DNA of 64,000 bases, from the NCBI RefSeq assembly GCF_024741795.1, contig NZ_CP102950.1:868001-932000 (forward strand), written 5' to 3'. The notes beneath the pieces are model-generated. The model saw only the letters and a program-made list of their open reading frames with translations. It was not told the origin of the DNA and made no database searches. This document shows, one piece after another, positions 1 through 64,000 of this stretch. The position numbers and the translations under genes are program-made. The number at the start of each line of letters is the position of its first letter. Within the stretch, counting starts at the first letter, position 1. Origin of the DNA: Arthrobacter sp. CJ23 (GTDB lineage: Bacteria > Actinomycetota > Actinomycetes > Actinomycetales > Micrococcaceae).

Positions 1-4085
<4,085 letters not shown>

Positions 4086-4103
4086 ACCACACAAACAAAA
4101 CAC

Positions 4104-4126
4104 TGCTTGCGTCCACTATGTGGTTC
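4104..4126 (+). other. Right arm of 23S precursor processing stem
   Basis: TGCTTGCGTCCACTATG and the following bases pair with 804-826. Together the arms enclose the entire 23S gene. The rest of the 23S-5S spacer (4086-4284) is A/C-rich and holds nothing else that I recognise. Confidence 0.75.
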
Positions 4127-4284
4127 CCGACCAACAAACCCGCACCGGGCTTGCACGGCACAGGAACACAACCACAACTAAACAACAACAACACCACACC
4201 TGCCGGCACGGCAGGAACACATGTTGTAACCACCGTTTTCCCACCCCCGCCACCGCCAGGTGAGTGCAGGGGACGGGACACAGG

Positions 4285-4402
4285 GTTACGGCGGTCACAG
4301 CGTGGGGGAAACGCCCGGTCCCATTCCGAACCCGGAAGCTAAGACCCACAGCGCCGATGGTACTGCACCCGGGAGGGTGTGGGAGAGTAGGACACCGCCG
4401 GA
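4285..4402 (+). rRNA. rrf: 5S rRNA
   Basis: Starts at GTTACGGCGGTCACAGCG, carries the conserved CCGAACCCGGAAGCTAAG core at about 4326-4343, and closes with GGACACCGCCG, which pairs with the 5' end. The length of about 118 bases is normal for an actinobacterial 5S. Confidence 0.97.
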
Positions 4403-4414
4403 CACACATTGCAC

Positions 4415-4447
4415 CGGGAGCCCCCGCCACCACGGCCGGGGCTCCCG
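4415..4447 (+). terminator. rRNA operon terminator hairpin
   Basis: CGGGAGCCCC (4415-4424) and GGGGCTCCCG (4438-4447) form a perfect 10-bp stem with a 13-base loop, directly after 5S. Only a short T run (ATTT) follows, as is common for actinobacterial hairpin terminators. Confidence 0.7.
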
Positions 4448-4510
4448 CCATTTAACCCACAAACCACACAGCCATTGGCCCCACAAACAGGCAGCCATCC
4501 CGGTCCTGCA

Positions 4511-5026
4511 ATGCCGGTAAAGTTGGTGTTCATGGACAGTCTTTTCAGCCACGCCGAACCGGATTCCGAGCCGTCCCAGGAGGCCGGCAACGAGTTGGAT
4601 CCGCTGGTCTTCACCGCCGTCGTACCCGCCACGGTGTCCCATGCATTCATGGGCTTCACGGACCACCCGCACCTGTGGTGGCCGCTGGAGGAACACAGCG
4701 TTTTCGGTGCAGGATCGCACGTGGAGTTCGAAGAGAACCTGATCCTGGAAACTGCCGAGGACGGCCGCACCTCTGTATGGGGCACCATCGACGACTGGCA
4801 GCCGCCCCTGTCCTTCCACGCCAGTTGGTATCCCGCCAGCACCGCGATATGGTCGACGGAGCTTCGCGTAGCCTTCCGCGCCGTGGATGGCGGCACTGAA
4901 GTGAAGTTGGTCCACGATGGCTGGGAAGGCGCCGAAGACCCAGCGGCGACGCGAGAGTCGTACGCGGAAGGCTGGCCCGGCGTCCTGGAGCGTTTCGCCC
5001 GGTTCATGGGCGGAGCCAGTGCCTAG
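4511..5026 (+). CDS. SRPBCC / AHSA1-type protein
   Basis: About 171 residues. The order of segments fits the START-like AHSA1 fold: an N-terminal strand (PLVFTAVVPATVSHAFMGF), a Trp-rich turn (HPHLWWPLEEHS), a middle sheet, then EVKLVHDGWE and a C-terminal helix beginning GWPGVLERFARFM. Members bind small hydrophobic ligands or assist Hsp90; the ligand cannot be read from sequence. The ATG at 4511 has no clear ribosome site; an ATG at 4532 is an alternative, and a longer frame back to 4409 would overlap the rRNA terminator. It overlaps the next gene by 8 bases, so the two are probably co-transcribed. Confidence 0.8.
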   Translation: MPVKLVFMDSLFSHAEPDSEPSQEAGNELDPLVFTAVVPATVSHAFMGFTDHPHLWWPLEEHSVFGAGSHVEFEENLILETAEDGRTSVWGTIDDWQPPLSFHASWYPASTAIWSTELRVAFRAVDGGTEVKLVHDGWEGAEDPAATRESYAEGWPGVLERFARFMGGASA

Positions 5027-5540
5027 GATCCGCCGGCTGGCGCGTTCCGATTGGCAGCTGCTGCGCGATGTCCGGCTTGAGATGATTGCCGACACCCCCA
5101 TGGCATATGTCGAGAGCCTGGCCGCCGCGAAGCGTCAGACGGACACCCAATGGCAGGAACGGGCCGCCGCGATGTCGGAGGACTCGAGCGTCACGCTGGT
5201 GGCTGACGGCGGCCAGGACGGCAGCAGGATCAGTGCCCTCATGCGTGTGGTCATCAAGCACCCCCAAGAGCCAGGGAGGCCGCGGCAAGTGATGCTGAGC
5301 AGCGTCTATGTTGCCCCCGAGCACCGCGGCCTGGGTCTGGCCGACCAGCTGTTGCTGGAATCGTGCGCCGTCGCAGAGACGGATCTGGGGGCAGGAATCA
5401 TCGAGCTGGGCGTCCACGAGGACAACACCCGGGCCCTGAAGTTCTACGAGCGCCATGGCTTCCGAACCACCGGGGCCAGGAGGCCCTATCCGCAAGACAA
5501 GTCAAAGTCCGAGCTGGTCATGGAACGGCGTTTGTCCTAG
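5019..5540 (+). CDS. GNAT-family N-acetyltransferase
   Basis: About 173 residues. The acetyl-CoA binding motif A is clear: VMLSSVYVAPEHRGLGLADQ, with the RGLGLA loop that grips the pyrophosphate. It is followed by ELGVHEDNTRALKFYERHGF, the usual motif B with its Asn and Tyr. The acceptor substrate is unknown. I chose the GTG at 5019 because it overlaps the preceding stop codon by a few bases and has GGAG just upstream; an in-frame ATG at 4917 would run back through the previous gene. Its last 4 bases overlap the convergent LacI gene. Confidence 0.85.
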   Translation: MPRIRRLARSDWQLLRDVRLEMIADTPMAYVESLAAAKRQTDTQWQERAAAMSEDSSVTLVADGGQDGSRISALMRVVIKHPQEPGRPRQVMLSSVYVAPEHRGLGLADQLLLESCAVAETDLGAGIIELGVHEDNTRALKFYERHGFRTTGARRPYPQDKSKSELVMERRLS

Positions 5541-6589
5541 CCCCGCGGCCCCACTGAACGGCGGTCGCCAGGAACGGCGGTGCTGGACCTGACCACGAGC
5601 TTGGTGGGGTGCCTGGTGTCGTCCGCTTCCAGGACCAGTCCGCTGTTGATTGCCCCGCTATTGATAGCGCCCAGGAGGGTGCGGACGGCAAGCGCGCCCT
5701 GGCCCTTGGCGTCCTGGTCGATGGTGGTCAGGCCGAAGACCTTGCCAAGATCGTGCCCGTCGATGCCGATGACCGAGAGATCATCCGGGACGCGCAGGCC
5801 GAAGTCACGCGCGGCGAGAATGGTTCCAATGGCCATTTCATCGGACGCCGCGAACACGGCCGTGGGCCGCTCAGGGGCGCTGGCCAGCAGCTGCCGGGCC
5901 GTTGCATACGCGCCCTCGATGGTGAAGTCCGCGGACACTAGCCATTCGGGACGGACCGGACAGCCGGCGTCGTGCATTGCCTTTTCAAAACCGCCGCGGC
6001 GGGTGCCGGGCAACTTGAAGTCCTGTTCGTAGGCTTCGTCTCCGGTCATGTGGGCGATCTTGCTGTGCCCCAGCCCGATGAGGTGGTTGGTGGCTTTCTC
6101 CGCGATGGCGAAGTCATCGATCCTGATGGTGGCGGCGCCGGGCAGGGGTCCGCCGATGCCCACGATGGGCCGGTGGACCGCGAGGAGCTGTTGGATTTCG
6201 TCTTCGCTGAGCTCCAGGGAGACGGCGATGACGGCGTCCACCCGCTTGCGGAGCAGGAAGTCGTTGAAGACGCTGTGCCGGTGCTGCGGGTTCTCGCCTA
6301 TGTTGTAGAGGGTTAGGTCGTAGCCAGCCTCGAGGAGCGCGGCCGAGGCGCCCTCGACCACCGCCGAATAGAACCAGCGGTGGACCGAGGGAACCACGAG
6401 CCCGACGTTATGCGTGCGGCCCGACGCCAGGCTAGAGGCATGGTAGGACAGCACGAAGCCCAGCTCGGCGGCGGCGGCCCGGGCACGTTCACGGCTGGCC
6501 GGGGAGACATTGCCCTTGCCGCTGAGGGCGCGGGAAACGGTGGCAACGGAGAGCCCTGCACGCACGGCCACATCCTTGATGCCGGTCAT
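5537..6589 (-). CDS. LacI-family transcriptional regulator of the alpha-glucoside locus
   Basis: 350 residues. Residues 1-60 hold the LacI helix-turn-helix (IKDVAVRAGLSVATVSRALS) and hinge helix (SYHASSLASGRT); the rest is a periplasmic-binding-protein-like sugar sensor (VGLVVPSV, VIGIDGHDLGKVFGLTTI). A ribosome site GAGGAG precedes the ATG. It lies 19 bases downstream of the alpha-glucosidase gene, on the same strand, so it is probably in the same transcript and autoregulated. Likely targets are the two operators at 8386 and 8474, repressing in the absence of an alpha-glucoside. An oddity is a direct repeat of four residues (AINSGAINSG) near residue 316, a small in-frame duplication at the end of the sensor domain. 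Confidence 0.9.
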   Translation of the reverse strand: MTGIKDVAVRAGLSVATVSRALSGKGNVSPASRERARAAAAELGFVLSYHASSLASGRTHNVGLVVPSVHRWFYSAVVEGASAALLEAGYDLTLYNIGENPQHRHSVFNDFLLRKRVDAVIAVSLELSEDEIQQLLAVHRPIVGIGGPLPGAATIRIDDFAIAEKATNHLIGLGHSKIAHMTGDEAYEQDFKLPGTRRGGFEKAMHDAGCPVRPEWLVSADFTIEGAYATARQLLASAPERPTAVFAASDEMAIGTILAARDFGLRVPDDLSVIGIDGHDLGKVFGLTTIDQDAKGQGALAVRTLLGAINSGAINSGLVLEADDTRHPTKLVVRSSTAVPGDRRSVGPRG

Positions 6590-6608
6590 CGCCGCTCCTC
6601 GCTGGAAA

Positions 6609-8354
6609 TTATCTGGCCTTGAGCCAAATGGTCTCTCCCGAGCCTAGTGGATCGGTGCCCTCCGCCGCTGAACTGCGCTGAATTGAACCGCGCTGAACTG
6701 AACTGCGCAGCAGGACCTCACCGGGCGGCAGCGGCAGCGGCTCCGCGCCCAGGTTCATGACCACCAGGGTGCTGCCATTGAGGTACGCCAGCGAGCTATC
6801 GCCGCAGTAATCTTCAGCCCAGGCGTGGGAGCCCTCGCCCAGCCGGAGCGTGCTGCGCTGGGCGAGCATCTCCCGGTAGAGGTTAAGGTGCGACGCCGGA
6901 TCCGCCTCTTGCTTGTCCCTCGCCAGGGCACTCCAGGACTCCGGGAGCGGCAGCCAGGGGTCCAGGCCGTCGCCGAAGCCGGCGTGGAGCTCGGCGGAGC
7001 GCCAGGGCAGCGGAACACGGCAGCCGTCGCGGCCGATCCGGGCGCCGCCGGTACGGGCGAAGGTGGGGTCCTGGCGGAGGCTGCCTGGGATGTTGGTGGC
7101 GTCCGGGAGGCCGAGCTCTTCGCCCTGGTACAGGTAGGCGCCGCCCGGGAGGCCCAGCATGAACATGGTGGCCGCGGCGGCCCGCCGTCGTCCGAGCTGT
7201 TCGTCCGGCTGCGGATCGTTGGGGCCGATCCCGTCGCCGTCGCGCGGGCCCGGCCCGTCGTAACCGAAGCGCGAGGCGTGCCGGACGACGTCGTGGTTGG
7301 AGAGCACCCAGGTGCTGGGGGCCCCGACGGCGTCGAGCGCGATGAGGGAGTCCGAAATGACGCTCCGGAGCCGGTCCAGGTCCAGTCCGGCGTGCAGGAA
7401 TGGGAAGTTGAACGCCTGGTGCATTTCATCGGGCCGCACCCACTGGGCCAGCCGGGGGAGCGGATCCACATTGGCTTCGGCGCACAGGATGCGGTCCGGG
7501 CCGTACTCGTCCAGGATGGAACGCCAGCGGCGGTAGATGTCGTGCAGGGCGGGCTGGCCGAACATGGGGGCCTCGTGGCCGGGGAAGCCGTCGGTGCTGT
7601 TGCCATCCGCGCGGCCGCCCCAGTCCGGCAGGCCGGCGGCCTTCACCAGCGCGTGGGCCACGTCCACGCGGAACCCGGAAATGCCGCGGTCCAGCCAGAA
7701 GCGCAGGACACGTTCGAATTCGGCGTGTACCTCGGGGTTGTCCCAGTTGAAGTCCGGCTGCGAGGAATCGAAGAGGTGCAGGTACCACTGCCCGGACTGC
7801 CCGTCCGGCTCCGTGACGCGCGTCCACGCGGGGCCGCCGAAGTGTGACTGCCAGTTGTTGGGCGGCTCGGTGCCGTCCGGTCCTGCGCCGTCGCGGAAGA
7901 TGAACATGCCCCGTTCCGGGCTGCCGGACGGTGCCGCCAGGGCAGCCTGGAAGGCCACGTGCTGATCGGAACAGTGGTTGGGGACGAGGTCCGCGATGAT
8001 GCGCAGCTGGAGCCGGTTTGCCTCCGCGATGAGGGCATCGAAGTCCGTGAGGCTGCCGAACAGGGGATCGACGTCGCAGTAGTCACTGACGTCGTAGCCG
8101 GCGTCCCGCTGCGGCGAACGGTAGAACGGCGACAACCACACGGCGTCGACGCCCAGGCCGGCGAGCTGCGGGAGCTCTGCGGTGATCCCCGCCAGGTCGC
8201 CGATCCCATCGCCGTTGAGGTCCCGGAAAGACCGCGGATAGATCTGGTAGATAACGGCGGAACGCCACCATCCGTGGGCCTTGGAAGCGTCATGGATGGG
8301 CGTCAGCGCGCCAAGGGCCGGAGCCGCGGGGAAGAGCAAAGAGTCAACGGACAT
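6609..8354 (-). CDS. GH13 alpha-glucosidase
   Basis: 581 residues of a cytoplasmic glycoside hydrolase family 13 enzyme; there is no signal peptide. Visible motifs are YQIYPRSFRD at about 36, GDLAGI and DAVWLSPFY in the barrel, the nucleophile Asp221 in GFRVDVAHA, the acid/base Glu283 in ILCAEANVD, and the third acid Asp345 in LSNHD. The N-terminal pattern and length match oligo-alpha-1,4/1,6-glucosidases, which cleave imported maltose-type sugars to glucose. It is divergent from the ABC importer genes across the gap with two LacI operators. The exact linkage specificity is not decided by sequence. Confidence 0.9.
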   Translation of the reverse strand: MSVDSLLFPAAPALGALTPIHDASKAHGWWRSAVIYQIYPRSFRDLNGDGIGDLAGITAELPQLAGLGVDAVWLSPFYRSPQRDAGYDVSDYCDVDPLFGSLTDFDALIAEANRLQLRIIADLVPNHCSDQHVAFQAALAAPSGSPERGMFIFRDGAGPDGTEPPNNWQSHFGGPAWTRVTEPDGQSGQWYLHLFDSSQPDFNWDNPEVHAEFERVLRFWLDRGISGFRVDVAHALVKAAGLPDWGGRADGNSTDGFPGHEAPMFGQPALHDIYRRWRSILDEYGPDRILCAEANVDPLPRLAQWVRPDEMHQAFNFPFLHAGLDLDRLRSVISDSLIALDAVGAPSTWVLSNHDVVRHASRFGYDGPGPRDGDGIGPNDPQPDEQLGRRRAAAATMFMLGLPGGAYLYQGEELGLPDATNIPGSLRQDPTFARTGGARIGRDGCRVPLPWRSAELHAGFGDGLDPWLPLPESWSALARDKQEADPASHLNLYREMLAQRSTLRLGEGSHAWAEDYCGDSSLAYLNGSTLVVMNLGAEPLPLPPGEVLLRSSVQRGSIQRSSAAEGTDPLGSGETIWLKAR

Positions 8355-8385
8355 AGGGACATCCTAAGAGACAAAACTGGAAAAC

Positions 8386-8399
8386 TGAAAGCGTTTCCA
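8386..8399. promoter_or_regulatory. LacI-type operator 1
   Basis: TGAAAGCGTTTCCA, close to the classic LacI/CRE half-site pair around a central CG. It sits 31 bases upstream of the alpha-glucosidase start, in the leader of the left-going transcript. An outer imperfect repeat (CTGGAAA ... TTTCCAG) overlaps it. Confidence 0.8.
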
Positions 8400-8459
8400 G
8401 TTAGCGTTCTCCTGTGAGTTATCCACATACGACACCTTGCGGGTTTCCCAAGCGGGGAG

Positions 8460-8489
8460 TTGACGTGTACTTTTGGAAGCGCTTACAGT
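8460..8489 (+). promoter_or_regulatory. Promoter of the binding-protein operon
   Basis: TTGACG (8460-8465), an 18-base spacer, then TACAGT (8484-8489). The -10 box overlaps operator 2, which would allow direct occlusion by the LacI regulator. Promoter call from consensus only. Confidence 0.6.
8474..8487. promoter_or_regulatory. LacI-type operator 2
   Basis: TGGAAGCGCTTACA, nearly perfect two-fold symmetry around CG and the same half-site as operator 1. It lies 80 bases upstream of the binding-protein start and overlaps its -10 box. The centres of the two operators are 88 bases apart. Confidence 0.8.
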
Positions 8490-8566
8490 TGTGAGCCACA
8501 TCACCGATGATGCCACGGGCCCCCTGAGGCCCAGCCGTGGAAGCAGAATTTAGGAAAGGGACACCA

Positions 8567-9865
8567 ATGAAGGTGCACAACACCCTCGCGACCCAAACAA
8601 GCCGCCGCGTCTTCGCCACCGGCGCCATCTCCGTGGTCGCGGCCCTGGCCCTGAGCGCCTGTGGCGGCGGCGCCTCCAGTGCCCCGGGCTCGGCCGCTGC
8701 CAAGCCCGACCTCAAGGCCGCAGGTGCAGGAACCATCACCATGTGGGTGGATGCCGAACGTTCCCCGGCGTTGAAGGAGATCACCGAAAAGTTCAAGGCG
8801 GACACCGGCATCGAAGTGAAGCTCGTGGTCAAGGACTTCGCGGCCGTCCGAGACGACTTCATCACCCAGGTCCCCACCGGCAAGGGCCCGGACCTGATCG
8901 TGGGACCGCACGACTGGATCGGCAAGTTTGTCCAGAACGGCGTGATCGCCCCCGTGGAACTCGGCGACAAGGCTGCCACGTTCCAGGACTCCTCGATCAA
9001 GGCCATGAGCTACAACGGCGCCGTCTACGGTGTGCCGTACGCGGTGGAGAACATCGCCCTCCTGCGCAACACGGCCATCGTGGACGCCAAAGCTTCCACT
9101 TTCGAGGACGTGGTGGCCAACGGCAAGAAGGCCGTGACCGAGGGCAAAGCCACCTTCCCGTTCCTGGTGGGCATGGACCCCAAGCAGGGCGACCCCTATC
9201 ACCTGTACCCGCTGCAGGCCTCGCTGGGCTCGCAGGTCTTCGGCAAGGGCGCCGACGGCGGCTACGACGCCAAGCAGCTGCTGATCGGTGACGCTGCCGG
9301 CGTCGAGTTCGCCAAGAAGCTGGCCGCCTGGGGCGACGCCGGCGAAAAGATCATCAACTCAAACATCACGGGCGATATCGCCAAGGAGAAGTTCCTCGCC
9401 GGCGAATCCCCGTACTTCCTGACCGGTCCGTGGAACGTGCCGGACGTGCAGAAGAAGGGCATCAAGTTCGCCGTGGATGAGCTCCCGGCCGCCGGCGGCT
9501 CGGCAGCCCAGCCGTTCATCGGCGTCAACGGCTTCTTCATCAGCGCCAAGAGCGCCAACGCCCTGGCCACCAATGAGTTCGTGACCAACTACCTGAGCTC
9601 GGAGCCTGCCCAGGACTCCATGTACAAGGCAGGCGGCCGCCCGCCGGCCCTCAAGGCCTCCTTCGAGAAGGCCGCCAGCGATCCGGTCGTTGCGGCGTTC
9701 GGCAAGATCGGCGCCACCGGCGTGCCGATGCCGGCCATCCCCGAAATGAGCGCGGTCTGGGCCGACTGGGGCGCCACCGAGCTGGCCATCATCAAGGGCC
9801 AGGGCGATCCCGCCGAAGCCTGGACCAAGATGGCTGCCAGCATCAAGGCCAAGATCGGCGGCTGA
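8567..9865 (+). CDS. Maltodextrin-type sugar ABC transporter, binding lipoprotein
   Basis: 432 residues. Signal peptide with lipobox (ALALSAC, Cys32) marks a lipid-anchored extracellular protein. The mature part is of the MalE family (extracellular solute-binding family 1): ITMWVDAERSPALKEI near the start, DLIVGPHDWIGKFVQNG, and YGVPYAVENIALL. It captures malto-oligosaccharides or related alpha-glucosides for the two permeases downstream; this specificity is inferred from neighbours. I take the ATG at 8567, with AGGAAAGGG 6 bases upstream, rather than the ATG at 8537. It is followed by a strong hairpin (9898-9926) before the first permease gene. Confidence 0.92.
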   Translation: MKVHNTLATQTSRRVFATGAISVVAALALSACGGGASSAPGSAAAKPDLKAAGAGTITMWVDAERSPALKEITEKFKADTGIEVKLVVKDFAAVRDDFITQVPTGKGPDLIVGPHDWIGKFVQNGVIAPVELGDKAATFQDSSIKAMSYNGAVYGVPYAVENIALLRNTAIVDAKASTFEDVVANGKKAVTEGKATFPFLVGMDPKQGDPYHLYPLQASLGSQVFGKGADGGYDAKQLLIGDAAGVEFAKKLAAWGDAGEKIINSNITGDIAKEKFLAGESPYFLTGPWNVPDVQKKGIKFAVDELPAAGGSAAQPFIGVNGFFISAKSANALATNEFVTNYLSSEPAQDSMYKAGGRPPALKASFEKAASDPVVAAFGKIGATGVPMPAIPEMSAVWADWGATELAIIKGQGDPAEAWTKMAASIKAKIGG

Positions 9866-9897
9866 CGCCGCACCCGGTGACTCCACCGGTCTGCCCG

Positions 9898-9926
9898 GGG
9901 CCGGGCGGCACACCACCGCCCGGCCC
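9898..9926 (+). other. Intercistronic stem-loop after the binding-protein gene
   Basis: GGGCCGGGCGG (9898-9908) and CCGCCCGGCCC (9916-9926) form a perfect 11-bp stem with a 7-base loop and no T run. Placed between binding-protein and permease genes, such stems usually shield the upstream mRNA so that the binding protein is made in excess. Compare 21835-21865. Confidence 0.65.
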
Positions 9927-9967
9927 GTGCCAGCCGCAAACCGCTTTCTCCAAGGATCGAAACAGCC

Positions 9968-11632
9968 ATGCCAAAGCCAGACCTCCTCCACGAAGCACCA
10001 GACACCACTGCCACCCGGGCCTCTTCGCCCGGCAGCGGACCCGCTGGCCTGGGCGCCAGCCGAAACCGAAGCCGCGCTGGCAAGCGCCGCTTCGGGCCCG
10101 ACTCCCTCAGGGGCATCATCGTCAAGATTGTCCTCCTGGGGCTGGTGGATGCTTTGGCGGTGTACGTGCTGATGATGCTCTTCCTGAGCCAGTCCTGGGC
10201 CGCCCTGGCGGTGTCTTCCCTGGTGGTGCTGGGGATCAACTGGATCTACCTGCGCAAGGGCGGACTCCCGGCCAAGTATCTGGCACCGGGCGTGTTGTTC
10301 CTGCTCGTGTTCCAGGTCCTGGTGGTGTTCTTCAGCGGCTACATCGCGTTCACCAACTACGGAGACGGGCACAACAGCACCAAGGATGACGCCATCGCGG
10401 CCATCCAGCTGACCGCCCAGAAGCGCGTCCCGGATTCTCCCGCCTACAAGGCATCCGTGCTCAGCAAGGACAACAGCTTCCATCTGCTGTTCACGGATCC
10501 GTCCGGCAAGGTGCAGCTGGGCAGCAACGGCGAACCGCTGGCCGATGCTCCCGGTGCAGGCAAGGACTCCACTGGCAAGGCCAACTCCCTGCCCGGCTAT
10601 GAAACCCTGGCCTTCCAGGAGATCGTTGCCAACCAGCAGGAGATCCTCAAGATCACCGTTCCCGTCTCGGACAACCCGGCTGACGGGACCCTGCGCACCG
10701 CGGACGGCAGCTCGGCCTACCAGTTCAAGCCCGCGCTCAGCTTTGACGCCGCCGCCGACACCTTCACGGACACCGAGACCGGTGCCGTCTACCGGGACAA
10801 CGGCAAGGGCGCCTTCGCCGACAAGAGCGGCCAGACGCTCTCCACCGGGTGGAAGATCGACGTCGGCATGGACAACTTCGCCCGGGCCTTCACCGATCCC
10901 AGCCTCCGCGGGCCGCTGCTCGGCGTGATCATCTGGACCTTCACTTTCTCCGTGGCCTCCGTGGCGCTGACGTTCATCCTGGGCCTGTTCCTGGCAACAA
11001 CGTTCAACCGCGAGGACCTGCGCGGCAAGAAGGTGTACCGGATCCTGATGATCCTGCCGTACGCCTTCCCGGCCTTCCTGTCCGGGCTGGTGTGGTCCGG
11101 CATCCTCAACCCGGAGTTCGGCTGGCTCAACCAGACACTGCTGGGCGGGGCCAACATCGGCTGGCTCACCGATCCGTTCCTGGCCAAGATCAGCGTGCTG
11201 GTGGTGAACCTCTGGCTCGGATTCCCCTACATGTTCCTGGTCTGCACGGGCGCCCTGCAGTCCCTCCCGACGGAACTGGACGAAGCGGCCCGCATGGATG
11301 GCGCCTCGGCCTGGCGCGTCTTCCGCTCCATCAAGCTGCCGCTGCTCCTCGTGTCCGTGGCGCCGCTGCTGATTTCCTCCTTCGCGTTCAACTTCAACAA
11401 CTTCAACGTCATCTACATGCTGACCGGCGGCGGACCGCGCTTCGCGGACACCGACCGCGACATCGGAGCCACGGACATCCTGATCACCCTCGTCTACAAG
11501 GTGGCCTTCGGCCAGGGCACCGGGCGCGACTACGGCCTGGCCAGCGCGCTCGCCATCATCATCTTCATCATCGTGGCCACGATTTCGGCCATCAGCTTCA
11601 AGCAGACCAAAGCACTCGAGGACGTGAACTAA
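9968..11632 (+). CDS. MalF-type sugar ABC transporter permease
   Basis: 554 residues, long like MalF rather than the usual 300. Residues 1-45 are polar and basic; three membrane segments follow (about 50-72, 78-95, 102-125). A large extracellular loop of about 180 residues (135-315) corresponds to the MalF P2 domain that contacts the binding protein. Five further membrane helices come after it. The EAA loop that docks on the ATPase is visible at about 436 (ELDEAARMDGASAWRVF). Its stop codon overlaps the next start by one base. The ATPase partner is not in this operon. Confidence 0.9.
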   Translation: MPKPDLLHEAPDTTATRASSPGSGPAGLGASRNRSRAGKRRFGPDSLRGIIVKIVLLGLVDALAVYVLMMLFLSQSWAALAVSSLVVLGINWIYLRKGGLPAKYLAPGVLFLLVFQVLVVFFSGYIAFTNYGDGHNSTKDDAIAAIQLTAQKRVPDSPAYKASVLSKDNSFHLLFTDPSGKVQLGSNGEPLADAPGAGKDSTGKANSLPGYETLAFQEIVANQQEILKITVPVSDNPADGTLRTADGSSAYQFKPALSFDAAADTFTDTETGAVYRDNGKGAFADKSGQTLSTGWKIDVGMDNFARAFTDPSLRGPLLGVIIWTFTFSVASVALTFILGLFLATTFNREDLRGKKVYRILMILPYAFPAFLSGLVWSGILNPEFGWLNQTLLGGANIGWLTDPFLAKISVLVVNLWLGFPYMFLVCTGALQSLPTELDEAARMDGASAWRVFRSIKLPLLLVSVAPLLISSFAFNFNNFNVIYMLTGGGPRFADTDRDIGATDILITLVYKVAFGQGTGRDYGLASALAIIIFIIVATISAISFKQTKALEDVN

Positions 11633-12573
11633 TGAGCGAGGCACAGGCACGCACCCTCCCCGCTACCCGGAAAACAGCGCCCGACGGCGGACCCGCACCG
11701 CTCGCTCCGAGGCGGCGTCCGTTTGGGGCCTGGTTCAAGGACAAGGGCTGGCGGCACGTCGTCGGGATAGTCACCACGATCTTCGCGGTGTTCCCGCTGC
11801 TGTACGTGCTGTCCGCGGCCCTGGACTCCAGCGGCACCCTGGTGGGCTCCAACGGACTGTTCACCAGGATCGACCCCGGCAACTTCACCGCCCTCTTCAA
11901 CGACCCCAGCCGCCCCTTCGGCCGCTGGTTCGTGAACACCCTGGTGGTGGGCGTGGTGACCTCCGCCGCCACGGTCTTCCTCGGAGCCATGGCCGCCTAC
12001 GCGTTCTCCCGCATGCGCTTCAAAGGCCGCCGGATCGGCCTGTTGTCCCTGCTCCTGCTGCAGATGTTCCCGCAACTGCTGGCCGTCGTCGCGATCTTCC
12101 TGCTGCTCAGCGGCATCTCGCAGGTCATCCCTGCCCTGGGGCTGGGCAGCCAGCTCGGCCTCATCATGGTCTACCTGGGCGGCGCCCTGGGCGTGAACAC
12201 CTACCTCATGTACGGCTTCTTCAACACGGTCCCGCAGTCCCTCGACGAGGCCGCCAAGATCGACGGCGCCAGCCACGTGCAGATCTTCTTCGGCATCATC
12301 CTGCGCCTGGTCACCCCGATCCTGGCCGTGGTGGGGCTCCTGGCCTTCATCGGCATCTCCAGCGAATTCGTCATTGCGAGCGTTGTGCTGACGGACCCGG
12401 ACAGCCAGACACTCGCCGTGGGGCTCTACTCCTACGTGGCCCAGCAGCGCTCCGAGAACTGGGGCGTCTTTGCCGCGGGCGCCGTCATCGCCTCCATCCC
12501 GGTCATGGCGCTCTTCCTCTTCCTCCAGAAGTACATCGTCAGCGGCCTCACCGCCGGCTCCGTGAAAGGCTGA
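11632..12573 (+). CDS. MalG-type sugar ABC transporter permease
   Basis: 313 residues with a polar N-terminus and six predicted membrane helices. The EAA loop at about 204 (SLDEAAKIDGASHVQIF) is the ATPase contact. The C-terminus ends in GLTAGSVKG, the pattern typical of MalG. The ATG at 11632 overlaps the MalF-type stop (TAATG), so the two permeases are translationally coupled. It forms the inner-membrane channel with the preceding gene. Confidence 0.92.
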   Translation: MSEAQARTLPATRKTAPDGGPAPLAPRRRPFGAWFKDKGWRHVVGIVTTIFAVFPLLYVLSAALDSSGTLVGSNGLFTRIDPGNFTALFNDPSRPFGRWFVNTLVVGVVTSAATVFLGAMAAYAFSRMRFKGRRIGLLSLLLLQMFPQLLAVVAIFLLLSGISQVIPALGLGSQLGLIMVYLGGALGVNTYLMYGFFNTVPQSLDEAAKIDGASHVQIFFGIILRLVTPILAVVGLLAFIGISSEFVIASVVLTDPDSQTLAVGLYSYVAQQRSENWGVFAAGAVIASIPVMALFLFLQKYIVSGLTAGSVKG

Positions 12574-12575
12574 CC

Positions 12576-14498
12576 ATGCCCATCGCCCTTCCCCACCACG
12601 ACGGTTCCCCGCTCCACGCACCCGCCTCCGTTCAGCTGGGCGAAACCGTCCGGCTCCGGATCCGTATTCCGCACAGCTGGGGGAGGGCGTCGCGCGTGTG
12701 GATCCGGTCCGTCCAGGACGGCGAGCCGCGCTACGACGCCGCGCTGAAGCTGGGCGAAGCCGAGGGCTGGGACTGGTGGGAAGGGTCGATGCTGGCGGCC
12801 AACCCGGTGGCCCGGTACCGCTTCCTGCTGGAAGCCGGAGGCCGCTACTGGAGCCTCAATGCGCAGGGCCTGTTCAGCAGGGACGTCTCCGACAACGCGG
12901 ACTTCCGCCTGAGCAGCTACGCCCAGGCCCCGGACTGGCTGCGCCGCGCCACGATGTACCAGATCTTCCCGGACCGCTTTGCCCGCTCCACGCAGGCCGA
13001 CGGCCATCCGACGCCGGACTGGGCCATCGGCTGTTCGTGGGACACGCCCGTGGTGGGCGCGGGACCGGAAACGCCCGTGCAGTTCTACGGCGGCGACCTG
13101 CCCGGGATCATGGACAAGCTGGACCACATCCAGGACCTCGGCGCGGACGTCATCTACCTGACGCCGTTCTTCCCGGCGCGCTCCAACCACCGCTACGACG
13201 CGTCCACCTTCGACGCCGTGGATCCTCTGCTCGGCGGGGACCAGGCCCTGGTGGACCTGGTGGAAGCAGCGCATGCCCGGGGCATCCGGGTCATGGGTGA
13301 CCTGACCGCCAACCATTCCGGCGACGCCCACGAATGGTTCGTGAAGGCGCTCGCCGACGCCGGCTCGGAGGAAGCGGGCTACTACTACTTCAGCCCGGAC
13401 CATTCGGAATACGAGTCGTGGTGGGGCGTGCCCTCGCTGCCCAAGCTCAATTGGTCCTCGGAGGCGCTCCGGCGCCGCTTTGTGCTGGACGACGATTCGG
13501 TGGTGGCCCGCTGGCTGAAGCCTCCGTTCAACCTTGACGGCTGGCGGATCGACGTCGGGAACATGACCGGGCGCCTGGGCTCCGTTGATCTCAACCATGA
13601 CGTCGCGCGGCTCATCGCCAAGCGCGTGCGAGAGATCAATCCGGACGCCGCACTCTTGGCGGAATCAACCTCCGACGCAGCCCCGGATTTCAGCGGCGAA
13701 CACTGGCAGGGCGCCATGACGTACTCCAACTTCACCCGCCCCCTGTGGTCCTGGCTCGCCAAGGACGCCCCGCACGTGAACTTCTTCGGCACGCCACTCG
13801 CAGGGCCCAACAAGGTCGACGCGGAAGACTTCCTGGCAACCCACCTGGACCTCGCCTCCGGATTTAGCTGGGGTGTGCGAAATCAGAACATGAACGCCCT
13901 CAACACGCATGACACGGCGCGGGCGGCCACGGTGATGATCGACGGCGGCCAGGAGCTCGGGGCCGTGCTGATGTTCACCTTGCCGGGCGTTCCGGTGGTG
14001 TTTGCCGGCGATGAGTTCGGCCTCGAAGGGTTCAACGGCGAGGACTCCCGGACCCCCATGCCGTGGCCCGAAGCGGGGGCGGCGTCCGGGCCGGCAGCCG
14101 TGGAGGGGCCAGCACGGCCGGTCAAGGACCTCCGGACCAGCTATTCGGCACTGGGCCGGCTGCGGCGCCAGCAGCCGGCCCTGACGGAGGGCGGGCTCCG
14201 CTGGATCCACGCCGAAGGCGATGTGCTCGTCTTCATCCGGGAAACACCGGAATCGTCGGTGCTGGTGGCGGTTGCCCGGAGCGGCGGCGAGGCCCTGCTG
14301 GACAGCACCGTCCTCTCAGGACCGCAGCTCGACGCCCTTCGCAAGGCGCCGGACTTTGCCAGCGGACGGCTCACCGCAGACCCGGTGCCGGACGGGGTGC
14401 AGTTGTCCGCGGCAGGAGCTGCTGCTGCCGTGTGGACTCTCCCGGGAACTGTGTTCCCCACGATCCGGACGGGGCAAGATCTAGACTTGGAGCACTGA
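12576..14498 (+). CDS. GH13 cyclomaltodextrinase/neopullulanase-like amylase
   Basis: 640 residues, no signal peptide, so cytoplasmic. Residues 1-115 look like the N-terminal beta domain seen in cyclomaltodextrinases. The barrel then carries ATMYQIFPDRFARS (126), DVIYLTPFF (191), Asp326 in DGWRIDVGNM as nucleophile, Glu363 in LLAEST as acid/base, and Asp446 in NTHD. It would open or trim imported maltodextrins, feeding the alpha-glucosidase on the other side of the regulatory gap. It starts 2 bases after the MalG-type stop and closes the operon. Neopullulanase and maltogenic amylase activities cannot be told apart from sequence. Confidence 0.88.
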   Translation: MPIALPHHDGSPLHAPASVQLGETVRLRIRIPHSWGRASRVWIRSVQDGEPRYDAALKLGEAEGWDWWEGSMLAANPVARYRFLLEAGGRYWSLNAQGLFSRDVSDNADFRLSSYAQAPDWLRRATMYQIFPDRFARSTQADGHPTPDWAIGCSWDTPVVGAGPETPVQFYGGDLPGIMDKLDHIQDLGADVIYLTPFFPARSNHRYDASTFDAVDPLLGGDQALVDLVEAAHARGIRVMGDLTANHSGDAHEWFVKALADAGSEEAGYYYFSPDHSEYESWWGVPSLPKLNWSSEALRRRFVLDDDSVVARWLKPPFNLDGWRIDVGNMTGRLGSVDLNHDVARLIAKRVREINPDAALLAESTSDAAPDFSGEHWQGAMTYSNFTRPLWSWLAKDAPHVNFFGTPLAGPNKVDAEDFLATHLDLASGFSWGVRNQNMNALNTHDTARAATVMIDGGQELGAVLMFTLPGVPVVFAGDEFGLEGFNGEDSRTPMPWPEAGAASGPAAVEGPARPVKDLRTSYSALGRLRRQQPALTEGGLRWIHAEGDVLVFIRETPESSVLVAVARSGGEALLDSTVLSGPQLDALRKAPDFASGRLTADPVPDGVQLSAAGAAAAVWTLPGTVFPTIRTGQDLDLEH

Positions 14499-14558
14499 AA
14501 ACACTGCGAAGACTGCCGGTTTGGCGTGTCCGCGGTGCACACGTGCAAAGGAACCATC

Positions 14559-15992
14559 TTGTCTGACTACACGGCCGTGGCCGGCAGCACCGAGGAAAAC
14601 ACCGCAGGCAGCGGAGCCGGCAACGAGGCCTTCCTGGAACGCCTGTCCTCCCGGCTCTCCCACGCCCAGCTGGCCCTCGACGAAGCCACCCGGAACAGCT
14701 ATTCGATCGACCAGGGACCCATCGTGGACCGGCATCTGCCGCTGGCCGTGGTGTGGGCCGAATCCGTGGAGAACGTGCAGCACATTGTCCGCAGCTGCGC
14801 TGCGTACGGCATCCCCATTGTGGCCCGCGGCGCCGGCACGGGCGTCTCCGGCGGCGCGCATGCGAGCAGAGGCTGCATCGTGCTCAGCCTGGAACGCATG
14901 AACCGCATCCTGGACCTCAACCCGGACGACGAGACCGCCGTCGTCGAGCCCGGCGTCATCAACGCCGGGCTGAACGCTGCTGCCGCCGAACACGGCCTCA
15001 TGTACGCGCCTGACCCGGCGAGCTTCAAGATCTCCACGATCGGCGGCAACGTGGCCACGAATGCCGGCGGGCTGCGGTGCGCCAAGTACGGCGTAACGCG
15101 CGATTCGGTGCTGGCACTGGACGTGGTCATGTCCGACGGCTCGCTGCTGCACACCGGCCACCAGACCTTCAAGGGTGTGGCCGGCTATGACCTCACGGCG
15201 CTTCTGGTGGGCTCGGAGGGGACCCTGGGGATCGTGGTGGGCGTGACGGTCCGGCTCAAGTACCTTCCCCATGAGGTCCACACCGTGGCCGCCTTCTACC
15301 CGGACTTCCGTAGCGCCGCCGCCGGCGTGCTGGCAGTGGGCAAGGCCCGGGTCCAGCCGGCCATCATGGAGTTGCTGGACAACGGCACCTTGCAGCAGTT
15401 GGACGAGATGAACGGCTCCGAGCTGCAGTCCCGCGGGAAGTCGCTGCTGCTTGTCCAGACGGACGGATTCGGTGCCGCCGCCGAGGCCGAGGTGGTGCGC
15501 CGGGTCCTGGCGGCCGGGGGCGCCGTGGTGACCACCGAGGCCAGCGAGGAAGCCGAGCAACTCGTGGAGCTGCGGCGCAACAGCCGCGGCGCCGAAGTGG
15601 ACGACGAATTCCGCGTGGGCGAAGACATTGCGGTGCCGCGTTCACGGCTTGTTGATTTCGTGGCGGAGCTCGAAGCCATGGCCTCCCGGTACCGGGTGGG
15701 GCTCAAGGTGGTGGCCCATGCCGGCGACGGCAACCTGCACCCGACGTTCTGGATGGACCGCGTGGATGAGCAGACCGACGCCGCGGCACTGCTCCGGCTC
15801 AACGCTGCCCTGGACGAATCCATCCGGGTTGGCCTGGATATGGGCGGCACCATCACCGGCGAGCATGGGGTGGGCCAGTACAAGCTCCGCTGGCTGGGCC
15901 TGGAACAGCCCGAGCCCGTGCGGGAACTGCAGCGCCGGATCAAGGACCTCTTCGACCCCGCAGGCATCCTGAATCCAGGCAAGGCCATCTAG
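14559..15992 (+). CDS. FAD-linked oxidase of the GlcD/D-lactate dehydrogenase family
   Basis: 477 residues. The PCMH FAD-binding domain takes up roughly residues 40-220, with ARGAGTGVSGGAHA and NVATNAGGLRCAKYG as the pyrophosphate loops. The C-terminal FAD-oxidase cap carries VAHAGDGNLHP and GEHGVGQYK, the two signature blocks of glycolate and D-lactate dehydrogenases. Substrate is therefore a 2-hydroxy acid, not further resolved. I prefer the TTG at 14559, which has AAAGGA 6 bases upstream, over the GTG at 14526 without a ribosome site. No GlcE/GlcF partners are adjacent. A degenerate copy of the GntR-type operator begins 5 bases after the stop. Confidence 0.85.
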   Translation: MSDYTAVAGSTEENTAGSGAGNEAFLERLSSRLSHAQLALDEATRNSYSIDQGPIVDRHLPLAVVWAESVENVQHIVRSCAAYGIPIVARGAGTGVSGGAHASRGCIVLSLERMNRILDLNPDDETAVVEPGVINAGLNAAAAEHGLMYAPDPASFKISTIGGNVATNAGGLRCAKYGVTRDSVLALDVVMSDGSLLHTGHQTFKGVAGYDLTALLVGSEGTLGIVVGVTVRLKYLPHEVHTVAAFYPDFRSAAAGVLAVGKARVQPAIMELLDNGTLQQLDEMNGSELQSRGKSLLLVQTDGFGAAAEAEVVRRVLAAGGAVVTTEASEEAEQLVELRRNSRGAEVDDEFRVGEDIAVPRSRLVDFVAELEAMASRYRVGLKVVAHAGDGNLHPTFWMDRVDEQTDAAALLRLNAALDESIRVGLDMGGTITGEHGVGQYKLRWLGLEQPEPVRELQRRIKDLFDPAGILNPGKAI

Positions 15993-15996
15993 CTTT

Positions 15997-16010
15997 TCTG
16001 GTATCCCAAA
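15997..16010. promoter_or_regulatory. Degenerate TTTGGTATACCAAA site
   Basis: TCTGGTATCCCAAA differs from the palindrome TTTGGTATACCAAA at two positions. It lies 94 bases upstream of the perfect copy at 16091 and is a plausible auxiliary operator. Confidence 0.5.
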
Positions 16011-16059
16011 AATGCGACGCGTTCCCTGATGTCACAAACCATGTCCATATTTCGGTGCA

Positions 16060-16088
16060 TTTACTTTGATGGATTCTACCCATAGTCT
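16060..16088 (+). promoter_or_regulatory. Promoter of the CynX-type transporter gene
   Basis: TTTACT (16060-16065), 17 bases, TAGTCT (16083-16088). The operator starts two bases later. The promoter of the dpp-type operon (24797-24769, minus strand) has the same spacer length, the identical -10 box and the same distance to the operator. Confidence 0.7.
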
Positions 16089-16090
16089 TA

Positions 16091-16104
16091 TTTGGTATAC
16101 CAAA
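16091..16104. promoter_or_regulatory. Perfect TTTGGTATACCAAA operator
   Basis: A perfect 14-bp palindrome covering the expected transcription start of the transporter gene. GGTATACC-type sites are known for GntR-family FCD regulators; the FCD regulator at 24967 is the obvious candidate. Confidence 0.75.
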
Positions 16105-16127
16105 AGAGACGAAAAGGGGACCATCCC

Positions 16128-17384
16128 GTGCGCGACGAGCACCAGGGCAGCAGAGGCCTGCCCGGCAACAGCAAGCGATCGACGGCGGTCTGGGTGCTGC
16201 TTGCCCTGGCTCTCGTTTCGATCAATCTCCGCCCGGCCATCACCACCATCGCCGGTGTCATGGGGCAACTGGAATCCGGATTCGGCGTCGAAGGGCGGCT
16301 GCTCCCGCTCCTTGGGGCTGTGCCGGTGCTGGCCTTCGGGATCGCCGCCCCCATCGGCCCGTGGCTGGCCCGCAGGCTGGGTTCCAGCCGGGCCGTCGCC
16401 GTCGCGCTCCTGGTGCTTGCTGCGGCGTTGGCAGCCCGCGCCCTGGTTCCGGGTTTCCTGTTTCCCGGAACCTTCCTGGCCGGAGCAGCCATCATGACGG
16501 CCAGCGTGCTGCTGCCGCAGATCGTCAAGGAGCGCCGGGGAACCGGATGGTGGACAGGCTTGTGCACCATGGGGTTCGGCCTCGGCGCGGCACTGGGGGC
16601 CGGGCTCGTCCAGCCCCTGCAGTCTGCCCTGGGCGGCAGCCTGGCCTGGGCCCTGGCAGTCTGGGCAGTCCCGGCGGTGTTGGGAGCGCTGTTTGTAGGC
16701 GGTGCCGCAGGGCGCCGAGCGGTGCCAACGGCCGACGCCCGGGCGTCCACCACGGCGGCGGTGCCCCTGCGGAAGCAGCGCACGGCCTGGGCCGTTGCCG
16801 CCTTCTTCGGGCTGCAGGCCATGCTCTACTTTGCCATCACGTCCTGGCTGGCGGTCTTCCTGGAATCCAAGGGCCTGCCGGCCGCAGAATCCGCGGCATT
16901 GCTGGCCTGGTTCAGTATTGCCGGACTGCCCGCCAGCCTCCTGGCTCCCGTTCTTGCTAGCCGGCCGAGGGTCCTGAGGATCATGGCCCCCGGACTGGGC
17001 ATCCTCATAGCAGCAGCGCTGCTGGGCGTGCTGGCCGCCCCGGCGGGGATGCAGTTCGCGCTGATAGGCGTGCTGGGCTTTGTCCAGAGTGCCCCCTTCG
17101 GCCTGGGCATGGCGTTGATCGTGCTCCGCTCGGCGGGGCCGCGCACCGCAGGGCGGCTGTCCGCCATGAGCCAAGGGCTCGGCTTCGCCGTGGCCTCGCT
17201 CGGCCCGCTCGTTGCCGGGCTGCTGCACGGGTGGACCGGCGGCTGGACGCTCAGCTTCTTCGTGCTGGCGGGCGTAGCACTCCTGGTTGCCGTGGCGGGC
17301 TTCGCTGCCGTCCGGGGGCCGGTGGTGTCTGTCGGCGAAACCACCGCGGACCGCCCAGCGGAACCAGCCGCCGTCGGGCGTTAA
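16128..17384 (+). CDS. MFS transporter, CynX/NimT family
   Basis: 418 residues, with 12 predicted membrane helices in two halves separated by a polar stretch near residue 200. SINLRPAITTIAGVMGQLE in the first helix pair is characteristic of the CynX/NimT (cyanate/nitroimidazole) branch of the major facilitator superfamily. The GTG at 16128 has AAAAGGGGA 8 bases upstream; an in-frame ATG at 16092 lies inside the operator and is less likely. Expression should be repressed through the TTTGGTATACCAAA site, together with the ABC importer and amidohydrolase. Its substrate may therefore be related to theirs, for example an N-rich small organic compound; that is inference. Confidence 0.85.
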   Translation: MRDEHQGSRGLPGNSKRSTAVWVLLALALVSINLRPAITTIAGVMGQLESGFGVEGRLLPLLGAVPVLAFGIAAPIGPWLARRLGSSRAVAVALLVLAAALAARALVPGFLFPGTFLAGAAIMTASVLLPQIVKERRGTGWWTGLCTMGFGLGAALGAGLVQPLQSALGGSLAWALAVWAVPAVLGALFVGGAAGRRAVPTADARASTTAAVPLRKQRTAWAVAAFFGLQAMLYFAITSWLAVFLESKGLPAAESAALLAWFSIAGLPASLLAPVLASRPRVLRIMAPGLGILIAAALLGVLAAPAGMQFALIGVLGFVQSAPFGLGMALIVLRSAGPRTAGRLSAMSQGLGFAVASLGPLVAGLLHGWTGGWTLSFFVLAGVALLVAVAGFAAVRGPVVSVGETTADRPAEPAAVGR

Positions 17385-17390
17385 ACAAAC

Positions 17391-17455
17391 AGCGCGAACG
17401 GGCAGCAGATGACCCCTGAACCGGGATTTAAGGGCATCTGCTGCCAGTTCGCGCT
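17391..17455. terminator. Bidirectional hairpin terminator
   Basis: A 21-bp stem with one mismatch (17391-17411 with 17435-17455) and a 23-base loop, placed between the convergent transporter and amidohydrolase genes. Confidence 0.75.
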
Positions 17456-17470
17456 CTAAGCGGGGGAGGG

Positions 17471-18700
17471 TCAGACGAGTTCGAGCCCGTCCGCCACTAC
17501 CTTGCCGCGGTGGATCACGGTGCGGTCCTTGCCGCGGTCCATGACCGCGGAGGCGACGGTCTCGCCGTCGAGCAGCAGCAGCTCGGCCGGGTCGCCGGCC
17601 TCGATGCCGGGGCGGTGGGCCGTTCCCTTCAGGCGTGTGGCGCCCGGGTCCAGCACGCTGGCGCCGCCGATGGTGGCGATCGCGAGGCAGTGCTCGATGA
17701 GCTCGTCCTTGCGGAAGCCGTGGGTGAAGGCGAGCTGCCAGGTGCGGTCCAGCATGTCCGTGTTGCCGTAGGGGGACCAGTAGTCGCGCTGGCCGTCCTC
17801 GCCCAGGCCCATGCGGACCCCGGCTTCGGCGAGCATCGGAAGGGGGAGCTGGCCGGAGATGGACGGCGCAACGGTGGCCATGGAGACGTCGAGCTCGGCG
17901 AATTCGTCGATGAGCCTGCGGGTGGTGGCCTCGTTGACGCTGCCCAGCTGGTACGCGTGGGACATGGTGACCTTGCCCTGCATGCCGAGGGCGCGCGTGC
18001 GCTCGAGCACCAGGTCCGTGCTGAAGACGCCGAGCTCACCGGGTTCGTGGAGGTGAATGTCGATGGGGACCTGGTACTTTTCGGCCAGGCCGAACACGAT
18101 GTCCAGGTGCTTGGCGGGGTCCCGGTCCAGGCTGCAGGGGTCGATGCCGCCCATGACGTTCGCACCGGCTTCGAGCGCCTCCTCCATGAGCTCGACCGTA
18201 CCCTTTTCACGGAGCAGGCCGGCCTGCGGGAAGGCGATGATCTCCACGTCGGCCCGGTCCTTGAACTGCTCCTTGGCCGCGGCCACGGCCTCGAAGCGCT
18301 CCAGATGGCAGTCCACATCCACCTGGGCGTAGGAGCGGACGCGGGTGGTGCCGCGTGCGATCATCCGGCCCAGGGTACCGTTGACACGGTCCTGCAGGGG
18401 GACCTCGGCGTTGCGCCAGTTCTGGCGGTCGTTCATCATCATGGTCCACACCCCCGGTCCGCCGGTGTGCTCGCGGAAGGGCAGGCCGATGCGGGTAGAG
18501 TCAAGGTGCACGTGGACGTCGGAGAAGGATGGCACCAAGAGGCGGCCGCGGCCCTCGACGACTGTCACGCCGGCCGCAACAGTGCGTGCGGCGTCGTGGG
18601 GCTCGACGCGGATGATCTTGCCGCCTGTCGCGTCCGCAACGATAGTCACGTCGCTGAGCGCTTGCCCCCACGGGCGGACGGCGCGGATCAGGGTGTTCAA
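17471..18700 (-). CDS. CodA-like metal-dependent amidohydrolase
   Basis: 409 residues of the cytosine-deaminase branch of the amidohydrolase superfamily. The metal ligands are in place: HVHLD at about 61-65, DIHLHEPGE at about 216, MSHAYQLG at about 249, and the Asp in GLGEDGQRDYWSPYGN at about 315. PNP-type outer strands at both ends (RVEPHDAARTV, VIHRGKVVADG) complete the composite fold. It would deaminate or hydrolyse a cyclic or amidic nitrogen compound. Being last in the dpp-type operon, it probably acts on what the importer brings in. Whether that is a pyrimidine, a triazine-like compound or another ring cannot be decided from sequence. Confidence 0.85.
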   Translation of the reverse strand: MNTLIRAVRPWGQALSDVTIVADATGGKIIRVEPHDAARTVAAGVTVVEGRGRLLVPSFSDVHVHLDSTRIGLPFREHTGGPGVWTMMMNDRQNWRNAEVPLQDRVNGTLGRMIARGTTRVRSYAQVDVDCHLERFEAVAAAKEQFKDRADVEIIAFPQAGLLREKGTVELMEEALEAGANVMGGIDPCSLDRDPAKHLDIVFGLAEKYQVPIDIHLHEPGELGVFSTDLVLERTRALGMQGKVTMSHAYQLGSVNEATTRRLIDEFAELDVSMATVAPSISGQLPLPMLAEAGVRMGLGEDGQRDYWSPYGNTDMLDRTWQLAFTHGFRKDELIEHCLAIATIGGASVLDPGATRLKGTAHRPGIEAGDPAELLLLDGETVASAVMDRGKDRTVIHRGKVVADGLELV

Positions 18701-18724
18701 TGTGTTGCTCCTTTGGTAGTGGAT

Positions 18725-19750
<1,026 letters not shown>

Positions 19751-19758
19751 GGCGGTTC

Positions 19759-20826
19759 CTAACGCGAAGTCCGGATGGTGATGATCTGGGGGCCGCTCAG
19801 ATGGCAGCGCTTGCCGTGGCCGTCCTCGACGCGCAGCTCGGGCCGCTGGCTGGCGCAGATGCCGTCCCCGGCCAGCTCGGCGTATTCGCAGCGGGCGCTG
19901 AAGATGCAGCCCTTGGGCAGGTCGAGGAGCGACGGCGGCTGGCCCGGGATGGGATTCAGCCGGCTGGAAGGGCTGTTCAGTGTGGGCATGGAGTTGAGCA
20001 GGCCCAGGGTGTAGGGGTGCCGGGTGTCGTAGAAGATCTCGTCCACCGGGCCGGATTCGACGCATTGCCCGCCGTACATGACCAGCACGGAGTCGCAGAC
20101 CTCGGCCACGACGCCGAGGTCGTGGGTGATCAGGATGAGCGCCGAGTTGGTTTCTTCCTGGAGCTCGGACATGAGGTCCAGGATCTGCGCCTGCACGGTC
20201 ACGTCCAGCGCCGTGGTGGGTTCGTCGGCGATGAGGAGCTCAGGTTCGCAGATCAGGGCCATCGCGATCATGGCGCGCTGGCGCATGCCGCCGGAGAAGT
20301 GGTGCGGGTGCTCGTCAAAGCGCTGTTCGGGACTGGGGATGCCCACCCTTCCCAGCATGTCGACGGCGGCCGCCCGGGCCTGCTTCTTAGTCGCCTTGTT
20401 GTGGACCAGGTACGCCTCGGCGATCTGGTGGCCCACTGTGTAGAAGGGATGCAGGGCCGAGAGCGGGTCCTGGAAGATCATCCCGATGTTGCGGCCGCGC
20501 AGCTGGCGCATGCCGGACTCCGGCAGAGTAACCAGGTCCTTGCCCTGGAAGAGCGCCTGCCCGGTGACCTGTGCCGAGGTGCCCTTGAGCAAGCCCATCA
20601 GCGCCTGGCTGGTGACGGACTTCCCGGACCCGGATTCGCCCACGATGCCGAGGGTTTCGCCGCGGTTCAGGGCGAAGTCCATGCCGTTCACTGCCGAGAC
20701 CACGCCGTCGTCCGTAGGGAACTTCACCGTGAGGTTGCTGACCTCTAGGAAGGCGCCGGGCTGGGCGCCGGGGCGCGTTCCGGAGGCGTCCCCGGCAGTC
20801 TGGGGGCTGTGCTGGATCTGGGTCAC
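19759..20826 (-). CDS. Dpp/Opp-type ABC importer ATPase, first subunit
   Basis: 355 residues. Walker [10 protein letters not shown], signature [13 protein letters not shown], Walker [13 protein letters not shown], switch His in [11 protein letters not shown], and the C-terminal [11 protein letters not shown]ys motif of OppD/DppD. Residues 1-25 are a polar lead. The GTG start overlaps the stop of the upstream permease (GTGA), indicating translational coupling. It hydrolyses ATP as a heterodimer with the next gene product. Confidence 0.93.
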
Positions 20827-21824
20827 TGGAGCCTCACTCGGGGGTCAATGGCGGCATAGGCGAGGTCGACGGCGACGTTCGCCACGATGACGAAGAAGGC
20901 GGCCAGCATGGTGATGGCCATGGTCACGGGCAGGTCGCCGGAGATGGCTGCGTGCACGGCGGTGAAGCCCAGGCCGGGAACGGAGAAGATCTGTTCGGTG
21001 AGGACTGCGCCACCCAGCAGCAGGCCGATGTCCATGCCGAGCATGGTGACCACGGGCGTGATACCGGCCCGGACGCCGTGCTTGAAGGTCACGGTGCGCG
21101 GCGCCAGTCCCTTGGCGCGTGCGGTGCGGATGAAGTCCTCGCCGAAGGTCTCGATCATGTTGGTGCGGGTGACGCGGATGTAGGAGGCGCTGAACAGCAC
21201 GGCGAGGGCGATCCACGGCAGCAGGTAGTTGGTGACCCACGCCCACGGCCCGTGCGGCCCGAACGGGCTGCTGATTTCGTTGGTGGTGAAGGGCAGCACG
21301 TGCAGCTGGTTGACGAACAGCAGGAGGAGGAACAGGCCGGTGACGGGGATGGGGAGCGAAACGCCCACCGAGGCCGCGCCGACGATGAACTTGTCCGTGG
21401 CTGAACCCTTGCGCAGGGCCGCGAGCAGCCCCAGGCCGACGCCGGAAACCGTCCACAGGACCAGCGCTCCGACGGCCATGGACAGGGTGTAGGGGAGTGA
21501 GCGGCCGATGATGTCCGCCACGTTCTCGTTGGTCTGGAAGGACTTGCCCAGGCACGGCCATTCGCAGATGGACTGGGCGCCCGGGGCGCCGATCATGCGG
21601 GGGGAGAACAGGCCGCGCATGTAATCGGCGTACTGGATCAGGAAGGGCTGGTCCATGCCGAGGGCCACCCGGGCCTCGGCCACGCGTTCAGGCGTGCATT
21701 CCTGCCCGCAGGCGGCCGCGGCGGGATCCGAGGGGCCGAGCTGGAACAGGGTGAAGGTGATGAAACTGACCGCGGCGAGCAGCAGGATCAACGAGCCTGC
21801 CCGGCGAAGAATGAATGTGATCAT
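20823..21824 (-). CDS. Dpp/Opp-type ABC importer permease (DppB-like)
   Basis: 333 residues. The start MITFILRRAGSLILLLAAVSFITF is the standard first helix of DppB/OppB proteins. Six membrane helices follow, and the ATPase-docking loop reads FIRTARAKGLAPRTVTFKH. It holds a longish extracellular insert (about 60-105). No ribosome site is obvious at the ATG at 21824; the preceding bases form the intercistronic hairpin. It works with the DppC-like permease encoded first in the operon. Confidence 0.9.
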   Translation of the reverse strand: MITFILRRAGSLILLLAAVSFITFTLFQLGPSDPAAAACGQECTPERVAEARVALGMDQPFLIQYADYMRGLFSPRMIGAPGAQSICEWPCLGKSFQTNENVADIIGRSLPYTLSMAVGALVLWTVSGVGLGLLAALRKGSATDKFIVGAASVGVSLPIPVTGLFLLLLFVNQLHVLPFTTNEISSPFGPHGPWAWVTNYLLPWIALAVLFSASYIRVTRTNMIETFGEDFIRTARAKGLAPRTVTFKHGVRAGITPVVTMLGMDIGLLLGGAVLTEQIFSVPGLGFTAVHAAISGDLPVTMAITMLAAFFVIVANVAVDLAYAAIDPRVRLQ

Positions 21825-21834
21825 TGTGCTGGTT

Positions 21835-21865
21835 GCGGGCCGCCCGGGGGTGCCGGGCGGCCCGC
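21835..21865 (-). other. Intercistronic stem-loop after the binding-protein gene
   Basis: GCGGGCCGCCCGG (21835-21847) and CCGGGCGGCCCGC (21853-21865) make a perfect 13-bp stem with a 5-base loop, without a T run on the coding strand. It sits between the binding-protein and DppB-like genes and ends 11 bases before the latter's start, so it may also limit permease translation. Confidence 0.65.
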
Positions 21866-21889
21866 TTCTCCTTCTGGACGAAGCCCTGT

Positions 21890-23617
21890 CTAGTGCTCGA
21901 CGCCGACGATCGAGAGGTCGATTCCGCCGAAGAAGTAGCCCACCTGGGCATTGCGGACGTTGGAGCCCACCACGCTGTTGGTGTGGCTGCGGATGAGCGG
22001 AATGATCGGGTACGTCTTCAGGGCCGAACCGAAGGCCTCGGCCCACTTCTTGCCGAGTTCCTCCGAGGACCCGGTGGTGTTCCGCAGCTCAAACATGGCC
22101 TTGGAAACCTGGGGGTCGAAGTAGCGCGAGGTGTTGGAGAAGCCGTAGCTGGTGCCGTCGTTGTTCGGGCCCAGGATGGGGTCGGCAGAGGTGCGGACGG
22201 AGGCGGGGTCGGCGCCGCCGCACCAGCCCGAGCGTCCCATGTCCGGAAGCTGCTCGCTGGCCAGGACCGAGTAGTAGTTCGGGGCCGGGATCGGCACGAG
22301 CTCGACGTCGATGCCCAGCGCCTTGAGGTTCTGCTGCACCACGGTGCCGGTGTTCTTGTAGGCGTCGCGGTTGTTGGCGTAGCCGAACGTGAGGGTCTTG
22401 GGGTACGTCTTGCCCTCGAGGAGCTTCTTGGCTTCCTCCAGCTTTGGCTTGCCCGCGGGATCCAGCTCCAGCTCAGTGGACACGTAGCCGCGCATCTTGG
22501 AGTTCAGCGGGCTCTGGGTCAGCTCGCCGAAGCGGCGTCCGCCGTACTGGACCAGGATGGACTGCCGGTCCAGGGCCAGGGCGATGGCCTTGCGGACATC
22601 GGGGTCCGTGATCTTCTGCGTGTTCAGGCTCAGGACGTCGTTGCAGCCCAGCAGCCCGGAGGCCACTCGGTCCTTGACCTGGGCGTCGGCAAGCTTGGCC
22701 GAATCGGAGGTCTGCAGGGCGCCGTTGGAGTCGAGCGTGATGGCGTTCGGGTCCGAGTTGGCGAGCAGCTGCTGGCTGATGGTGGCCTGGGACGTGGACA
22801 GGGAGAAGCTGAACGTGTCCGGCAGGGCCGTGCGGTTGGGGTCCGTGGCGGCGTCCCAGTGCGGGTTGCGGACCAGCTTCAGGGACTTGCCGCGGTTGTA
22901 GGACTCCACCATGTAGGGCCCGGAGGAGACCGGGTGGTTGGTGTAGTCCAGCTTGGTGTCCTTGCCCTTGGGGACCGGGGCCGTGTTGGAACGCGACGCC
23001 AGGGCGGGGAACTCCGCGAACGGCTTCTTCAGGTGGAAGACCACCGTGCGCTCATCGGGCGTGTCGACAGCCTTGAGCACAGCGGAAGGGTCCTTGTACG
23101 GCCCCTTGTACCCGCCGGCGTCGAGCGCGGCATTCAGCTCCTGCGGGGCCTGGGTGTAGACGTCCTGGGCGAAGGTCCGCTCGATGCCGTACTTGATGTC
23201 CGCGGAGGTGATGGGGCTGCCGTCCTCGAACTTCACGCCTTCCTTGAGCGTGAAGGTCCAGCTGAGCCCGTCCTCGGAGACCTTGCCGGTGTCCGTGGCA
23301 AGGTCGGGAACAACAGTAGGCGGCTGGCCGGCGGTTTCCTTGGCCATGGTCAGCGTGCGGTAGTACAGCTGGCCGACGTTGGCCGTCTGGACGTAGTTGC
23401 TGTTTCCGGGGTCAAGGGTCTGGAAATCGGAGGACATCAGGACGTTGATGTTGCCGCCCTTGGCCGTGAAGCCGGACTTGACCACATTGGGTGCCAGCTC
23501 GGTGACGGACTCGGCGGGCTTGGCATTGCCCGCCGGGGCCTGCCCGGCCGCGCCGCAGCCGGTGGCCGCCATGGCGATCAGCACAGAAAGCGCCAGTGCT
23601 TTTGTGGGGGTTTTCAT
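21890..23617 (-). CDS. Dpp/Opp-type ABC importer binding lipoprotein
   Basis: 575 residues, the size usual for family 5 (peptide/nickel/opine) binding proteins. Signal peptide with lipobox (AMAATGC, Cys21). The family 5 signature appears as TLTMAKETAGQPPTVVPDLA followed by WTFTLKEGVKFEDGSPITSADIKYGIER. The ligand is not restricted to peptides in this family. The ATG at 23617 has GAGGAG 5 bases upstream. It is the second gene of the operon, which is unusual because the DppC-like permease comes first. Confidence 0.92.
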   Translation of the reverse strand: MKTPTKALALSVLIAMAATGCGAAGQAPAGNAKPAESVTELAPNVVKSGFTAKGGNINVLMSSDFQTLDPGNSNYVQTANVGQLYYRTLTMAKETAGQPPTVVPDLATDTGKVSEDGLSWTFTLKEGVKFEDGSPITSADIKYGIERTFAQDVYTQAPQELNAALDAGGYKGPYKDPSAVLKAVDTPDERTVVFHLKKPFAEFPALASRSNTAPVPKGKDTKLDYTNHPVSSGPYMVESYNRGKSLKLVRNPHWDAATDPNRTALPDTFSFSLSTSQATISQQLLANSDPNAITLDSNGALQTSDSAKLADAQVKDRVASGLLGCNDVLSLNTQKITDPDVRKAIALALDRQSILVQYGGRRFGELTQSPLNSKMRGYVSTELELDPAGKPKLEEAKKLLEGKTYPKTLTFGYANNRDAYKNTGTVVQQNLKALGIDVELVPIPAPNYYSVLASEQLPDMGRSGWCGGADPASVRTSADPILGPNNDGTSYGFSNTSRYFDPQVSKAMFELRNTTGSSEELGKKWAEAFGSALKTYPIIPLIRSHTNSVVGSNVRNAQVGYFFGGIDLSIVGVEH

Positions 23618-23665
23618 GTTGCTCCTCGTGAGGGGTTGGTGAACTGAGGGACGTGCGGTGGGGAT

Positions 23666-24727
23666 CTAGTGGCGTGAGGCCTTGGGGTCCAGGGCGTCCC
23701 GCACGGCGTCGCCGAGCAGGTTGAAGGCCAGGACGGTGACCACGAGCATGATGCCGGGCACGGCCAGGAACCAGGGATCGCTGAGGTACCAGTTGCCGGA
23801 CTGTGCGGCATTGAGCATCTGGCCCCACGACGGTGTGGGGTCCTTGACGCCGACGCCGAGGAATGACAGCGCGGCCTCGGCGGAGATGTTTGTGGGGATG
23901 AGCATGGTGGCGTACACCAGGACCACGCCCATGACGTTGGGGATGATCTGGCGGAACAGCACGCTCAGGTGCGAGGCTCCGAACGAGCGTGCTGCTTCAA
24001 CGAATTCGCGCTCGCGCAGGCTCAGGACCTGGCCGCGGACAATCCGGGCCAGGTAGGCCCAGCCGAAGAAGCCCAGGATGATCACGAGCGATGCCATCGG
24101 CAGGAAGCTTCCCTCGCCCAGCGGCGTGCCGCGGAGGCGGGACTGCAGGATCGGGGTGAGGGACAGCACCAGGAGCAGGTGCGGGAACGCGAGGAACAAG
24201 TCCATGATCCGGCTGATGATGGCGTCGGTCTTGCCGCCGAAGTAGCCGGCCGCCGCGCCCAGCACCGTGCCCAGGACCACGGAAACAAGGGTGGACAGCA
24301 GGGCAATGGTCAGCGAGATCTGGCCGCCGTGGGCAAGCCGGGCGAACAGGTCGCGGCCCAGGCCGGGTTCGACGCCGAGCCAGTGCTGGGCCGAAGGGTA
24401 CATGAAGCCCGGGAGGGGCAGCCCCGGCGTCTGGAAATCATCCAGGACGTCCGGGCTGGTGTTGGACGTGTAGGGGTCGTTGCCGGACAGGGCGCTGAGC
24501 CACGGGGCGAGGATGGCGAACAGCATGATGGCCACCACCACGAACAGGCTGAGCAGGGCGACCTTGCTCCGGCGGATCCGCAGCCACGCCGTGGCGAGCA
24601 GGGAACGCGCCTCGGCCGGGGCAGCGGATGCGGGCCTGGCGGGCATCTTTTCGGGTTCGTCCGGCGGCGGACTGCCGGTATTCGGCTCGGCGGACTTTAG
24701 CTGGGTCAACGGTTGTGCTCGATTCAT
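23666..24727 (-). CDS. Dpp/Opp-type ABC importer permease (DppC-like)
   Basis: 353 residues. A polar N-terminus of about 45 residues precedes the first helix (KVALLSLFVVVAIMLFAILAPWL). The extracellular segment has the family pattern QHWLGVEPGLGRDLFARLAHG, and the docking loop is EFVEAARSFGASHLSVLFRQIIPN. It is the first gene of the operon, 25 bases below the GGTATACC operator, with a weak ribosome site (GGAG 13 bases upstream of the ATG). Together with the DppB-like subunit it forms the membrane channel. Confidence 0.92.
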   Translation of the reverse strand: MNRAQPLTQLKSAEPNTGSPPPDEPEKMPARPASAAPAEARSLLATAWLRIRRSKVALLSLFVVVAIMLFAILAPWLSALSGNDPYTSNTSPDVLDDFQTPGLPLPGFMYPSAQHWLGVEPGLGRDLFARLAHGGQISLTIALLSTLVSVVLGTVLGAAAGYFGGKTDAIISRIMDLFLAFPHLLLVLSLTPILQSRLRGTPLGEGSFLPMASLVIILGFFGWAYLARIVRGQVLSLREREFVEAARSFGASHLSVLFRQIIPNVMGVVLVYATMLIPTNISAEAALSFLGVGVKDPTPSWGQMLNAAQSGNWYLSDPWFLAVPGIMLVVTVLAFNLLGDAVRDALDPKASRH

Positions 24728-24752
24728 GATCCAAGGAGATGGCTCCGGAACG

Positions 24753-24766
24753 TTTTGTATACCAAA
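24753..24766. promoter_or_regulatory. GGTATACC-type operator of the dpp-type operon
   Basis: TTTTGTATACCAAA, one mismatch from TTTGGTATACCAAA. It begins two bases downstream of the -10 box of the left-going promoter, exactly the geometry seen at 16091. Confidence 0.75.
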
Positions 24767-24768
24767 AA

Positions 24769-24797
24769 AGACTAGAGCACGTTTGGTGCGATGTAAA
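24769..24797 (-). promoter_or_regulatory. Promoter of the dpp-type operon
   Basis: On the minus strand, TTTACA (24797-24792), 17 bases, TAGTCT (24774-24769). Matches the transporter promoter at 16060-16088 in both boxes except one base. Confidence 0.7.
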
Positions 24798-24814
24798 TCA
24801 CAAATATTGTATTA

Positions 24815-24828
24815 TTTGGAATACCAGA
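24815..24828. promoter_or_regulatory. Second operator copy, near the regulator gene promoter
   Basis: TTTGGAATACCAGA, two mismatches from TTTGGTATACCAAA. It abuts a TATTAT box (24810-24815) on the plus strand that could serve the regulator gene, which suggests autoregulation. Confidence 0.6.
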
Positions 24829-24966
24829 CGCGAATCAGCGTAAGCGTCCCGCGACGCCCTGTTCCTGGACTCCGATGAGCCCTTTCCGCCCGTGTATGCT
24901 CGGGTGGAACGCTGACCGGCGGCGTCCACGGGACGCCGCCGGCCTTAGCCTGAATGGAGTGGAACA

Positions 24967-25650
24967 GTGGCAGAATCGATGCCGGAGCCAGCGAAGGCCC
25001 GTGACGACGAGGCCCGGGCCGAGCACGTCTACCAGTTGGTGCTCGAAGGGATCGTGACCGGCACCTTCCAACGGGGCGGACGCCTGCGCGAACGTGAGCT
25101 GTCCGAGATGTACGACGTCTCCAGGATCCCGGTCCGCGAAGCCATCCAGCGCCTCGAGCAGGACGGCTTCGTGGAGACGTTCCCGCGCAGGGGAGCGGTG
25201 GTCCGCCAGCTCACGCTCACGGACGTCAATGAGCTTTTCGACGTCCGGCTCTGCCTCGAGGCCTTTGCCGCCAGAATGGCTGCCGCCCGCGTCGCAGAAG
25301 GCCACTCCGGCGGGCGCCTGCAGGAGTTGCTGGACGAGTCCCGGACCGCCATCGACGAAAACCGTCCGGACGACGTGGTCCGCTTGAGCGCCGAACTCCA
25401 CGCAGAGATCGTCCGCATGTCCGGCAACCGGCTGCTCATCGAATCCGTGAAGCCGCTCTTTGGCCGCATGCGCTGGATCTTCGGCCTTGCCCACAACCGC
25501 AGCAACGAGCTCCAGCGCGACGAACACACCGCCCTCTGCGACGCGATCCTCAAGGGCAGGCCGGAGCTGGCCTATTCGCTGGCCTACTCACACATCGAGC
25601 TGGGCCGCGAGCCCGTGCTCGCCGGCCTCGCGGAAACGCTGGAACCTTGA
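24967..25650 (+). CDS. GntR-family regulator, FCD subgroup
   Basis: 227 residues. The winged helix is at about 20-85 (GGRLRERELSEMYDVSRIPVREAIQRLEQDGFV), the GntR signature. The C-terminal all-helical FCD domain carries the metal/ligand residues in the LSAELHAEIVRMSGN block and in ALCDAILKGRPELA. FCD domains sense small carboxylates or related metabolites. The GTG at 24967 has GGAG 7 bases upstream. It is divergent from the dpp-type operon and the likely reader of the TTTGGTATACCAAA sites at 16091, 24753 and 24815. Confidence 0.9.
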   Translation: MAESMPEPAKARDDEARAEHVYQLVLEGIVTGTFQRGGRLRERELSEMYDVSRIPVREAIQRLEQDGFVETFPRRGAVVRQLTLTDVNELFDVRLCLEAFAARMAAARVAEGHSGGRLQELLDESRTAIDENRPDDVVRLSAELHAEIVRMSGNRLLIESVKPLFGRMRWIFGLAHNRSNELQRDEHTALCDAILKGRPELAYSLAYSHIELGREPVLAGLAETLEP

Positions 25651-25654
25651 AACG

Positions 25655-25690
25655 CCCGACGGCGGCACTCGCGTGAGTGCCGCCGTCGGG
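25655..25690. terminator. Bidirectional hairpin terminator
   Basis: A perfect 16-bp stem (CCCGACGGCGGCACTC with its complement) with a GCGT loop, between the convergent GntR and DUF4032 genes. Confidence 0.75.
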
Positions 25691-25706
25691 AATCGGTCAG
25701 CGAACG

Positions 25707-27122
25707 TCAGTCGTCCGCGTCGGGGTAGTCGTCCACCTCGTCGTAGCGGGAGGATTCCTCCACCTCGATTTCGAGGATCTTGAGGAGTTCCGTGTCCGGG
25801 TTCAGCATGATGGCGGCCTCGTCACGGCGGTGCTGCAGCACGGTGTCGAGGTAGGACTGCACGGCCTCCGCCAGCGGGATGTGCCGGTCCTGCTTCTGGC
25901 TCATGTACCAGCGGTGCTCCAGGACTTCGTGCACCACCTCGGCCGGTTCCAGCTTTCCGGCCAGGTGCCGCGGGATGGACCGGACAATCGGTTCGAAGAT
26001 CTGGCTGACCCAGGCGTGGGCGCTGATCTCCTCGTCAAGGTCCGGGTTGTTGTCGGCACGGAACGAGTCCATGTCGTTGAGCAGGCGGCGGGCCTGGTTT
26101 TCCTGGGCGTCCAGGCCGGTGAGCCGGAGGAGGCGCCGCTGGTGGTGTCCCGCATCCACCACCTTGGGCTGCAGCTGGATGGTGGAGCCGTCCGCCGTGG
26201 TCTTGATGGCGTATTCCTCGACGTCGAAGCCCAGTTCGTTGAGCCGCCGGATGCGGGCGCCCACCCGCCAGCGCTCGCCGAACTCGAAGGACTCCTTCTC
26301 CGTCAGTTCCGTCCACAGCCGCCGGTAGCTGCCCATGATGAGCTCGCTGGTGGCAACCGGGTCCACCTTTTCCTCGATCAGCCCGCCCTCGAGCAGGTCC
26401 ATGAGCTCCCCGGCGATGTTGACCCGGGCGATCTCCAGATCGTATTCGCGCTGGCCCGTGGAGAGGTCCGGGTAAAGCTCGCCGGTCTCGGCATCCACCA
26501 GGTACGCGGCGAACGCACCGGCATCGCGGCGGAACAGCGTGTTGGACAGGGACACGTCTCCCCAGTAGAAGCCGATCAGGTGCAGCCGGACCAGGAGCAG
26601 CGCCTGGGCGTCGATCAGGCGGGTCAGGGTGTCCTTGCGCAGCATCTGGGAGAACAGGGCACGGTAGGGCATGGAGAACTTCAGGTGCCGGGTGACCAGC
26701 ACCGGGTTGAGCGGGCTGCCGTCCGGCGTGGTGCGGCCCGTGATGACAGCCACGGGCTCCACGCACGGCACATCCAGCCGGGCCAGCTTGCGCAGCATGT
26801 GGTACTCATGCCGGGCCACGTGCTCCGAGGTCTCCTTGATGGCGATCACCGAGCCGCCCAGATGGGCGAAGCGCACGATGTGCCGGGAGATGCCGCGGGG
26901 GAGCGCCGCCAGGTTCTCGGCCGGCCAGTCCTCCAGGGCGATGTGCCACGGGAGGAACAGCAGTTCCGGGTCCGTGGCCGCGGCCGTGATGTTCAGGGAA
27001 CCCATGACGGACGCATCGGGCGCATCGTCCTTGGCGCTCGCGGCCTCGGTGCGGGGAAGCTTGCCGATCTGCCCGTAGTCGGTTGGTTCGTCATGCCACT
27101 GGGCACCGTTTTGCTCGCTCAT
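25707..27122 (-). CDS. DUF4032 protein with kinase-like fold
   Basis: 471 residues. The first half resembles lipopolysaccharide-kinase/InaA-type small kinases: IAIKET (Lys), a helix with Glu (ARHEYHMLRKLARLDVPCVEP), and GFYWGDVSLSNTLFRRDAG at about 180, which looks like a catalytic loop with Asp and Asn. YLVDAETGE follows where the metal-binding loop would be. The second half (DUF4032 proper) is helical and specific to actinobacteria. No substrate is established. The C-terminus is very acidic (YDEVDDYPDADD). It lies 3 bases downstream of the hexosaminidase gene, on the same strand, so they are probably co-transcribed. Confidence 0.85.
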   Translation of the reverse strand: MSEQNGAQWHDEPTDYGQIGKLPRTEAASAKDDAPDASVMGSLNITAAATDPELLFLPWHIALEDWPAENLAALPRGISRHIVRFAHLGGSVIAIKETSEHVARHEYHMLRKLARLDVPCVEPVAVITGRTTPDGSPLNPVLVTRHLKFSMPYRALFSQMLRKDTLTRLIDAQALLLVRLHLIGFYWGDVSLSNTLFRRDAGAFAAYLVDAETGELYPDLSTGQREYDLEIARVNIAGELMDLLEGGLIEEKVDPVATSELIMGSYRRLWTELTEKESFEFGERWRVGARIRRLNELGFDVEEYAIKTTADGSTIQLQPKVVDAGHHQRRLLRLTGLDAQENQARRLLNDMDSFRADNNPDLDEEISAHAWVSQIFEPIVRSIPRHLAGKLEPAEVVHEVLEHRWYMSQKQDRHIPLAEAVQSYLDTVLQHRRDEAAIMLNPDTELLKILEIEVEESSRYDEVDDYPDADD

Positions 27123-27125
27123 GGC

Positions 27126-28703
27126 TCAATTCTTCCGTACTTGGGGGTCGGCGGGCACGGCCTCCGCCGAAAAGGCGGGTGCGGGCTGGGCGGACCAGTC
27201 GACGTCGGGCGCCGCCTGGAAGGTGACACCCTGCCGGGCGAGGCGCTCGCCGAAGGTTCCCAGCCGGCGTCGGAAGTCCTGGAGCTCGCGGTCTTCCTGG
27301 CGTGACCAGCCCACTTCGGCGAGGGAAATGGCCCGCGGGTACGTCAGCCAGGCGGCCTGGTGGTTGCCGCGCACGGTCTCGGTCCACAAGGGGCCTTCGA
27401 CGCCGAGCAGCTGCTCGTCGACGATGCCGCCTTGGGCGGGGTCCCAGGCGTAGTACTCGGCCCAGGTGAACGGGCCGCCCTCCACCCATTCGAGGCCGAT
27501 GGGGCTGGCGGAATCGTACTTCTGGTCCAGATACGTGTTCGCCGCCGGGGACATCAGGATCCGGGCGCCGTTCTCCGTGGCCTGGCGCATCGCGGGGGCG
27601 AGCTCGCCGTGCCAGTACTGGACCACCGCGCCGCGCGGGAGCTCGACGTCGGCGTATTCGTTCCAGCCGGCCACGGTCTTGCCCAGCCCGGCGGCAATGG
27701 CGGCAAACTCGCGCACCATCGCAACGTAGTTGTCGTGGCCGGTCACGAGGGCCTCGTCGCCGCCGATGTGCAGGTAGGGGCCCGGGGTGATGGCGGCGAG
27801 CTGGCCCAGGACTTCTCGGACGAACTCGTAGGTGATGGGGTTGGCGGCATCCAGGGTGGAGTAGCCCACGTCGCCGCTGGTGTTCATGGGCTTGGGCTTG
27901 CCGTCCGGGTTCAGCTGCGGGAGAGCGGCGAGGGCGGCGTTGACGTGCCCGGGGAGGTCGATCTCCGGGACGATGAGCACGTTCCTGGCGGCCGCGTGGT
28001 CCACGATCTCCCGGAAGTCCTGCTGCGTGTAGAAACCTGTGCGGCCCGGGGTGAGCCCGACTCCGGGGTGGTCCACCGCGCCCTGCCCGCCGATGCCCGT
28101 GAGCCGGCTGTAGTCCAGCCCGGACGGGTTCTCCGCCGGGTTGTGGATCTCGATGCGCCACGCCTGGTCATCCGTGAGGTGCAGGTGCAGGGCGTTGAGC
28201 TTGAACTGGCTCATGGTGTCGACCTGCTGCTTGACCTCCGCCACGGTGAAGAAGCTGCGCGCGACGTCCAGCATCAGGCCGCGGTAGGGGAGGCGCGGCG
28301 CGTCGGAGATCTCGACGGCGGGAAGCGTCCAGGCGGGCGCGCTCGCGTCGGCGCTCTCAACGGCCGCCGGGAACAGCTGCCGGAGGGTCTGGACGGCGTT
28401 GAACAGGCCGGCGGGGTCCGTCGCCGTGAGGCGGACCGATTCAGCGGTGACGGACAAGGCGTAGGCCTCGGGACCGCCGTCGGGCGCTTCCGCAAGTTCC
28501 AGGGCGATGTCACCGGGCACAGGCTCGGCGACGAGCGGCAGGGCACGGCCCGTGGCCCGGCGCAGCAATGCGGCGAGCTGGCCCGCAACGGCCTGGGCAG
28601 CCCCGGAGGCCGCGATGCGGGCAGAGGCGTGGAGCGTGAACGCCGCGCCGTCGGTGGTGGCAACATGCTGCGGCCGGGGGATCAGGTCTTCCGTCGAATT
28701 CAT
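27126..28703 (-). CDS. GH20 beta-N-acetylhexosaminidase
   Basis: 525 residues. An N-terminal GH20b domain (1-130) precedes the catalytic barrel, which starts at LPYRGLMLDVARSFF (about 139). The catalytic Asp316-Glu317 pair lies in LHIGGDEALV, and HLTDDQAWRIEI and VPEIDLPGH are barrel motifs. It removes terminal N-acetylglucosamine or N-acetylgalactosamine. No signal peptide is visible, so it probably acts on imported chitobiose-like or cell-wall-derived sugars. It lies downstream of the ATPase gene, beyond a hairpin. Confidence 0.92.
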   Translation of the reverse strand: MNSTEDLIPRPQHVATTDGAAFTLHASARIAASGAAQAVAGQLAALLRRATGRALPLVAEPVPGDIALELAEAPDGGPEAYALSVTAESVRLTATDPAGLFNAVQTLRQLFPAAVESADASAPAWTLPAVEISDAPRLPYRGLMLDVARSFFTVAEVKQQVDTMSQFKLNALHLHLTDDQAWRIEIHNPAENPSGLDYSRLTGIGGQGAVDHPGVGLTPGRTGFYTQQDFREIVDHAAARNVLIVPEIDLPGHVNAALAALPQLNPDGKPKPMNTSGDVGYSTLDAANPITYEFVREVLGQLAAITPGPYLHIGGDEALVTGHDNYVAMVREFAAIAAGLGKTVAGWNEYADVELPRGAVVQYWHGELAPAMRQATENGARILMSPAANTYLDQKYDSASPIGLEWVEGGPFTWAEYYAWDPAQGGIVDEQLLGVEGPLWTETVRGNHQAAWLTYPRAISLAEVGWSRQEDRELQDFRRRLGTFGERLARQGVTFQAAPDVDWSAQPAPAFSAEAVPADPQVRKN

Positions 28704-28736
28704 GCCGTACTTTCTGCGAGAAAGGTTAACGCGAGA

Positions 28737-28764
28737 GCGGCCCGACCTGGAGGGGTCGGGCCGC
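28737..28764 (-). terminator. Hairpin between the ATPase and hexosaminidase genes
   Basis: GCGGCCCGACC and GGTCGGGCCGC form a perfect 11-bp stem with a 6-base loop 93 bases after the ATPase stop. There is no T run, so termination may be partial. Confidence 0.55.
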
Positions 28765-28856
28765 GTCGTTAGTGCGGTGCGGCTTGGCCGGTGGCTGGGC
28801 CCACGCCGGCAGGGTTCCCTGGCCGAAACGGAGCGAGGCTAGGGGGCCGGTGGGGA

Positions 28857-29939
<1,083 letters not shown>

Positions 29940-30132
29940 AGTTATCAATCCCTTCACCGGCAGGTACGTGCCGGACGATCCGTAGTGAATGGTTCTTTGT
30001 ATTCAGTTGACTCCCCGGCCGAGGCCGGGGAGCATCGCGTGACGCCGCACGGTTTCTGTGCGCCACATCACACAGAGAGTATGTCAGACTTTTTGCATAG
30101 TCACGCAAATGTTACGGATCTCACATTTTTGC

Positions 30133-30925
30133 TCACTTGCTGGCGGTAACACGGCGACGCTCGCGCAGCAGCGCCTCGAGCAGTTCGGCCACATGGACCG
30201 GGGCTTCCACGCGGAACTCCCCTTGGGTGAAGTCCAGCCCCACCTTCACACCGACGTCCCCACGCAGCAGCCGGCCCAGGGCGTCCTCGTCCGTGACGTC
30301 GTCGCCGGCAAACAGCACCGCCGTGGCCCCGGTGGCCTGCCGCAGGAACTCCACGGCCTCGCCCTTGGACGCATGGACCACGGACGTTTCCAGGACCCGC
30401 TTGCCGGTCTTGAGGTACACGCCGGGGCGGTCCCGCAGGACCCGTGCGGCGGCCTCGACGGCGTCCTCCGCGACGTCGTCGTCCGCCAGCCGCGTGTGCA
30501 GCACTACGCCGGCGGGCTTGTCCTCGAGCCACGTACCGGGGGCTTCCTCCACGATCTCGGCAAGCACGCCGCGCACCTCCTCCAGCAGCTGCCGCTGGGC
30601 ACTGTCCAGCTCCAGGCCGAGGGAGCCCTCGCCCAGCCAGACCTCGGCGCCGTGGCTGCCGACCAGCAGCGTCGCGGCAGGGGGCGAAGCGACCTCCCGC
30701 AGACTGGCCAGTGCGCGGCCGGAGATCAGCGCCGTCGTCGTGCGCGGCAGTTCCGCGATGCTGCCCAGCGCGGCCGCCGAACGCGGCAGCGGGCGTGCGT
30801 CGTCGGCGTGGTCCACGATCGGGGAGAGGGTGCCGTCGAAGTCCAGGGCCACCAGCAGGTGTTCGGTCCCGGCGATGCGGCGGACGGCGTCCAGCAGTTC
30901 CGGTGACAGGCTCAGGGGGGTCTGC

Positions 30926-30936
<11 letters not shown>
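30133..30936 (-). CDS. otsB: Trehalose-6-phosphate phosphatase
   Basis: 267 residues of the HAD superfamily. Motif I LDFDGTLSP carries the nucleophile Asp32 and Asp34, motif II is ALISGR, Lys in LETSVVHASKGEAVEFL is motif III, and motif IV is FAGDDVTDEDAL. It removes phosphate from trehalose 6-phosphate, the second step of the OtsAB route to the stress protectant trehalose. Its start overlaps the end of otsA by 11 bases, so translation is coupled. Confidence 0.95.
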
Positions 30937-32428
<1,492 letters not shown>

Positions 32429-32604
32429 TACTGCTCCCTGGGGTTGCTGTGACTCATATCCCACCCTACCGGCGGGAATCATCGGCGCCACTTGCTCGTT
32501 TCTCAGGCGGGATGGCAGGGCCCGCAGCCGGGCCACAGAACGCTCCCGTAAACTGGCCCCGTTGCCATAGCCACTATTACGACGTCGAATGACCCGAGGA
32601 ACTG

Positions 32605-33483
32605 ATGAGCCCCGCTAACGAACCACGCCTGTCCAAGGCCGAACGCACCGCCCAGGCCCGTGAACGGGCCCGCGAGATCCGCGAAGCGCAGCTGAAAAAG
32701 GACAAGCGCAACAAACTGCTCATCGCCTGGGGCATTGTGGTGGCCGTGGTGGCCATCATCGCCGTAGTGGCACTGGTGGTCACCACCAGCCTGCAGCAGA
32801 GCGCACCGGTTGCGGATGAAGGCCCGACGCCGGCCAACGGCAATGTGCACGGCGGCGTGACGCTGCTGGCCAACACCGAAGTGGTGAAGACCCAGTCGAC
32901 CACGGTGAAGCTCGCCGACGTTCCTTCCGCTCCCGCGACGAAGCCGGCCACGGTCACGGCGCCCGGCGCCGAGGCCGAGGCGGGCAAGCCCGTCAAGGTG
33001 GTGGCCTACATCGACTTCATCTGCCCCGTCTGCAAGCGCTTTGAAACCACCTACGGCGAGACCCTGACCACGCTGCGCAACGAGGGCAAGATCTCCGTGG
33101 AATACCGTCCCCTCGGCTTCCTGGACAACCAGTCCAGCACCAACTACTCCTCCCGTGCGGCCAACGCGGCCGCCTGCGTGGTGAACACCTCTCCGGAGAA
33201 GTACGCCGACTTCTTCAACCTGCTCTTCGAACGCCAGCCCGCCGAAGGCAGTGCCGGCATCTCGGACAACGACCTCAAGAAGCTGGCCACCGATGCAGGC
33301 TCGGCCAGCATCGACTCCTGCATCGACACCAAGCAGTTCCGCCCCTACGTGAAGTACTCGACCCAGGAAGCCGCGGCAATCGGCATCACGGGCACGCCCA
33401 CCGTCTTCATCGACGGCAAGCAGTGGGCCGGTACCACCGACCTGGCCGCGGATATCCAGACGGCCATCGACGCCAAGGGATAG
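32605..33483 (+). CDS. Membrane-anchored DsbA-family thiol protein
   Basis: 292 residues. A highly charged cytoplasmic start (1-37) leads to one membrane helix (about 38-60) and an extracellular thioredoxin-fold domain. The redox motif is Cys140-Pro-Val-Cys143 in YIDFICPVCKRFE; the cis-Pro loop appears as GITGTPTVFIDGKQW. It probably oxidises or isomerises disulfides of exported proteins; a role as BdbD-like oxidase is likely but the CPVC dipeptide also occurs in other DsbA-like proteins. A ribosome site (GAGGAAC) precedes the ATG. Confidence 0.9.
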   Translation: MSPANEPRLSKAERTAQARERAREIREAQLKKDKRNKLLIAWGIVVAVVAIIAVVALVVTTSLQQSAPVADEGPTPANGNVHGGVTLLANTEVVKTQSTTVKLADVPSAPATKPATVTAPGAEAEAGKPVKVVAYIDFICPVCKRFETTYGETLTTLRNEGKISVEYRPLGFLDNQSSTNYSSRAANAAACVVNTSPEKYADFFNLLFERQPAEGSAGISDNDLKKLATDAGSASIDSCIDTKQFRPYVKYSTQEAAAIGITGTPTVFIDGKQWAGTTDLAADIQTAIDAKG

Positions 33484-33513
33484 CTTCCGCGGGTCTTTCC
33501 CGGTTCCGCTCGT

Positions 33514-33563
33514 GGGTTCGGGCCGTACACGCTGCTTCGACGCAGCGAGTGCGGCCCGAACCC
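33514..33563 (+). terminator. Hairpin terminator after the DsbA-like gene
   Basis: GGGTTCGGGCCG at 33514 pairs with CGGCCCGAACCC ending at 33563; inner bases (GCTGC/GCAGC) extend the stem. GTTTG follows. Confidence 0.7.
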
Positions 33564-33718
33564 GTTTGTCGGGCGTCCGCGGGGCCAGTGCGGGGCCGAA
33601 GTGCGCCGTCCCCGGCAGGCCGAATTTCCGTGCCGGGGACGGTCTGGGCTACCCTTATCTAGCGCTCGCGCGCACTGTTCCGGTCCGCCGGAACGCCAGC
33701 TCCGGTATGCCGGGGCGT

Positions 33719-33795
33719 GCCTCCTTAGCTCAGTTGGCCAGAGCACCGCTCTTGTAAAGCGGGGGTCGTCGGTTCGAATCCGACAGGGGGCTCCA
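33719..33795 (+). tRNA. tRNA-Thr (anticodon TGT)
   Basis: A full cloverleaf. The acceptor GCCTCCT pairs with AGGGGGC with one T-G pair; the D arm is AGCTCAGTTGGCCAGAGC; the anticodon arm CCGCTCTTGTAAAGCGG has TGT at about 33752-33754; the T arm is GTCGGTTCGAATCCGAC. CCA is encoded. A strong terminator follows at once. Downstream sequence is lower in GC and contains decayed ORFs. Confidence 0.97.
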
Positions 33796-33798
33796 CAC

Positions 33799-33842
33799 AA
33801 GGCCCTGAGCTGCGGTTTTAGTCTCGCAGCGCAGGGCCTTTT
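33799..33842 (+). terminator. tRNA-Thr terminator
   Basis: AAGGCCCTGAGCTGCG (33799-33814) pairs with CGCAGCGCAGGGCCTT (33825-33840) with one mismatch; TT follows. The stretch 33843-34157 that comes next is over 300 bases long and holds no gene that I can support. Confidence 0.75.
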
Positions 33843-34157
33843 GCACTTGCGGCTTGCCGCCGCCAGCGGGCGGAGGCCCTTTGCAGTTCCGCGGTTACTG
33901 TCGGATTGCTGGTTGTCTCGCCCTGGTTAGTGAACGTGTGCGAGTCCCTGACCTTCAGCGCTCCGGACGTCCCCTTCTGTATCCTGAGCCGAGTACGTGT
34001 GGAGTGCGGCTTCACGGTCGTGACGGCGGCCCAGGACTGCGGTGGCGATTGCGTTGGCGCGGACGTTGGTGGCCGTGCGGCCCATGTCTGGCCCGGGCGA
34101 CCTCAATGGCGGATTGTTCGACTTCAACGAACTCTGCGCATGACCAAGGGACGTAAG

Positions 34158-35132
34158 ATGACTGGAACCCCGACTCGCCAAGCCGCGGCAGACGTTTTGC
34201 GCGCCTGGGCGCTCGACGAGAACCTCAAGAAGCTCGTGATGGGCTCGCCTTCCATGGCTTCACTCGCCGCCCATGTCGCTAAACGCTACTCCGGCGGCGA
34301 GTCCATTGAAGACGTCCTCGATTCTGCCCGGGCAAGCATGGCGCGCGGACATGCAGTCAGCATAGAATACGCGGGCGAGAGTGTTCGCGACGCGGAAGTT
34401 GCCAACGCGGAGACCGACATTTTCCTGCGGCTCATCGCTGAGCTCGCACAGTCAGGCATGGCCTGCACGGTCTCGGCGGACCTTTCCCACATCGGTGCAG
34501 TAGTTGACCGTGAACAAGGTCTTCGCAACGCGCGGCGTATCATTTCAGCGCTTGAGCCGCTTGGCATGACCTTCATGATCTCAGCGGAGGGTTCGGACCG
34601 GACTGACCTCGTGCTTGGTATCTACGAGGAGCTCGCGAACGCCCACGACAACGTCGGCATCACCATTCAGGCCCGCCTGCACAGAACCTCTGCCGACCTT
34701 GACCGGGTCCTGGCGCTGCCTGGCCCCATTCGGCTTGTGAAGGGCGCTTTCCTCGAACCGGAGGACATCGCCTATCCCAGAGGAAGCGTTGAACTACAAG
34801 AGGCCTACCTTGAGATGGCCCGCACGCTGATCGAAAGCGGTCATCGCGCCGCTATCGCGACCCATGACGCCGAACTTCTCGACAAGCTTTTCACTGCAGT
34901 CCCCGCGATTTACCATGCCGGCCATATTGAGTTCGAAATGCTCCTCGGTCTCGGAACCGAAACCCTTGACCGTCTACACTCCGAAGGCTTCGCGACGCGT
35001 GAGTACTCAATCTTTGGCGGCGAATGGTGGCTGTATGTCCTCAACCGCATCGCCGAACAACCGGACCGCGTCTTCGATGCCATCGTCGACCTTGGATCCT
35101 GGCGCCAATCGCCTCCGGATGATGGAGTTTAG
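34158..35132 (+). CDS. Proline dehydrogenase-family protein, atypical
   Basis: 324 residues with the (beta/alpha)8 pattern of FAD proline dehydrogenases: VSADLSHIGAVVD, GITIQARLHRTSADL, RLVKGAFLEPEDIAYPRG, AIATHDAELLDKLF and HIEFEMLLGLGTETLDRL. It would oxidise proline or a relative to the imine. The C-terminal helix reads YVLNRIAEQP where canonical enzymes have an Arg-Arg pair that holds the proline carboxylate, so one of the two is Asn here. No pyrroline-5-carboxylate dehydrogenase is adjacent. The ATG at 34158 has AAGGGA 6 bases upstream. Codon use is less G/C-biased than in the flanking genes, which suggests transfer. Confidence 0.75.
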   Translation: MTGTPTRQAAADVLRAWALDENLKKLVMGSPSMASLAAHVAKRYSGGESIEDVLDSARASMARGHAVSIEYAGESVRDAEVANAETDIFLRLIAELAQSGMACTVSADLSHIGAVVDREQGLRNARRIISALEPLGMTFMISAEGSDRTDLVLGIYEELANAHDNVGITIQARLHRTSADLDRVLALPGPIRLVKGAFLEPEDIAYPRGSVELQEAYLEMARTLIESGHRAAIATHDAELLDKLFTAVPAIYHAGHIEFEMLLGLGTETLDRLHSEGFATREYSIFGGEWWLYVLNRIAEQPDRVFDAIVDLGSWRQSPPDDGV

Positions 35133-35543
35133 TCGTGAGTGTGCACAGAGAGGGGCAGTAGCCCCACCTGAAGCAGCAGCAGACGTGAGCGGGCCGGCTT
35201 TGGGATGTCATGCCGATGAGTCCGGGAAGCCTCCTCGATGTCCACGCAGCCCACCGGCTCCGCGTGGACCGATATCGAAGACGGCTCGGTCTCGTCGTTC
35301 GGCAGCGCTGCTGGGCTCGACTTGTGGGCGTCAATAGCGCCCGCATGGAGCCTCCAGTAGGCCTCTGCTGCAGCCGGGCGGGATCCGGTCTTCGGGGCCC
35401 TGCACCTGGCTGGGGTAGATGCGCCCGGCATTGCAACGCACATCTGAAGCGGCAGCCAGAACCAAAGCGGCGGCCAGAACCAATTAACACCCCTGTGACA
35501 CGCCGGAAACCGCCCCCGAATTCGCGCCGGATACCGTGGCCGC
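35133..35543. other. Gap with a possible decayed ORF, no supported gene
   Basis: About 410 bases. On the plus strand a frame from the ATG at 35238 reads MSTQPTGSAWTDIEDGS and continues with protein-like composition to a TAG at 35358-35360. It then stays open in the same frame (AAAGRDPVFGALHLAGVD) to a TGA at 35445-35447. This could be a remnant interrupted by a stop. A 138-residue antisense frame over the same bases has no recognisable features. Confidence 0.3.
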
Positions 35544-35747
35544 ATGAACGCATCACTTGCCGCCAGGATCGGCTCCGGAATCGTCGCCTGGATCGAGGCT
35601 GCCTACTTCCACCAATGCGTTGACCGGACCCCGGAAGGCGCCCTTGAAACCACCCGCTACGGGTGGCTTCCTGCCCTGAGCGGAGTGACGGTCGCCAGCA
35701 CCCAGGCGGCCAAATGGCACGAGGAATCGGCCAGGCCGGGCACCTGA
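35544..35747 (+). CDS. Small hypothetical protein
   Basis: 67 codons, MNASLAARIGSGIVAWIEAAYF onward in composition (amphipathic start, then a polar, Trp-containing second half). About three quarters of its codons end in G or C, as in real genes here. I do not recognise a family. There is no ribosome site, but GATACC lies 7 bases upstream of the ATG and could be a -10 box for a leaderless message. Confidence 0.35.
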   Translation: MNASLAARIGSGIVAWIEAAYFHQCVDRTPEGALETTRYGWLPALSGVTVASTQAAKWHEESARPGT

Positions 35748-35875
35748 GGAAACGAGGTTTGGGCTGCAGAATGTCGCGTTGGGCACACTATTCGTTTATT
35801 GCGTGTAATATGCCCTAAACTGCTTCACTGAGGTGCCTGAAATGGCACTATGCAGCAACGAAAGTGAACCCCTCA

Positions 35876-36178
35876 ATGGCTACCGATTACGATGCTCCCC
35901 GCAAGACAGAAGAAGAGTCTCCCGCTGAATCGCTCGAGGCCCTTCAGGCGTCGCGCGGTGCGGGTGCCCAGACCGCAGTCATCGACGTCGACGAGAACGA
36001 CACCGCGGAGGGCATTGACCTCCCGGGTGCCGACCTCTCCGGTGAAGAACTGACCGTTGTGGTTGTCCCGGAGCAGTCCGATGAATTCACCTGTTCATCC
36101 TGCTTCCTGGTCCGTCACCGGTCCCAGATTGCCCTGGAAAAGAACGGCCTCAAGTTCTGCAAGGACTGCGAAGGCTAG
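35876..36178 (+). CDS. DUF4193 protein
   Basis: 100 residues. The actinobacterial DUF4193 pattern is clear: MATDYDAPRKTEEE start, an acidic middle (VIDVDENDTAEGIDL), and a C-terminal zinc-ribbon-like part with CSSCFLVRHRSQIA and FCKDCEG (four Cys). The function is unknown; such proteins are widespread single-copy genes in Actinobacteria. The ATG at 35876 gives the family's normal start. A strong terminator follows, so it is probably transcribed alone. Confidence 0.92.
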   Translation: MATDYDAPRKTEEESPAESLEALQASRGAGAQTAVIDVDENDTAEGIDLPGADLSGEELTVVVVPEQSDEFTCSSCFLVRHRSQIALEKNGLKFCKDCEG

Positions 36179-36203
36179 AATTTCCCAAAACGCCGTAACG
36201 CGG

Positions 36204-36245
36204 AAAGCCCCGTCAGGTTCCCCCCAAAGGCCGGACGGGGCTTTT
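36204..36245 (+). terminator. Terminator of the DUF4193 gene
   Basis: AAAGCCCCGTC (36204-36214) and GACGGGGCTTT (36234-36244), perfect 11-bp stem, followed by T. The rest of the gap to 36476 shows nothing I can name. Confidence 0.8.
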
Positions 36246-36476
36246 GCGTGCATTCCGTCGAAAATCACGCTTTGGTGTCGTTATGTTTGGTCACGAACGC
36301 AGTCCCGAAGGCCCTCAAAAACCCTTCTGGAGCCGCGAAAAACCAGCCGCCGATTACGCTCCTGTGACCCCGGAACAGGCCTACTAACGGTTGGGCGCCG
36401 AAGCGGCCACAAGCCCGCCAGAGGGCCTTGAACGCTCCTACGCTTGAGGTATCCAAGCACTCCAGGAGGTGGCCAA

Positions 36477-37025
36477 ATGAAAAGAATTCACGTGTGGCTG
36501 GCAGCGGTATTGATGGCTGCCGGACTCGGACTGGTGGCTCCGGGGCCCGCCTCGGCAACCACGTCATATTGCGGCATTGTGTGGGGTTCCCTGGCGAAGG
36601 CCAACCCGACCATGAGCGCCGCCAATGTCACCAATGTCAGGACGGGGCAGCATCTTTGCTACGACCGGATGGTCATTGATCTCCAGGGGAAGGTCCAAGG
36701 CTACTCGGTCCAGTACGTCCCCGTGGTGGTCCAGGACGGTTCCGGCTTCCCGATCCCGCTTCTGGGCGGCGCGTTCCTGCAGGTCACCGTGACTGCACCG
36801 TCGTACGACCAGAACGGCCAGGTCACCTACAATCCGGCAGCCAAGGCCGAACTGTCCAACGTGAGCGGTTACCAGACCTTCCGCCAGGTGGCCTACGCGG
36901 GCAGCTTTGAAGGCTACACCAGCATCGGCCTGGGCGTCCGCGCTCGCCTTCCGTTCCGGGTCTTCACGCTCGACGGCCCCGGCACCGGATCGCGGCTGGT
37001 AGTGGATGTCGCCCACCGCTGGTAA
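36477..37025 (+). CDS. Secreted AMIN-like protein
   Basis: 182 residues. A Sec signal peptide (MKRIHVWLAAVLMAAGLGLV, cleavage near ASA-TTS) leads to a single beta-rich domain with two Cys (TSYCGIVWG, GQHLCYDRM). The last part, FRVFTLDGPGTGSRLVVDVAHRW, matches the end of AMIN-like beta domains that occur as small exported proteins in actinobacteria. The role is unknown; envelope binding is plausible. The ATG at 36477 has a strong AGGAGG site. Confidence 0.75.
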   Translation: MKRIHVWLAAVLMAAGLGLVAPGPASATTSYCGIVWGSLAKANPTMSAANVTNVRTGQHLCYDRMVIDLQGKVQGYSVQYVPVVVQDGSGFPIPLLGGAFLQVTVTAPSYDQNGQVTYNPAAKAELSNVSGYQTFRQVAYAGSFEGYTSIGLGVRARLPFRVFTLDGPGTGSRLVVDVAHRW

Positions 37026-37057
37026 TTGGGTTCGCCGAATAACTGCCAGAACGCGGG

Positions 37058-37103
37058 AAAGCGGTCCGTTCGCCGGAAGTCTCCGGCGAACGGACCGCTT
37101 TTC
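37058..37103. terminator. Bidirectional terminator
   Basis: A perfect 20-bp stem (37058-37077 with 37082-37101), 4-base loop, ending in TTTT on the plus strand and AAAG at the other flank. It separates the convergent secreted-protein and permease genes. Confidence 0.85.
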
Positions 37104-37122
37104 AGCGTTCTCGATGTAAGGG

Positions 37123-38682
37123 CTACTCCGGGACCACCAGCGCGGGGGTGTCCCGGCGGATCGTCTCGCCGCGGAAGAAACCGGGACGGATCCGGGCCAT
37201 GATCACCATGAACACCGCGCCCAGGGCCAGGATCCCGATGCCCAAGACGAACACCAGCCCCACGCCGCCGATCTCCGAACCGCTGCCGAACTCCGGATCC
37301 CAGCTGTCCACGGCGGTCTGCAGGAACACCACGAACAGGCCCACGCCGCCCAGCACCGGGCACAGGAGCCGCAGGACGAAGTTGCGGACACTGCTGAATA
37401 CGCTCTCCCGGAAGTACCAGGCGCAGGCGATGGCGGTCAGGCCGTAGTAGAAGCAGATCATCAGGCCGAGGGCCAGGATGGTGTCGTTGAGGACGTTCTC
37501 GCTGATGACGTGCATGATGGCGTAGAACCCGGCGGACAGCACGCCCGCGGCCACGGTGGCGAAGCCCGGCGTCGAGAACTTCCTGCTCATGTGGGCGAAC
37601 GGCTTGGGCAGGGCGCCGTAGTGCGCCATGGCCAGCAGGCTGCGCGACGGCGAGGTGAAGGTCGACTGCAGCGAGGCGGCCGAGCTGGACAGCACCGCCA
37701 GGGACATCAGGATGGCGAACGGTCCCATGACGGGGGAGGCCAGTGCCGTGAAGACGTTGGCGCTGTTTTCCTCGTTGTTCAGGCCGATCCCGGTATCCCC
37801 GACGCCGGCGAACATCATGGTGGCGATGGTGACCACCAGGTAGATGCCCAGGACGACGACGGCGGTGAGCGTGCCCGCGAGGCCGGCGGTCTTCTTGCCG
37901 TTGGCCGTCTCCTCGTTGACCGTCAGGCAGACGTCCCAGCCCCAGTACACGAAGATCGACAAGGAGATGCCGGCGGCGATCTGCCCGAAGGCCTCGATCT
38001 TGGTGACGTCGAACCAGTCCCAGCTGAACGGGATGGCGGTCTCGGACGTGGACCAGTTGGCGAAGGCCATGGCCACGAACAGGCCCAGGACCAGCAGCTG
38101 GAAGCCCACCAGGCCGTACTGGACGATCTTGGTGGTGTGCAGGCCCCGGTAGCTGATCCACACCGCCAGCGCCACGAACACGAAGCAGGTGGCCACATTG
38201 AGCAGCTTGTTGGCGGCAAGGTCCGCCAGCTCCGGTGTGCCGGTCAGCTGCGCCAGGAACAGGTAGAAGAAGTCCACCGCCACGCCGGCCAGGTTGGACA
38301 GGACGATGATGTTGGCCGCGAGCAGCCCCCAGCCGCCCATCCAGCCCACCCACGGCCCGAACGCCTTGGTCACCCAGGTGAACGTGGTGCCGCTGTCCGG
38401 CGAATCGGCGTTGAGTTCGCGGTAGGCGAGGGACACCAGGATCATCGGGATGAATCCGATGAGGAAGATGACGGGCAGCTGCAGCCCGGCCGCGTTGACG
38501 GTGGGGCCGAGCGCGCCGGTCAGCGTGTAGGCCGGTGCGATGGTTGAAATGCCGAGAACGACGACGGCGAGGAGCCCCAGCTGCCCCGTCTTCAGTCCCT
38601 TGCCGGTGACTCCGTGCGGATCACCGGCGGCGGTGCTGTTGAGGGCGGCTGCGTTGCCGCCCTGGCTGATTGTCTGGCTCAT
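37123..38682 (-). CDS. APC-superfamily amino acid/polyamine permease
   Basis: 519 residues with 12 or more predicted helices. The first helix region GISTIAPAYTLTGALGP and the RELNADSPDSGTTFTWVTKAFG block are typical of the APC superfamily. It lies 12 bases after agmatine deiminase on the same strand, so uptake of agmatine, putrescine or an amino acid related to the same pathway is likely. The C-terminus (about 490-519) is basic and cytoplasmic. Confidence 0.9.
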   Translation of the reverse strand: MSQTISQGGNAAALNSTAAGDPHGVTGKGLKTGQLGLLAVVVLGISTIAPAYTLTGALGPTVNAAGLQLPVIFLIGFIPMILVSLAYRELNADSPDSGTTFTWVTKAFGPWVGWMGGWGLLAANIIVLSNLAGVAVDFFYLFLAQLTGTPELADLAANKLLNVATCFVFVALAVWISYRGLHTTKIVQYGLVGFQLLVLGLFVAMAFANWSTSETAIPFSWDWFDVTKIEAFGQIAAGISLSIFVYWGWDVCLTVNEETANGKKTAGLAGTLTAVVVLGIYLVVTIATMMFAGVGDTGIGLNNEENSANVFTALASPVMGPFAILMSLAVLSSSAASLQSTFTSPSRSLLAMAHYGALPKPFAHMSRKFSTPGFATVAAGVLSAGFYAIMHVISENVLNDTILALGLMICFYYGLTAIACAWYFRESVFSSVRNFVLRLLCPVLGGVGLFVVFLQTAVDSWDPEFGSGSEIGGVGLVFVLGIGILALGAVFMVIMARIRPGFFRGETIRRDTPALVVPE

Positions 38683-38694
38683 GGTGGGCCCTTT

Positions 38695-39720
38695 CTAGAC
38701 GGCCGCTGGCTGTTGCTGGGTGATGCAGTGGATTCCGCCGCCCCGGGCGAACAGTTCGCGCGCGTCAACACTGACCACGCGGCGGCCGGGGTAGGCATCG
38801 GCGAGAATGCGGAGGGCCTTCTCGTCCATGGGGTCGTTGAAGCTGCAGGCGATGACGCCGCCATTCACCACCAGGTGGTTGATGTAGCTGTAGTCCACAA
38901 AACCCTCCTCGTCGCGGAGGGTTGCCGGGGCCGGGACTTCGATGATGTTCCAGTCGCGGCCGGCGGCGTCCTGCGTGGTGCGCAGGAAGTCGATGATGTC
39001 CCGGGAGACCTCGTAGTCCGGGTGGTCCGGGTTCTGCTGGGAGTGGACAAGCAGCGTTCCGGGGGAGGGGATGGCCGCCACGATGTCCACGTGGCCGCGG
39101 GTACCGAACTTCTCTGAGTCCCGGGTGAGGCCGCGGGGCAGCCAGACCACGTGGGTGGCGCCGATGGTGCGGGCCAGTTCCTGCTCGATGTCAGCTCTGG
39201 TGAGACCCGGGTTGCGGCCCGGATCCAGCTGCACGGTCTGGGTGACCAGCACGGTGCCTTCGCCGTCAACCTGGATGCCGCCGCCCTCGTTGACGATCCC
39301 GGACGGGATGTGCCGGGCGCCGGAGCGGCCGGAGACTTCGGCCGCGATGAGCGAGTCCTGGTCCCACGACGCCCAGTCCTGTCCGCCCCAGCCGTTGAAG
39401 ATCCAGTCCACGGCACCGAGCTGCTTGTGCGCATCCAGCACGAAGGTGGGGCCGATGTCCCGCATCCAGGCGTCGTTCAGTTCAGCGGTCAGTACCTCGA
39501 CGCCGGGGGCCAGGTACCGCGCGGCGGTATCGACGTCGTCGGGGTGTACGACGACGGTGACCGGCTCGAATTCGAGCACGGCGTTCGCGACGGCGGCCCA
39601 GGTGGAACGGGCGGCGTGCGCCGCTTCGGGGGTGTCGCCCAGGGTGTAGCCGCCGGTGGGGAAAGCCATCCAGACGCGCTCCTGCGGAGCGGTCTCGGCG
39701 GGCATGCGCCAGTCGCTCAT
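38695..39720 (-). CDS. aguA: Agmatine deiminase
   Basis: 341 residues of the PAD-type amidinotransferase fold. Visible signatures are WMAFPTGGYTLGD near the start, NDAWMRDIGPTFV (Asp pair), NGWGGQDW, NEGGGIQVDGEGTVL, RGHVDIVA (His-Asp) and the catalytic Cys332 in GGGIHCITQQ. It converts agmatine to N-carbamoylputrescine and ammonia. The ATG has no Shine-Dalgarno sequence, but its ATG overlaps the stop of a 24-codon upstream ORF (ATGA), so it is probably translated by coupling. Two inverted repeats around the promoter suggest a TetR-type repressor, which is not encoded nearby. Confidence 0.93.
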   Translation of the reverse strand: MSDWRMPAETAPQERVWMAFPTGGYTLGDTPEAAHAARSTWAAVANAVLEFEPVTVVVHPDDVDTAARYLAPGVEVLTAELNDAWMRDIGPTFVLDAHKQLGAVDWIFNGWGGQDWASWDQDSLIAAEVSGRSGARHIPSGIVNEGGGIQVDGEGTVLVTQTVQLDPGRNPGLTRADIEQELARTIGATHVVWLPRGLTRDSEKFGTRGHVDIVAAIPSPGTLLVHSQQNPDHPDYEVSRDIIDFLRTTQDAAGRDWNIIEVPAPATLRDEEGFVDYSYINHLVVNGGVIACSFNDPMDEKALRILADAYPGRRVVSVDARELFARGGGIHCITQQQPAAV

Positions 39721-39791
39721 GCGTGTGTGTGGGTGGACGGTTCGGTGCGGGCCAGGGAAGCGGGGGCTCCGAGGCAGGTAACTTCAATCAT
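39717..39791 (-). CDS. 24-residue upstream ORF (leader peptide) of aguA
   Basis: ATG at 39791, 24 codons, TGA at 39719-39717. The peptide starts MIEVTCLGAPASLARTEP and ends in a Thr/His-rich tail. Its stop overlaps the aguA start by 4 bases. A GGAG lies 11 bases upstream of its ATG, while aguA itself has no ribosome site. This is a candidate leader peptide or translational coupler. No family is recognised. Confidence 0.55.
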   Translation of the reverse strand: MIEVTCLGAPASLARTEPSTHTHA

Positions 39792-39821
39792 GATGGCAAG
39801 TTCTCCGGTGAGACGGTAGTC

Positions 39822-39846
39822 ACTAAATGAATGACGTTCATTTAGT
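39822..39846. promoter_or_regulatory. Inverted-repeat operator 1 of the aguA operon
   Basis: ACTAAATGAA, 5 bases, TTCATTTAGT: perfect 10-bp arms. It overlaps the downstream edge of the -10 box and the expected transcription start. The form is typical of TetR-family operators. Confidence 0.75.
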
Positions 39847-39872
39847 ATGGACGGAGAAGTGCCGGGAAGCAA
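39844..39872 (-). promoter_or_regulatory. Promoter of the aguA operon
   Basis: On the minus strand TTGCTT (39872-39867), 17 bases, CATACT (39849-39844). Flanked by the two operator copies. Confidence 0.65.
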
Positions 39873-39877
39873 GGGAA

Positions 39878-39896
39878 AAATGAATTTAGTTCATTT
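39878..39896. promoter_or_regulatory. Inverted-repeat operator 2 of the aguA operon
   Basis: AAATGAA, 5 bases, TTCATTT: perfect 7-bp arms with the same TGAA-N5-TTCA core as operator 1. Their centres are 53 bases apart, about five helical turns, with the promoter between them. Confidence 0.7.
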
Positions 39897-39953
39897 GGGT
39901 GAGGGCGGAGCGACTCAGGCGCCGCCGAGTACTGGTTTGCCCAGTCACATGGA

Positions 39954-40496
39954 TTAGCTGCTGCCGGCGGCCTCGGGGCGGGCGTCAAGTGCGGCGGCAA
40001 GCAAGCGGTCAAAGCTGGCGGTCCCGTTCTTTGGTGGGATGACGGAGAACACCACAAACCAGTTTTCGAGGGCATCGTTCTCCAGCGAAGGAGTCCGTTT
40101 CACCTGCAGATGCAACCCCGGCACACCGTTGACGAGGAGCGGAAGCTGTTCGCCGCTCTTGGCACGTTGCCGGAAATCCCTCACCGAGAGTTGGTCAGCA
40201 CTGGAACCGGTCACTTCAAGGATGGTGTCGTTGACCTTCTTGGTCAGTCCCCGCATGACGTTCCTCTGGCCGTTGACCGCGGGAATCGTGAGAATGGCCG
40301 CGAAGAGGGCTGTGAACAACGCAACGGCACCGGCATTCCTGAGGCCGGGCATGAAGAGCATCAAGATCAGGCCCAGAATCAGGCCAAGGATGCTGAACAC
40401 GACAAACTTGATCATGGGGTCTTTGCCCGGATTCCTTGACCAGCGCACCAGCGTGACGGTGTTCCTGAGTGGCTGATCGCGCGCTGAACTTTCCAT
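39954..40496 (-). CDS. Hypothetical protein with two membrane helices
   Basis: 180 residues. After about 28 polar residues come two closely spaced membrane helices (FVVFSILGLILGLILMLFMPG and AVALFTALFAAILTIPAV). The remaining 110 residues are soluble and start with an amphipathic helix (KKVNDTILEVTGSSADQL). No family is recognised. GAAGGGG lies 9 bases upstream of the ATG. It starts 2 bases after the stop of the interrupted gene upstream, so both belong to one transcript and are probably a functional pair. Confidence 0.7.
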   Translation of the reverse strand: MESSARDQPLRNTVTLVRWSRNPGKDPMIKFVVFSILGLILGLILMLFMPGLRNAGAVALFTALFAAILTIPAVNGQRNVMRGLTKKVNDTILEVTGSSADQLSVRDFRQRAKSGEQLPLLVNGVPGLHLQVKRTPSLENDALENWFVVFSVIPPKNGTASFDRLLAAALDARPEAAGSS

Positions 40497-40498
40497 GC

Positions 40499-41056
40499 CT
40501 AGTGCCCCTTCACTTCCATCAGCGCTTCAGCCAGGATGACTGCCTCGCGTGCTTCCTTGAGATCTCTGCCCAGGCCCAGATCGGCAATGGTTACGGTGGC
40601 GCCGGCCGCGCCGGAAAGTTCGGAGAAGGCCCGGTTTAGGTTTTCGCGGTCTTGTGACAGCATGCGGGACGAATTCAGTTTGGCTCTGCTGATCTCAAGC
40701 TCCAGGAGGGAGCTGCCGAGTGCGTCGCGGCGTCATTGCATGACCGATAGTTTTTCCGAGACGCGAAGGGCGCGGTCGCGGAGCGCGGATTCCATGTTCA
40801 CAGCCATGTCATGAAGCTCGTTCAGCGTGGCGGCAGTCTGTGGATTCCCAGATTGCCGGGCCAGCTCCATGCCGACCTGGGCGCGCCGCCGTTCCCACGT
40901 CCGCACGGCTGATTCGTAGGGTCCCAGGAGCAACGAAACCGCCGCAAGCGCCTTGTCGAGCGACACGGCCCGTTTGCTCAGGTTTGCCGTGGCGGCGTCC
41001 AGCCTCGCGAGGAACGCCGTGTAGCTGTCATGGGGCGGGATGTCCTTGGGATTCAT
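40499..41056 (-). pseudogene. Helical protein gene split by an in-frame TGA
   Basis: The frame starts at the ATG 41056 and codes for 107 residues, mostly amphipathic helix (ATANLSKRAVSLDKALAAVS ...). It meets TGA at 40735-40733 and then stays open in the same frame for 77 more codons of similar helical, charged composition (LEISRAKLNSSRML, LKEAREAVILAEALMEV) up to the TAG at 40501-40499. A single C-to-T change of an Arg codon (CGA) would explain the TGA. Either it is a nonsense mutant, or two fragments are made separately, or the stop is read through. No family is recognised. It precedes the two-helix membrane protein gene by 2 bases. Confidence 0.65.
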
Positions 41057-41365
41057 GCGTGGCCCGCACGTGGCACCTCGGCCGGGTGTCCCCGCCGGTC
41101 CCGCTCAGGATGGCGGGGTTCCGCACGCCAAAATGCGACCCCAACGCTCATGTCAAGAGAATAGAGGCTGTGAGCTCGTTGTCATAGGGGGCCGGGGCGA
41201 AGGTGGCCGTGAGCGCCCACGGAGCGGGCCGCCGGCAAGCCCGGTCCACCAGCAGAAGCAGCTTCCTGTGGGAATGTCAGTTGACGGGCTGTCCAGCGGC
41301 CTGGACAGCACCGCGATTATCGACGCCTTGTTCCGCCAGTCAATCCGTTCTGGTTTGCATTGGGG
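41057..41365. other. Intergenic gap with a weak promoter
   Basis: About 310 bases. On the minus strand ATGACA, 16 bases, TATTCT (around 41188-41161) could be the promoter of the split gene. Nothing else is supported. Confidence 0.35.
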
Positions 41366-42214
41366 CTAAGGCAGCCTTACAAGACTTCCGAGGCTCTCCC
41401 AGGTTTTGGTCACATTGTTGAGCACGATCGTGTCAGCACCGGAGCCTTTCACCTCCCTGAGCCCGAACTGCATCCCGTCGATGAAATATTCGTGGAACGT
41501 TCCGTCCTTGGAGGACCGCGGACTGAGCAAGACGACATACTCTTTGCCGGCCTCGATGTCGATATCGTCCATGAGCTTCATTTGGACGTACTTCGGCCCG
41601 ATCGGCCGCTGGCCGCCATTCGTGGCGAGGCCCTTGTCTTTCTGCTGCTGGGTCCGGCTGTTCCAGAACTCTTCGAAGGTAATGATCCCGCCGCCCCGAG
41701 AATAGTTCACGTGGCCACCGGCCGCCAGGTCACCCTTGTAGACCTCACGGACCGTCATTTTCCCAATGGTCTGCGGGGATACGTATTGCTCATAGATCGG
41801 GCTGAAAACCCGTCCGCCGTCGATGGAGTCGATATGCACGCGGGCCACGATGGGAGCCCTGTCGTATCCGTAATACGGGTCCTTCATGTCCCAAAGAAAG
41901 TCATCCCTCGCGGCCCCAAAAAAGTCAGCGCCGGTTCCGACGTGCTGGATTTCGTCACTCGGGATGCTGGCGTACGCATCATGGGGCACCGCTGTTTCAG
42001 CCGGCCTGAGCTGCTGATTCGACCCACGATTTGTCGCTGGGTCGGCAGACTTGGGTACGCCGGATAGGACGATGGCGCCGACGCTGGCCGCCCCTATCGC
42101 CAGCAGCACCCTCCGCGAAGGGTGGGGCTTACGCGGCTGCAGCTGGGATGGCATTTCCACGAGCTGCTTGCGGAGCGCATCGCTCCGCTCGGACTGAAAC
42201 TGATGGGTCTTCAT
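41366..42214 (-). CDS. Membrane-anchored hypothetical protein of an ECF sigma operon
   Basis: 282 residues: about 35 cytoplasmic residues rich in charge, one membrane helix (RRVLLAIGAASVGAIVLSGV), then a long extracellular domain with a beta-rich pattern (MTVREVYKGDL, YVQMKLMDDIDIEAGKEYVVLLSP). The ATG overlaps the sigma-factor stop (ATGA), so the two are coupled. Anti-sigma factors often occupy this place, but I see no zinc-binding HxxxCxxC motif. It may instead be a surface protein delivered under the sigma factor's control. Confidence 0.75.
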   Translation of the reverse strand: MKTHQFQSERSDALRKQLVEMPSQLQPRKPHPSRRVLLAIGAASVGAIVLSGVPKSADPATNRGSNQQLRPAETAVPHDAYASIPSDEIQHVGTGADFFGAARDDFLWDMKDPYYGYDRAPIVARVHIDSIDGGRVFSPIYEQYVSPQTIGKMTVREVYKGDLAAGGHVNYSRGGGIITFEEFWNSRTQQQKDKGLATNGGQRPIGPKYVQMKLMDDIDIEAGKEYVVLLSPRSSKDGTFHEYFIDGMQFGLREVKGSGADTIVLNNVTKTWESLGSLVRLP

Positions 42215-42822
42215 ACCGTCCTCCGTTCATGCATAACCCGGGACCCAACCGCCTGGTCACTGGAAATTTCGTTGTATAGATGTCCGAGCCTGGTCTTGGC
42301 CCGGTTAAGCCGGGACTTCACGGTTCCTTCGACGATCCCGAGGGCGGCGGCGGCGTCCCTGATGCTCATGCCTTCGACTACGCAAAGGGTCAGAACGTCG
42401 CGATCTGCCGTGCGCAGCCGTACAAACGCCTCCCGCAGGGTTGCCGCCTCGTTGTCCTGCTCCGCGGCGTCGATGAATGCGTCGGCTACGTCCGGACTAT
42501 CGACTGGCCGGGGCAGCCGGTCCAGGAAGTTCCTGTACCTCCGACGCTCACGCAGATCGTTCTTGATGGTGTAGTTGGCGGTGACCAGCAGCCAGGCAAC
42601 AATCGAGTCGTTGACCACGCGGACATACTCCCGCCGACGCCAGGCCTCATAGAAGACCATTGCTGTGATGTCTTCAGCCCCATCTGCAGAGCCGACAAGT
42701 TTCACGCAGTGACGGAAAATGCGGTCCCGATGGCGGTCAAAGACGGCACCAAAGGCTTCGCCATCACCGGTCACGACTCGCTGCCACAGCACCTCGTCTG
42801 AACCGTCCCGGTTTCCGCCCAT
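42211..42822 (-). CDS. ECF-type RNA polymerase sigma factor
   Basis: About 203 residues. Region 2 is visible in FGAVFDRHRDRIFRHCVKLVGSADGAEDITAMVF and the following Trp-containing helix. Region 4 is in REAFVRLRTADRDVLTLCVVEG followed by MSIRDAAAALGIVEGTVKSRLNRAK, the helix-turn-helix that reads the -35 box. The ATG at 42822 is my choice; a GTG at 42843 would add seven residues, and neither has a strong ribosome site. It is the first gene of a two-gene operon with the membrane-anchored protein. Confidence 0.88.
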   Translation of the reverse strand: MGGNRDGSDEVLWQRVVTGDGEAFGAVFDRHRDRIFRHCVKLVGSADGAEDITAMVFYEAWRRREYVRVVNDSIVAWLLVTANYTIKNDLRERRRYRNFLDRLPRPVDSPDVADAFIDAAEQDNEAATLREAFVRLRTADRDVLTLCVVEGMSIRDAAAALGIVEGTVKSRLNRAKTRLGHLYNEISSDQAVGSRVMHERRTV

Positions 42823-42877
42823 ACCCCATAGTGTCCGGACCACTGGAAAGGTTCCATCATTTGCGAAAGAAGCCGGA

Positions 42878-43366
42878 CTAGCCGGCCACGAAGGAAAGCG
42901 AGTCCTTCCCGTTCGTCCAGATCAGGGTGTCCTTGCTGTAGCCCAGTTCCACGGCTCCGTCGAGGAAGTCGAGGACCCATCGCTGCTGCTCACTCGTTGG
43001 TCCCGTGCAGCCTGAAGCGCCGAGGGCCCGCTGCCCCGTCAGGCGCATGGTGTTGCCTTTGATCGTGACGACGGCATCAAGGGGACCGCACGGCATCCTG
43101 ACCACCAGATGGGTGTCCCCGCTGACTTTGGAAAGTTTCGCCGTAACCTCGCCGGCGGTCACCCAGGGGATAGCGGCGCCGTCATCGGATCCGGCTGTGC
43201 TGGTGTATTTCCCACAGGGGGCGTCAGAAACGAACTGGGCACACTCACTTGCTGGTCTTGAAGTCTGCACCGGGTCCGGCGCACCGGGGTTGGAGCCGCA
43301 CGAGGCCACTGTCATCCCGAGAAACAGGACAACAGCGGTGATGGCAAATATCCTGCGAATCTCCAT
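42878..43366 (-). CDS. META/HslJ-like lipoprotein
   Basis: 162 residues. Signal peptide MEIRRIFAITAVVLFLGMTV and lipobox VASC (Cys23). The mature part has LVVRMPCGPLDAVVTIKGNTMRLTG, a GC pair (GASGCTGP) and ELGYSKDTLIWTNGKDSLSF at the end, a layout like META/HslJ domains. No function is established beyond envelope location. I use the ATG at 43366, preceded by GGGCGGGGG; the frame is open to 43516. It is divergent from the ChrB-domain gene. Confidence 0.7.
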   Translation of the reverse strand: MEIRRIFAITAVVLFLGMTVASCGSNPGAPDPVQTSRPASECAQFVSDAPCGKYTSTAGSDDGAAIPWVTAGEVTAKLSKVSGDTHLVVRMPCGPLDAVVTIKGNTMRLTGQRALGASGCTGPTSEQQRWVLDFLDGAVELGYSKDTLIWTNGKDSLSFVAG

Positions 43367-43479
43367 GGCCCCCGCCCAATGTCGAATTGCTCGAAGCATA
43401 GGCGTCCCGAGCCCTTTTGTCAGGAGAAGACGAGGGCAGAGTGCTGGCCGCGATCTATGATGCGCGAGGACACCAGGTG

Positions 43480-43503
43480 GATATGTAACAGCTGTTACAT
43501 ATC
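43480..43503. promoter_or_regulatory. 24-bp perfect palindrome before the ChrB-domain gene
   Basis: GATATGTAACAG followed directly by its exact complement CTGTTACATATC. The core ATGTAAC ... GTTACAT resembles operators of PadR-like winged-helix repressors. It ends immediately before the first possible start codon of the next gene, so a bound protein would cover the promoter or transcript start. Confidence 0.7.
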
Positions 43504-43509
43504 TTGATT

Positions 43510-44052
43510 GTGCCACCTACTGAGAACTCCGCCTGGCTCGTCATGATCGTGCAGGTTCCCGCGGCGCCATCCCGTCATCGCGTGGCCGTCTGGCGGGAAT
43601 TGCGGCGCTTCGGCGCCGTCCCGCTCGGACAAGGGACCTGGGTTGCCCCCGACGTACCGGCCTGCCGGGACGGGGCCAACAAGGCCCGTGATCTTGCCCA
43701 GACGGGAAAGGGCGAGTTGATCCTGCTGATGACGCATGCCAGTGACGACGACGCCCCACGGCTGCGTGCGCTCTTTGACGCGGCACGGGAGGATGAATGG
43801 AGCGAATTCCTGGCTGACTGCGTGAAATTCACCGAGGAAATCGCTCGGGAGATCGCCAAGCAGAAGTTCACGCTCGCCGAGCTCGAAGAGGAAGAGCAAA
43901 GCCTGGACCGGCTCCGCCGATGGTCGCGGACCATCCGCGCCCGCGATGTTTTCGGCAGTGCCGGTGCAACACAGGCCGAGGGAATGCTGGTCCGCTGCAC
44001 CTCAGCGCTGGATGAGTTCGCCGGGCTCGTCTACCGGGAAGTCCACTCATGA
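43510..44052 (+). CDS. ChrB N-terminal domain protein
   Basis: 180 residues. SAWLVMIVQVPAAPSRHRVAVWRELRRFGAVPLGQGTWVAP is the ChrB N-terminal pattern, related to PaaX-like regulators. A long charged helix follows (FTEEIAREIAKQKFTLAELEEEEQ). ChrB regulators of chromate resistance also have a C-terminal sensing domain, which is missing here. Start: GTG at 43510, or TTG at 43504; both are only a few bases beyond the palindrome, which suggests a leaderless or nearly leaderless message. Its end overlaps the MFS gene by 4 bases (ATGA), so it may regulate that transporter. Confidence 0.8.
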   Translation: MPPTENSAWLVMIVQVPAAPSRHRVAVWRELRRFGAVPLGQGTWVAPDVPACRDGANKARDLAQTGKGELILLMTHASDDDAPRLRALFDAAREDEWSEFLADCVKFTEEIAREIAKQKFTLAELEEEEQSLDRLRRWSRTIRARDVFGSAGATQAEGMLVRCTSALDEFAGLVYREVHS

Positions 44053-45260
44053 GCCCCTCGCCCCTGAGCCCCACACGGCTGGGACCTCGGCTGGGCGCCG
44101 CGACCTCCTCCGCGCCCTTGTATGCAGCCGGTTTCGTGACGGCTTTCGGTGCCCACAGCATTGCTGCAGGCATGGGTGCCCAAAGCGAGAACATCGGCCT
44201 GACTTTGCATACTCTGGGGCTGCTGCTGGCTGCCTATGACATCTCAGAGGTGTTCCTCAAACCCATCTTCGGCGCGCTCAGCGACAGGACCGGCACCAAG
44301 CCCGTCATTGTCGGGGGCCTCCTGGCATTCGCCGTTCTTTCACTTCCCGGGCTGTGGGGAAGCGATCCGCTCATGCTCGGACTGGCACGCCTCGGCCAAG
44401 GAGCCGCGGCATCAGCCTTTTCCCCGGCAGCGTCGGCCATGGTCGCACGCAGGGCCGGTGGAAAGAAGGCCGGCACGTACTTCGGCCGGTACGGATCCTG
44501 GAAGAGCCTCGGCTACGTCATCGGGCCACTGCTGGGCGCGGGCCTGATACTCGCCGGAGGCTTCACGCTGCTCTTTGCCGCGCTCTCCGTGTTGGCAGCA
44601 GTTGCAGCCGTGTGGGTCCTCATCTGCGTCCCCCATCTGGATCCGCTCCCGCGCCAGCGGTACACGGTCATTGATTTGGCCCGACAAGTCACGGAACGGC
44701 GTTTCCTGGTCCCCACACTGGTTCTCGCCGCTTCCACGGCCGCGATGGGCTCGGCGATTGGCTTCCTTCCCGCCTTGGCGGCTCAACATGGCATGGGCCC
44801 CGTCGCAGGCACGGCAACGGTAAGCGTCCTGGCGATAGCCTCGCTGCTTGTGCAACCCCGGATTGGCGCGCTGCGCGACCAGGAACGCATCGGCGACAGC
44901 CACGGGATGACCACCGGGCTCCTGCTCACGGCAAGCGGCGTGGCCCTCATCGCCCTGGTGCCGGGGCCGGTTACGTTGTTCATCTCGGCCGCAGCAATTG
45001 GTGCGGGCATCGGCATCTCCACGCCTTTGGGCTTTGCCCACTTGGCCGAGACCACACCGCCCGAACGAATGGGAAGGACCATGGGCTCGGCCGAACTCGG
45101 CCGCGAACTTGGCGACGCCGGAGGCCCGCTTCTCGTCGGAGGCATCGCCACGGTCAGTGCCTTGCCCCTTGGCCTCGGAGCCCTCGCGCTGCTGGTAGCT
45201 GCCGCCAGCCTGCCCCGTGTCACTGGGAACCGAGCAAGACGCAGCCAAGCCGAGACCTAG
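44049..45260 (+). CDS. MFS transporter
   Basis: 403 residues, 12 predicted helices. DISEVFLKPIFGALSDRTGTKPVIVGG holds the loop between helices 2 and 3 with the MFS signature. AETTPPERMGRTMGSAELGRELGDAGG near the end is its C-terminal counterpart. The arrangement fits drug:proton antiporters. Coupled to the ChrB-domain gene, it may export a toxic anion or compound, but chromate transporters (ChrA) are unrelated, so chromate is not implied. Confidence 0.87.
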   Translation: MSPSPLSPTRLGPRLGAATSSAPLYAAGFVTAFGAHSIAAGMGAQSENIGLTLHTLGLLLAAYDISEVFLKPIFGALSDRTGTKPVIVGGLLAFAVLSLPGLWGSDPLMLGLARLGQGAAASAFSPAASAMVARRAGGKKAGTYFGRYGSWKSLGYVIGPLLGAGLILAGGFTLLFAALSVLAAVAAVWVLICVPHLDPLPRQRYTVIDLARQVTERRFLVPTLVLAASTAAMGSAIGFLPALAAQHGMGPVAGTATVSVLAIASLLVQPRIGALRDQERIGDSHGMTTGLLLTASGVALIALVPGPVTLFISAAAIGAGIGISTPLGFAHLAETTPPERMGRTMGSAELGRELGDAGGPLLVGGIATVSALPLGLGALALLVAAASLPRVTGNRARRSQAET

Positions 45261-45540
45261 GAAGCAGGATGTTGCTGGGCTCCCGAGAGCTGTAGATTCC
45301 GCTTGCGGGGGCGGATCTCGACGTCACAGATCGAGCCCGCACCCGGGGCGAGGAAACGGTGGGTGGTATGGCGGACTGGTGGTAGATGAAATCGCCGACG
45401 TCATCGACCACGTAGTCGTTCGGACGCGTGCCCGGGACAGTCGCATCGCGTGCCGTTCCCTTGTTGAAGGCAATGCACTCCATGGTGGATTCATCTCCTG
45501 CGGAGGGGACGGCCGCCCGGGGTCTTAATGGGTTCCATAT
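45257..45540 (-). pseudogene. Frameshifted cupin-domain remnant
   Basis: From the ATG at 45483 one frame reads MECIAFNKGTARDA and then RPNDYVVDDVGDFIYHQSAI. Near 45360 the cupin sense continues in another frame, HRFLAPGAGSICDVEIRPRK, to a TAG at 45259. Joined, DFIYHQSAIPHRFLAPG is the usual last strand of a cupin barrel. The shift can be explained by a 2-base insertion or 1-base loss. A further upstream start (MEPIKTPGGRPL at about 45540) lies in a third frame. The first barrel strands with the metal ligands are absent. Confidence 0.5.
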
Positions 45541-45636
45541 GCCTACCGGCGAAGATTTAGCACGCTCTTAGTGGGCCCGATTCTCGAGAACGTGCAGCTA
45601 CTCCCTCTCGATCGGCAGACATGGCAGACTTCGGCC

Positions 45637-45873
45637 ATGAGTATCGAGCACTGGTGGCTGAAGCTGAAGCCGTCCACCCGGAAATGGCTGATCGAGAACA
45701 ACGGCGACGCGGTTCCCCCGGAAGTGGTTACGGAGATCACCCAAGTCGGCGGGCCGATTCCTTCCGATGCCTGGTGGGTTGGTCAGACCGGGCTCTCAGG
45801 GTTCTATTTCTCGGACGAGGCGGTCGACTGGATCGAGGCGGTAGGGAACGGCGAAGCGCCCGAGGTTCCCTGA
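45637..45873 (+). CDS. Small hypothetical protein
   Basis: 78 residues, MSIEHWWLKLKPSTRKWL at the start, then GDAVPPEVVTEIT and WWVGQTGLSGFYFSDEAVDWIE. The mix of Trp, charged residues and a proline-led middle looks like a small folded protein; I do not know a function. The ATG at 45637 is preferred over the open frame from 45571. It ends 11 bases before the convergent membrane-protein gene. Confidence 0.65.
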   Translation: MSIEHWWLKLKPSTRKWLIENNGDAVPPEVVTEITQVGGPIPSDAWWVGQTGLSGFYFSDEAVDWIEAVGNGEAPEVP

Positions 45874-45884
45874 CGGCGCCGCCG

Positions 45885-46355
45885 TCAGGGCATCCTGAGG
45901 CCGCGGTCAGCAGACGCGGAACCACTGGCGGGCCTGGCTGGCGGCCTGCTGGACTTGCCTTGGGCGACTCCAGCGACGGCGGCGATCAGGGCGGGTATAT
46001 AGAACCAACCAACGGTTGCGGAGCCGATCACTACGAACACGGCGAGAGCAGCAGTGGTCGGAACGGACAGGTAGATCCGTGCCCTCCCCTTTAGCAGGAA
46101 GGGCAGTGCGGTCAGAGCCACAGGAATGAGTAGCGGCACCAAGACGGATGCCCCAACTGTCTCAAACAGGGTTGAATGGCTAACCTGCCCTGGCCCGCCG
46201 TTCGTCAGTCTTACCTTTACGTAGACCGGAACCAGGAGCAGGACCAAGGACGCAAGCATCGAGAGCGCGACAGCAACGATCTGGCCATGAATCTTCGGAA
46301 CCGGACGGCGTTTCACATGGCTCCCAGGTGCACTTCCATAAGTCAACGAAAACAT
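45885..46355 (-). CDS. Hypothetical membrane protein, four helices
   Basis: 156 residues. Helices at about 25-47, 64-86, 93-110 and 112-130, with a basic Arg/Pro/Ser-rich tail. No family is recognised. The ATG at 46355 has only a weak GGAA upstream; a GTG at 46316 with GGGAG would shorten the protein by 13 residues. Confidence 0.6.
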   Translation of the reverse strand: MFSLTYGSAPGSHVKRRPVPKIHGQIVAVALSMLASLVLLLVPVYVKVRLTNGGPGQVSHSTLFETVGASVLVPLLIPVALTALPFLLKGRARIYLSVPTTAALAVFVVIGSATVGWFYIPALIAAVAGVAQGKSSRPPARPASGSASADRGLRMP

Positions 46356-46523
46356 GGTTCCAGGGATTCGACCAGATGTTGTTCAGCACGCGCCCACTTG
46401 AGACATGACGACTTTCTGGGCGTCGTCCTCAGAAAGGATGAATGGATCCGTTCAACGAAGCACGAAGTCTCACAGCGTGTTCTTCAGGTGCGGGTTCGGA
46501 CAGTCCCGCCACCCGCCTCAACG

Positions 46524-46678
46524 CCACTCGCCTCAACGGCACCCGCTTCGCGGTGCATCCGGACGTCACGAACGGATCCATGAAAGCCCGGACACGCACC
46601 TGGTGACGCTCAACGGCGCCGCATCCGTCGTGCGCGAGAGCCTCGCCGACGTCGTTGAACTGATCGCGAACTACCGAC
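46524..46678 (+). pseudogene. flbD: flbD remnant with a one-base frameshift
   Basis: ACTCGCCTCAACGGCACC reads TRLNGTRFAVHPDV, the start of the flagellar protein FlbD. After GACGTC the sense jumps frame and continues ERIHESPDTHLVTLNGAASV then VRESLADVVELIANYR, the remainder of FlbD. Loss of one base near 46569 explains the shift. The original start codon is not preserved. It runs directly into the motB remnant. Confidence 0.75.
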
Positions 46679-46908
46679 CTGGCCCTGAAGGAGGTGGACC
46701 GCCTCACCGGGCAGATGGAATCCGCGCTGAAGGCGGCCCAGTTCGATGCCAACGTCCAGTGCCAGATCGGGGAACGCGGGCTGACCGTGAAACTGGTGGG
46801 ATCGCAGGCGCTCTTCCTGCCGGACCGGCCCGAGCTCACCCCGCGGGCCAGCCAGATCCTGGACGCCATCGCACCCGCCCTGGCCCCGGACGGCGAGCCA
46901 TGCTCCCC
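46679..46908 (+). pseudogene. motB: motB internal fragment
   Basis: One frame reads LALKEVDRLTGQMESALKAA, then VKLVGSQALFLPDRPELTPR and ASQILDAIAPALAPDGE. This is the segment of the flagellar stator protein MotB just before and at the start of its OmpA-like peptidoglycan-binding domain. The membrane helix before it and the rest of the OmpA domain are missing, as is all of motA, which normally lies between flbD and motB. A deletion joining flbD to motB therefore occurred near 46678. Confidence 0.75.
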
Positions 46909-46965
46909 AAAAGTGAGATCTCGGCTCTTTCACCCAATGAAAGAGTCGAGATCTCACTTTTTTGT
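46909..46965. terminator. Very long hairpin, terminator or palindromic repeat
   Basis: 46909-46932 pairs with 46938-46961 over 24 bp with a single G-U pair and a CCCAA loop, followed by a run of T. The 57 bases are lower in GC than their surroundings. It may terminate towards the metal-resistance genes' upstream side, or be a mobile palindromic unit. Confidence 0.7.
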
Positions 46966-46995
46966 TTGTACAGAATTGCCTGAATACACGTGTCG

Positions 46996-47337
46996 ATGTA
47001 CATTTTGAGAATGGAAACCCTCACGCACGCCCCGGTCCTGGCGCGGTTCGGCTACGCGGTCTCTGATCCCACCAGGGCACGGATCCTGCTGGCGCTGGCC
47101 GCAGAACCCGGCTACCCCTCGGAGCTGGCCGACGCCCTCGGGGTGTCGCGGCAGAGCATGTCCAACCATCTGACATGCCTTCGCGGCTGCGGCCTGGTGG
47201 TGGCCCTTCCGGACGGCCGGCGGACCCGCTACGAGCTCGCCGACGCCCGGCTGGGCCATGCGATCACGGACCTGATCGGCGTCGTGCTGGCCGTGGACCC
47301 TGCCTGCTGCGCTCCGGATGGCGAGTGCCTGGTATGA
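46996..47337 (+). CDS. CmtR-type ArsR metal sensor
   Basis: 113 residues from the ATG at 46996; an ATG at 47011 or a GTG at 46990 are alternatives. The winged helix reads SDPTRARILLALAAEPGYPSELADALG, then SRQSMSNHLTCLRGCGLVVA. The LTCLRGC pair and the Cys near the end (PACCAPDGEC) match the Cys57-Cys61-Cys102 metal site of mycobacterial CmtR, a Cd(II)/Pb(II) sensor. It would leave its operator on binding metal and so de-repress itself and the coupled CDF transporter (ATGA overlap). An imperfect repeat ATACACGTGT/ATGTACAT upstream could be the operator. Confidence 0.87.
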   Translation: MYILRMETLTHAPVLARFGYAVSDPTRARILLALAAEPGYPSELADALGVSRQSMSNHLTCLRGCGLVVALPDGRRTRYELADARLGHAITDLIGVVLAVDPACCAPDGECLV

Positions 47338-48080
47338 CCGCCCTGCAGCAGGCGCCCGGCCTGGCCCGCCGCGCCGTCCTCAGCCGCCGCATCCGGATCT
47401 TCGCCGCCGCCACCATTACCTACAACGTCATCGAGGCCATCGTGGCGCTCTGGGCCGGCGGCGTCGCGGATTCCTCGGCGCTGATCGGCTTCGGACTGGA
47501 CTCGGTGATCGAGGTGGCCTCCGCCGTCGCGCTCTCCTGGCAGTTTTCGGCCAAGGACCCCAAGCGGCGCGAGCACCTGACGCTGCGGATCATCGCCGTC
47601 TCCTTCTTCGCCCTGGCGGCCTTCGTCGCCGTCGACGCCGTCCGCTCGCTGGCCGGCGGCGGCGAGGCGCAGCACTCCACGCCGGGCATCGTGATTGCGG
47701 TGCTGAGCCTGGCGATCATGCCCGTCCTGTCCTGGCTGCAGCGCCGCGCCGGCCGCGAACTCGGCTCCCGGACCGCCGTGGCCGATTCCAAGCAGACCCT
47801 GCTGTGCACCTACCTCTCCGCGGTGCTGCTCGCTGGACTGCTGCTGAACAGCGCCCTGGGCTGGTGGTGGGCCGACGCCGGCGCCGCCCTGGTCATTGCC
47901 GTCATCGCCGTCCGTGAAGGCGTCAACGCCTGGCGCGGAGACGTCTGCTGCACAGTCCCGCGCACCGAGGCAGCCCAGCCCGCGGCGGAGAAGGATGCTG
48001 CCGCCGGCTGCTGCGAGGAATGCGGATCCGGGTCCCACCCCCGGGCCGTGGCCTTTGGACTCGGGAAGGAGCAGCCATGA
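47334..48080 (+). CDS. Cation diffusion facilitator-type metal transporter
   Basis: 248 residues with about six helices. TITYNVIEAIVALWAGGVADSSALIGFGLDSVIE is the CDF helix 1-2 region with the Asp/Ser/Asp pattern, and ADAGAALVIAVIAVREGVNAW contains the second Asp pair of the metal path. The C-terminal tail is Cys/His-rich (CCEECGSGSH). Unlike typical CDF proteins, it lacks a long cytoplasmic domain. It would export Cd/Zn/Pb-type ions under the CmtR-like sensor. Confidence 0.88.
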   Translation: MTALQQAPGLARRAVLSRRIRIFAAATITYNVIEAIVALWAGGVADSSALIGFGLDSVIEVASAVALSWQFSAKDPKRREHLTLRIIAVSFFALAAFVAVDAVRSLAGGGEAQHSTPGIVIAVLSLAIMPVLSWLQRRAGRELGSRTAVADSKQTLLCTYLSAVLLAGLLLNSALGWWWADAGAALVIAVIAVREGVNAWRGDVCCTVPRTEAAQPAAEKDAAAGCCEECGSGSHPRAVAFGLGKEQP

Positions 48081-48403
48081 CCAACTACGAATTGCGCATC
48101 ATTGCGGACTGCCCCAACAGTGGCCCGGCACTGGAGCTGTACCGCAGGGCCCTGGCCGAAGAGGGCCGGGATGCCGAGGTGCATGTCCGGGAAGTCAGCT
48201 CCGAGGACGAAGCCCGGGAGCTGGGCTTCCACGGTTCGCCGACGTTCATGATCGGTGGAAGGGACCTGTTCCCGTCGAGTGCCGAGCCTGCCGTGACATG
48301 CCGCGTGTATCCGACTCCGGACGGCCTCTCGGGACAGCCCAGCCTCGCTGCGTTGCGTCTGGCGGTTCGTTTGGCCATCTTGCGGGCGGCTCAGCCCAAG
48401 TAG
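48077..48403 (+). CDS. Small thioredoxin-fold protein of the metal operon
   Basis: 108 residues. LRIIADCPNSGPALELYRRAL forms a first strand and helix with one Cys; FHGSPTFMIGGRDLFP is a cis-Pro loop; CRVYPTPDGLSGQPSLAALRLAV closes. This resembles small thioredoxin-like proteins related to the MerB/alkylmercury-lyase accessory type. The CxxC (or CxxU) is reduced to CPNS, so classic redox activity is doubtful. GGAAGGAG precedes the ATG, which overlaps the transporter stop (ATGA). Confidence 0.75.
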   Translation: MTNYELRIIADCPNSGPALELYRRALAEEGRDAEVHVREVSSEDEARELGFHGSPTFMIGGRDLFPSSAEPAVTCRVYPTPDGLSGQPSLAALRLAVRLAILRAAQPK

Positions 48404-48435
48404 GGGTCCTGATCGGGACGAGAACCAGTGACCCC

Positions 48436-48463
48436 TTGACTTCCCGGCCTTTCGGCGGATACT
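48436..48463 (+). promoter_or_regulatory. Promoter of the ArsR-AHSA1 operon
   Basis: TTGACT (48436-48441), 16 bases, GATACT (48458-48463). The expected start of transcription coincides with the ATG at 48471, so the message is probably leaderless. Confidence 0.65.
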
Positions 48464-48478
48464 TAAGCATATGCTTAA
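48463..48478. promoter_or_regulatory. ArsR operator palindrome over the start codon
   Basis: TTAAGCATATGCTTAA, a perfect 16-bp palindrome that contains the ATG of the ArsR gene and overlaps the end of its -10 box. Low-GC palindromes of this form are usual ArsR-family binding sites. Confidence 0.7.
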
Positions 48479-48830
48479 CAATCAGCGGCAGGACGTGGAT
48501 CTCGATTCCGTGTTCCAGGCTCTCGCCGACCCTACCCGCCGGGCCATTGTGGTCCGGCTCTGTGAGGGACCGGCGTCGGTCTCGGAGCTGGCGAAGCCCT
48601 TCTCCATGAGCCTGCCGGCGATTGTCCAGCACCTTCAGGTCCTGGAACACAGTGGGCTGGTGCGCAGCGAAAAGACCGGACGGGTCCGCAGTTGCAGCAT
48701 CGTGCCCTCAGCGGTCCGGTCCGCCGAAGCCTGGCTCGGCCTGCGCCGGACCAGCGCGGAGCGGCGCCTCGACCGCCTGGAGGAGTTCCTCAGCATCCCG
48801 GATAACACCACTCCGGCCAACGAACACTAG
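48471..48830 (+). CDS. ArsR-family regulator
   Basis: 119 residues. Helix-turn-helix FQALADPTRRAIVVRLCEGPASVSELAKPF followed by SLPAIVQHLQVLEHSGLVRSEKTGRVRSC, the wing. No Cys pair in the metal-sensing helix, so this is the subgroup that accompanies AHSA1-type proteins rather than a metal sensor. The ATG lies inside a 16-bp palindrome; there is no room for a ribosome site, consistent with leaderless translation and strict autoregulation. The AHSA1-type gene follows 9 bases later. Confidence 0.9.
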   Translation: MLNNQRQDVDLDSVFQALADPTRRAIVVRLCEGPASVSELAKPFSMSLPAIVQHLQVLEHSGLVRSEKTGRVRSCSIVPSAVRSAEAWLGLRRTSAERRLDRLEEFLSIPDNTTPANEH

Positions 48831-48839
48831 GAGCACGTC

Positions 48840-49298
48840 ATGACCACGCCCATTACGCACGCGAGCTTCAGCCTTGAACGCAAACTCAACGCCCCGGTAT
48901 CCCGCGTCTGGTCCGCCTTCGCGGACTACGGCAACAAGAAGAAGTGGTTCGTGGGCCCGGAGGAGTGGGCCCAAGGCGAATCCAGCCTGGACTTCCGCGA
49001 AGGCGGCAGCGAGACGGATTCCGGTGGCCCCGAAGGCGGCTTCGTCTCCACCATGAAGGCGGTCTACCACGACATCGTTGAGAATCAGCGGATCGTCTAC
49101 AGCTACGAGATGCTGCTCGACGGCGAACGCATGTCAGTCTCCCTCTCCACCATCGAGATGGAGGCCGACGGCGAAGGCACACGCCTCACCCTCACCGAAC
49201 AGGGCGCCTACTTCACCGACGAAGACCATGTGGAAGGCCGCAAAGAGGGCACCGAGGGACTCCTCGATGCCCTCCAAGCCTTCGTGGAAGGCAGCTGA
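48840..49298 (+). CDS. SRPBCC / AHSA1-type protein
   Basis: 152 residues. FSLERKLNAPVSRVWSAFADYGNKKKWF is the AHSA1 N-terminal strand and helix; GTRLTLTEQGAYF and a C-terminal helix (GTEGLLDALQAFVEGS) finish the fold. Proteins of this type linked to ArsR regulators are common, yet mostly without known ligand. AGGAG lies 5 bases upstream of the ATG. It ends 4 bases before the convergent drug transporter gene. Confidence 0.9.
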   Translation: MTTPITHASFSLERKLNAPVSRVWSAFADYGNKKKWFVGPEEWAQGESSLDFREGGSETDSGGPEGGFVSTMKAVYHDIVENQRIVYSYEMLLDGERMSVSLSTIEMEADGEGTRLTLTEQGAYFTDEDHVEGRKEGTEGLLDALQAFVEGS

Positions 49299-49302
49299 GC
49301 GG

Positions 49303-50850
49303 CTACTTCGCGGTCGGCACGTGGCGGAGCACGACGGCGGCAAGCACTGCCGCGCCGGCCATCAGTACCAGCCCGATCGCCGCGGTGACATGGACGCCCG
49401 ATTCGAAGGCTGCCCGGGCCGCTGCGGTCAGGGCCTCCGCCAGGGGAGCGGGCAGGGCTGCGGCTGTCTCCACCGCACCGGCCAGCGTTTCCCCTGCTTG
49501 CCCGGCCCCTGCCTCTGAAAGCCCTTCCGGCAGCAGCAGGTTGTGCTGGTAGGACGCGGTCAGGATCGACCCCAGCACCGCGGTCCCCAGGAGGGAACCC
49601 AGCTCATAGCCGGTCTCCGAAATCGCTGACGCTGCGCCCGCCTTGTCCGCCGGGACGGCGCCCAGGATCATGTCGTTGGAAATCGTCTCCGCCGAACCCA
49701 CGCCCAGGGCAATCAGCAGCAGCGCGGACAGCAGGAACACCGGGCCCTGGCCGTGGTCACCCAGGGCTGCCACCGCATAGCCGGCGGCGCTGAGGGCCAA
49801 TCCGCCCGCCACCACCAGGCCTGGGCGGATCTTCCTGACCAGGGGCACCACCAGCAGGCCTGCCACCACCGTGGCCAGCAGGGCCGGGACCATGGCGATT
49901 CCGGCCTGCATGGGGGACTGGCCGTCCACCAGCTGCAGGTGCTGGGCGAAGAAGTAGAAGAAGCCCGTCATTGAGAACAGGGACAGGATGTTGGCCGCGA
50001 TGGCCGTGCTGAACACCCTGTTGCCGAAGAGCCGGACGTCCAGCATGGGGGAGTCCAGGCGCCGCTGCCGGCGCACAAACAGCACGCCCATGAACAGGCC
50101 CAGGGTCACGAATGCGGCTGCATGGGGGGCCATGCCGTGCGAGGCGAATTCCTTGATGCCGTAGACGGTTGGCGCCATGGCCAGCATGGAAAGCACGATG
50201 CTTGTCACGTCAACGCGGCCGGGGTTGGCATCCCGGGACTCCGGGATCAGGAAGGTGCCCAGCGCCAGCAGGGGCAGCAGCAGGAATGCCGCCACCAGGA
50301 ACACCGCACCCCACCAGAAGTGCTCCACGAGCCAGCCTCCGAAGATCGGGCCCAAGGCGGCACCGCCGGAGAAGCCGGCGGCCCAGATAGCGATCGCCAG
50401 CCGCCGCCGGTTCGGGTCGGCGAAGATGTTGCGGATCAGGGACAGCGTGGACGGCATCAGCATGGCGCCGAAGATGCCCAGCGCCGCACGTCCGGCAATG
50501 AGCCACTCTGCCGACGGCGCGAACGCCGTCACGGCCGACATCACGGCGAAGCCGGTGCTGCCGATCAGCAGCAGCCGCCGCCGGCCGATCCTGTCGCCCA
50601 GGTTTCCCATCGAGACCAGCAGGGCCGCCAGCACCAGCGGGTAGGCGTCCACGATCCACAGCAGCTGCATGCCGCCCACGTCCAGCGAGCGGGCAATTTC
50701 CGGCAGCGCAAACGTCAGTGCGGTGTTGTCCACCGCCACCAGGAGCACCGGGACCATCAGCAGGGCCAGGGCGGCCCAGTCGCGCCACGGCGCGGACGGG
50801 GTGGAGGTGGTGGGGCTGTGCAGGGTTGTGGTCGGGCTGAGCATATTCAT
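49303..50850 (-). CDS. DHA2-type MFS drug transporter
   Basis: 515 residues, 14 predicted helices. LLVAVDNTALTFALPEIARSL is motif D1 of the 14-helix drug:proton antiporters, and MGNLGDRIGRRRLLLIGS is the cytoplasmic motif A. It exports hydrophobic cations or antibiotics and biocides. The ATG at 50850 is the start of family homology; the open frame to 50997 covers the operator and the regulator. Transcription should be controlled by the divergent TetR regulator. Confidence 0.9.
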   Translation of the reverse strand: MNMLSPTTTLHSPTTSTPSAPWRDWAALALLMVPVLLVAVDNTALTFALPEIARSLDVGGMQLLWIVDAYPLVLAALLVSMGNLGDRIGRRRLLLIGSTGFAVMSAVTAFAPSAEWLIAGRAALGIFGAMLMPSTLSLIRNIFADPNRRRLAIAIWAAGFSGGAALGPIFGGWLVEHFWWGAVFLVAAFLLLPLLALGTFLIPESRDANPGRVDVTSIVLSMLAMAPTVYGIKEFASHGMAPHAAAFVTLGLFMGVLFVRRQRRLDSPMLDVRLFGNRVFSTAIAANILSLFSMTGFFYFFAQHLQLVDGQSPMQAGIAMVPALLATVVAGLLVVPLVRKIRPGLVVAGGLALSAAGYAVAALGDHGQGPVFLLSALLLIALGVGSAETISNDMILGAVPADKAGAASAISETGYELGSLLGTAVLGSILTASYQHNLLLPEGLSEAGAGQAGETLAGAVETAAALPAPLAEALTAAARAAFESGVHVTAAIGLVLMAGAAVLAAVVLRHVPTAK

Positions 50851-50851
50851 T

Positions 50852-50875
50852 ACTGTACCGTCCAGACGGTACAGT
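50852..50875. promoter_or_regulatory. TetR operator between efflux and regulator genes
   Basis: ACTGTACCGTC and GACGGTACAGT are perfect 11-bp arms around two central bases. It begins one base upstream of the transporter start codon and 40 bases before the regulator. Confidence 0.8.
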
Positions 50876-50915
50876 TTCAAATGAATGCCGGCGGAACTAG
50901 GGGATGATAGGAGCC

Positions 50916-51455
50916 ATGCCACGAAAACCAGTTGCCCGGGACGCGGTCCTGGATGCCTTTGAAGCCCTGCTGATCGAGGTGGGGGAGCGCGCCGCAACCC
51001 TCGACGCCGTCGCCAAGCGGGCGGGCGTCTCCAAGGGCGGCCTGCTGTACCACTTTCCGAACAAGGAAGCGCTGATCGGTTCGCTGCTCGAGCGCATGGA
51101 CCGGCTGGCGCAGGATGACATTGAGGGCATGAAGTCAGCCCCCGAGGGTGCCGCCGCCTACTTCATCAAATCCTCGCTCTGGGCCGACACTCCGCTGGAC
51201 CGGGTGTTTGTGGCCTCCACCCGCCTGGCCGAGGTGGCTCACGAGGAAACGCGCCGGCGCTTCGCCCGAATCCAGCAGCAGTGGCTCGATGTGCTCGCGG
51301 ACGACGTCGGGCCCGAGCTTGCCAAGGCCGTGCGCTACATGGGCGACGGCCTCTACTTCAATGCCATGTTCGAGGGAACATCCGGCGGTGCGGCGCCCGG
51401 GCGGCAGGCCGACGTCGACTCCCTCCTGGCGACGCTGGACCGCCTCCGCGGCTGA
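50916..51455 (+). CDS. TetR-family regulator
   Basis: 179 residues. AVLDAFEALLIEVGERAATLDAVAKRAGVSKGGLLYHFPNKEALI is the TetR DNA-binding domain with the LLYHFPNKE signature. The variable C-terminal part is helical and would bind the drug. AGGAG lies 2-6 bases upstream of the ATG at 50916. It is divergent from the DHA2 transporter and shares the 24-base inverted repeat, so both genes are probably repressed until a ligand binds. Confidence 0.9.
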   Translation: MPRKPVARDAVLDAFEALLIEVGERAATLDAVAKRAGVSKGGLLYHFPNKEALIGSLLERMDRLAQDDIEGMKSAPEGAAAYFIKSSLWADTPLDRVFVASTRLAEVAHEETRRRFARIQQQWLDVLADDVGPELAKAVRYMGDGLYFNAMFEGTSGGAAPGRQADVDSLLATLDRLRG

Positions 51456-51608
51456 CTCGCGGGACCGCGCGCCGGGTGGCCCGCCTGTGTGAAGCGGTGC
51501 AAAAATTGCCATTTGCGGACAGGCCCCGTCCATAGGAGAATGGGTGCTTGTGGCCGTCGTCACCGGCAGCTGCAACCCGTGTTAGAACAACTAAATACGC
51601 CTTTGATC

Positions 51609-51832
51609 TGCGGCGGGAGAGTCCTGCAGGCAAGTGATGCGGGCGCCGTAGGAGCAAATCCTCCCCAGGAATCTCTCAGGCCCATGTACCGCCGCGGCAA
51701 GGCAACTCTGGAAAGCAGCAAGCTGTCCACGGGTGTCAATGACACCTGAACACGCTGTGCTCACCGACGGTGCAAGCAGACCTGTGTCTGCGGAAACTCT
51801 CAGGTCCAATACAGAGCGGGGAGGAACCCGAA
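51609..51832 (+). ncRNA. Tandem glycine riboswitch
   Basis: Two successive aptamers with the conserved glycine-riboswitch blocks. The first (about 51611-51715) has CGGGAGAGTCC, GGGCGCCGTAGGAGCAAATC, AATCTCTCAGGCCC and GGCAACTCTGG. The second (about 51720-51828) has CACCGACGGTGCAAGCAGA, GGAAACTCTCAGGTCC and ATACAGAGCGGGGAGGA. It lies about 45 bases before gcvP. Glycine binding normally switches such operons on. The stretch 51456-51608 before it should contain the promoter; TTGCGG, 17 bases, GAGAAT near 51512-51540 is a weak candidate. Confidence 0.93.
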
Positions 51833-51876
51833 CCACTGCGGCGTACCCTGCGCCGCCTTAGTAATGGAGTTCCTTC

Positions 51877-54729
<2,853 letters not shown>

Positions 54730-54740
54730 GGATTTCCGCG

Positions 54741-55874
54741 ATGACTGAGAACTACACCGCGCTCTACGAAGAGCACAAGAAGCTCGGCGCCTCGTTCACC
54801 GATTTCGGTGGCTGGCAGATGCCCCTGAAGTACTCCTCCGAACTGGCCGAACACCACGCGGTCCGCACGTCCGCCGGCCTGTTCGACCTCTCCCACATGG
54901 GCGAAGTCTGGGTCACCGGTCCCGGCGCCGCCGCGTTCCTTGACTACGCCCTGGTCGGCAAGATCTCCGCGATGTCCGTGGGCAAGGCCAAGTACTCGCT
55001 GATCTGCCAGGAAGACGGCGGCATCATCGATGACCTCATCACCTACCGCCGTGGCGAAGAGAAGTTCCTCGTGGTCCCCAACGCCGGCAACGCCGTGGTG
55101 GTCGCCGCGGCACTGGCCGAGCGTGCCGCCGGCTTCGACGTGGTGGTGGAGGACGCCTCCGCAGCCACCTCGCTGATCGCCGTCCAGGGACCCAAGGCCG
55201 AGGAAATCCTCCTCCGCATGGTCCCGGCCGAACAGCACGCCCTGGTCACCGAGCTGAAGTACTACGCCGCCGTCGAGGTTCCCTTCACGTTCGGCGGCAG
55301 CACCGAAGAGCTGCTGCTCGCCCGCACCGGCTACACCGGTGAGGACGGCTTCGAGATCTTCGTGGCCAACGAGTCTGCCGCGGCCCTGTGGCAGGCCATC
55401 GACGCCGTAGCAGAGGAAGGCGAGCTCATCCCCGCCGGCCTGGCGTGCCGCGACTCGCTGCGCCTGGAAGCCGGCATGCCGCTCTACGGCAACGAGCTCT
55501 CCCTCGAAGGCAACCCCTTCGCCGCAGGCCTGGGCCCGGTCGTCTCACTCGCCAAGGAATCCGACTTCGTGGGCCGCGCCGCCCTGGAAGCACTCAAGGC
55601 AGACGGCGCCGGCTCCACGAGCGGCCGCAAGCTGGTCGGCCTCAAGGGCCTGGGCCGCCGCGCCGGCCGCGGCCACTACCCGGTCCTGAAGGACGGCGTC
55701 GTGGTGGGCGAGGTCACCTCCGGCCAGCCGAGCCCCACCTTGGGCTACCCTGTGGCACTGGCCTATGTCGACGTCGAGCATGCCGAACTGGGCACCGCCC
55801 TGGACATCGACCTGCGTGGCAAGGCGGAACCCTTCGAGGTCATCGCCCTGCCGTTCTACAAGCGCCAGAAGTAA
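54741..55874 (+). CDS. gcvT: Aminomethyltransferase, T protein
   Basis: 377 residues. TALYEEHKKLGASFTDFGGWQMPLKY at the start, then FDLSHMGEVWVTGPGA with the residues that bind folate, ARTGYTGEDGFEIF, and ACRDSLRLEAGMPLYGNEL with the catalytic-site Asp region. It releases ammonia from the aminomethyl-lipoyl group and makes methylene-tetrahydrofolate. Starts after AAGGATTTCCGCG; 39 bases separate it from gcvH. Confidence 0.96.
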   Translation: MTENYTALYEEHKKLGASFTDFGGWQMPLKYSSELAEHHAVRTSAGLFDLSHMGEVWVTGPGAAAFLDYALVGKISAMSVGKAKYSLICQEDGGIIDDLITYRRGEEKFLVVPNAGNAVVVAAALAERAAGFDVVVEDASAATSLIAVQGPKAEEILLRMVPAEQHALVTELKYYAAVEVPFTFGGSTEELLLARTGYTGEDGFEIFVANESAAALWQAIDAVAEEGELIPAGLACRDSLRLEAGMPLYGNELSLEGNPFAAGLGPVVSLAKESDFVGRAALEALKADGAGSTSGRKLVGLKGLGRRAGRGHYPVLKDGVVVGEVTSGQPSPTLGYPVALAYVDVEHAELGTALDIDLRGKAEPFEVIALPFYKRQK

Positions 55875-55913
55875 CCAGACTTCACAACGACCACCACAAC
55901 TTAAGGAACAAAC

Positions 55914-56297
55914 ATGGCTAAAGTAGCTCCCGAACTGCAGTACTCCGACGAGCACGAGTGGGTGGCCCGCGAGGTCGGCAACCTGGTGTCCATCGGCATT
56001 TCCGCTGTGGCCACCGACGCCCTGGGCGACATCGTCTACGTTGACCTGCCCGAGGTCGGCTCCGCCGTCACCGCCGGCGAGACCTGCGGCGAAGTCGAGT
56101 CCACCAAGTCCGTCTCGGACCTGTACTCCCCGGTCACCGGCGAGGTCACGGAAATCAACGACGCCGTCGTCGCTGACCCGGCCCTGATCAACAACGACCC
56201 CTACGGTGCCGGCTGGCTCTTCAAGGTCGCCGCCGATTCCGACGGCCCGCTGCTGTCCGCCGAAGAATACGCTTCCAAGAACGGCGGCGAGCTGTGA
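55914..56297 (+). CDS. gcvH: Glycine cleavage system H protein
   Basis: 127 residues. [24 protein letters not shown] and the lipoylation site Lys65 in [20 protein letters not shown]. It shuttles the aminomethyl group between the P, T and L proteins. AAGGAAC stands 6 bases before the ATG. Its stop overlaps the glyA start (GTGA). Confidence 0.97.
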
Positions 56298-57616
56298 CGG
56301 CCGCGGCTGCCGCAACCGCTTTTGAGCAGGTTGCTTCGCCGAGCCTGGACGCCCTGCTGTCCGATCTGGACCCGGAAATCGCGGCGAAGATCGACGACGA
56401 ACTGACCCGCCAGCGTTCGGGCCTGGAAATGATCGCCTCGGAGAACCACACCGCCGTTGCCGTCATGCAGGCCCAGGGCTCGGTCCTGACCAACAAGTAC
56501 GCCGAGGGTTACCCGGGCAAGCGCTACTACGGTGGCTGCGAACACGTGGACGTCGTGGAGCAGCTGGCCATCGACCGCGTCAAGGCACTGTTCGGTGCCG
56601 AGTACGCAAACGTGCAGCCGCACTCCGGCGCCCAGGCCAACGCCTCGGTGATGCACGCGCTGATCAAGCCGGGCGACACCATCATGGGCCTGAACCTGGC
56701 CCACGGCGGACACCTGACGCACGGCATGCGGATCAACTTCTCCGGCAAGCTCTACAACGTGGTCCCGTACGGCGTCCGCGAGGACAGCCACACGGTGGAC
56801 ATGGCCGAGGTGGAGCGCCTGGCGCTGGAGCACAAGCCCGCGCTGATCGTTGCCGGCTGGTCCGCTTACGCCCGCCAGCTGGACTTCGCCGAGTTCCGCC
56901 GCATCGCGGACCTCGTCGGCGCGTACCTGATGGTGGACATGGCGCACTTCGCCGGACTGGTGGCAGCAGGCCTGCACCCGAGCCCGGTGCAGCACGCCCA
57001 CGTCACCACCTCCACCACGCACAAGACCCTCGCCGGTCCGCGCGGCGGCATCATCCTCTCCAACGACGCCGACGTGGCCAAGAAGATCAACTCTGCGGTC
57101 TTCCCGGGCCAGCAGGGCGGTCCGCTGGAGCACGTGATCGCGGGCAAGGCCGTGGCCTTCAAGATCGCCGGCTCGCCGGAGTTCAAGGAGCGCCAGGGGC
57201 GTGTCCTCGCCGGTGCCAGCATCCTCGCCGAGCGCCTGGTCCAGGACGACGTCACGGCCAAGGGGATCTCCGTGATCTCCGGCGGCACCGACGTGCACCT
57301 GGTCCTGGTTGACCTGCGCAACTGCGAGCTGGACGGCCAGCAGGCCGAGGACCGCCTGGCCGCGATTGACATCACCGTCAACCGCAATGCCGTGCCGTTC
57401 GACCCTCGCCCGCCGATGGTCACCTCCGGCCTCCGGATCGGCACCCCGGCCCTGGCTACGCGCGGTTTCGGCGAAGCAGCGTTCCGTGAAGTCGCGGACA
57501 TCATCGCCGAGGCCCTGATCGCCGACGCCGACGCCGACCTCTCGGGCCTGCGTCACCGCGTTGAGGCACTCGCCGCCGCGCACCCGCTCTACCCGGGTGT
57601 TGCGAACCTCGCCTAG
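56294..57616 (+). CDS. glyA: Serine hydroxymethyltransferase
   Basis: 440 residues. [36 protein letters not shown] and the PLP lysine Lys244 in [15 protein letters not shown]. It joins glycine with the methylene-tetrahydrofolate from gcvT to make serine. The GTG start overlaps the gcvH stop by 4 bases, which shows coupling. The stop codon lies inside a 16-base palindrome (57607-57622). Confidence 0.97.
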
Positions 57617-57642
57617 GCGAGGATCGTTAACAAGGTAGCCAC

Positions 57643-57677
57643 GGGACGGGCGTCCGCCACAAGCGGATGCCCGTCCC
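57643..57677 (+). other. Stem-loop between glyA and sdaA
   Basis: GGGACGGGCGTCCGC and GCGGATGCCCGTCCC form a 15-bp stem with one G-U pair and a 5-base loop. No T run follows, so it may attenuate or stabilise rather than end the transcript. Confidence 0.5.
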
Positions 57678-57757
57678 CGGCAACGGCCCACATGGCCGCT
57701 GCCATCCGGCAGGACCATCTGCCGGACCACAGCAAGCAGTATGTTAGGAATCCGACA

Positions 57758-59173
57758 ATGGCTGTTGGTGTCTTCGATCTTTTCTCCGTGGGGATCGGCC
57801 CTTCGAGTTCCCACACTGTGGGGCCCATGCGCGCCGCCGCGGTTTTCGCGGGCGAACTCAAGGACTCCGGCGCGCTGGAGCGCGTGGCCTCGCTGCGCGT
57901 TGACCTGTATGGATCGTTGGCCGCCACAGGCCGGGGCCACGGGACCATGACCGCCGTGCTGCTGGGCCTGGAGGGATACCACCCCGAGGTCATCCTCCCC
58001 GATGAGGTTGAGGAACGCCTGGCATCGATCGCGGAGACCGGCACCCTGAACCTGGCCGGCGCCGCGGATCCGGCCTCCGGCGTGCCCCTGCCGTACGGCG
58101 AGGGCGACATGGTCCTGCACCCGCTCACCGTGCTCCCGCGCCACACCAACGGCATGAAGTTCAGCGTGTCCGACGCCGACGGCGCCGTGCTGCACGAGGC
58201 CACGTTCTTCTCCGTAGGCGGCGGCTTCATCGTCCGCGAGGGCGAGGAAGACGCAGCCCAGAAAGAACTGGACGAGTCCAAGAAGGAACTCCCGCTGCCG
58301 TTCCGCACCGCCGCGGAACTGATGGGACGCTGCTCCTCCAAGGGCATGGGCATCTCGGACATCATGTTCATCAACGAACGCGCCTCCCGGAGCGAAGAGG
58401 AAATCCGGGCGGGCCTGCTGCACATCTGGTCCGTCATGGAAGGCTGCGTCGCGATCAGCCTCAAGCGCGAAGGCGTGCTGCCCGGCGGACTCAGGGTCCG
58501 CCGTCGGGCCCCCGACTGGCACGAGCGGCTCCTGAAGGAAGACAAGGACCGCGACCCCAAGTACTGGCAGGAATGGGTGAACCTGATCGCCCTGGCCGTC
58601 AACGAGGAAAACGCCTCGGGCGGGCGCGTGGTCACGGCCCCCACCAACGGCGCCGCGGGCATCATCCCCGCCGTGCTCTACTACGCCCTCAACTTTGCCC
58701 CCGGCATGGACAAGGCCACCCAGCAGGACCGCGACGACGTCGTGGTGAAGTTCCTGCTGGCCGCCGGCGCCGTCGGGGTGCTCTACAAAGAGCAGGCCTC
58801 CATCTCCGGTGCCGAGGTGGGCTGCCAGGGCGAGGTGGGCTCCGCGTCCTCCATGGCCGCGGCCGGCCTGGCCGAGGTCATGGGCGGCTCGCCGGGGCAG
58901 GTGGAGAATGCGGCCGAGATCGCGATGGAGCACAACCTGGGCCTGACCTGCGACCCCATCGGCGGGCTGGTGCAGATCCCCTGCATCGAACGCAACGCGA
59001 TCGCCGCGGCCAAGGCCATCAACGCGGCCAAGATGGCACTCTGGGGCGACGGCACGCACCGGGTTTCCCTGGACGAGGTCATTGTGACCATGCGCGAAAC
59101 CGGCAAGGACATGTCCTCCAAGTACAAGGAAACCGCCATGGGCGGCCTCGCCGTCAACGTGGTGGAGTGCTGA
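57758..59173 (+). CDS. sdaA: L-serine ammonia-lyase, iron-sulfur dependent
   Basis: 471 residues, single-chain type with beta and alpha parts. [23 protein letters not shown] is the N-terminal signature. [40 protein letters not shown] and the C-terminal Cys region supply the Fe-S cluster ligands. It converts serine to pyruvate and ammonia. I take the ATG at 57758 (AGGAA 7 bases upstream); the frame is open to 57692. With the upstream genes it completes glycine catabolism to pyruvate. Confidence 0.95.
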
Positions 59174-59259
59174 GGGCGCAAGCCTAGGGTCTGTCCCAGC
59201 GGTTCAGGGCCTGCCGCTGCTGTCTGTTCAGTGTCGGTCCGTGGTGCCATCATGTACCC

Positions 59260-60081
59260 ATGAGCGGGGGATATGACAGCGACTTTCTGCGGGCCGGCCT
59301 TGAGCTGCCCAGTCCGTCGGAGACGACGGTTCTTCTTGACTACATTCATTTCTCGGTGCGGTTCCGCCCCGACCGCAAGCTGGCGGCGATCGTGGGCGTC
59401 AACATCAACGGCAGCGAACTGGACGCCCTGGCCCGGGAGGGCACCTGGCATTTTGATTCCAGGATCCCCAAGGAGCAGCAGGCCGGGCCCGAGGTCTACA
59501 AGAACAATGCCTTCGACCGCGGACACCTGGTCCGCCGCCTGGATCCCGTGTGGGGCGACGCCGCGACGGCCAAGAAAGCCAACCAGGACACCTTTGCCTT
59601 CACCAACGCGGCTCCACAGATCGATGATTTCAACCAGGGCAAGCAGCTCTGGGTGGGACTCGAGGACCATGTGCTGGGCCATGCCGACACCTTCGACGCC
59701 AGGCTGAGCGTCTTCACCGGGCCGGTCTTCCGCGACGATGATCCGCCCTACCGCGGCGTGCACGTGCCGCGGAAGTTCTGGAAGATCGCCGCGTGGACCA
59801 ACGACGCCGTGCTCGGCGCCGTGGGCTTCGTGGTGGACCAGACCCCGCTCATGGACAAGGTGGAGCTGGAAGAGGCCACCAGGGAGCGGCTCCTCACGGA
59901 CGAACCCCCGCCCCTGGGACCGTTCCGCACCTTCCAGGTGCCCATCGAGGACATCGCCGGGTTGACCGGCCTGCCGCTCGACACGCTCGCGGACGCCGAC
60001 CGACTTGCCCGCGGGCAGCGGGCCCTCGGGGAGAAGCCGAAGGCCATCCGGCTGGAGACGGCGGAGCAGATCAGGCTGTAG
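59260..60081 (+). CDS. DNA/RNA non-specific endonuclease
   Basis: 273 residues of the beta-beta-alpha-metal NUC1 family. The catalytic motif DRGH is at 86-89 (NAFDRGHLVRRLDPVWG), with the metal-binding Asn in TFAFTNAAPQIDDFNQG. No signal peptide is visible, so it is cytoplasmic, exported by another route, or kept inactive. It is a single gene between sdaA and the FemX-type genes. Targets are single- or double-stranded nucleic acids by family. Confidence 0.87.
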   Translation: MSGGYDSDFLRAGLELPSPSETTVLLDYIHFSVRFRPDRKLAAIVGVNINGSELDALAREGTWHFDSRIPKEQQAGPEVYKNNAFDRGHLVRRLDPVWGDAATAKKANQDTFAFTNAAPQIDDFNQGKQLWVGLEDHVLGHADTFDARLSVFTGPVFRDDDPPYRGVHVPRKFWKIAAWTNDAVLGAVGFVVDQTPLMDKVELEEATRERLLTDEPPPLGPFRTFQVPIEDIAGLTGLPLDTLADADRLARGQRALGEKPKAIRLETAEQIRL

Positions 60082-60102
60082 GGCCTTCCCGGGGCCGATA
60101 GA

Positions 60103-60149
60103 CTTGTGGCTGCATGCCTGCGCCGCGCCACGGTGCCTGCAGCCACAAG
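60103..60149 (+). promoter_or_regulatory. 12-bp inverted repeat in the femX leader
   Basis: CTTGTGGCTGCA (60103-60114) and TGCAGCCACAAG (60138-60149) are perfect complements around 23 bases. They sit between a possible -10 box (TAGACT, 60099-60104) and the preferred start codon at 60174, so the hairpin would form at the 5' end of the message. Confidence 0.6.
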
Positions 60150-60173
60150 TACGCAACTGATTGGACACGGCCC

Positions 60174-61247
60174 TTGCGAGAATTCACCGCACGCTTCGCC
60201 ACCGCCGAGGAAATCGAAAACTGGGACAAGCACGTCACGGCCAACCCCAACGGGGGCAACATGCTCCAGTCGGCCGCCTACGCCACCGTGAAGGACGGCA
60301 ACGGCTGGAAGGTCCGCTGGCTGGTCCTGGAGAACGGCCAGTACGCCAGCTACAACCTGATCCTGGAAAAGAAGTTCCCCGTGCTTGGCCGGCTCTGGTA
60401 CCTGATCAAGGGTCCCGACGCAGCCTCCCCGGACGACATCCGGCCCATGCTCTCGGCCTGCGCCGAGCTGGCCCGCAGCCAGAAGATGAACGTGTTCACC
60501 ATCAAGATCGAACCGGACATCGTTGATTCCGCAGAAGCCGCCGCGCAGCTCTCGGCGGCCGGGCTGGTCAAGGCCCCCAACATCCAGTCCAACGACTCCA
60601 CGGCCCTGCTGGACATCGCCGCTCCGGAGAACGAGGTCCTCCGGAGCATTTCCTCGCGGGCCCGCAACGCCGTCCGCCGCGCCGAGCGCGAGGGCTGCGA
60701 GGTACGGCAGGAGGAAGCCGGCGTCGGGAGCTACCGCAAGCTCTACGCCCTGATGGAGAACACCGTCAACGCCAAGGGCGCCATGCCGCTGCGCAGCTTC
60801 GACTACTACTCCAGCTTCTGGGACGGCTTCTGCAGCCGCGGCCAGGGCCACTTCTTCTTCGTCTACGAGGACGGCAAGCCCAGCGTGGGCGCCTTCGTCA
60901 TCAACTACGGCTCCAAGGCCACGTACAAGGACGGCGGCTCCACCCAGGACCGCAAGCAGTACGGCGACTCCCACCTGGTGCAGTGGGCGGCCATCCGCAG
61001 GATGCAGGAACTGGGCTGCGTCGCATACGACTTCTGCGGCACGCCCACCGCCGCCCGGATCAAGGACAAGACCCACCCGCTGTACGGCATGGGCCTGTTC
61101 AAGACCAGCTTCACCAAGACCGTCACGGACTTTGTGGGCTGCTACGACCTCGTCCTGGGCCCGGTGCGGCACCGCCTGTGGCTCAACGGGGGCGAGCGCA
61201 TCTTCCGCCGGCTCGAGACCATGCGGACCGGCGGCCAGTTCTACTGA
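60174..61247 (+). CDS. FemX-type peptidoglycan bridge ligase 1
   Basis: 357 residues. FemABX (GNAT-like double-domain) pattern: NPNGGNMLQSAAYATVKDGNGWKVRWLVLE in the first half, SSRARNAVRRAEREGCEV before the second domain, and GDSHLVQWAAIRRMQELGC then YDFCGTPTAARIKDK in the second. Such enzymes add an amino acid from aminoacyl-tRNA to lipid II. I prefer the TTG at 60174, where homology should begin; the ATG at 60114 would start inside an inverted repeat. It is followed by a second, related ligase, which suggests two bridge residues. Confidence 0.85.
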   Translation: MREFTARFATAEEIENWDKHVTANPNGGNMLQSAAYATVKDGNGWKVRWLVLENGQYASYNLILEKKFPVLGRLWYLIKGPDAASPDDIRPMLSACAELARSQKMNVFTIKIEPDIVDSAEAAAQLSAAGLVKAPNIQSNDSTALLDIAAPENEVLRSISSRARNAVRRAEREGCEVRQEEAGVGSYRKLYALMENTVNAKGAMPLRSFDYYSSFWDGFCSRGQGHFFFVYEDGKPSVGAFVINYGSKATYKDGGSTQDRKQYGDSHLVQWAAIRRMQELGCVAYDFCGTPTAARIKDKTHPLYGMGLFKTSFTKTVTDFVGCYDLVLGPVRHRLWLNGGERIFRRLETMRTGGQFY

Positions 61248-61358
61248 CCCCGGCCGCAACCAGGCTGCCATCAAGCACCGGCCCGTGCCTGCCACGAACG
61301 GCACACTTTCATCAACGTGAGGTAACTTCTTTTGAATCCGATTGAGGCTGGAACCGCC

Positions 61359-62642
61359 ATGGAATTCGCACTTCTCAGCGACGCTGAATTCGAGACCTTC
61401 GCCAAGGGCCACCCCCAAAACACCTTCATTCAGTCGATGGACCTCACGCGCTTCCAGCGTGCCCGGGGCCAGGTTGTGGAACTGTTCGGCGTCCGCCGCG
61501 GCGGCATCCTGATTGCCGCCGGGAAGCTCGTGTACACGGCCAACCGCTTCGGCTACAAGATCTGCGACTGCGCCAAGGGCCCGCTCATGGACTACAGCGA
61601 CGCCGAGGCGCTCGGCTTCGTCGTCGGGCAGTTGAAGAAGCACGCCGCCTCCCGGAAGGCCGCTGAACTGCGGATTTCGCCCAATCTGCGGTACCTCGCC
61701 CGCGACGAGGACGGCGCCGAGCACCCGGAGGTGGAGGACAACCGCTGGCTGGTGGCCGCGCTGGCCGGCCAGGGCTTCGCCCACCAGGGCTCGGACATGA
61801 ACTTCGCCAACATCAACTGGATGTTCGTGAAGACGCTCGACGGCGTGGCGGATTCCGAAGAGCTCATCATGGGCATGAACTACCGCACCCGCAAGGCCAT
61901 CCGGAAGGCCGAGAAGAACGGCGTGTACCTGGAACAGGCCACGCTGGAGACCTTGGACGAGTTCTACGGTGCCCTGAGCACCGCCGGCGACGAGAAGGGC
62001 TTCACCTACCGCGAGCGCGCGTACTACGAGCAGCTGCTCAAGAGCACCTCCGATGAGTTCACCAAGCTCATGATGGCCAAGATCAACATCCCGGAATACC
62101 GGCGCTCCATCACGGAACGCCTCGACGCCGAGTCCCTGGTCCTGGCCGATCTGCGCCGCGAGGTGGAGGAGACGGGCAGCAAGAAGAAGGCCAACCGCAT
62201 CAAGGTGGTCCAGGACCTCGTTGACAGCTACGAGCGCAGCCTCAAGGACATCGAGCGCTTCCCGGACTCCGTCGGCGTGGCCACCGTGGCAGCCATCCAC
62301 TTTGCCTGCTTCGGCGATGAGCTGGTCTGCGTGATCGGCGGCACCGTGCAGGACTACATCTACTTCAACGGCGCCACGTCCCTGTACTGGGGCATGATGC
62401 TGCACGCCCTGCACAACGGCTATTCCCGGTACAACTTCTACGGCACCTTCGGCATCCAAGGCCAGGACGAGGAAGGGCACGGCGGCTACGCCTTCAAGAA
62501 GGGCTTTGGCGGCGAGGTGGTGCAGTTGCTGGGCGATTTCGTGGCCCCGGTGAATCCGCCGGTCTTCCACGCAAACCGCCTCGCGAGGAAAGCGATCGGC
62601 GTTGCACAGGATCTGCTGGGAAGATTGCGGGGAAAGCGGTAA
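61359..62642 (+). CDS. FemX-type peptidoglycan bridge ligase 2
   Basis: 427 residues. FALLSDAEFETFAKGHPQNTF at the start is typical of FemA/FemX of Gram-positives. MGMNYRTRKAIRKAEKNGVYL stands before the second domain. A charged coiled-coil insert of about 50 residues (RREVEETGSKKKANRIKVVQ) is the helical arm found in FemA. FYGTFGIQGQDEEGHGGYAFKKGFGG closes the second domain. The start could also be TTG at 61332, which has GAGGT 8 bases upstream. It probably adds a further residue to the interpeptide bridge. Confidence 0.87.
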   Translation: MEFALLSDAEFETFAKGHPQNTFIQSMDLTRFQRARGQVVELFGVRRGGILIAAGKLVYTANRFGYKICDCAKGPLMDYSDAEALGFVVGQLKKHAASRKAAELRISPNLRYLARDEDGAEHPEVEDNRWLVAALAGQGFAHQGSDMNFANINWMFVKTLDGVADSEELIMGMNYRTRKAIRKAEKNGVYLEQATLETLDEFYGALSTAGDEKGFTYRERAYYEQLLKSTSDEFTKLMMAKINIPEYRRSITERLDAESLVLADLRREVEETGSKKKANRIKVVQDLVDSYERSLKDIERFPDSVGVATVAAIHFACFGDELVCVIGGTVQDYIYFNGATSLYWGMMLHALHNGYSRYNFYGTFGIQGQDEEGHGGYAFKKGFGGEVVQLLGDFVAPVNPPVFHANRLARKAIGVAQDLLGRLRGKR

Positions 62643-62669
62643 TCCGTCCACCAAGGGAGGAAGAACAGA

Positions 62670-64000
62670 GTGACTGAAGGACCCCAGGGCGCCGGTTCCC
62701 GGCCCCACACGGACGGTCTTCCCAAGACGCAGCCGCTCAGGCCTTCCCAAGTCCGCCAGAATGTCAACGCCAAGCGCATGCTCCGCCGGCTAGTGCAGGG
62801 GGAGAACCCGCCCACCGCGCCCATGAGCATCGTGGACCGCCTGGCGGGCAGCCCCTACGCCAACCCCACCATCCAGGTGGGCGGCGTTGACGCGTCGGCG
62901 CGCAAGACGATCGACTTTGCCCTGCACCTGGCCGAGTCCATGTTCCGGTACGGTGCGGGTGCCCTCGAGGTTGAGACCAGTATGATCGCCGTGACGGCGG
63001 CGCTGGGGCTGAAGAACATCGAGGTGGACATCACCAACCAGTCCTTCGCCATCAACTACGCTCCCAAGGACCAGACGCCCATCTCGCTTCTGCGGGTGGT
63101 CCGGTCCTGGACCAACAACTACGCCGGGCTGGCCCAGGTGCACCAGCTGGTCACGGACATCGTGGCCGGGGGAGTGGGCCGTTCCGAGGCGGTGCGGCGG
63201 CTGGATGAGATCATCCGCAGCACCAAGCCGTTCCCGCGCTGGATGGTCACCATGGCCTTCGGCGTGTTCGCCGCCGTGTTCGTGGGTGTGCTGGGCGGCG
63301 GCCCCGGCGCCTCGGGCCTGGCCTTCGTGGCCAATCTGCTGGTCAACCTGGTGGCCCGCCAGCTGGGCAAATGGCGCACGCCGGACTTCTTCGCCACCAT
63401 GGCGTGTTCGTTCCTGGTCACCTTCATCGCCCTGGCACTGAAGTGGGCGGGGGCGGACATCGCGCCGTCCATCGTGGTGGCGGGCGGCATCCTGCTGCTG
63501 CTGCCCACGGGCCGCCTCGTCTCGTCCGTGCAGGACGCCATCAATGGCTTCCCTGTCACCGCGGCCGGCCGCTTCCTCTCGACCCTCCTGACCTTCGGCG
63601 CGATCGTCGCCGGCATCGCCGTCGCGGTGGTCTGCGGGGAGCTGATCGGCAGCGAGGTCCTGGACGTCACCCAAACATTCCCCGAGGCGTATCCATTGTG
63701 GGGCCAGGCGATCCTGATCGCCGTTGCGGTGGTGGCCATCGGCGTCACCGAACAGACGCAGACCAGGCTTTTGCTTCCGACCGCGGCGGTGGGCTTGGTG
63801 GGATTCTTCGCCCTGTGGGGGGCCACCTTCCTCGGCCTGGGCGACCGCTTGTCGCCCGCCATCGCGGCGGTCATCATCGGTTTGCTGGCCCGGGTGGTCG
63901 CCCTGAAGCTCGGCGCGCCCCAGCTGGTGGTGGCCGTGCCGGCAGCCTTGATCCTGCTGCCGGGACTCAAGATATTCCGTTCCATGTATGTCTTGACCGT
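62670..64000 (+). CDS. ThrE-family threonine/serine exporter, cut by window end
   Basis: 443 codons are visible and the frame is still open at the end. The N-terminal cytoplasmic domain has SYANPTIQV-like spacing and ALHLAESMFRYGAGALEVETSM, then AVRRLDEIIRSTKPFPRWM before the first helix: the ThrE/PRM10 layout. At least nine membrane helices follow (MAFGVFAAVFVGVLGGG onward), with PAALILLPGLKIF near the edge. The GTG at 62670 has GGGAGG 9 bases upstream. It is 27 bases after femX 2, so they may be co-transcribed. Confidence 0.9.
   Translation, partial: MTEGPQGAGSRPHTDGLPKTQPLRPSQVRQNVNAKRMLRRLVQGENPPTAPMSIVDRLAGSPYANPTIQVGGVDASARKTIDFALHLAESMFRYGAGALEVETSMIAVTAALGLKNIEVDITNQSFAINYAPKDQTPISLLRVVRSWTNNYAGLAQVHQLVTDIVAGGVGRSEAVRRLDEIIRSTKPFPRWMVTMAFGVFAAVFVGVLGGGPGASGLAFVANLLVNLVARQLGKWRTPDFFATMACSFLVTFIALALKWAGADIAPSIVVAGGILLLLPTGRLVSSVQDAINGFPVTAAGRFLSTLLTFGAIVAGIAVAVVCGELIGSEVLDVTQTFPEAYPLWGQAILIAVAVVAIGVTEQTQTRLLLPTAAVGLVGFFALWGATFLGLGDRLSPAIAAVIIGLLARVVALKLGAPQLVVAVPAALILLPGLKIFRSMYVLT

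Follow-up and report, generated by a model that had tools for sequence, protein, structure and literature searches.

Does one regulator join the genes of this locus, and which class of compounds would they handle? The window, i.e. the entire 64,000-nt stretch of DNA analysed, encodes a Dpp-type importer, a CynX-type transporter, an amidohydrolase (AmiW) and a GntR/FCD regulator (FCDw). The relevant features are as follows (strand in brackets where assigned):

14526..15992 (+), GlcD-like FAD oxidase; TIGR00387 370 bits, below the cut-off of 567.9
15997..16010, distal operator copy of the CynX promoter; TTTGGTATACCAAA with 2 mismatches, 94 bp from 16091
16060..16088 (+), CynX promoter; -35 TTTACT, 17 bases, -10 TAGTCT
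16091..16104, main operator TTTGGTATACCAAA; exact palindrome, conserved
16128..17384 (+), CynX/NimT-like MFS transporter; TIGR00896 221 bits (cut-off 406), MFS_1
17391..17455, long hairpin with convergent genes on either side; -45.8 kcal/mol, z -6.0
17471..18700 (-), CodA/AtzC-like amidohydrolase (AmiW), last gene of the operon; Amidohydro_3, PRK05985 398 bits (cut-off 408), PDB 6nbo 254 bits
18725..19750 (-), DppF-like ATPase; profile matches, ATG at 19750
19759..20826 (-), DppD-like ATPase; profile matches
20823..21824 (-), DppB-like permease; profile matches
21890..23617 (-), SBP_bac_5 solute-binding protein; nearest solved structure 2wok
23666..24727 (-), DppC-like permease, first gene of the operon; profile matches
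24753..24766, dpp promoter operator; 1 mismatch
24769..24797 (-), dpp promoter; -35 TTTACA, 17 bases, -10 TAGTCT
24787..24802 (-), CRP/GlxR-like box TGTGATTTACATCGCA, overlapping the dpp -35
24815..24828, second divergon operator, facing the regulator gene; 2 mismatches, 62 bp from 24753
24967..25650 (+), GntR/FCD regulator (FCDw); GntR 66 bits (cut-off 27), FCD 73.4 bits (cut-off 24.3)

Two copies of the unit TTTAC(T/A)-17-TAGTCT-2-TTTGGTATAC(C/A)AAA were found without mismatches, at 16060-16104 (+) and 24797-24753 (-). No third copy exists elsewhere in the window at up to three mismatches, and none occurred in 100 dinucleotide shuffles of it. The first-pass annotation had described an identical promoter present twice, 8.7 kb apart and on opposite strands, and these two exact units bear it out, the strong sites (16091 and 24753) starting 8,662 bp apart. 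At up to three mismatches the palindrome TTTGGTATACCAAA has four sites in the window, at 15997, 16091, 24753 and 24815 (shuffles, n = 100: mean 0.32, largest 2, none with four sites). Both weaker copies reported earlier, 15997 and 24815, were thus recovered, and they are not due to chance, because copies at the same distances from the strong sites recur in most relatives with retrieved loci. The regulator gene does adjoin one of the sites, starting 152 bp from the start of 24815. FCDw has an N-terminal GntR winged helix and a C-terminal FCD domain, both above Pfam cut-offs, and the palindromic GT-Nx-AC operators beside its own gene (24753 and 24815) are conserved in relatives.

The names 'CynX' and 'CodA' denote nearest families only, since scores lie under the curated cut-offs. 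Neither CynX/NimT transporter model was passed (221.3 against 406 for TIGR00896; 120 against 312 for PRK09705), nor was any curated cytosine deaminase model by AmiW (125, 112 and 90 bits against 438, 483 and 403), which fell just below the cut-off of PRK05985 (397.8 against 408). The importer is of Dpp/Opp type, with SBP_bac_5, two BPD_transp_1 permeases and two ABC_tran + oligo_HPY ATPases. Among the matches listed no substrate-specific importer model exceeded its cut-off; the DppF-like ATPase, scanned with one additional codon in front, was 0.6 bits short of a broad subfamily model. The most probable start of the CynX-type gene is GTG 16128, downstream of the ribosome-binding-like AAAAGGGG, and the hairpin between the convergent genes is a candidate two-way terminator.

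The GlcD-type oxidase, which had been tentatively placed in the same route, is probably a neighbour and not a regulon member. No operator precedes its gene at up to three mismatches within the window, and GlcD and AmiW are both retained in three genomes (G027, G090 and G144) whose loci have no CynX, dpp or FCD gene and which carry no site at ≤1 mismatch. Membership of GlcD was therefore rejected.

The palindrome begins two bases after the -10 box, which suggests repression by occlusion. FCDw dimers would bind TTTGGTATACCAAA-type palindromes at this position, where they would overlie the start of transcription and keep RNA polymerase out. With a second palindrome, in most cases 62-96 bp off, two dimers may cooperate, possibly by forming a small loop, and a ligand, likely a carboxylate judging by the family, would free FCDw from DNA. 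The predicted targets are the CynX-type transporter, the dpp importer-AmiW operon and FCDw itself, followed by a prolidase-like amidohydrolase, a PRK06151 amidohydrolase with a DUF3100 membrane protein, and two more CodA-like amidohydrolases with an ABC importer. We consider it likely that these dispersed targets form a regulon with FCDw as its dedicated regulator, which probably acts as a repressor. Operator placement is alike across 47 CynX promoters (window included) and 39 dpp promoters. The former have TTTAC in 41/47 and TAnnCT in 41/47 at the same place; in the latter the operator lies upstream of the DppC start, by 36-40 bp at 34 of the 39 loci and by 54-57 bp at the other five.

Among 206 genomes of the genus, motif and FCDw were found together in 76, the regulator only in 4, the motif only in 5 and neither in 121 (Fisher 7.5e-45, a statistic that ignores kinship), and a reversed-pattern control gave 15/65/13/113 (p 0.10). 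Within the 99 AmiW-positive genomes the distribution was 70/2/3/24. The motif thus follows FCDw better than it follows the amidohydrolase or one paralogous FCD protein, FCD9, which does not explain it. All four regulator-only genomes (G032, G097, G043 and G131) have 2-mismatch sites at regulon loci. As for the five motif-positive genomes scored as FCDw-negative (presence cut-off E 1e-50), G180 has a completeness of 68%, the matches of G046 and G177 are asymmetric, in G139 the sites lie by an OCD gene and next to a different FCD gene, and G179 has no listed target.

Could shared ancestry alone produce this pattern, the sites being kept with their promoters and the co-occurrence reflecting clades, not regulation? 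FCDw changes only five times on the AmiW tree (86 rows), and a test of the co-occurrence on four independent pairs (motif following FCDw in ~2.5, opposite in 0.1, no difference in 1.5) cannot reach significance and is underpowered. Against this stands the occurrence of one palindrome before non-homologous genes at the same position relative to the -10 box, with a nearly invariant 14-mer in the CynX and prolidase promoters amid variable flanking DNA. Moreover, the three genomes named above keep AmiW while lacking both FCDw and all sites at ≤1 mismatch, and in four FCDw-negative genomes the best site of the prolidase promoter has 5-7 mismatches. We regard ancestry alone as very improbable. Overall, prolidase promoters carry a site at ≤2 mismatches in 23 of the 24 FCDw-positive genomes examined (of 46) versus 3/9 FCDw-negative ones (all); as a counter-example, G099, without FCDw, keeps a 2-mismatch site and a second at ≤3 mismatches before its prolidase gene.

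In the genome to which the window belongs, five sites exist at ≤1 mismatch, each at a regulon locus, and the reversed control has none. Those outside the window precede the prolidase-like amidohydrolase, the gene pair of the PRK06151 amidohydrolase and DUF3100, and an operon that encodes two CodA-like paralogues. At ≤2 mismatches 13 sites were found, but reading all of them as one regulon was rejected because the reversed control gave four and a GATC centre is present in four of the 13. The scattering of the motif without relation to these genes, which would have spoken against a regulon, is not the case: 181 of 204 sites adjoin a target gene and seven retrieved sites do not, the remaining 16 loci not having been retrieved. 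Co-occurrence, synteny and promoter conservation give strong support to the earlier proposal of one regulator common to the importer, the CynX-type carrier and the amidohydrolase; this proposal was too narrow in scope, as the predicted regulon spans five loci.

The genome contains 24 FCD domains, and several FCD paralogues with near-identical operators might share these sites, FCDw reading its own cluster only and FCD9, the one rival compared with it, or local regulators the distant loci. FCD9 (C1:4476909) has three TTTGGGATCCCAAA sites within ~5 kb in this genome and a TTTGGGATCCCAAA site within ~4 kb in G032, G043, G097, G131, G139, G179 and G180; additionally, TTTGGCATACCAAA or TTTGGCATGCCAAA sites accompany OCD or MFS/prolidase-like genes beside which FCDw relatives of 41-44% are encoded. 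Such sharing is nevertheless unlikely, as several target genes, including homologues of the distant ones, cluster with FCDw itself in relatives and PRK06151 is nearly confined to FCDw genomes (65/80 versus 1/126 others). FCD9 as sole reader of the TATA-centred motif was rejected, since its presence does not predict that motif among FCDw-negative genomes (3/55/2/66); TTTGGGATCCCAAA is more likely the operator of FCD9.

Many operators come in pairs. At CynX promoters all 44 pairs found have a spacing of either 83-85 or 93-96 bp, and on the gene tree the spacing switches five or six times from one to the other; seven further CynX promoters have one site only; the CynX gene of L147 (G203), split over two reading pieces and on a very long tree branch, was kept in the counts. 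A spacing of 62-64 bp occurs in 44 of 110 pairs, including the divergon of the window; exceptions among divergons are one relative with 233 bp and four loci (L081, L112, L122 and L127) with one site each. For helical phase, the nine spacing modes below 120 bp give p 0.014 and all twelve modes p 0.3. Pairs at 129-132 and 152 bp are out of phase, and uniform phasing of all pairs was rejected. The CynX series of one-turn changes provides natural material for studying cooperative binding by FCD repressors.

A loose CRP-like box of the TGTGA-N6-TCACA type was found in 39/39 dpp, 19/23 DUF3100, 15/24 PRK06151-type (divergon) and 4/23 FCDw contexts, and in 0/47 CynX, 0/21 prolidase, 0/22 PRK06151 and 0/6 AmiP1 contexts. 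By count alone the box of the window is not unusual at one mismatch; the genome encodes one Crp HTH protein (C1:3737408). Presence of the box in dpp and most DUF3100 promoters makes it likely that global carbon control is layered on top of the FCDw regulon.

The operators and their conservation are real; they do not name the compound handled by the gene set. The 22 retrieved AmiW loci without FCDw share no neighbour that names a substrate. In G054 and G073 a different Dpp set and an FCD protein (41%) are located beside AmiW. Nucleobase, triazine or hydantoin-like substrates, which would be compatible with regulation by FCDw, are suggested by the nearest solved structures of AmiW (N-isopropylammelide aminohydrolases), by the nearest matches of PRK06151 (8-oxoguanine deaminase/hydroxydechloroatrazine ethylaminohydrolase, with triazine hydrolases lower down) and by the CynX/NimT-type carrier. 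We find this class possible but somewhat doubtful: the partners in relatives are ornithine-cyclodeaminase-family, M20 amidohydrolase and amino acid permease genes, the prolidase-like enzyme resembles arginine carboxypeptidase and Xaa-Pro dipeptidases, and the importer is peptide-type, with a solute-binding protein nearest to 2wok. Only PRK06151 and M20 of the scanned target-set proteins pass a curated NCBIfam cut-off, both for broad subfamily models. On the evidence of the partner genes in relatives, amino-acid derivatives are at least as plausible as pyrimidines or triazines.

Tentatively, one FCD repressor may coordinate an undescribed catabolic network for a single class of amino-acid compounds, N-acylated or cyclised. 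Its enzymes would be several amidohydrolases unrelated to one another and, in relatives, a member of the ornithine-cyclodeaminase family; its carriers would include DUF3100 as a new transporter family, perhaps AspT/CitS-like, and several others. Control would act through operator pairs in which CynX spacing shifts by about one helical turn only. A transporter role is suggested for DUF3100, with the CPA/AT elevator transporters as a candidate group; Foldseek gave no firm match for it. Vaguely named genes (CodA-like, CynX-like, chlorohydrolase, DUF3100 and prolidase-like) in common soil bacteria of the Arthrobacter group can thus be tested together as a unit, for which a candidate regulator, an operator sequence and potentially inducible promoters are now to hand.

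A literature search of limited depth retrieved no description of the FCDw regulator or its operator. AmiW belongs to the same amidohydrolase group as AtzC/N-isopropylammelide aminohydrolase and CodA (PDB 6nbo, 2qt3 and 1k6w). Its HxH, HLHE, SHA and D segments correspond to those of 6nbo; after HxH it has LDST, versus LDKT in 6nbo and MDKS in AtzC, and it scores below every curated cut-off. Atu1419 of Agrobacterium fabrum (PMC7797058) is an FCD protein whose structure (6z74) matches FCDw (E 1.4e-12, residues 26-111) and whose palindromes (ATGTATACAT) have a TATA centre, as in FCDw operators. Looping by a tetramer has been shown there, with sites 190 or 109 bp apart, whereas those of FCDw are mostly 62-96 bp apart, and the target genes differ. 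Regulons of the FCD (FadR subfamily) GntR proteins with a 2-nt GT-AC spacer (such as UxuR, HypR, PrpR and HpxS; PMC4494728) have in common with FCDw the HTH and FCD domains, an AT-rich TKGT..ACMA palindrome and a divergon with double sites by the regulator gene; FCDw targets differ in spanning several amidohydrolase groups at five loci. FCD regulons are a known kind, and the breadth of targets of this predicted one is unusual.

Two copies of one promoter, 16060-16104 (+) and 24797-24753 (-), were recovered in the window as the first-pass annotation had described them; even with three mismatches allowed, the window has no third, and shuffled sequence contains none. The palindrome, the predicted operator of the GntR/FCD regulator FCDw, occurs four times at up to three mismatches (0.32 expected), at 15997 and 16091 on the CynX side and at 24753 and 24815 in the dpp/FCDw divergon. 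Because it begins directly past the -10 element, bound regulator would be expected to occlude the start site. The genes and sites concerned are as follows.

24727 to 17471 (-), dpp operon: DppC, SBP, DppB, DppD, DppF and the CodA/AtzC-like amidohydrolase AmiW, with intergenic gaps of 8-65 bp or a 4-bp overlap
C1:1477858 (host contig), prolidase-like amidohydrolase, motif at up to one mismatch
C1:3328295, divergon of the amidohydrolase group PRK06151 and the membrane protein DUF3100, motif at up to one mismatch
C1:4088045, operon of the AmiW paralogue AmiP1, a further amidohydrolase and an ABC importer, motif at up to one mismatch

The dpp operon, with AmiW as its last gene, converges on the CynX-type gene. 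The two are separated by a strong hairpin, a long near-perfect inverted repeat without a T run (17391-17455), which is a candidate two-way terminator.

The assignment of the motif to FCDw is supported by co-occurrence among 206 genomes of the genus, scored at E ≤1e-50 for the regulator and at most one mismatch for the motif. FCDw was found in 80 genomes and the motif in 81; 76 have both, four the regulator only, five the motif only and 121 neither (Fisher 7.5e-45, with related genomes counted as independent; 0.10 for the reversed-pattern control). The corresponding numbers for the 99 genomes with AmiW (at least 54%) are 70, 2, 3 and 24. A tree-based pair test on 86 of these pointed in the same direction, its sample being too small. 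The paralogous regulator FCD9 added no predictive value for the motif among FCDw-negative genomes. All four regulator-only genomes hold two-mismatch sites, in each at regulon loci. Of the five genomes with the motif only, G180 (68% complete) has one site by its prolidase gene and one by an ornithine-cyclodeaminase (OCD) family gene; matches in G046 and G177 are asymmetric; sites in G139 lie by an OCD gene and next to another FCD gene; no account was found for G179.

The scan of the single-contig, 4.63 Mb host genome at up to two mismatches, proposed in the first-pass annotation, gave 13 places vs four with the reversed pattern. Five remain at no more than one mismatch: the CynX and dpp promoters and the three C1 loci listed. 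Identity to AmiW is 40% for AmiP1 and 38% for AmiP2. A sister system (C1:4472168-4477592; L009 8169-13593), comprising two MFS transporters, an amidase and FCD9, has three TTTGGGATCCCAAA sites and one CTTTGTATACCAAA, forming two pairs 50-51 bp apart.

Across the 81 genomes, 181 of 204 sites accompany a target-set gene starting -120 to 400 bp from the site (positions for 19 came from a separate homologue search): 53 CynX, 30 PRK06151/DUF3100, 22 prolidase-like, 18 AmiP3 alone and 58 others, including dpp, FCDw, AmiP1, MFS, OCD and hydroxypyruvate isomerase. A listed target was absent at seven fetched sites, and 16 more were unfetched. Since part of the target set was assembled from genes observed next to sites, the tally is a description of the regulon and no test of it. 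As a separate check, PRK06151 is present in 65 of the 80 FCDw genomes vs 1 of the 126 others. A second check used prolidase promoters: of the 46 FCDw-positive genomes with this gene 24 were analysed, and 23 of them carry a site at up to two mismatches, as do three of the nine FCDw-negative ones. Hydroxypyruvate isomerase homologues follow TTTGGTATCCCAAA sites (at most one mismatch, within 400 bp) in six FCDw-positive genomes (L246, L259, L261, L265, L267, L268); no such site is among the host genome's own.

CynX promoters at the window's position keep TTTAC in 41 of 47 and TAnnCT in 41 of 47. The dpp operator lies 36-40 bp upstream of the start codon in 34 of 39 promoters and 54-57 bp in the other five. 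In the window, the dpp -35 element falls inside a CRP-like box, a loose form of which is found in 39/39 dpp, 19/23 DUF3100, 0/47 CynX and 0/21 prolidase contexts. It is this conservation that gives the dpp box its weight, rather than the unremarkable count in the window (10 vs 6.25 expected at one mismatch).

Operators are commonly paired: 110 neighbouring pairs less than 300 bp apart, from 106 loci, are spaced by 62-64 bp (44), 93-96 (37), 83-85 (12), 50-51 (4), 129-132 (4) or otherwise (9). CynX pairs are 83-85 bp (11) or 93-96 bp (33) apart, and seven further CynX promoters showed a single site. The CynX tree has six spacing changes, five of them forced by well-supported branches; these classes and repeated switches favour a whole-turn constraint. 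Against it, pairs 129-132 and 152 bp apart are about half a turn out of phase, and the helical-phase test gave p 0.3 for all twelve spacing modes but 0.014 for the nine below 120 bp.

A regulator scan of named genomes, pattern-based and of limited reach, placed 36 of 37 FCDw-type loci in Arthrobacter/Paenarthrobacter and one, a 31% match, in Actinophytocola. A single stretch of G024 holds PRK06151, DUF3100, CynX, AmiW, dpp and FCDw, with sites preceding PRK06151/DUF3100, CynX and dpp/FCDw. In G044 and G062, FCDw of about 52% is grouped with prolidase, PRK06151, DUF3100 and AmiW; an OCD gene adjoins FCDw in G044, G042 and G032. In G009, whose AmiW and FCDw are closest to those of the window (93%), dpp and FCDw are separated by a PRK06151-type gene, which lies 56 bp past the 24815-type site. 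As the window lacks this gene, 24815 is best read as a putative regulator-side operator. The amidohydrolase-importer-FCD triad recurs at L218 and L219, where an FCD regulator of 41% and a different Dpp set accompany AmiW relatives (65-66%). Elsewhere (L258, L262, L272, L278), FCDw relatives of 41-44% stand beside OCD or MFS/prolidase-like genes, and the palindromes are CATA- or CATG-centred variants, perhaps a family of related operators.

Pfam/NCBIfam assigned the dpp-operon and CynX-type genes at broad-family level only, none reaching a curated NCBIfam cut-off among the matches listed. The closest solved structures to AmiW are N-isopropylammelide aminohydrolases; in relatives, the partner genes encode an enzyme of the OCD family, an M20 amidohydrolase, an amino acid permease and peptide-type importers. 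As candidate substrates we prefer N-acyl or cyclic amino-acid compounds, at roughly even odds, to nucleobase-like rings, which seem less likely. The AlphaFold2 model of a DUF3100 protein (L006 8362-9771; mean pLDDT 83) aligned best with AspT, CitS and NapA and suggests with moderate confidence an elevator-type carrier fold; Foldseek gave weak matches only.

Literature searches found no publication on FCDw, its operator or DUF3100. Related arrangements are described: the FCD regulator Atu1419 is a tetramer able to loop between two TATA-centred palindromes (PMC7797058), and divergons with double sites are already known from the FadR subfamily (PMC4494728).
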